The position numbers and the translations under genes are program-made. Positions 1 through 32,092 of a stretch of DNA of 32,092 nt are shown here, piece by piece. The stretch's first letter is position 1. Each line of letters opens with the position of its first letter. The DNA is from Clostridiales bacterium (GTDB lineage Bacteria; Bacillota; Clostridia; Peptostreptococcales; Anaerovoracaceae). The DNA is taken from the NCBI GenBank assembly GCA_012523915.1, contig JAAYSU010000073.1:1-32092 (forward strand), given 5' to 3'. The notes under the pieces were generated by a model. The model searched no databases, was not told the origin of the DNA, and saw nothing but the letters and a program-made list of their open reading frames with translations.

Positions 1-1
1 A

Positions 2-187
2 AACTGCGTGGCCTTATACGGATTACATCATATTGATGCTTTTCCTATAGATCTATGGATTTCAAGGGTCCTGAAAGATGTTTATGATAATGACTTTGAC
101 CTGGGTAAATATAAAGGTTATGAGGGCATCGTGCAACAATATATGTTCTTTTATATAAGAAATATGGCTAAGGAGAAAACTGGATGA
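2..187 (+). CDS. DNA glycosylase, OGG/AlkA-type (8-oxoguanine DNA glycosylase / DNA-3-methyladenine glycosylase 2), C-terminal fragment truncated by the window start
   Basis: Frame starting at base 2 reads NCVALYGLHHIDAFPIDLWISRVLKDVYDNDFDLGKYKGYEGIVQQYMFFYIRNMAKEKTG*, which matches the HhH-GPD C-terminal pattern (LYGLxxxDAFPxDxWIxRV). The stop overlaps the next ATG (ATGA). Confidence 0.8.
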   Translation, partial: NCVALYGLHHIDAFPIDLWISRVLKDVYDNDFDLGKYKGYEGIVQQYMFFYIRNMAKEKTG

Positions 188-639
188 GTAGACTGGAAAG
201 ACTTTTGGTACAAGATAAATTAGAAAAACGCGTGAGAGAAATACTAGATTATATTACCAAGGCTAGTAATAAAATAGACGGAAAATTGAATCTCAAGTTA
301 GTAGGTTGCAATGCAGAAGCAGGAACAATCACAATGGAATTTCCAGTTATGGACTGGCAGCTGAATACAAATAATGTTATGCATGGTGGGATGATTGCAA
401 CAGCCTTTGATGAGGTGCTCGGTATTTTTGCACACTATTTTGCAGAAGGAAAGGCTGCACTGACATCCAACATAACTGTTCATTATCTTAAACCTGTTCC
501 AAAGGGTGATTCCCTTTTAATTACTGCTAAAATTATTTCAGCAGGTAGGAAGGTAATAACCTTATCAGGAGAAGGGCACCTGAAGAGTAATGGTATGATG
601 ACGAATTCTGCTATAGCGACTTTTGTTATAGCAGGCTAA
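184..639 (+). CDS. PaaI-family hotdog-fold thioesterase
   Basis: 151 aa; hotdog signature NVMHGGMIATAFDEVLGIFA...TSNITVHYLKPVPKGDSLLITAKI. Confidence 0.8.
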   Translation: MSRLERLLVQDKLEKRVREILDYITKASNKIDGKLNLKLVGCNAEAGTITMEFPVMDWQLNTNNVMHGGMIATAFDEVLGIFAHYFAEGKAALTSNITVHYLKPVPKGDSLLITAKIISAGRKVITLSGEGHLKSNGMMTNSAIATFVIAG

Positions 640-663
640 TTTATATAAGAAAGGATGTAAAAG

Positions 664-1221
664 ATGGTTGATCAGATTAAGCTCATTGCAGACAGAATTA
701 AAGAGCTGAGAGAGATTTCAGGTATTTCTACCGAAAGCATGGCCAAGGAGTTAAATGTGCCTGTCGAACTTTATTTAGAATATGAGAGCGGTAAGATAGA
801 TATACCAGTCGGCTTTTTATATGATATGGCAAAGAAATTTAATGTGGAGCTTACAGCAATATTAACAGGTGATGAGCCCAAATTGCACAATTTTGCGTTA
901 GTCAGAAATGGGAAGGGTGTCGTTGTTGAAAGAACTAAACAGTATCACTATCTAAGCCTGGCACATAATTTCATTAACAAGAAAGGAGAACCCTTCCTTG
1001 TGACAGTGGATCCCAAAACCGGGGATGAAAAGGTCGTCTTCAACTCACATCCTGGGCAAGAGTTTAATTATATGATTGAAGGGAAGTTAAAGATATTGAT
1101 TGACGATCATGAGCTGATTTTGAATGAAGGAGATTCTTTATATTTCGACTCTACCTTAAAACACGCTATGATTGCCCTTGATGATAAACCGGCAAAGATT
1201 TTGGCAATTGTAATATATTAA
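664..1221 (+). CDS. XRE-family HTH regulator with C-terminal cupin domain
   Basis: N-terminal HTH ([52 protein letters not shown]) plus C-terminal cupin ([41 protein letters not shown]). RBS-like AAAGGATG upstream. Confidence 0.88.
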
Positions 1222-1240
1222 TAAGAAAGAGGATATTTCT

Positions 1241-2902
1241 ATGAGCTTACTAGACAAATTTGTTAAAAGAACTGTATTTGAAAGTTATGAAGATTTTTAT
1301 AACAACTTTGAATTAATAGTACCAGAAGATTTTAACTTTGCATTTGATGTTTTAGATGTAATAGCAGATGAAAGGCCTGATAAAACCGCAATGGTTTGGT
1401 GTGATGACAAAGGAAATGAAAGAATTTTCAGCTTTGAGGAAATGAGAAGATACACCAATAAAACTGCTAACTTTTTTAAGAGTCTAGGCATTAAAAAAGG
1501 TGACGCTGTAATGCTTATCTTAAAAAGGCGTTATGAGTTTTGGTTCTGCCTTTTGGCATTGCATAAGCTAGGTGCAATCTGCATACCTGCAACACACCTC
1601 TTAACAGCTAAAGATATAGTTTACAGAAATAATTCAGCCGATGTAAAGATGATTGTTGCAGTTGCTGAAGATGATGTAATAAAACATATCGATGTGGCAG
1701 AAAAAGAATCGCCGACTTTAGAATATAAGGTGGTTACAGGTGGTAATTTCGAAGGATGGATTGATTTAGACAAAGGGATTTTAGAATCACCGGAGGAGTT
1801 TAAAAGACCAGTCGGAGATGAGGCAACTAATAAGGATGATATTAGTTTGCTATACTTTACTTCAGGTACTACAGGCATGCCCAAAATGGTTCAGCATGAC
1901 TTTTCCTATCCTTTAGGTCATATTGTTACAGCGAAGTATTGGCATAATGTAACAGAAGACGGCCTGCACCTAACTGTCGCAGATACGGGCTGGGCAAAGG
2001 CGGTATGGGGGAAGATATACGGTCAGTGGATTTGTGGTAGCGCTGTGTTTGTTTATGATTATGACAAGTTTGTACCCAAAGAACTGCTTGACGTAATAGT
2101 AAAGTATAAGGTTACGACCTTCTGCGCACCTCCTACCATATACAGATTTTTCATTAAGGAGGATCTTTCAAAGTTTGATTTAAGCAGCCTTAAACACTGT
2201 TCAATTGCAGGAGAACCATTAAACCCCGAGGTTTATTATCAATTCCTAAAGGCTACCGGCCTTAAATTGATGGAGATATATGGTCAGACAGAAATGACTG
2301 TTACGATAGGAAACTTTGTTGGAATGGAACCAAGGCCGGGATCAATGGGTAAGCCTGCTCCAACTTATGATATTGACTTACTGGATGAGGTCGGTAATTC
2401 TTGTGAAATAGGAGAAGAAGGACAGATAGTTGTACGCACAGATAAACGCAAGCCTGTAGGCATGTTTTTAGGATACTATAGAAATGAGGAATTAACTCAA
2501 AAGGCTTGGTCTAATGACATATATTATACGGGCGATATGGCATGGAAGGATGAAGACGGTTATTATTGGTTTGTAGGAAGGGCAGATGATGTCATAAAAA
2601 GTTCGGGTTACAGAATAGGCCCTTTTGAAGTAGAGAGCGCACTTCTTGAACATCCTGCAGTATTAGAATGTGCTGTTACTGCAGTTCCTGATCCTGATCG
2701 GGGACAGCTTGTTAAAGCAACTATAATATTGGCAAGAAACTATAAAGGAAGCGATGAGCTGGTAAAAGAAATTCAGGATCATGTTAAAAAGGTTACAGCC
2801 CCTTACAAATACCCTAGGATAGTAGAATTCGTTGAAGAACTTCCCAAAACTATCAGCGGAAAAATTCGCAGGGTAGAAATTAGAGAATCAGATAAGAAGT
2901 AG
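1241..2902 (+). CDS. AMP-dependent acyl-CoA synthetase (medium-chain/acetyl-CoA synthetase-like)
   Basis: 553 aa; AMP-binding motif [64 protein letters not shown] and terminal [14 protein letters not shown]. Confidence 0.92.
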
Positions 2903-2910
2903 GAAAAAAT

Positions 2911-2945
2911 AGTAGGTAATTGAAAAACAATTACCTACTTTTATT
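2911..2945. terminator. Rho-independent terminator, probably bidirectional, between convergent genes
   Basis: Perfect 12-bp inverted repeat AGTAGGTAATTG-AAAAA-CAATTACCTACT followed by TTTATTA; it separates the + strand ligase from the - strand cooS. Confidence 0.85.
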
Positions 2946-4854
2946 ATAGTCCCATTTTTTCTCTTTTTGAAAGAATATGAGCTTCGATATTATTTGCAAC
3001 TTCTACTGGATCGTCACCTAGTGCTATCTTACCGCCTGTCAAATCTTCAACATCCTCGGTTAAAAGCTTTACCAACTTTGGAGCACCTGTTATGAAAGGT
3101 GTTGGAGACAGATGGGTGTATGCCCCATATGCCACTGCAAAAATGCCGTCAATTGTAGCTTTTTGCTCCATCCATTCTGGTGCTGTAACTGCTATTGGAA
3201 GATCTTTAATATCTACATTAAGGTGTTCAGCAAGTGCGGTGACAAGCATTGATATTCTACCTGTGTCTGTACAAGTACCGAAACTCAACACTGGAGGAAT
3301 ACTTAAGTTTTCGCAAACAGATTTAAGTCCTTGGCCTGCTAATTCGATTGCATCAAGATTACACATACCTGCCACTTCTAGACCATGATTTCCACATCCT
3401 GCAGAAACTATGAGAATATCTTTATTTATCAGTTCATAAGCTAGGTTTACAGTATTCCAGTCCTGCGGACCATTTCTTAAAGAAGAGCAATTTACAAGTG
3501 CAACGATGCCCTTAATATTTCCCTTAGCAATAACATCTACAAGAACATCTAAATCATTGCCAATAGCTTTTAATACTGCTTCAGTAGAAAATCCTGCTAT
3601 TGCTTTCTGTATTCTTTTTGGCACCAAAGGTTTTACGTTACCCTTCCTCTTTTTAAAGTTTTCAATTGCTATATCAATACACTTATCCGCCATCTCGTCA
3701 ACTTTTTCCGGATAATAGGGTATTTCATGTTCACATCCCGGCACTCCAATAATAGTGCTTGCACTTATAAGTGCAAGCTGGTACTTTTCAGCATATTGAT
3801 CGATAGCAGGAGGAGAACAGTTTTCTTCCATTACAAGGGCATCGACTGTGCCTGTTGCTAGAAAAGGTTCTATGGAAAGCCAGTTATCCATTAGGCCTAC
3901 AAAGATATCATCCACTTCAAATCTTTGAAGCAGTTCTTGACCAGTTTCAATAGAGCCTATAATTCGAAGTCCCTTTGCTCCTGCTTTTTTTGCCTTTTCT
4001 TGATATTCTGGCATTTTAGCTTTCATCAGTGTTGCTACTCCGACCCAAGGTTGATGGCCATTAAACGCTATATTAACATAATCAGAGTCCATTATTCCTA
4101 GATCTACATTTACTTGGTGCGGCATAGGTGTACCAAAGAGTATATCTTGCGTCATCTCAAGTCCTATTTGTGCGGTATAGATTGTAGAGAGGCCTAATCT
4201 AAGCGCTTTTTTAGCTAAAGAAATATAATCACCGTCAACGTTTGTCAAACAGCTTGCAATACTATTTTCTACTTCATGTTGTACTCCTGATGGGTAAATA
4301 TTTAATTCTCTCCATATGGGGATACGTTTCTTAGGGGCAAAGGCTTCCACCATTATACTTTCTTTATCAGGGTTTGCCTTCATATCACTGTCAAGTGTAT
4401 CGGCTAATTTGGCAGCCATCTTGTTTATGTCCTGGTTAGTGTCTATTCCTAATTTCTCGCATAAGAATTTTAATTTATCTTTGTCAGTAATTTTGAATGG
4501 AGTTTTTCCTAAAGCAGTTGCTTTAAGTGTTCTAAATGCTTCATATGCATGATGGGCGTAGGTTGCAGCCCCCATTATATTCCTCATCAATAGATTTCTC
4601 ATAGCCATGGCATCCGGCCCTATGCCACAGACCCCTTTATCTGCACCTGCTTTATCACTGATCCGGCATGGGCCTTGGGTACAAAGCTGACAGCTAAGTC
4701 CTTCAAGGCAGAATTTACACCTGATTTTTTCCTGGCTATCCCATCTAGAAAATACACTGGACAGTCCATCCTCTTTTATTCTAATCAGCATTTCTTCTAC
4801 TGAGTCATGATAGCTTACGCGACCATCTTTTTTCTCTAAAACTTTTATAGCCAT
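2944..4854 (-). CDS. cooS: CooS-family anaerobic carbon-monoxide dehydrogenase-like protein (deviant, CooS-V-like; probably not a canonical CODH)
   Basis: 636 aa with CODH-type N-terminal FeS motifs (CKFC...SCQLCTQGPC...GVCG), H267 (NGHQPW), C346, C456 (NCSS), C487 (AGCGNH), C528 (GTCTD), K565. The position aligning with canonical Cys295 is Glu (SIETGQE). RBS AGGAGG before ATG. Confidence 0.9.
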   Translation of the reverse strand: MAIKVLEKKDGRVSYHDSVEEMLIRIKEDGLSSVFSRWDSQEKIRCKFCLEGLSCQLCTQGPCRISDKAGADKGVCGIGPDAMAMRNLLMRNIMGAATYAHHAYEAFRTLKATALGKTPFKITDKDKLKFLCEKLGIDTNQDINKMAAKLADTLDSDMKANPDKESIMVEAFAPKKRIPIWRELNIYPSGVQHEVENSIASCLTNVDGDYISLAKKALRLGLSTIYTAQIGLEMTQDILFGTPMPHQVNVDLGIMDSDYVNIAFNGHQPWVGVATLMKAKMPEYQEKAKKAGAKGLRIIGSIETGQELLQRFEVDDIFVGLMDNWLSIEPFLATGTVDALVMEENCSPPAIDQYAEKYQLALISASTIIGVPGCEHEIPYYPEKVDEMADKCIDIAIENFKKRKGNVKPLVPKRIQKAIAGFSTEAVLKAIGNDLDVLVDVIAKGNIKGIVALVNCSSLRNGPQDWNTVNLAYELINKDILIVSAGCGNHGLEVAGMCNLDAIELAGQGLKSVCENLSIPPVLSFGTCTDTGRISMLVTALAEHLNVDIKDLPIAVTAPEWMEQKATIDGIFAVAYGAYTHLSPTPFITGAPKLVKLLTEDVEDLTGGKIALGDDPVEVANNIEAHILSKREKMGL

Positions 4855-4929
4855 AATAACCTCCTCTTGTTAAAAAGTAGCATTTTTAGTTTGTGCTATA
4901 ATATTGAAATTATCCTGACTCAAAAATCA

Positions 4930-4958
4930 TTGTAAAATTTTACAGATAGGAATATAAT
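4930..4958 (+). promoter_or_regulatory. Putative sigma-A promoter for the ogt operon, with a perfect 14-bp palindrome TGTAAAATTTTACA (4931-4944) overlapping the -35
   Basis: TTGTAA (4930-4935), 17-nt spacer, TATAAT (4953-4958). Confidence 0.6.
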
Positions 4959-4986
4959 ATTACTTTGACAAAGGATGTGTATAAGA

Positions 4987-5457
4987 ATGGTTAATCTTTA
5001 TTATTACAAAACCGCTATAGGCGATATAGGGATTGCAGAAAACGGAAATGCTATAACAAACCTATTTTTTAAACGAAAGAAGCAGGTTGACAACCAAGGT
5101 CTGAAAGAAACTGACTTGCTAAGGGAAGCATCAAAACAGTTGAATGAATATTTCATGGGCAATCGTTTTAAATTTGATCTGCCTTTATTTATATCAGGAA
5201 CAGAATTCCAGCAAAAAGTTTGGAGGGCCTTGGAATCAATCCCTTACGGAGAGACCCGAAGCTATAAGCAGATTGCTGAAGCTATAGGTAACCCTAAAGC
5301 CTGTAGAGCAGTAGGAATGGCAAACAACAGAAATCCAATATCAATCATTATTCCATGCCATCGCGTCATAGGCTCAACTGGTAGGCTAGTTGGATATGGA
5401 GGGGGACTAGATATAAAAGAGAAATTATTGCAGCTGGAGAGAGATAATGTACGCTGA
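4987..5457 (+). CDS. ogt: Methylated-DNA--[protein]-cysteine S-methyltransferase
   Basis: IIPCHRVIGSTGRLVGYGGGLDIKEKLLQLE active-site signature. The ORF track starts at 4975, but AAAGGA lies just upstream of the ATG at 4987, which favours the internal start. Confidence 0.92.
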   Translation: MVNLYYYKTAIGDIGIAENGNAITNLFFKRKKQVDNQGLKETDLLREASKQLNEYFMGNRFKFDLPLFISGTEFQQKVWRALESIPYGETRSYKQIAEAIGNPKACRAVGMANNRNPISIIIPCHRVIGSTGRLVGYGGGLDIKEKLLQLERDNVR

Positions 5458-6130
5458 TATAGGTGATAAGTTATTTGAACTATCAGATCCTGAGTATCAA
5501 AAGTTTGCGTCTAGTTTGCTTCCTAACGTTGACAATATTATAGGCGTTAGATTGACAGAGCTTCGTAAAATAGCTAAAGGAATCGCTAAAAATGATTGGA
5601 GATTATACCTGGAAACTTGCCGAACTGCTTATTTCGAGGAACTCATGTTAAAAGGTATGGTAATAGGATATTGCAAGGCAGACATAGAAGAAGTTCTAGG
5701 CTACGTTTCTAGCTTTGTTACCCAAATTGATAACTGGTCAATATGCGATAGTTTCTGTTCGAGTTTTAAATTTACTAAGAGAAACAAAACAAGGGTTTGG
5801 AATTTTATTGAGAATTATTTTTATTCAAATTCGGAATTCGAGGTTCGATTTGCGGTAGTGATGCTATTAAACTATTATATCGATGAAGAATATATCGAAA
5901 GGGTTTTTAAAGTCCTGGACAATATAGATAATGAAGGATATTATGCCAGAATGGCTATAGCTTGGGCAGTATCGAAATGCTTTGTAGTATTTCCGAAGCC
6001 CACAATGGATTATCTAAAAAACAATAAGCTTGATGGTTTTACCTATAGTAAATCACTTCAAAAGATTATAGAATCAAACAGAATTGATGTTACCACTAAA
6101 TTAAAGATAAAGGAACTGAGGGAAAGATGA
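5447..6130 (+). CDS. DNA alkylation repair protein (AlkD/AlkC-like HEAT-repeat glycosylase family)
   Basis: 227 aa; GVRLTELRKIAKGIAKNDWRLYLE, YFEELMLKGMVIGYCK, DNWSICDSFCSSFK pattern typical of the family; adjacent to ogt. Confidence 0.85.
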   Translation: MYADIGDKLFELSDPEYQKFASSLLPNVDNIIGVRLTELRKIAKGIAKNDWRLYLETCRTAYFEELMLKGMVIGYCKADIEEVLGYVSSFVTQIDNWSICDSFCSSFKFTKRNKTRVWNFIENYFYSNSEFEVRFAVVMLLNYYIDEEYIERVFKVLDNIDNEGYYARMAIAWAVSKCFVVFPKPTMDYLKNNKLDGFTYSKSLQKIIESNRIDVTTKLKIKELRER

Positions 6131-6558
6131 GGATAGCAGTAGTTGATGGTCAGGGCGGCGGTATTGGAAAAGCAATAGTAGATAGAATTAAGAAAGCTAA
6201 TATTGATAATGTAGAAATATTAGCCTTAGGTACAAACTCTTTTGCAACTGACCAGATGCTCAAAGCAGGGGCCCACATGGGTGCAACAGGAGAAAATGCA
6301 ATTATTTATAATATGGATAAAGTAGACATTGTTTGTGGGGTTATTGCAATCCTATCAGCTAATTCGATGTTGGGTGAATTGACACCTTCAATGGCAACAG
6401 CTATCAGCAGCAGTAGCGCTTTTAAGGTTTTGTTGCCGATAAATCGATGCGGTATCCATGTAGTAGGAGTAGTTGATTCTAATCTAAATACATATATAGA
6501 TGAAGTTGTTGTGACAATAGAAAGATATATTTCAGAAAAGGGAGAAAGTAATAAATGA
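6127..6558 (+). CDS. DUF3842 family protein (small Rossmann-like, unknown function)
   Basis: N-terminus MRIAVVDGQGGGIGKAIVDRIKK...ILALGTNSFATDQMLKAGAHMGATGENAI; ATGA overlap with the upstream gene. Confidence 0.75.
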   Translation: MRIAVVDGQGGGIGKAIVDRIKKANIDNVEILALGTNSFATDQMLKAGAHMGATGENAIIYNMDKVDIVCGVIAILSANSMLGELTPSMATAISSSSAFKVLLPINRCGIHVVGVVDSNLNTYIDEVVVTIERYISEKGESNK

Positions 6559-7595
6559 GTAGCTTTAAAAACTTTTTAGAACGTAAAAATATTAAATTTA
6601 CAATAAATAGATACATTAATGAAGCGCTGTCAGCTATGGCAATCGGTTTATTCTCCTCCTTGATTATAGGGCTTATTATCGAAACTCTGGGAGAACAGAC
6701 TATAAACCTATTCGGGGAAAATGCCGTTTCGTTACTTTTAATGGAAGCAGGACAAGCGGCAATGGGATTAATGGGAGCTGCTATAGGAGCAGCGGTAGCT
6801 TTTGGTTTGAAAGCACCTCCTTTAGTAATTTTTTCATGCATAGTTACAGGTAGCGTAGGAGCTGCTTTTGGAGGGCCAGCAGGTTCGTTTATAGCTACTG
6901 TCTTCGGTGCAGAATTTGGTAAAGCTGTATCAAAAGAAACCAAAATAGATATAATCGTAACACCAGCAGTTACATTGTTAATAGGTTTTATAGCAGCAAA
7001 AACTATCGGCCCTGTTGTACATGCTCTTATGACAGGTTTAGGAGCAGTTATTATGCATGCGACTGAATTGCATCCATTCCTTATGGGAATTATTGTTTCT
7101 GTTATAATGGGTTTAGTTCTTACCGCTCCGATTTCGAGCGCAGCCCTGGCAATAATGCTTGGTTTATCAGGCCTGGCAGGAGGAGCTGCCACTGTGGGCT
7201 GCTCTGCTCAGATGATAGGGTTTGCGGTAATAAGTTTAAAAGAGAATGGGATTGGCGGTTTATTTGCGCAGGGTCTGGGAACTTCGATGCTGCAGATATC
7301 AAATATAGTGAACAATTGGTGGATATTAGTGCCGCCGACTTTAACATCAGCGATACTGGGGCCCTTGGCAACAATAGTTTTTAAGATGTCCAATGTTCCT
7401 GAAGGTTCTGGCATGGGGACTTCCGGATTGGTCGGCCAGATAGGTACTTTCAAATCCATGGGTTTTAGCATAGACGTACTTTTTTCAATTATTTTGCTTC
7501 ACTTTGTTTTGCCCGCAATCATAGCTATAATTATAGATAGATTTCTTAGGAAGGCTGGAAAGGTAAAGGGTGAAGACTATAAACTTGATTTATAA
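6555..7595 (+). CDS. PTS EIIC-like membrane protein (PTS_EIIC_2-type), no EIIA/EIIB domain visible
   Basis: 346 aa, multiple hydrophobic segments, Gly/Ala-rich TM helices; N-terminal pattern INEALSAMAIGLFSSLIIGLIIETLGEQ; ATGA overlap with DUF3842. Confidence 0.7.
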   Translation: MSSFKNFLERKNIKFTINRYINEALSAMAIGLFSSLIIGLIIETLGEQTINLFGENAVSLLLMEAGQAAMGLMGAAIGAAVAFGLKAPPLVIFSCIVTGSVGAAFGGPAGSFIATVFGAEFGKAVSKETKIDIIVTPAVTLLIGFIAAKTIGPVVHALMTGLGAVIMHATELHPFLMGIIVSVIMGLVLTAPISSAALAIMLGLSGLAGGAATVGCSAQMIGFAVISLKENGIGGLFAQGLGTSMLQISNIVNNWWILVPPTLTSAILGPLATIVFKMSNVPEGSGMGTSGLVGQIGTFKSMGFSIDVLFSIILLHFVLPAIIAIIIDRFLRKAGKVKGEDYKLDL

Positions 7596-7618
7596 GAAGT
7601 TAATAGCATAATTTTAGG

Positions 7619-7647
7619 TTGTAAATACTAAAAATTGATGATAATAT
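7619..7647 (+). promoter_or_regulatory. Putative sigma-A promoter upstream of the CYTH gene
   Basis: TTGTAA (7619-7624), 17-nt spacer, TAATAT (7642-7647) in an AT-rich intergenic region. Confidence 0.4.
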
Positions 7648-7702
7648 ATAAAAACGTGTAAAAGAGAAAAACTATTATCGATATTAGAGTCGAGGTTTTA
7701 TA

Positions 7703-8335
7703 ATGGAAATTGAATTGAAATTCACAATAAAAGATAAGCAAGTAGCTGAGGAAATATGGGAAGATCCTTACCTTGAAGAACTAGGTGAAGTTGATTCCAA
7801 AGAGACAGTTTATATGAAAGCTGCTTATTTTGATACGGAAGATCATATCTTATCTAAGAATGATATTGCATTTCGTATAAGAATGGAAGGGAATCGTATT
7901 ATAGCTTCTTTAAAATGGAATGGGTCAAGCGAAGAGGGCCTTCATATAAGGGAAGAAGTCAATGTTCCCGTTGATGATCCTGCTTGCTTTTTACAACCCT
8001 CTCCTGATATTTTCAAGGAGAGTGAGCAGGGGAAGATTATGATGGATCTGGTTGGCGACAAAGTTCTTAACAACTTGTTAGAAATGCATTTTATTAGAAG
8101 AAGAATTAGAGTTGATACCCAAAATAGTATTGTTGAATTAGCCATCGATACTGGAGAAATCATTACTAACGACGGAACACTGCCTATATGTGAACTGGAA
8201 ATAGAATTATTCTCAGGTGAAGAAGGGGACCTTCAATCTATAGGAGAAACCCTTGCCGAAAAATACGAGTTAAGTCCCTTGAATGAGAGCAAGTACGCTA
8301 GAGGGCTTAAATTTTTAAATTACGAAAATAATTAA
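7703..8335 (+). CDS. CYTH domain protein (adenylate cyclase class IV/triphosphatase fold)
   Basis: Starts MEIELKFTI (ExExK signature); FRIRMEGNRIIASLKWNG; ELEIELFSGE; LSPLNESKYARGL. Confidence 0.88.
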   Translation: MEIELKFTIKDKQVAEEIWEDPYLEELGEVDSKETVYMKAAYFDTEDHILSKNDIAFRIRMEGNRIIASLKWNGSSEEGLHIREEVNVPVDDPACFLQPSPDIFKESEQGKIMMDLVGDKVLNNLLEMHFIRRRIRVDTQNSIVELAIDTGEIITNDGTLPICELEIELFSGEEGDLQSIGETLAEKYELSPLNESKYARGLKFLNYENN

Positions 8336-8378
8336 CTTTATTTAATAGCGCGACATTATACCATTTTTAGTTAAATAC

Positions 8379-8407
8379 TTTACTTTAAGGGTATAAAACA
8401 GTATAAT
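8379..8407 (+). promoter_or_regulatory. Putative sigma-A promoter of tig (and possibly tig-clpPX)
   Basis: TTTACT (8379-8384), 17-nt spacer, TATAAT (8402-8407), about 50 bp before the tig start. Confidence 0.55.
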
Positions 8408-8456
8408 GTTATGCGCAGTCACGATGTGAAACTCACATAGAATACAGGAGGATATA

Positions 8457-9746
8457 ATGAAAACATCTTTTATAAAAAAGGAAAAAAACGAGGTAGAATT
8501 TAAAATAGAATTCACTGCAGAAGAATTTGATAATGCTATAGACGAAGCGTATCTTGCAACTAAAGGAAGATATAGCGTAGATGGATTCCGTAAAGGAAAA
8601 GCACCCAGAAAATTAATCGAATCTAAATATGGAGAAGATGTATTCTATGAAGATGCTATAGAAAAGCTATTTTCAGAAGCTTATCCAAAAGCAATAGAAG
8701 AGCTCAATTTAGATCCTATTGATAGGCCTACAGCCAAATTCGGATTTGAAGACATTAAAGCCGGAAAAGATATAGAGATGGTATTTAATGTTACAGTAGC
8801 GCCTGAATTTGACGTTAAAGATTACAAAGGTGTTAAGGTACCAAAGGTAGACGCAACCGTTACTGATGAAGATATACAAAAGGATTTAGAGGCCTTACAG
8901 AAGAGAAATTCCAGAATGGTTCTAGTAGATAGACCAGCTAAGGAAGGTGACACCGTACTAATAGACTATGCTGGATTTCTTGGAGATGAGCAGTTCGAGG
9001 GTGGAACAGCAGAACGCCAGCCACTAACTCTCGGTTCTAATACCTTTATTCCTGGTTTTGAAGAGCAACTTATTGGTGTGAAAGCTGGAGAAGAAAAGGA
9101 TGTAAAAGTTACTTTCCCAGAAGAATATCACGCTGAGGACTTAGCAGGCAAGGAAGCTGTCTTTAAATGTAAAGTACACGAAGTCAAAGAGACTGAGCTT
9201 CCCGAGATAGATGATGAGTTTGCTAAGGATGTCAGTGAATTTGATACACTAGAAGAATTGAAAAAAAGTACTCGTGAAAAGCTTGAAGAGACTGCTAAGA
9301 ACAGATCTGAATATGAAGCAAAAAATTCAATATTAGAAAAGGTATATGAAGCTAACGATATTGACATTCCTGATGTAATGATTGAAAAGCAGATAGATGA
9401 AATGTTATATGAGCTTGATCAAAACTTAAGACAGCAGGGTTTAGATATCTACAAGTATGTTGAATACCTACAAAAAGATTTTAAAGAATTAAGAGAAGAA
9501 TTCCGAGAAGATGCCTACAAGAAAATTAAAACTAAACTATTGGTAGAGGCAGTTGCTAAGAAAGAAAACATTACTGCATCAGAAGAAGAAATTGAAAACG
9601 AAATAAAATCTATGGCTGAAATGTATAATTTAGAGACTGAAAAATTAAAAGAAATGATGGGTGAACAAGGTATGGCTTACCTCACACAAGATATAGTCAA
9701 TAGAAGAGCTATTAATTTCATGTTTGAGAATGCAGTATTTGAGTAA
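8457..9746 (+). CDS. tig: Trigger factor (peptidyl-prolyl isomerase chaperone)
   Basis: 429 aa; GFRKGKAPRKLIESKYG ribosome-binding signature; FKBP-like domain; followed by clpP-clpX. RBS AGGAGG. Confidence 0.97.
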   Translation: MKTSFIKKEKNEVEFKIEFTAEEFDNAIDEAYLATKGRYSVDGFRKGKAPRKLIESKYGEDVFYEDAIEKLFSEAYPKAIEELNLDPIDRPTAKFGFEDIKAGKDIEMVFNVTVAPEFDVKDYKGVKVPKVDATVTDEDIQKDLEALQKRNSRMVLVDRPAKEGDTVLIDYAGFLGDEQFEGGTAERQPLTLGSNTFIPGFEEQLIGVKAGEEKDVKVTFPEEYHAEDLAGKEAVFKCKVHEVKETELPEIDDEFAKDVSEFDTLEELKKSTREKLEETAKNRSEYEAKNSILEKVYEANDIDIPDVMIEKQIDEMLYELDQNLRQQGLDIYKYVEYLQKDFKELREEFREDAYKKIKTKLLVEAVAKKENITASEEEIENEIKSMAEMYNLETEKLKEMMGEQGMAYLTQDIVNRRAINFMFENAVFE

Positions 9747-9779
9747 TAACTAGGTTGAGGGTTTGAAAGGGGATTACGA

Positions 9780-10370
9780 ATGTCATTAATACCAATGGTA
9801 GTTGAACAGACTAGTCGTGGAGAGAGAGCTTATGATATCTATTCTAGGCTGTTAAAAGATAGAATAATTTTTCTTGGAGAAGAAGTAAACGATCACACTG
9901 CAAGCTTGATAGTTGCCCAGCTACTTTTTCTAGAATCAGAAGATCCCGATAAGGATATTAACTTCTATATAAACAGTCCAGGGGGGTCAATTACGGCTGG
10001 AATGGCAATATATGATACAATGCAATATATTAAACCTGATGTATCAACAATTTGTATTGGAATGGCTGCTAGTATGGCAGCATTCTTGTTGGCAGCGGGA
10101 ACTAAGGGTAAACGCTTTGCCCTGCCTAATTCTGAGATTATGATACATCAGCCATTAGGCGGAATGAAAGGCCAGGCAGAAGATTTGCGTATACACGCAG
10201 AACGTATTATAAAAACAAGAGAGAAATTAAATAAGCAATTAAGTATAATGACAGGTCAACCATTAGAACGTATCAGACAAGATACTGACCGTGACAACTT
10301 TATGGATGCCGATGAAGCGGTAAAGTATGGCATCATTGATAAAGTAATACAGAATAGAAACGCTTTATAA
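9780..10370 (+). CDS. clpP: ATP-dependent Clp protease proteolytic subunit
   Basis: [58 protein letters not shown] catalytic motifs. Confidence 0.98.
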
Positions 10371-10391
10371 TAACTATTGAAAGGGAGTATT

Positions 10392-11693
10392 ATGGGAAAA
10401 TATGATGAAACCAAACAACTGAAATGCTCATTCTGTGGTAAATCACAAGAACAAGTGCGCCGTCTTGTTGCGGGGCCTAATGTTTATATTTGTGATGAAT
10501 GTATTGAGCTTTGTCAGGATATTATAAATGAAGAGTTCGCGGATCTGAATGATGAACATAATGAACTCTTTGGTCCATTGTCACTTCCAAAGCCTAAGGA
10601 AATAGCCGAAGCATTATCTGAATATGTAATAGGTCAAGAAGATGCAAAAAAGGCTTTGGCAGTAGCAGTTTATAACCATTATAAAAGAATTGGAGCAATC
10701 AAAAAGAATAAATATATGCTTGATGACGAAGATGATGTAGAAATTCAAAAGAGCAATATTGTTATGATTGGGCCAACAGGCTCAGGTAAGACCTTGCTTG
10801 CGCAGACGCTAGCAAAGATACTCAATGTTCCTTTTGCAATTGCAGATGCCACCACATTAACTGAAGCAGGATATGTGGGTGAAGACGTAGAAAATATCCT
10901 GTTAAAGCTTATTCAGGCTGCAGATTATGATATAGAGAGAGCGCAAAGAGGCATAATATATGTCGACGAGATTGACAAGATAACAAGAAAGTCTGAAAAC
11001 CCTTCTATTACAAGGGATGTAAGTGGAGAAGGCGTTCAACAAGCCCTGCTCAAAATTTTAGAAGGATCAATAGCCAATGTACCTCCTCAAGGAGGGCGTA
11101 AGCATCCTCATCAGGATTTTATACAATTTGACACTACAAATGTATTGTTTATCTGCGGTGGAGCATTTGACGGCTTGGACAAGATTATACAAAAGCGTAT
11201 TGGAGAAATGACTATAGGTTTTAACTCAGATATTAAGTCCAAAAAAGACAAAACTGAATCAATCCTAAAGCAGGTTCAAGCTGAAGACATGCTTAAATAC
11301 GGATTAATTCCGGAGTTTATTGGAAGACTACCAGTAATAGTAACACTGGAAGAGCTAACTAAGGATGCTTTAATACGCATAATTAAAGAACCCAAGAATG
11401 CTATCCTGAAGCAGTATAAAAAGTTATTCCTCATCGACGGCGTAGAGCTAGAAATAGAAGAAGATGCGATAGCAAGAGTAGCTGAAAAAGCCATCGAAAG
11501 GAAGACTGGAGCCAGAGGATTAAGAAGCATTATGGAACATGTTATGACAGATATAATGTATGAAATCCCTTCCAGGGATGATGTTAGAAAATGTATTATT
11601 ACTAAAAACGCTGTAGACTTAAAATCCGGGCCAGCTCTGATACTAAGAGATGCTAACAAGAGGGTAGAGAAGAAGGAAGAGAACGTATCATAA
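10392..11693 (+). CDS. clpX: ATP-dependent Clp protease ATP-binding subunit ClpX
   Basis: Zinc finger [30 protein letters not shown]; Walker [13 protein letters not shown]. The ORF track uses a TTG at 10377, but ATG 10392 follows GAAAGGGAG. Confidence 0.97.
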
Positions 11694-11726
11694 AAACAGA
11701 CGGCCTTAAAAGCCGCCTGTTTTAAG
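11693..11726 (+). terminator. Hairpin with U-rich tail between clpX and lon (terminator or attenuator)
   Basis: AAAACAGACGGC-CTTAAAA-GCCGCCTGTTTT (12-bp stem with one A-C mismatch). Confidence 0.7.
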
Positions 11727-11742
11727 CTTAGGAGGAATAGAG

Positions 11743-14088
11743 ATGAACGAGGATAGAGATACATTACGGGATAATGAAATTGAAGAGATAATGCCTATGA
11801 TTCCTCTTCGTGGTCTGTCTATTTTCCCATACATGGTTTTACATTTTGATATTGGTAGGGAAAAATCTATCAGTGCACTGGAGAAGGCCATGATGATGAA
11901 CCAGACAGTTTTTTTATCTGCTCAGAAAAATCCGGACACTGAACTTCCTACTAGAGATGATTTTTATCAGATAGGAACAATAGCTAAAATAAAGCAGATG
12001 CTTAGACTCCCAGGCGATACTATCAGAGTTTTAGTTGAGGGAGTAAGCAGGGGAAGAATTGAAGAATTTATTTTTGAAGTCCCCTATTTTAAATGCAGGG
12101 TTACTGCTATTAAAGAAGAAGAGTTTGAAGTTTTATCTCCACATATAATAGCATTGATGAGGTCTGTTTTAACCTCTTTTGAAGAATATTTAAACTTTAA
12201 TCCTAAAGTTTCACAGGATATCTTTCCTTCAGTTGCTTCTATCGAAGAGCCGGGTAGGCTTGCTGACGTTGTAACTTCTCATCTCGATATAAAGATAGAA
12301 GAAAAACAGGAAATCCTGGAGGCTTTCGATGTAGAAAAAAGGCTAGAATTAGCAAACACCATTATAAGTAAAGAAATAGAAATTCTACAAATAGAGAATA
12401 CCATAACTAAAAAAGTTAAGACACAGATAAATAAGAGTCAACGTGAATACTATTTAAAAGAGCAGCTTAGGGTAATCCAAGAAGAACTAGGTGTAGATGA
12501 AGATGTTGAAGACGAGATTTATGAATGGCTAGACCAACTAAAGAAGTTAAAGCTTTCTCCAACTATTACTGAAAAAGTTGAAAAAGAAATTAAGCGTCTG
12601 AAAAAAATACAACCCTCATCAGCTGAGGGCGGTGTAATCAGAACCTATGTTGAATGGATTCTCTCGCTGCCATGGAATAAATATTCTAGAGACAATAAAG
12701 ATATTAAAAAAGCAGAAGCGATATTAAACGAAGACCATTATGGATTAGGGAAAGTAAAAGAAAGAGTACTGGAGTATCTAGCTGTTATACAGCTTTCTAA
12801 GAGCTTAAAAGGCCCTATCTTATGTCTTGTTGGTCCACCTGGTACCGGCAAAACCTCTATAGCCAAATCTGTAGCAAGGGCATTAAATAGAAATTTCGTC
12901 AGGATGTCCCTTGGTGGTGTAAGAGATGAGGCTGAAATTAGAGGTCATAGAAGGACCTATATAGGTGCGATACCAGGACGTATTATAACTGCAATAAAAG
13001 AAGCTAAGACAAAGAATCCTGTATTCCTATTTGATGAAGTAGATAAAATCGGAACGGATTTCAGAGGTGATCCAGCATCTGCACTGCTAGAAGTGTTAGA
13101 CCCTGAACAGAACAAAGAATTTACTGATCACTACCTTGAGGTCCCCTTTGATCTTTCTAAAGTAATGTTTATTACTACTGCAAATACAACGGAAACTATC
13201 CCCAGACCATTATTAGACAGAATGGAAGTTATTGAGGTTACGGGATATACCGAAGAGGACAAGGTTCAAATAGCAAAAAAATACTTAATTCCCAAGAAGA
13301 TTAAGGAACATGGTCTAAAGGAAGAGAACCTTAAGATTTCCGAAGCTGCGATCAGGGCTATTATCAATCACTACACACGTGAATCGGGTGTAAGAAACCT
13401 GGAAAGGGAAATTGCTAATATTTGCAGAAAAGCTGCTAGAAGAATCGCAGAAAAGGAAAAACAATCAATAAATGTTACAGCAGCAAATTTGGAAAAATTT
13501 CTTGGTAAGAAACGTTATCGTTATGATAAAATAGAAGGAGAAAATGAAATTGGTGTGACCACCGGTCTAGCCTGGACCCTTGTAGGGGGAGATACTTTGT
13601 CTATAGAAACAACAGTGCTCCCAGGAAGCGGTAAATTGGTATTGACCGGACAACTTGGTGAGGTAATGCAAGAGTCCGCCAAAGCAGGTATAAGTTATAT
13701 TCGTTCAAGGGTAGACACACTACCTATATCTGCTGATTTTTATAAAGAGTGTGACTTGCATATCCATATACCAGAAGGAGCCACACCAAAAGATGGACCC
13801 TCAGCTGGCGTTACAATGTGTACTTCGGTAGTATCCGCTTTATCAAAGATCCCTGTAAGAAAAGATGTTGCAATGACAGGGGAAATTACGTTGCGGGGGA
13901 AAGTATTGCCGGTTGGTGGAATCCGCGAGAAGGTTTTAGCTGCCCATAGAGCTGGTATAAAAAAAGTATTGATACCAAGAGAAAATGAAGTCGATCTACA
14001 AGAAATTCCTTCAGTAGTGAGAAAGAAAATGACTTTCGTACTGGTTGATTCAATAGACCAGGTTTTAGATGAAGCATTGGTGAAATAG
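11743..14088 (+). CDS. lon: ATP-dependent protease La (LonA)
   Basis: 781 aa; Walker [10 protein letters not shown]; proteolytic motif [20 protein letters not shown]. Confidence 0.98.
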
Positions 14089-14676
14089 ATGATCATAAAA
14101 GAATCTGAATTAATAGCTGTAGCAGTTGATAAAAGCCAATATCCAGATGACTTAAAAAAAGAAATAGCTTTCGTGGGACGCTCAAATGTCGGGAAGTCAT
14201 CACTTATAAACTTTTTATTAAACAGACGTAATTTAGCTAGGGTGAGTAGTAGCCCGGGAAAAACTAGAACCATTAACTTCTATGAGGCTAATGGTAGTTT
14301 CCGTATTGTAGATTTACCGGGCTATGGCTTTGCAAAGGTATCAAAATCTTTAAGTCGAAACTGGGGAGATATGATTGATACTTACCTGATGAACAGACCG
14401 AATTTAATAAAGGTAGTACTATTAGTAGACTGCAGGCATACCCCAACAGCCCAAGATGTTCAGATGTATGATTGGATACGTCATTATAATCTTGGTGGAT
14501 TGGTAGTTGCAACTAAAGCCGATAAGGTTTCCAAAAATCTACTTAAGAAAAACCTTGATGAGATAGGTAAGGCCTTAGGTTTAATGGATAAAGATAAAAT
14601 AATACCTGTTTCAGTACTGAAGAAGAGCGGTTCTGATGAACTGTTAGAGGAATTAGGTCGGCTTTTGGAGGGATAG
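14089..14676 (+). CDS. engB: Ribosome biogenesis GTP-binding protein EngB/YsxC
   Basis: GRSNVGKSSLINFLLNRRNLARVSSSPGKTRTINFY; DLPGYGFAKV; ATKADK. Directly abuts the lon stop codon. Confidence 0.96.
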   Translation: MIIKESELIAVAVDKSQYPDDLKKEIAFVGRSNVGKSSLINFLLNRRNLARVSSSPGKTRTINFYEANGSFRIVDLPGYGFAKVSKSLSRNWGDMIDTYLMNRPNLIKVVLLVDCRHTPTAQDVQMYDWIRHYNLGGLVVATKADKVSKNLLKKNLDEIGKALGLMDKDKIIPVSVLKKSGSDELLEELGRLLEG

Positions 14677-14678
14677 CC

Positions 14679-15020
14679 ATGCGGTTTATTTTTTGGCGCG
14701 TGCTAGTTAAAAGAATTAAGGCAATACCGTCATTTATGCGGGATAAGTCGGTTCCTATAAGAAAAAAACTGGTAATTGCTTTTGGACTATTATATTTACT
14801 TTCGCCAATAGATTTAATACCAGCCCCTATACTCTTATTTGGGATTATTGACGATCTTGTTATTTGGGGATTTATTATCAATTACTTTAAGGAAGAATTG
14901 GATAAGTATTGGTTAGGAGAACAACATGTAAAACCTGAAAAAGAGTTTGCAGGAAAGAAAATAATTAATGATGTAGACTTTGAGGTCAAAGAAGATCCGG
15001 AAGATAAGAAGGAGCAGTAA
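14679..15020 (+). CDS. DUF1232 (YkvA-type) small membrane protein
   Basis: KKLVIAFGLLYLLSPIDLIPAPILLFGIIDDLVIWGFII signature. Confidence 0.85.
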   Translation: MRFIFWRVLVKRIKAIPSFMRDKSVPIRKKLVIAFGLLYLLSPIDLIPAPILLFGIIDDLVIWGFIINYFKEELDKYWLGEQHVKPEKEFAGKKIINDVDFEVKEDPEDKKEQ

Positions 15021-15021
15021 T

Positions 15022-15555
15022 ATGGGAAAAAACTATGTATTCGGAGATGTAATGATAGGTAAAGAAGAGATTCAAAAGAGAGTTTCAGAGCTGGGCAAAG
15101 AGATATCTAGAGATTATAAAGATGATTCTATTGTGGCTATCTGCGTTCTAAAAGGTGCCGTAATATTTATAAGCGATTTAATCCGAGAAATAAATGTCGA
15201 TACTAAGATTGATTTCATGGCGGTATCGAGTTATGGAGCCACTACCCAGAGTACAGGGGTTGTTAGAATTTTAAAGGATTTAGATTCCGATATAGAGGGA
15301 GAAAACGTTCTTATTGTAGAAGATATTATTGACACCGGATTGACTTTGAAATATCTTAAGGAATATTTGCTTGCAAGGAAACCTAAAAGTTTAAAGATAT
15401 GTACATTGCTGGATAAACCTGAAAGAAGAACTGCAGATGTAAAAGCTGATTACGTAGGCTTTACTATAGAAAACAAATTTATTGTAGGATATGGTCTCGA
15501 TTTTGATGAAAGATATCGAAACCTACCATATATAAGTTACTTAGAAGAAGAGTAA
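15022..15555 (+). CDS. hpt: Hypoxanthine phosphoribosyltransferase
   Basis: PRPP motif VLIVEDIIDTGLTLKYL; CTLLDKPERR; VGYGLDFDERYRNLPYI. Internal ATG at 15022 after AAGGAGCAG is preferred over the ORF-track start at 14980. Confidence 0.95.
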   Translation: MGKNYVFGDVMIGKEEIQKRVSELGKEISRDYKDDSIVAICVLKGAVIFISDLIREINVDTKIDFMAVSSYGATTQSTGVVRILKDLDSDIEGENVLIVEDIIDTGLTLKYLKEYLLARKPKSLKICTLLDKPERRTADVKADYVGFTIENKFIVGYGLDFDERYRNLPYISYLEEE

Positions 15556-15568
15556 AGGGAGGATTAAA

Positions 15569-16141
15569 ATGTCTTATAAAGTACCTGTTGGACTATCCAA
15601 CAAACATTTGCATTTAAGCGCAGTTGATTTAGAAAAATTATTTGGTGAAGGTTACGAGTTGACCCCGGTAAAAGATTTAAAGCAGCCCGGGCAATTTGCT
15701 GCTGAAGAAAAAGTAGATATAGTTGGGCCAAAAGGAACTCTTAAAGGCGTTAGGGTTTTAGGACCAGTTCGCCCAGAGACCCAGGTAGAGATTTCAAAGA
15801 CAGATGCCAGATTAGTAGGAATTAATGCGCCAGTAAGGGAATCAGGTAAGCTTGACGGTACACCTGGTATTAAACTTGTTGGTCCTGCTGGTGAGGTTGA
15901 ATTGGAAAAGGGAGTCATTGTAGCTTTAAGGCATGTACATCTTTCTCCAGATCAGGCTAAGGAAGCAGGAGTTAAGGATAAGCAGATCGTTAGCATAAAA
16001 TTTGATGGAGAAAGAGGAGTAGTTTTCAACAATGTATTGGTAAGATCAGGTGAAGGACATGAAAAAGAAATTCATCTGGACACAGATGAGGGAAATGCTG
16101 CAGGATTATCAAATAATGACATTGGAGAAATAATAATTTAG
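15569..16141 (+). CDS. pduL: PduL-type phosphate acyltransferase (phosphotransacylase)
   Basis: VPVGLSNKHLHLS and ALRHVHLSPDQA metal-binding His motifs; GPVRPETQVEISKTDARLVGI; no N-terminal extension. Confidence 0.9.
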   Translation: MSYKVPVGLSNKHLHLSAVDLEKLFGEGYELTPVKDLKQPGQFAAEEKVDIVGPKGTLKGVRVLGPVRPETQVEISKTDARLVGINAPVRESGKLDGTPGIKLVGPAGEVELEKGVIVALRHVHLSPDQAKEAGVKDKQIVSIKFDGERGVVFNNVLVRSGEGHEKEIHLDTDEGNAAGLSNNDIGEIII

Positions 16142-16149
16142 AAAATAAG

Positions 16150-16175
16150 ACAGGGGAATAATTCTCCTGTTTTTA
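16150..16175 (+). terminator. Rho-independent terminator downstream of pduL
   Basis: ACAGGGGAA-TAA-TTCTCCTGT followed by TTTTAAT (9-bp stem including one G-T pair). Confidence 0.65.
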
Positions 16176-16191
16176 ATATACGGGTGAAAGA

Positions 16192-16842
16192 ATGATTAAA
16201 AGCCTAAATGAATATATTGATCACACCATGCTTAAACCTGACGCCAGAGAATCCGATATCAGGAAACTATGTGCCGAAGCAAAAAAATATCATTTTTACG
16301 CAGTCTGCGTAAACTCCAGTTATGTTTCGTTAGCAAACAAAGAACTTATGGGTTCAGGTATTAAAATTGCATCAGTAGTTGGCTTTCCTTTAGGTGCTGT
16401 ACATACTGATGTTAAAACAAAAGAAGCTGAAGTTGCCCTTAAAGAAGGTACAGATGAAATAGATATGGTTATTCATATTGGAGCCCTAAAAGATGGTCGA
16501 TACGAATATGTGTTTAATGACATAAAAGCTGTTACAGAGCTAGCTAAAAAACATAATGCAATTGTAAAAGTTATATTAGAAACCTGTCTTTTATCAGATG
16601 AAGAAGTGGTTAGGGCATGTGAAATATCCAAAGAAGCAGAAGCTGATTTTGTAAAGACTTCAACTGGATTTTCGACTAGTGGCGCGACATTACATCATGT
16701 AATGCTGATGAAATCTATCGTTAAAAACGACTTAAAGGTTAAAGCTTCAGGTGGAATTAGGGACAGGAAAAAAGCTATAGAAATGATTGAAGCCGGTGCA
16801 AGCCGTATTGGTGCATCAGCTTCGATTGATATTTGCAGGTGA
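16192..16842 (+). CDS. deoC: Deoxyribose-phosphate aldolase
   Basis: IDHTMLKPDA; Schiff-base Lys in DFVKTSTGFS; VKASGGIRD. Confidence 0.96.
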   Translation: MIKSLNEYIDHTMLKPDARESDIRKLCAEAKKYHFYAVCVNSSYVSLANKELMGSGIKIASVVGFPLGAVHTDVKTKEAEVALKEGTDEIDMVIHIGALKDGRYEYVFNDIKAVTELAKKHNAIVKVILETCLLSDEEVVRACEISKEAEADFVKTSTGFSTSGATLHHVMLMKSIVKNDLKVKASGGIRDRKKAIEMIEAGASRIGASASIDICR

Positions 16843-16843
16843 A

Positions 16844-17929
16844 CTACACATTGAATAAAAAGTGTATGACGTCGCCGTCTTGAACTATATAGTCTTTACC
16901 TTCAGAACGTACTAGGCCCCTATCTTTTGCTGCTGTAAAGCTTCCGCTTTCAATTAGCTTATCATATGCAATGGTTTCTGCACGTATGAAGCCTCTTTCG
17001 AAGTCGGAGTGTATTTTACCAGCAGCTTGGGGTGCTTTAGTTCCTCGTTTCACAGTCCAAGCACGGGATTCAGATTCGCCAGCTGTAAGAAAGGAGATAA
17101 GATCCAATAGATTGTATGAGGCCTTTATTAATTTATCAAGGCCTGATTCTTTAATCCCTAAATCCTCTAAAAATGCACCCCTTTCGTCATCATCAAGCTC
17201 TGCCATCTCGGCTTCTAGTTTCGCACAGAGGACAATCACTTCAGAGTCTTCTTCACTAGCATATTTTTTTACAGCCTTAACATATTCATTATCTTCAGTT
17301 ACATCATCTTCGGAGACGTTGGCTGCATAGATAACAGGCTTAAAGGATAATAAGTCAAGAGCCTTGACAAATTTGGTTTCATTATCGTTTAAATCTAATA
17401 TCCTTGCTGACTTCCCATGTTCTAGCTCATCTTTTATTCGTTCTAAAACATCCAACTCAAACTGTAAACTCTTATCCCCTTTTAATGCCTTACTAGTCCT
17501 TTGTATTCTTCTTTCAATTAATTCTAAATCCGATAGAATTAACTCTAAGTTAATTGTATCTATATCGGATAGAGGATCTACCTTTCCTTCAACATGTACA
17601 ACATTTGGATCTTCAAAACATCTAACTACATGAACAATAGCGGAGACTTCACGGATGTGTCCTAAAAATTTATTTCCTAGTCCTTCGCCTTTTGAAGCTC
17701 CCTTTACTAAACCTGCTATATCAAAAAAATCAATTGTTGTATAAATAATTTTCTTTGAATTAAACATCTGCTGAAGTACTTTCAAGCGTTCATCAGGAAC
17801 GGTTACCACACCCATATTTGGTTCAATAGTGCAGAAAGGGTAATTTTGTGCTTCAGCCCCTGCCTTAGTTATTGCATTAAAAAGAGTACTCTTGCCTACA
17901 TTAGGCAAGCCTACTATACCTAATTTCAT
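16844..17929 (-). CDS. ychF: Redox-regulated ATPase YchF (Obg-family GTPase fold)
   Basis: MKLGIVGLPNVGKSTLFNAITKAGAEAQNYPFCTIEPNMGVV; C-terminal TGS-type region. Confidence 0.97.
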   Translation of the reverse strand: MKLGIVGLPNVGKSTLFNAITKAGAEAQNYPFCTIEPNMGVVTVPDERLKVLQQMFNSKKIIYTTIDFFDIAGLVKGASKGEGLGNKFLGHIREVSAIVHVVRCFEDPNVVHVEGKVDPLSDIDTINLELILSDLELIERRIQRTSKALKGDKSLQFELDVLERIKDELEHGKSARILDLNDNETKFVKALDLLSFKPVIYAANVSEDDVTEDNEYVKAVKKYASEEDSEVIVLCAKLEAEMAELDDDERGAFLEDLGIKESGLDKLIKASYNLLDLISFLTAGESESRAWTVKRGTKAPQAAGKIHSDFERGFIRAETIAYDKLIESGSFTAAKDRGLVRSEGKDYIVQDGDVIHFLFNV

Positions 17930-17945
17930 ATATTCTTCTCCTCAT

Positions 17946-18722
17946 TCAATAAAACATTCGATTTTTGCGGCTGTGTTTGCGCGCTAAGATAATGTAGATA
18001 ACAAGGAAGAGTATAAATACTAGGGCACTAACTATTTGTGCTACTTTGAAATCTCCCCACATTAAGCTATCTGTTCGAAGATGTTCTACAAAGAAGCGCT
18101 CAAAGGAGTACAATATGCCGTACAGTAGAAATATCCTTCCGTTGTAGTAATAGTGCCTATCAACAATGATAAGGAATATGAAAATAATAAAACACCAAAT
18201 AGATTCATACAGAAAAGTTGGATGAACCATATTTCCATTTATCTCAATAGCCCATGGCAAATCTGTAGGGCTACCATAAGCTTCCTGATTGAAATAATTT
18301 CCCCATCTACCTATAGACTGAGCTAAGGCGATGGATGGGGCAGCCAGGTCTAGTATACTAAGAGGTTGGATGTTCCATATGCGACAGCCTAATGCCACAG
18401 CCAATAATCCTAAAATCAGACCCCCATGTATGGCCAAACCACCGGACCGCACATCAATAATTTTATAAAAATCATTTGCATAGTAATCCCAGTTAAATAA
18501 GACATAATAAAGTCTGGCGCCTATAATTCCTGCAGGTATTCCGATCAATGCAAGATCAATCACCTTTTCTTGAGGGATACCATGCCCGGGGGCTCTTTTA
18601 TATCCAATATAAAGGCCAAGCAGAATTCCGATGGCTATGAATATACCATACCATCTAATCTCCAGGCCTAACAGAGTAAAAGCAATTGGATTTGGCGTGG
18701 GCAGAAACATTGAATCCTCCAA
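17946..18722 (-). CDS. lgt: Prolipoprotein diacylglyceryl transferase
   Basis: Multi-TM; RSGGLAIHGGLILG; GRWGNYFNQEAYG; HPTFLYES. Confidence 0.97.
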   Translation of the reverse strand: MEDSMFLPTPNPIAFTLLGLEIRWYGIFIAIGILLGLYIGYKRAPGHGIPQEKVIDLALIGIPAGIIGARLYYVLFNWDYYANDFYKIIDVRSGGLAIHGGLILGLLAVALGCRIWNIQPLSILDLAAPSIALAQSIGRWGNYFNQEAYGSPTDLPWAIEINGNMVHPTFLYESIWCFIIFIFLIIVDRHYYYNGRIFLLYGILYSFERFFVEHLRTDSLMWGDFKVAQIVSALVFILFLVIYIILARKHSRKNRMFY

Positions 18723-18874
18723 AGCAAATTAATACAAAATATTTTTTACCGATTCATTATACTATGAATTGATCTAAATTACTAGATATTTTAGTGCTTT
18801 CTTCTACTTAATATTTAGGATGCCTTAGAAGATATAAAAAAATTTGTTAAAAGAGGGGGTAATATATGGAAATA

Positions 18875-18894
18875 GGCAAGGCTTGCGCCTTGCC
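18875..18894. terminator. Hairpin immediately downstream of the Cys-rich gene (possible terminator, weak T-tract)
   Basis: GGCAAGGC-TTGC-GCCTTGCC perfect 8-bp stem directly after the minus-strand stop codon. Confidence 0.5.
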
Positions 18895-18897
18895 ATT

Positions 18898-20226
18898 TTA
18901 CCAGCTACAACCATTACATCCGTTACGATTGAATGGAGTTCTTGATTTTTTATCAGAGCTTCTACGGTGATGGTCGCAGCCAAATATATCTAGATCTAAA
19001 TCGCAATCATCGTCAAAATCATCTTCATGCCAGCAACAATCATCATGTCGCCTGTCTACTCTGTCATCCCGACAGTCATCATCGCAACGGTGGTGTTTGT
19101 GATTCCTTTCTCTACGACGCTCACCATTACAGTCGTCACGTTTTCTCCTATCAACACAGAACAGATCACATAGTTCTCTTAGACTTAGTTCGTCATCTCT
19201 GTCGTGGCATCGTTTGTCACATGATTCAAAACCTCTAAATCCAAAACCCGGAATATTATTACAAGGATCATTGGATGATACTCCGCAGAAATCGGAGCTG
19301 TCTTCACGTTGTCCGCATGGCATTATTCCTTCTTTTGCATCTATTACAAATAGAGTCCTTCTTACTACTTGAACATGGACTGTAGGTTCAATAGCTACTG
19401 TAGTTTTGAGTGTTAATGAGCATTCTTCTGAATCCGGCTTGATGAATTCAGGGCAGCCATTTTGATTAGGCCTTCTTCTACCACACTTCACTTTTAATTC
19501 GGGGTTAACAAGTTTGATTTTACCACCAAAGCGGAAGGTTATTTCTGGCGAATTCCCATTTACAGGGCAGGGAATTGCAAGATCAGGTATAGCGAAGTTT
19601 GAGCAGCATCCACTGGGTACAGTAATTGGAGGCTCGTTTTCATTATTTCTGATCTTAGCTCTGAAGCAACAGGTTCTTCCACCGGTATTTACTGTACCTT
19701 CAATTACGATGGTCGCACGAAATTCCCAATTACATACATTTCTTAACAGGAAAAAGGCTTTAGTTGGAAGACCTTCTTCTTCACATATCTTGCTTTGTAT
19801 CTTTGGAATTATGCTTGATGCTCCAACTATATATCTACCGTTTTCAAACCTGACCGAATCAACTGTTTTGCCATCTAACAAAACTTGAGAAGGACTTATA
19901 TTTCCGGGAGGATTTGTCTCAATGTATTCTATTTCGGCATATGAATTTTCTATATTAAATACTGAGTTTTTATCTATGATGCAAGGCTCGCATTCGCAAT
20001 TGCGCTCGCAATCCCTTGTATCGATTGTAATGATAAAATCATCGGAATCATATGCCGTGTTTAGATTGAAAACCAAAGGACAGCTGGATGTTCTGTTAAA
20101 GGAAAAAACCTTATCTATATATACTAAATTTGGCTCCCTATCACTAAAGCAGATACCTTCAGTATCTATATTAGTGCCGCAAATCTCTGACAAATTAGAA
20201 TTGCATCTGTTTTTTCTCATTTTCAT
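18898..20226 (-). CDS. Hypothetical Cys-rich protein with low-complexity Asp/Arg/His/Cys C-terminal tail
   Basis: 442-aa ORF with about 34 Cys; RBS-like GAGAGG before ATG; tail HKHHRCDDDCRDDRVDRRHDDCCWHEDDFDDDCDLDLDIFGCDHHRR. No family recognised with certainty. Confidence 0.7.
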   Translation of the reverse strand: MKMRKNRCNSNLSEICGTNIDTEGICFSDREPNLVYIDKVFSFNRTSSCPLVFNLNTAYDSDDFIITIDTRDCERNCECEPCIIDKNSVFNIENSYAEIEYIETNPPGNISPSQVLLDGKTVDSVRFENGRYIVGASSIIPKIQSKICEEEGLPTKAFFLLRNVCNWEFRATIVIEGTVNTGGRTCCFRAKIRNNENEPPITVPSGCCSNFAIPDLAIPCPVNGNSPEITFRFGGKIKLVNPELKVKCGRRRPNQNGCPEFIKPDSEECSLTLKTTVAIEPTVHVQVVRRTLFVIDAKEGIMPCGQREDSSDFCGVSSNDPCNNIPGFGFRGFESCDKRCHDRDDELSLRELCDLFCVDRRKRDDCNGERRRERNHKHHRCDDDCRDDRVDRRHDDCCWHEDDFDDDCDLDLDIFGCDHHRRSSDKKSRTPFNRNGCNGCSW

Positions 20227-20251
20227 TACCTCTCTAAATATTTTTTGACAT

Positions 20252-20282
20252 ATATTAGGAGAACCGATATGGCTCCTAATAT
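20252..20282. promoter_or_regulatory. Hairpin-forming inverted repeat in the 5' leader of the Cys-rich gene
   Basis: ATATTAGGAG-11 nt-CTCCTAATAT perfect 10-bp stem, 26 bp from the minus-strand start codon. Confidence 0.5.
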
Positions 20283-20397
20283 GTAATTATGAGGGTATAC
20301 TGCTTCTTTACATCATATGATGAATAATTGCAGATGCTACATAATTGACATAAACATCTGAATAATAAATGGGAGATTCAGCCCATTATTTTAAAAT

Positions 20398-20437
20398 AAA
20401 GTGTTGCAAAGTGGTTCGAAGTGGAGTATAGTGGAGG
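20398..20437 (+). promoter_or_regulatory. MraZ-binding repeat array overlapping the mraZ (dcw) promoter
   Basis: Four 10-bp units AAAGTGTTGC / AAAGTGGTTC / GAAGTGGAGT / ATAGTGGAGG. Embedded TTGCAA (20404-20409)-17 nt-TATAGT (20427-20432). Confidence 0.8.
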
Positions 20438-20464
20438 TATAGTAAATGAGTATGGAGTACTGCC

Positions 20465-20893
20465 ATGTTTATAGGTGAATACCAACACTCAATAGATGCG
20501 AAAAGTAGGATAATTATCCCTTCGAAGTTCAGAGAAGAACTTGGTTACAGGTTCATTATGACAAAAGGGCTTGATAATTGTCTTTTTATATATTCATTAG
20601 AAGAATGGAAGAAATTTGAGGACAAGCTCAAAAACCTTCCTGTTGCCAGCAAAGATGCGCGTGCATTTGTTCGATACTTTTTTTCAAGCGCAGTTGAATG
20701 TGAAATAGATAAACAGGGGAGACTTACAATACCACAAAACTTAAGAAGTCATGGAAAAATAGAAAAGGAAGTTGTAATAATCGGGGTTATGAGCCGGGTT
20801 GAAGTATGGAGTAAGCAAGAATGGGATAAGTATGGTACAGAAACTCTTTGCTATGATGATATTGCTGAAAAGATGGCAGAACTCGGCATATAG
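20465..20893 (+). CDS. mraZ: Transcriptional regulator MraZ
   Basis: [27 protein letters not shown]; second AbrB-like repeat [16 protein letters not shown]; first gene of the dcw cluster. Confidence 0.97.
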
Positions 20894-20910
20894 GTTAAAA
20901 GGAGTATGGT

Positions 20911-21846
20911 ATGGATTTCAGGCATACACCTGTGCTATTTACTGAGACAATTGAAAGCTTGAATATAAAATCTGAAGGAATCTATGTGGATGGCACTCTT
21001 GGAGGGGGTGGACATGCAGCAGGTATCTGTAAAAACTTAAGTCAAAAGGGGATTTTAATATGTATAGACAGAGACCGCGACGCTTTAAATGCTGCTGAGA
21101 AAAATCTAGAAAAGTTTAATTGCAAGAAATATTTTATCCATAGTAATTATGAAAACATAAAAGAGATATTAAGGGGATTAAATATATCCGGAATAGATGG
21201 TGCAGTGTTGGATCTAGGTGTATCTTCTTTCCAACTTGACAACCCTAAACGAGGCTTCTCATATATGAAAGAGGGACCGCTTGATATGCGGATGAATAAA
21301 GATGATGAACTTACCGCACATACTATAGTCAATGAATTCGATAAAGATGAGCTGACGGAGATAATAAAAAAATATGGTGAGGAACGTTGGGCAGCTAGAA
21401 TTAGCGAATTCATTGTGAAAGAACGTAATAAGGAACCTATAGTGAGTACGTATCAACTAGTAGATATTATAAAAGCGGCAATACCTGCTTCAGCAAGACG
21501 TGAGGGTCCACATCCAGCAAAGAGAACCTTTCAAGCCTTGCGCATATATATTAATGATGAATTAGGACAGCTATCAAGATCAATCGATCACTATATTGAC
21601 GTATTAAATAGTCGAGGCAGGCTATCTATAATTACTTTTCATTCACTTGAGGATCGAATAGTAAAAGAAGCCTTTAATAGCAGGTTAGATCCTTGCACCT
21701 GTCCCAAAGAACTGCCTGTATGTATATGTAATAAAAAAACAGATGTAAAAAAAGTTTGCAGTAAACCAATTAAACCAAGCGATCAGGAATTAAAAGAAAA
21801 CCCAAGAGCTCGTAGTGCTAAACTCAGATTTATAGAAAAGAGGTAA
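20911..21846 (+). CDS. rsmH: 16S rRNA (cytosine(1402)-N(4))-methyltransferase RsmH
   Basis: HTPVLFTETIESLNIKSEGIYVDGTLGGGGHA; GPLDMRM; ITFHSLEDRIVK; NPRARSAKLR. Confidence 0.98.
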   Translation: MDFRHTPVLFTETIESLNIKSEGIYVDGTLGGGGHAAGICKNLSQKGILICIDRDRDALNAAEKNLEKFNCKKYFIHSNYENIKEILRGLNISGIDGAVLDLGVSSFQLDNPKRGFSYMKEGPLDMRMNKDDELTAHTIVNEFDKDELTEIIKKYGEERWAARISEFIVKERNKEPIVSTYQLVDIIKAAIPASARREGPHPAKRTFQALRIYINDELGQLSRSIDHYIDVLNSRGRLSIITFHSLEDRIVKEAFNSRLDPCTCPKELPVCICNKKTDVKKVCSKPIKPSDQELKENPRARSAKLRFIEKR

Positions 21847-21852
21847 AGAATT

Positions 21853-22296
21853 ATGATGGCAGCGGAAAAATGGTTTGAATATCAAACAAGTTATCAAAAG
21901 TATGGTTTAGATATGAAACCACCGAAAGTAGAGCCTAAAAAGCAAAAAAGAAAACCATCGAGTAGCACCTTCAGTGCAAAAGATAAGGCCAGACTCATGC
22001 TCTTGACTATATTTATAGGTTTACTATGCATATGTTTAATAGTGACTGCAGCGTATTCAGCTCAGGTAAAATATAATATTAATGGTATAATAGCAGAATG
22101 CGAAGAAGTCCGTGGCGAAATACAAAACTTAAATGCAGCAATAAAGGGTGCTACAAATATTAAAATAATTGAGGAACATGCTATTAATCAACTGGGCATG
22201 GTATATCCCAGCATGGAACAAATAAAATACATAAGCAAGGGAAATAAAACACAGGACTTTGCCTTGACTTTAAAACAAATAGCCTATATTAAATGA
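21853..22296 (+). CDS. ftsL: FtsL-like cell division/septum protein
   Basis: Short protein, single TM, coiled-coil region after the TM, AINQLGMVYPSMEQIKYI C-terminal motif; position between rsmH and the PBP gene. Confidence 0.8.
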   Translation: MMAAEKWFEYQTSYQKYGLDMKPPKVEPKKQKRKPSSSTFSAKDKARLMLLTIFIGLLCICLIVTAAYSAQVKYNINGIIAECEEVRGEIQNLNAAIKGATNIKIIEEHAINQLGMVYPSMEQIKYISKGNKTQDFALTLKQIAYIK

Positions 22297-22376
22297 AGGC
22301 AGGTATCTTAGTCATAAAACATGAAACCAAGTAGTAAAATATAGCAATATAAAGGAATAACTGCATATGGTATAAT

Positions 22377-22417
22377 ATCCGGATAACTGAATGAGGGTAA
22401 AATAGTTTTATCCGGAT
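22377..22417. repeat. Inverted repeat of ATCCGGATAA/TTATCCGGAT upstream of spoVD (attenuator hairpin or paired operator)
   Basis: Perfect 10-bp arms (22377-22386 and 22408-22417) separated by 21 nt. Each arm contains the self-palindrome ATCCGGAT. A TATAAT (22371-22376) lies directly before and TTTAAATTT after. Confidence 0.7.
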
Positions 22418-22440
22418 TTTAAATTTAAAGAGGCGGTATT

Positions 22441-24438
22441 ATGGTACCAAGTACAAATAGAAATAAAAAAAGATTAATATTTATATTCTTTATAATATGT
22501 TTAGTATGTACTGCTCTTATTTTCCGCGTAGGGTGGATTCAAGTTGTAGCTAGTGAAAGATATGCAAGACTTGCAGTTGAACAGCAGACTATGGATACCC
22601 CAATACCTGCAAAGCGTGGTGTAATATATGATAGAAATAAGAAGGAATTGGCTATTAGTGCCATTACAAATACAATATGGGCACGGCCTGCTGATGTTAA
22701 ATCTGCAAGAACAGCAGAAGAAGGACGCCAAAAACAAGAAAATACAGCCAGGCAGCTAGCAGAAATACTAGAGATGGATTACGAAAAGGTACTTGAAATT
22801 ATCTCACAGGAAAGATCTCTGGTTAGGGTTGCCAAATACGTCGATAAAGAAAAGGCCGATAGGATAAGAGAAGCTCGGCTCAAAGGTATTTCAATTGCAG
22901 AAGATGTTAAAAGATCATATCCTTTAAAGGCCTTTGCAGCCCATGTCTTAGGAAGCACTACAGATGATAACAGAGGGCTTTCTGGTATCGAATTAAAATA
23001 TGATAAATACCTGGCGGGAACGCCTGGAAGGTGGATAAAAAATACTGATGTGGCGGGCGACAGCTTGTCCCACGGAATTGAAAGGTACTATCAAGCAGAA
23101 GACGGACTAAGCATAATGCTGACTATTGATGAAGTAATACAGCATTATGTAGAAAAATCAATCAAACAAGTGCAGGCTAATACAAAGGCCAAAAGGGTAT
23201 TTTGCCTAATAATGGATCCAAAAACAGGTGATATCCTTGCAATGGCAATGACGCCTGATTTCGATCCAAATGATCCCAGGACACCATTAGATAAAGAAGA
23301 AGCTAATTATGTAGAAGGATTATCTGATGAAGAGAAATTGATTTTCTGGAATGAAATGTGGCGTAATCCCATGGTAAGCGATACTTATGAACCTGGTTCA
23401 ACTTTTAAACTTATAACCACTGCAATCGCTCTGGAAGAGAGGGTGACAGACTTTACAGAACATTTCACATGCACAGGCAGTATTGTAATTGCAGGCACAA
23501 AGTTATCATGCTGGAGATCATATAACCCCCATGGAGTCCAAAATTTAACTGAAGCAGTGCAGAATTCGTGCAACCCTGTGTTTGTTAACCTTTCTCAAAG
23601 ATTAGGAATTGAAAAGTACTATGAATACCTAGAGAAATTTGGATTAATGCATAAGACAGGTATAGATTTCCCTGGAGAAGGGGGGAACATTCTCCAGAAT
23701 AAAGAAACTGCAGGCCCTATAGGTCTGGCTACCATGTCTTATGGGCAGGGAATTGCAGTAACGCCTATAAGCCTACTTACAGCAATATCATCCTTGGGTA
23801 ACGACGGCATGCTTATGCATCCGCGACTGGTAAAAGCCCTATTAGATGAGCAAGGTAATGTTATAGAAAGTTTTGAACCTAAAAAGGTAAGGCAGGTAGT
23901 ATCAAAGCAAACCGCTGATGAGATGTGTCTAATTATGGAGTCCGTTGTATCAGAAGGTGGAGGGGGAACTGCCAAAATACCAGGATACCGTATAGGGGGA
24001 AAGACAGGAACTGCAAATAAAGTTGTGGGCGGTGTGTACGTGGACGATACATACTCCTCCTTTGTAGGAATGGCACCTATGGATGATCCGAGACTTGCAA
24101 TATTGCTTGTAGTTGACTCTCCTCAAGGTGTAAAATTTGGAAGCCAGACTGCTGCTCCCGGAGTAAAGGCAATTTTAGAAGAAACTTTACGATACTTGAA
24201 TGTTAAAAAAAGTTACAGTGAAGAAGAGTTAAATCAGTTAGAAAGCCAAATGGTTGAAGTGCCTGATGTTACAGGTGAAAACTTCAGTGAAGCTATTGGC
24301 ATTCTTGGAGGAGCAGAGCTTACTTATGTGGTATCGCCCACAATAGATACGGATCAAGATTTTACTATCATTGATCAATACCCAAAAGCAGGAGAAAAAA
24401 TTAGGAAGGGTAATAACGTATATCTATATTGGAAATAG
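22441..24438 (+). CDS. spoVD: Stage V sporulation protein D / class B penicillin-binding protein with PASTA domain
   Basis: 665 aa; N-terminal TM; STFKL, SCN (NSCNPVF), KTG (GGKTGTANK) motifs; C-terminal PASTA (VEVPDVTGENFSEAIGIL...YPKAGEKIRKGNNVYLYWK). Confidence 0.9.
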   Translation: MVPSTNRNKKRLIFIFFIICLVCTALIFRVGWIQVVASERYARLAVEQQTMDTPIPAKRGVIYDRNKKELAISAITNTIWARPADVKSARTAEEGRQKQENTARQLAEILEMDYEKVLEIISQERSLVRVAKYVDKEKADRIREARLKGISIAEDVKRSYPLKAFAAHVLGSTTDDNRGLSGIELKYDKYLAGTPGRWIKNTDVAGDSLSHGIERYYQAEDGLSIMLTIDEVIQHYVEKSIKQVQANTKAKRVFCLIMDPKTGDILAMAMTPDFDPNDPRTPLDKEEANYVEGLSDEEKLIFWNEMWRNPMVSDTYEPGSTFKLITTAIALEERVTDFTEHFTCTGSIVIAGTKLSCWRSYNPHGVQNLTEAVQNSCNPVFVNLSQRLGIEKYYEYLEKFGLMHKTGIDFPGEGGNILQNKETAGPIGLATMSYGQGIAVTPISLLTAISSLGNDGMLMHPRLVKALLDEQGNVIESFEPKKVRQVVSKQTADEMCLIMESVVSEGGGGTAKIPGYRIGGKTGTANKVVGGVYVDDTYSSFVGMAPMDDPRLAILLVVDSPQGVKFGSQTAAPGVKAILEETLRYLNVKKSYSEEELNQLESQMVEVPDVTGENFSEAIGILGGAELTYVVSPTIDTDQDFTIIDQYPKAGEKIRKGNNVYLYWK

Positions 24439-24455
24439 GAGGGGCGTTTAAGCAT

Positions 24456-25931
24456 ATGAAGCTTAAAGCTTTGTTACATAAAACGGGGATTGAATGTCCA
24501 ACAAAATGGGAAGAAATAGAAATTACAGGGATTAATTATGATTCGAGAAAAATTAGCAATGGAAATATATTTGTATGCTTGACAGGAGAGAATACTGACG
24601 GTCATATTTATGCAATGGATGCTATGTTGAGAGGGGCTTCTGTAATTATCGCTGAAAAAGATTTAGAATTGCCATCTATTCCTGTTTTGCAGGTGGCTAA
24701 TACGAGAGAAGCCTTGTCGGCAATATCGGCAAACTATTACGGTTATCCTGCAGATAAGCTGAAAATCTTTGGAATAACGGGGACAAATGGGAAAACCACA
24801 GTTTCATATATGATAAAAAGCTGCTTAGAATCTGAAGGAATTCCTTGTGGCCTAATTGGTACGATTTCATATAAGATTGGTGAAAAAGAATATGAGTCTA
24901 CCCGTACGACTCCGGAATCCTTAGATCTACAAGCAATTTTTAATGAGATGTTGAATCAAGATATCAATTATTGTGTTATGGAAGTGTCATCACATGCTTT
25001 ACAATTAGGTCGTGTAGAAAGAATAGCTTTTGACTACAGTATATTTAATAATCTTTCTCAGGAACATTTGGATTTTCATAAGGACATAGAAGATTATTAC
25101 CAGACAAAAAAAAGATTGTTTATCAAGACTGTAAAAGCGGCAATTATAAATATAGATGATAAATACGGGGAACGCCTTAATAATGAATTATCTAATGAAT
25201 TAACTATAGATATAATTACATGTTCATTAAGTAATAACAAAGCAGTTTATTACGGAGAGGTAGTAGATAAAAATGAAAAAACCTCCAAGTTAAATATTTA
25301 TAAGAATAACAATCTATTGGGTAGGCTTGAAGTACATACTCCCGGGGTTTTTTCTTTATATAACGCACTAGTAACAGCAGCATGCTTATATTCAGCAGGA
25401 ATAAAATTTTCTTCGATACAAAAAGGTTTAGCAAAACTCAAAGGAGTTCCCGGACGTTTTGAGCTAGTAGAAAACAAAATGGATATTCCGGTAATAGTGG
25501 ATTATGCCCATACACCCGATGCTTTGAGAAATATATTGCTAACAGCCAAGGATATTGTAAAAGGGCGCTTAATATGTGTATTTGGATGTGGAGGCGACAG
25601 AGATCGATCTAAAAGACCAATAATGGGAAAAGTAGCCGGAGAATTATCGGACTATTGTATAATAACTAGTGATAATCCAAGGACAGAAGACCAAAAGCAA
25701 ATAGCTTTTGACATAGAACAAGGTATGAAAGAAACAACTTGTAAATATGAAGTTATTGAGGATAGACGTAAGGCAATTAATAAAGCACTGTCCATTTATG
25801 AAAAAGGGGACTTAATAGTAATTGCTGGCAAAGGTCATGAGAATTACCAGATAATAGGTGGCGCAAAAACATATTTTAGCGATAAAGAAACAGCTCTTGA
25901 GCTCATAGAGACTGAACACTGGAGGATCTAA
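24456..25931 (+). CDS. murE: UDP-N-acetylmuramoyl-L-alanyl-D-glutamate--2,6-diaminopimelate ligase
   Basis: FGITGTNGKTTVSYM; TSDNPRTED (DNPR motif of meso-DAP-specific MurE). ATG 24456 preferred over the ORF-track start at 24429 (GGAGGGG just upstream). Confidence 0.95.
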   Translation: MKLKALLHKTGIECPTKWEEIEITGINYDSRKISNGNIFVCLTGENTDGHIYAMDAMLRGASVIIAEKDLELPSIPVLQVANTREALSAISANYYGYPADKLKIFGITGTNGKTTVSYMIKSCLESEGIPCGLIGTISYKIGEKEYESTRTTPESLDLQAIFNEMLNQDINYCVMEVSSHALQLGRVERIAFDYSIFNNLSQEHLDFHKDIEDYYQTKKRLFIKTVKAAIINIDDKYGERLNNELSNELTIDIITCSLSNNKAVYYGEVVDKNEKTSKLNIYKNNNLLGRLEVHTPGVFSLYNALVTAACLYSAGIKFSSIQKGLAKLKGVPGRFELVENKMDIPVIVDYAHTPDALRNILLTAKDIVKGRLICVFGCGGDRDRSKRPIMGKVAGELSDYCIITSDNPRTEDQKQIAFDIEQGMKETTCKYEVIEDRRKAINKALSIYEKGDLIVIAGKGHENYQIIGGAKTYFSDKETALELIETEHWRI

Positions 25932-27322
25932 TGAAAAGAATTAGAATAAGAGAAATAATACAGGCGACATCCGGCGAATTAATTAGCGGTGATCCTGAAT
26001 CTATGGTAGAAGGGGTGTCTACAGATTCACGCACATCGAAAAAGGATATGTTGTTTATTGCCTTAAAAGGAGAGAAACATGATGGCCATGATTTTTTAGA
26101 CCAGGCAATAGAAGCAGGCTGCTCTGCACTTATAATATCTAAAGAATCAGGCTCAATTAATGCATTAGCTAAAAACAGAGGTGTAGCTATAATAAAAGTG
26201 GAGGATACTGTTAAAGCTTTGCATAGTTTAGCTTCATATTATCTCTCTTTATTTAATATTCATAAAGTCGGTGTAACCGGAAGCACAGGCAAGACAACTA
26301 CCAAAGAAATGCTATATTGGATACTGTCTGAAAAGTACAAGACTGTGAGAAGCATAGGTAATTTCAATAACCATATAGGATTACCATTATCAGTATTTAA
26401 TATAGAAGAAGATACAGAAGCAGTTATCTTTGAAATGGGAATGGATAGACCGGGCGAAATACACACGCTCGTTGAGATTGTTAAACCCGATATAGGTATT
26501 ATCACAAATATCGGCTTGTCTCATATTGAGCATATGATCAGCCAGGAGAATATCTTTAAAGCAAAGATGGAGATAACAGATTTCTTTAAAAAGAAAGATA
26601 TATTAATTGTCAACTATGATGATAAACTTCTTAGGGATAATGTATGTGAAGATAGATTTAAAATAGTGACGGTTGGACGTGACTATAACAATTTAGATTT
26701 TAAGTTAGCAGACATTAAAGATTTAGGGGAAAATGGTATTGAATTCACATTGAGCCATAAAGATAAAAAACAAGTATTTAAGTTAAGTACACCAGGACTA
26801 CACAACGCATTAAATGCATCTTTAGCTATAGCAGCGGGAATGTGCCTGGGTATAGACATGGATAAGTCCGCCAATGGATTGGCCAAGCTGCTGATTACAG
26901 AGAAAAGATTGCATATTGAGGAAAAGCAAGGAATAAAGATAGTTGATGACACTTATAATGCTAGTCCAGACTCTATGAGAGCGGCTATAAACGTATTAGT
27001 TTCTATCCAAGGAGAACGTAAAATCGCTATATTAGGGGATATGTTTGAGCTAGGGGATAAGGAAAAGGAATATCACTCTCAAATAGGTGAATATGCTTCC
27101 AATAAAGGGGTTGATGTGGTAATATCAGTAGGGAAAAATGCCAAGTACATTTCAGAAGCGGCCCGGACTAAAGGAACTAAAGCTATTCACTTTGATTCTA
27201 AAGAATTGCTTAAAGGAGTTTTAGCCCAGTGGATCCGAACAGGAGATGTAGTTCTTGTTAAAGGGTCGCGTGGAATGGCTATGGATGAAATAGTGACACA
27301 ACTAAAAACATCTAATGAGTAG
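25931..27322 (+). CDS. murF: UDP-N-acetylmuramoyl-tripeptide--D-alanyl-D-alanine ligase
   Basis: GVTGSTGKTTTKEM; DDTYNASPDSM; overlaps the murE stop. Confidence 0.97.
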   Translation: MKRIRIREIIQATSGELISGDPESMVEGVSTDSRTSKKDMLFIALKGEKHDGHDFLDQAIEAGCSALIISKESGSINALAKNRGVAIIKVEDTVKALHSLASYYLSLFNIHKVGVTGSTGKTTTKEMLYWILSEKYKTVRSIGNFNNHIGLPLSVFNIEEDTEAVIFEMGMDRPGEIHTLVEIVKPDIGIITNIGLSHIEHMISQENIFKAKMEITDFFKKKDILIVNYDDKLLRDNVCEDRFKIVTVGRDYNNLDFKLADIKDLGENGIEFTLSHKDKKQVFKLSTPGLHNALNASLAIAAGMCLGIDMDKSANGLAKLLITEKRLHIEEKQGIKIVDDTYNASPDSMRAAINVLVSIQGERKIAILGDMFELGDKEKEYHSQIGEYASNKGVDVVISVGKNAKYISEAARTKGTKAIHFDSKELLKGVLAQWIRTGDVVLVKGSRGMAMDEIVTQLKTSNE

Positions 27323-27331
27323 GAAATTACA

Positions 27332-28294
27332 ATGGATTATTTTCAAATTGCAACACATGTCATCGTATCATTTGTCATCACAGTAATAGGGACTATGATA
27401 TTCATTCCCATACTTAGAAGGATTAAGGCCGGCCAAAGTATAAGGGAAGAGGGTCCTAAATCTCATATGATAAAGTCAGGAACTCCTACTATGGGAGGAA
27501 TAGTTATAATAATTGCTGTACTGATTACATCCCTGGTTTCGGCTAAGCTTAATACGGATATGATGATCATATTAACAGCATTTGTAGCCTTCGGGATACT
27601 GGGTTTTTTAGACGATTTCGTAAAAGTTAGCATGAAAAGAAATCAGGGTTTGACGGCAAAACAAAAGTTGGTTCTTCAAATACTCATAGCAGTAGGGCTA
27701 GCTTTATATCAGTCAAAGGTATCGGTTTATGGAACAAGTATTTTTATACCATTTGTTAATGCATATTTAGATTTAGGATTATTTTATGTACCATTCGTAG
27801 CTTTTGTAGTTGTTGCTATGGCAAATAGCGTTAATTTGACAGACGGACTAGATGGATTGGCCTCAGGGGTAACCATGATTGTTGCACTATTCCTAGCACT
27901 AGTGGCAAATGCTTTTTATTTTGAATCGGCAGCTGTTTTTTGCAGTGCTCTTACAGGAGCATGTTTAGGGTTTCTAGTTTTCAATAAGCACCCTGCAAAG
28001 GTATTCATGGGAGACACCGGTTCAATGGCTTTAGGCGGGGGGGTAGCAACCGCTGCTATAATCATGAATATTGAACTGATTATACCGATAGCAGGAGGTG
28101 TATATCTTGCAGAAGCTTTGTCGGTTATATTGCAAGTTTGGTATTTTAAGAAAACCGGCGGAAAAAGATTGCTTAAGATGTCTCCTTTACACCACCATTT
28201 TGAGCTGTCTGGCTGGAAGGAGACCAAGGTAGTTGCTATGTTCTGGCTTGCAACTTTGGTGCTGTGTGTAATCAGTCTCTTTGCAATAAATTAG
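27332..28294 (+). CDS. mraY: Phospho-N-acetylmuramoyl-pentapeptide-transferase
   Basis: Multi-TM; GFLDDFVKV; NLTDGLDGLASG; SPLHHHFELSGWKE. Confidence 0.98.
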   Translation: MDYFQIATHVIVSFVITVIGTMIFIPILRRIKAGQSIREEGPKSHMIKSGTPTMGGIVIIIAVLITSLVSAKLNTDMMIILTAFVAFGILGFLDDFVKVSMKRNQGLTAKQKLVLQILIAVGLALYQSKVSVYGTSIFIPFVNAYLDLGLFYVPFVAFVVVAMANSVNLTDGLDGLASGVTMIVALFLALVANAFYFESAAVFCSALTGACLGFLVFNKHPAKVFMGDTGSMALGGGVATAAIIMNIELIIPIAGGVYLAEALSVILQVWYFKKTGGKRLLKMSPLHHHFELSGWKETKVVAMFWLATLVLCVISLFAIN

Positions 28295-28309
28295 ATAAGA
28301 GGTAGAAAT

Positions 28310-29671
28310 ATGATTGTAAAAAACAGTAATATCTTAGTCGTTGGGCTGGGTAAATCTGGAATTGCAGCAACAGAAGCATTATTATCCCAGGGCGCTAAAG
28401 TATCAGTTTATGATAAGAAAAAATTAAACGATCTAAAGCCCAATATGGTAAATTTTTTCTTAAATAAGGATGTTAAATGTTTTTTTGGTGAAGAACCAAA
28501 AGATATGGCAATATTTGATCTTTTAGTTGTCAGTCCAGGTGTCCCGCTAGAAATAGATATTGTACAGAATGCATTAAAAGCTGGAGTTGAAGTAATCGGA
28601 GAGGTAGAACTTGCCTGGAGGATGGGCAAGGGTAATTATGTAGCGATTACAGGTACCAACGGAAAGACAACAACTACAGTATTAGCTGGCGAAATATTCA
28701 AAGCTGCGGGAAGAAAGACTGAAGTTGTTGGCAATGTAGGTGTCGCTGTAACAAAAAAAGCTATTTCCGCCACTCCTGATACTTGGATGATTACAGAAAT
28801 TAGCAGTTTCCAACTTGAGACCACAAAGACTTTCCATCCGAAGATATCTGCGATTTTAAATATAACGCCTGATCATATGGATCGTCACCAAACTTTGGAG
28901 AATTATGCTAGGGCTAAGTCTTTAATATATCAAAATCAAAATGAGACTGATTTTCTTATAATCAACTACGATGATAAAGAGAGTTATAATTTGAAGGACA
29001 GTTGTAAGGCTACAATTGTACCTTTCAGCAGGACTAATACTTTAGATTTTGGAGTGTTTGTAAAAGATGACACTATTGTTGTTAAAGACAAGGCAGGTAA
29101 AATCCATGATATCAGCAAAGTAGAGAATATAACAATTCCTGGAGGTCACAACTTAGAAAATGCTTTAGCAGCGACCGGAATAGCTTTTTTTGCCGGGATT
29201 TCTCCGGAAATAATTGAAAAAACTCTGATGAGTTTTAAAGGTGTAGAGCATAGACTTGAGCTGTGTGGAGAGGTAAACGGAGTAAGGTTTGTTAATGACT
29301 CTAAGGGGACCAATCCCGATGCTTCAATTAAAGCTATAGAAGCTATCGAAGACAAGATTGTTTTAATTGCCGGAGGGTTTGATAAGGGATCTTCGTTCGA
29401 TGAACTTATAGATATTTTTATTAAAAAGGGCAGAGCTTTAATATTATTAGGTAAGACTGCTATGAAAATTAAAGAAGCTGCTGAAAAGAAAGGATTCACC
29501 AATATTGTAATAGCCAAAAATATGGAGGAATGTGTGAGAGAAAGCATTAGAGTTGCCGAACCCGGCGATACAGTGCTTCTATCACCTGCCTGTGCAAGCT
29601 GGGATATGTACACTGATTTTGAACAAAGAGGTGAACATTTTAAGAGCTGCGTTAAAAATTTAGAGAAATAA
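28310..29671 (+). CDS. murD: UDP-N-acetylmuramoylalanine--D-glutamate ligase
   Basis: AITGTNGKTTTTVL; NDSKGTNPDA; LLSPACASWDMYTDFEQRGEHF. Confidence 0.98.
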   Translation: MIVKNSNILVVGLGKSGIAATEALLSQGAKVSVYDKKKLNDLKPNMVNFFLNKDVKCFFGEEPKDMAIFDLLVVSPGVPLEIDIVQNALKAGVEVIGEVELAWRMGKGNYVAITGTNGKTTTTVLAGEIFKAAGRKTEVVGNVGVAVTKKAISATPDTWMITEISSFQLETTKTFHPKISAILNITPDHMDRHQTLENYARAKSLIYQNQNETDFLIINYDDKESYNLKDSCKATIVPFSRTNTLDFGVFVKDDTIVVKDKAGKIHDISKVENITIPGGHNLENALAATGIAFFAGISPEIIEKTLMSFKGVEHRLELCGEVNGVRFVNDSKGTNPDASIKAIEAIEDKIVLIAGGFDKGSSFDELIDIFIKKGRALILLGKTAMKIKEAAEKKGFTNIVIAKNMEECVRESIRVAEPGDTVLLSPACASWDMYTDFEQRGEHFKSCVKNLEK

Positions 29672-29689
29672 TAAAAGTTGGAGATTTGA

Positions 29690-30805
29690 ATGGCAAGAAA
29701 AAAGAAAACCCGCATGAAGTCAGGGGACTTCCTACTAATTATTCTCGTTCTCGGATTGGTTGTATTTGGTGTTATAATGGTTTTCAGTGCAAGCTATTAC
29801 AGTTCCATTAGCGAGACCGGAGATCCATATGCTTATTTAAAAGATAATATTAAATGGGCAATACTTGGTGGCTTTGTAATGCTTGTTGCTTCACTATTGG
29901 ATTACCGTATATACAATAAGCTTGCTCCATATTTATTGTTGTTAAGCATAGTTTTATTAGTTTTGCTATTTACACCCCTAGGTGTTACTAGAAATTTTGC
30001 AACCAGATGGATTGGTGTTGGTAGCTTTACCCTGATGCCGGGAGAGATAGCAAAGATATGTGCAATATTGTTTGTGGCATGGTTCCTTTCCAAAGATCCT
30101 AAGAGGATACGTTCATTCTTTAGAGGGGTGCTGCCACTTTTAATGCTATGTGGTATATATTTCGTCCTAATTATAAAGCAGCCCAATCTTTCAACGGCAA
30201 TTACGATTTGTGCAATTATTATAGGCATGATGTTTGTTGCAGGCTTAAATATTTTCTATTTGATAGGTATAGGATTTTTAGGAGGCATGGGAATAACTGC
30301 TTTGGTCTTTATGGACGAAGACGGCTATTGGATGAAGAGAATAACGAGCTTCTTAGATCCTTTTGAAGACCCATTAGATACTGGCTGGCAAGTTATACAA
30401 TCATTGCTTGCCTTAGGATCAGGAGGATTATTTGGAGTAGGTTTAGGAAAGAGTATACAGAAAACACTCTATCTGCCTGAGCCTCAAAATGACTTTATCT
30501 TTTCAATAATAGGTGAAGAATTAGGATTTATAGGCTGTTTAGTTTTAATAATCTGCTATATTGTATTGATCTGGAGAGGATGCCATATAGCGTTAAATGC
30601 ACCCGATATGTTTGGGACGCTGATAGCAGCAGGAATAACTATTATGCTGGCCGTTCAGGTTATACTTAATATAGCTGTTGTTACATCATCGATGCCGCCA
30701 ACAGGGATAACACTACCCTTTATAAGCTATGGTGGTAATGCATTGATGTTGTTTATGGGCTCGTTCGGTATATTATTGAACATATCGCGACATTCCGCAA
30801 ATTAA
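29690..30805 (+). CDS. ftsW: SEDS-family peptidoglycan glycosyltransferase FtsW/SpoVE
   Basis: Multi-TM SEDS protein; LGVTRNFATRWIGVG; PEPQNDFIFSIIGEELGFIG; MPPTGITLPFISYGGNAL; between murD and murG. Confidence 0.93.
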   Translation: MARKKKTRMKSGDFLLIILVLGLVVFGVIMVFSASYYSSISETGDPYAYLKDNIKWAILGGFVMLVASLLDYRIYNKLAPYLLLLSIVLLVLLFTPLGVTRNFATRWIGVGSFTLMPGEIAKICAILFVAWFLSKDPKRIRSFFRGVLPLLMLCGIYFVLIIKQPNLSTAITICAIIIGMMFVAGLNIFYLIGIGFLGGMGITALVFMDEDGYWMKRITSFLDPFEDPLDTGWQVIQSLLALGSGGLFGVGLGKSIQKTLYLPEPQNDFIFSIIGEELGFIGCLVLIICYIVLIWRGCHIALNAPDMFGTLIAAGITIMLAVQVILNIAVVTSSMPPTGITLPFISYGGNALMLFMGSFGILLNISRHSAN

Positions 30806-30838
30806 CATAAGAAAATATTATGTAAACAGGAGATATGG

Positions 30839-31933
30839 ATGAGAGTTATAATATCAGGAGGAGGAACCGGAGGTCATATTTATCCGGCTATAGCAATTGC
30901 AGACAAGATTAAAAGAAAGAATCGGTCTGCTGAGATTCTGTTTGTAGGAACAAAAAGAGGAATGGAAAAAGACATTGTTCCTAAATACGGTTATGATATT
31001 CGTTTTATTTCTGCTAGTGGGTTCAACAGAAAAAAAATACATAAAAACATATTTACCATAAGGGATTTCATAAAAGGTAGCATCGAAGCAAAGAAAATTA
31101 TAGAAGAATTCAATCCTGATATTGTCATCGGCACTGGAGGTTATGTCTGCGCTCCTGTCATCAGAGAAGCTTATAAATGTGGTGTAAAAGCATTTATACA
31201 TGAGCAAAATGCTATTCCAGGAATAACCAATAAGTTTTTAGAAAAGTACGTAGAAAAAGTTTTTATTAGCTTTGAAGAGACGGCTAAATATTTTAAGGAG
31301 TCTTCAAAGCTTGTTTACAGTGGTAATCCAATTCGTAGAAGTTTTCTTTTGGCAGGCTTCAAAGATTATAGGAAGGAATTAGGATTAAGTTCTAAGGATT
31401 TTGTTGTCTTATGTTTTGGTGGAAGTTTGGGTGCCAAAAAGATTAATAGTGTAATGGAAGAGCTTATAGCATCTTTGTATAAAGCTCCGAACTTCAAACT
31501 CTATTTTGTTACAGGTAAATACTACTACAATAATATAGCCGATAATTTAGCTAAAAGAAATATTGATCTTGGTAACAATATTCATATATTTCCATATTTA
31601 GATAACATTCATGAATACTATTTTGCATCTGATTTGATTATAAGTAGGGCAGGAGCCTTAACTGTGTCGGAGATTACCGCATCTGGACGACCTTCCATTC
31701 TAATACCTTCACCTAATGTTACAGGAAATCACCAGTTTTTTAACGCAAAGGTTGTTGCAGATAAAGGAGGTGCTGTTCTAATTGAAGAGAAAAACCTCAC
31801 TCCGGAGAAACTTGAAGCGACAATATTGCGTCTAATGAATAATAGAGAGGCCTTAAATAGAATGGCTGATGCCAGCTCATCAATAGGTAAAAGCGATGGG
31901 GTTGATGTGATATACGACCATTTAGGGATATGA
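30839..31933 (+). CDS. murG: UDP-N-acetylglucosamine--N-acetylmuramyl-(pentapeptide) pyrophosphoryl-undecaprenol N-acetylglucosamine transferase
   Basis: MRVIISGGGTGGHIYPAIAIADKI; HEQNAIPGITNKFL; SRAGALTVSEI. Confidence 0.98.
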   Translation: MRVIISGGGTGGHIYPAIAIADKIKRKNRSAEILFVGTKRGMEKDIVPKYGYDIRFISASGFNRKKIHKNIFTIRDFIKGSIEAKKIIEEFNPDIVIGTGGYVCAPVIREAYKCGVKAFIHEQNAIPGITNKFLEKYVEKVFISFEETAKYFKESSKLVYSGNPIRRSFLLAGFKDYRKELGLSSKDFVVLCFGGSLGAKKINSVMEELIASLYKAPNFKLYFVTGKYYYNNIADNLAKRNIDLGNNIHIFPYLDNIHEYYFASDLIISRAGALTVSEITASGRPSILIPSPNVTGNHQFFNAKVVADKGGAVLIEEKNLTPEKLEATILRLMNNREALNRMADASSSIGKSDGVDVIYDHLGI

Positions 31934-32008
31934 AGCACGTTTTCTGCCAGGGAAGCATAATATGACTTTATAGAGGGGGAAGAAATCCCTTGGCGGAGGT
32001 GTCAATGG

Positions 32009-32092
32009 TTGGATAGTTATCACATTATTGGCAATAAATCGTTAGAAGGTGAACATCAATTAAAAGGTGCTAAGAATGCTGTACTTCCAATT
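32009..32092 (+). CDS. murA: UDP-N-acetylglucosamine 1-carboxyvinyltransferase, N-terminal fragment (truncated by the window end; TTG start)
   Basis: TTG start reads (M)DSYHIIGNKSLEGEHQLKGAKNAVLPI, matching the MurA N-terminus; RBS GGAGGT at 31995-32000. Confidence 0.85.
   Translation, partial: MDSYHIIGNKSLEGEHQLKGAKNAVLPI

Follow-up and report, generated by a model that had tools for sequence, protein, structure and literature searches.

The minus-strand gene at 2944-4854 of the window (the whole stretch of 32,092 nucleotides analyzed here) encodes a protein that is, judged by its sequence, a member of the already known CooS-V kind, structural group D-1, and it is preceded by a putative promoter of the type read by forespore sigma factors. 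Our explanation as a whole, to which we give a probability of roughly two in three, is that the product is a low-potential hybrid-cluster reductase made in the forespore under sigma-F or sigma-G and likely guarding the spore from oxidized nitrogen and oxygen species. The Cys-to-Glu swap in its active site is itself known, whereas the spore-type regulation appears new. The coding region and the residues relevant to its assignment are as follows:

2944-4854, minus strand: cooS-V open reading frame, a CooS-V-type, structural group D-1 hybrid-cluster protein of 636 aa (ORF list; TIGR01702, PF03063, PDB and tree)
4627-4719, minus strand: N-terminal cluster motifs, type III D-cluster Cys46/Cys49 and B-cluster Cys55/58/63/76 (alignment; definition in PMC6344411)
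4054-4056, minus strand: His267, equivalent to CooS-V His259 (translation and alignment of relatives)
3946-3948, minus strand: Glu303, codon GAA (TTC on the plus strand), at the position of CODH-II Cys295 and equivalent to CooS-V Glu295 (alignment)
3817-3819, minus strand: Cys346, equivalent to CooS-V Cys338, with Asn345 (Asn337) directly before it (translation and alignment)
3487-3489, minus strand: Cys456, equivalent to CooS-V Cys449 (translation and alignment)
3394-3396, minus strand: Cys487, equivalent to CooS-V Cys480 (translation and alignment)
3271-3273, minus strand: Cys528, equivalent to CooS-V Cys521, the persulfide-forming Cys according to PMC9311411 (translation and alignment)
3166-3168, minus strand: Glu563, equivalent to CooS-V Glu556 and counterpart of HCP Glu494 (translation and alignment)
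3160-3162, minus strand: Lys565 (translation and alignment)

The protein scores 862 bits with TIGR01702 (CODH catalytic subunit, NCBIfam) and 502 bits with PF03063, and its 52.6 bits with TIGR01703 (HCP) fall below the curated cut-off of 360.8. Its best PDB match is 7b7q (854 bits; runner-up 442 bits), the structure of Carboxydothermus hydrogenoformans CooS-V (CODH-V; Jeoung et al., 2022, PMC9311411), to which it is 60% identical over 625 aa. CooS-V is also the top match in a fold search with an AlphaFold model (TM 0.87); since this model is weak (mean pLDDT 71.6, with the N-terminus and the ligand loops poorly predicted), it was used for the fold only and not for ligand-level superposition. 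The phylogeny within the CooS clades that the first-pass annotation had proposed places the protein and 7b7q together in one D-1 clade of 19 with a support of 0.993. A candidate CODH of Ca. Galacturonibacter was considered as a further CooS-V and rejected; its authors call that protein an HCP homolog.

Structural group D-1, among the clade D Ni-CODHs, was defined by Inoue et al. (2019, PMC6344411) through the exchange of the first C-cluster Cys for Glu, which Jeoung et al. regard as a derived character common to the CooS-V subclade (PMC9311411). The group is further marked by a type III D-cluster, by Tyr in the position of the acid-base His and by a Glu that precedes the Lys by two residues and corresponds to HCP Glu494 (PMC6344411). 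All of these features are present in the window protein: Glu303, the type III D-cluster (to which Cys41 belongs in CooS-V) with the spacing C46-X2-C49-X5-C55, Tyr99 aligned with the acid-base His of CODHs, and Lys565 with Glu563 two residues before it. Two Ni-CODH features are absent, the Cys295 ligand and the acid-base His being replaced by Glu303 and Tyr99, and the alignment reads GSIETGQE where true CODHs have GICCTGNE. Residue numbers exceed those of CooS-V by 8 until about residue 397 and by 7 thereafter, and counterparts of CooS-V His259, Glu295, Asn337, Cys338, Cys449, Cys480, Cys521 and Glu556 are all found. The first-pass annotation had placed His267, Cys346, Cys456, Cys487, Cys528 and Lys565 exactly where translation and alignment put them, and its location of Glu303, within GSIETGQE and with its codon at 3946-3948, is confirmed on the minus strand. 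This stretch and every ligand are invariant in 81 of 81 aligned sequences (the window protein and 80 relatives from Clostridia at 75-84% identity); Cys46/49/55/58/63/76, Tyr99, Asn345 and Glu563 are likewise invariant across these 80 relatives, and Glu at position 303 is retained in relatives down to about 51% identity. Because Glu occupies position 303 in all 81 sequences, the swap is a fixed trait, neither chance nor sequencing error. In one D-1-like gene at 52% identity (L339) the stretch is GSCETGQE, the Glu being directly preceded by a Cys; the alignment of this gene is poor in the C-terminal ligand columns, perhaps owing to a frameshift.

The chemistry of CooS-V has been described in some detail. 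The enzyme contains no Ni but a [4Fe-3S-nO] hybrid cluster that rearranges upon reduction, catalyzes neither CO oxidation nor CO2 reduction, is slow in hydroxylamine reduction (kcat 0.13 per second), shows NO reductase activity not above background and, once reduced, opens a channel in the manner of a reductase (PMC9311411). From the identical ligands we infer that the window protein holds the same Fe-S-O cluster. The earlier proposal that the gene encodes a hybrid-cluster-type enzyme and not a CODH thus accords with an experimentally characterized protein sharing the Glu and all ligands; the interpretation was right, yet it had been established earlier for such proteins (PMC9311411). That proposal had treated CooS-V as a separate deviant case, which is mistaken: CooS-V has exactly this Cys-to-Glu exchange, a known D-1 mark (PMC6344411). 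The equation of Glu303 with both Cys295 and HCP Glu268, which it had put forward for testing, holds for the former only, since the HCP Glu aligns with Glu307, and Glu295 of CooS-V has also been reported not to align with the HCP Glu (Fujishiro and Takaoka, PMC10502027). The likeness to HCP is therefore functional and structural rather than a matter of residue-by-residue descent. The case for a role in hydroxylamine reduction, also suggested earlier, is weak, given the low kcat of CooS-V and its lack of NO reductase activity.

The second HCP-like Glu has a wider distribution. Three clade-D-like proteins (L102, L347 and L348) retain Cys at position 303 and yet possess Asn345 and Glu563. A CODH-like group (L105, L106, L108, L111, L117, L118, L120, L121 and L128), whose sequences fit clade C of Inoue, reads VGCTCVGQD and carries Tyr in place of the acid-base His, Gln instead of Lys565, Asn345 and Glu563, the last of which makes the predicted clade C-like active site partly HCP-like. 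Since Glu563 occurs in these Cys303-keeping relatives, it appears to be older than the Cys-to-Glu swap.

Around the coding region, three further features bear on expression:

4887-4915, minus strand: putative forespore promoter GGATAA-N13-GCACAAACTA, with its downstream end 32 nt from the ATG (17.2 bits with a model trained without the window)
4860-4865, minus strand: Shine-Dalgarno sequence AGGAGG, 5 nt before the cooS-V ATG (read from the sequence)
2911-2939, both directions: hairpin terminator separating cooS-V from the AMP-ligase gene (sequence)

The two-way terminator makes cooS-V a single-gene unit. The gene is convergent with a thioesterase / XRE-cupin regulator / AMP-ligase series and divergent from ogt at 4975; the other neighbors encode a DNA alkylation repair enzyme, a DUF3842 protein and a PTS EIIC protein. 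The annotated neighbors also bear out the earlier statement that cooC, cooF and acs do not lie nearby. The thioesterase, XRE-cupin regulator and AMP-ligase genes stand in a row on the plus strand at 184-2902 and look like a separate acyl-CoA unit. Elsewhere in the window, the minus strand at 18898-20226 encodes a 442-aa protein with no Pfam match, the C-terminal third of which is strongly enriched in Asp, Arg, His and Cys; given a spore-forming host, it could belong to the spore surface. Across 80 cooS-V loci there is no conserved neighbor family, the commonest being an ABC-transporter-like protein at mixed positions, with clusters confined to one genus, which is in line with the finding that 64% of clade D genes are solitary (PMC13056359). 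The literature up to 2026 assigns no function to clade D 'CODHs', their gene neighborhoods have been described as uninformative on function, and C. autoethanogenum grew much as before when its clade D gene was deleted.

Besides CooS-V, the genome from which the window comes (G000, 94.75% complete) encodes no Prismane-family protein, either HCP or CODH. The one further genome of the genus in the sample (G031, locus L122) contains only Prismane fragments; they lie at the end of a contig and adjoin an AMP-ligase gene, as cooS-V does in the window, and neither genome shows an HCP or a true CODH. Two genomes of the family sample agree in coordinates and scores with Clostridium aminobutyricum (L054) and Sinanaerobacter (L037), which assigns the window to the family of these two. 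Across 50 named CooS-V genomes, HCP is co-present in 47, and about 30 lack any additional CODH-type gene among the matches listed, which does not fit a published generalization that confines such genes to genomes with another CODH gene.

The upstream regions of cooS-V genes are mostly not alignable, yet they share a common block near the start codon. A de novo two-block motif search of 67 deduplicated cooS-V upstreams (<60% alike, with the window excluded) yielded the motif gnATat - 13 or 14 nt - GgACATACTA. In C. difficile, a G preceding the -10 element is a feature of sigma-F promoters and an A following it one of sigma-G promoters; the spoVT promoter combines the two (PMC3789822). The cooS-V motif likewise has both the G upstream and the A downstream of the -10, and as a sequence pattern it is of the forespore sigma-F/sigma-G type; its conservation extends beyond alignable upstream sequence. 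The window site, in full GGATAA-TTTCAATATTATA-GCACAAACTA, fits the forespore pattern GNATA-N14/15-GGnnAnAnTA. Its score of 17.2 bits is higher than that of 99.7% of 392 neighboring-gene upstreams and was reached by none of 2000 of its own shuffles, and no other site on the two strands of the 32 kb window exceeds 14 bits. The gpr promoter of the same genome is of the same build (GAATAA-N14-GTACAAAATA), as are gpr promoters of the family. A strict consensus, GNATA-N13-16-GGNNANANT, matched just 5/80 and was rejected as too narrow; the trained two-block model was used instead.

At a 5% null threshold derived from shuffled sequences, 94% of cooS-V genes pass the forespore model, although these are largely its training set; held-out cooS-V genes pass in 11/20 cases in the class sample and 15/19 in the phylum sample, a few genomes of these two samples being present in the training set as well. 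Known forespore genes also pass the cooS-V model (SASP 50%, gpr 34%), gpr and sspA being established reporters of the forespore sigma factors (PMC3789829). Passing rates among control genes are 5% for HCP, 4% for SpoIVA and 6% for neighbors, and none of 29 other Prismane genes pass (CODH 0/14, clade C 0/9, HCP 0/6). Conversely, a model trained on gpr alone fails to recover cooS-V genes (9%) and a SASP-trained model recovers 46%, and the cooS-V motif is intermediate between the two. The signal declines with distance: of 20 D-1 genes at 58-63% identity, 5 pass, and of 8 at 51-55%, none. The cooS-V gene of C. hydrogenoformans, recognized because its product matches 7b7q at 626/626 positions, stays just below the threshold of 9.9 bits with a score of 8.9.

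The distribution of the gene follows that of spore formation. The source genome carries gpr, alpha/beta SASP and SpoIVA genes and so belongs to a spore-former, and gpr is present in all 40 CooS-V genomes examined. Within the family sample, the CooS-V genomes (G000, G031 by its fragments, G066, G071, G080, G128 and G133) are gpr-positive in 7/7 cases as against 40/149 overall (hypergeometric p=7e-5, uncorrected for shared ancestry); other Prismane genes are evenly spread there, in about 15/33 gpr-positive and 47/109 gpr-negative genomes. Within the class sample (n=391), 25/26 CooS-V genomes are gpr-positive as against 276/391 overall (p=0.001, again uncorrected for shared ancestry), the sole gpr-negative one being 80% complete. 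CooS-V is thus almost confined to spore-formers within the family and class samples. The gene occurs in only 25 of the 276 gpr-positive genomes of the class sample; because most spore-formers do without it, it is an accessory and not a core spore gene.

An alternative reading, which we consider unlikely, is that cooS-V is a vegetative gene with a sigma-A promoter and that its product serves in general nitrosative or oxidative stress defense, as HCP does, with no tie to sporulation. A stress role is known for HCPs and is assumed for clade D in reviews, and a sigma-A-like sequence, TTTACA-N16-GATAAT, does occur at 4936-4909, overlapping the forespore site. Such matches are expected by chance, however, 12 being seen in 2.2 kb where 7 are expected. 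The de novo search found no TATAAT box in cooS-V upstreams, unlike the HCP upstreams of the same genomes, where the sigma-A box was recovered, and an HCP-trained model places cooS-V at background; the persistence of the forespore-type motif past alignable upstream sequence argues in the same direction. D-1 proteins of archaea, which do not sporulate (PMC6344411), would fit a vegetative role, and their existence indicates that an enzyme of this kind is not bound to spores by nature.

Transcription by the mother-cell factors sigma-E or sigma-K is more doubtful still and would be a surprise; cooS-V would then be a sporulation gene of the other compartment. It is suggested by the -10 boxes CATACTA and CATATTA of Lachnospiraceae, which resemble the CATA core of mother-cell promoters, but the spacing between -35 and -10 and the GG before the -10 match sigma-F/G; furthermore, the sigma-E-controlled spoIVA genes do not rise above background under the cooS-V model, and a SpoIVA model in turn scores cooS-V near background. 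That the protein might be a true Ni-CO dehydrogenase tolerating Glu in place of Cys295 is scarcely credible. The TIGR01702 name, the CODH fold and the retention of five of the six C-cluster ligands speak for it; against it stand the CooS-V ortholog, which with the same Glu has neither Ni nor CO oxidation or CO2 reduction activity, and the C295E variant of CODH-II, which is Ni-deficient and inactive with CO (PMC9311411), as well as Tyr99 in place of the acid-base His and the lack of CooC or a partner gene nearby.

For the preferred reading, a forespore-made hybrid-cluster reductase, the following course of events may be envisaged. The gene would be transcribed alone in the forespore from its sigma-F/sigma-G promoter, as the promoter sequence and the co-occurrence with spore formation suggest. 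The product would be a homodimer in which Glu303, in place of the C-cluster Cys, gives an active site with a morphing [4Fe-3S-nO] cluster and not a Ni,Fe C-cluster, as is presumed from the identical ligands of the ortholog. A small electron donor would feed this site through the D and B clusters, and the low-potential reductase might clear traces of hydroxylamine, NO-derived species or peroxide, the substrate being speculative, from the developing or germinating spore. Protection of the spore or germinating cell by such a reductase is the most economical reading, albeit a speculative one. In the CODH of D. vulgaris, the type III [2Fe-2S] D-cluster has been linked to oxygen tolerance (PMC9311411), and such a cluster would suit spores exposed to air.

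More generally, CooS-V-type enzymes of spore-forming Clostridia and related Bacillota are quite probably forespore proteins, a branch of the CODHs turned into a spore redox enzyme. No link of a CODH or CooS to forespore or spore programs was found in the literature searched, in which subscription journals are sparsely covered, and cooS is absent from the main text of the C. acetobutylicum and C. difficile sporulation papers. A forespore promoter, if true, would account for the solitary genes, for the lack of effect on growth with CO and for the sporadic, spore-former-bound distribution. It suggests a job for CooS-V and makes the functional question directly testable, and it supports not labeling such genes as CO dehydrogenases in surveys of acetogenesis or CO metabolism.

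Among known systems, the closest to the window protein is CooS-V itself (7b7q). The two share eight cluster-site residues together with Glu556, a type III D-cluster, nearly the same active-site stretch (GSIESGQE in CooS-V) and the want of any tie to C1-metabolism genes; they differ in lineage, in an N-terminus about 8 aa longer in the window protein, and in the promoter, which is only weakly forespore-type in C. hydrogenoformans but clear in the window. Structurally, the protein is no different from structural group D-1 as described, although a spore link is absent from that description (PMC6344411). HCP has the same Prismane fold family and a His/Glu/Cys/Glu ligand set that functions alike, but it is only about 20% identical to the window protein, its Glu aligns with Glu307 and not Glu303, and HCP genes of the same genomes have promoters of the sigma-A type, unlike cooS-V. 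KatX of Bacillus subtilis is a protective enzyme of the forespore. It is an unrelated protein, and the analogy would lie in the role alone, that of a detoxifying enzyme placed under the control of forespore sigma factors.
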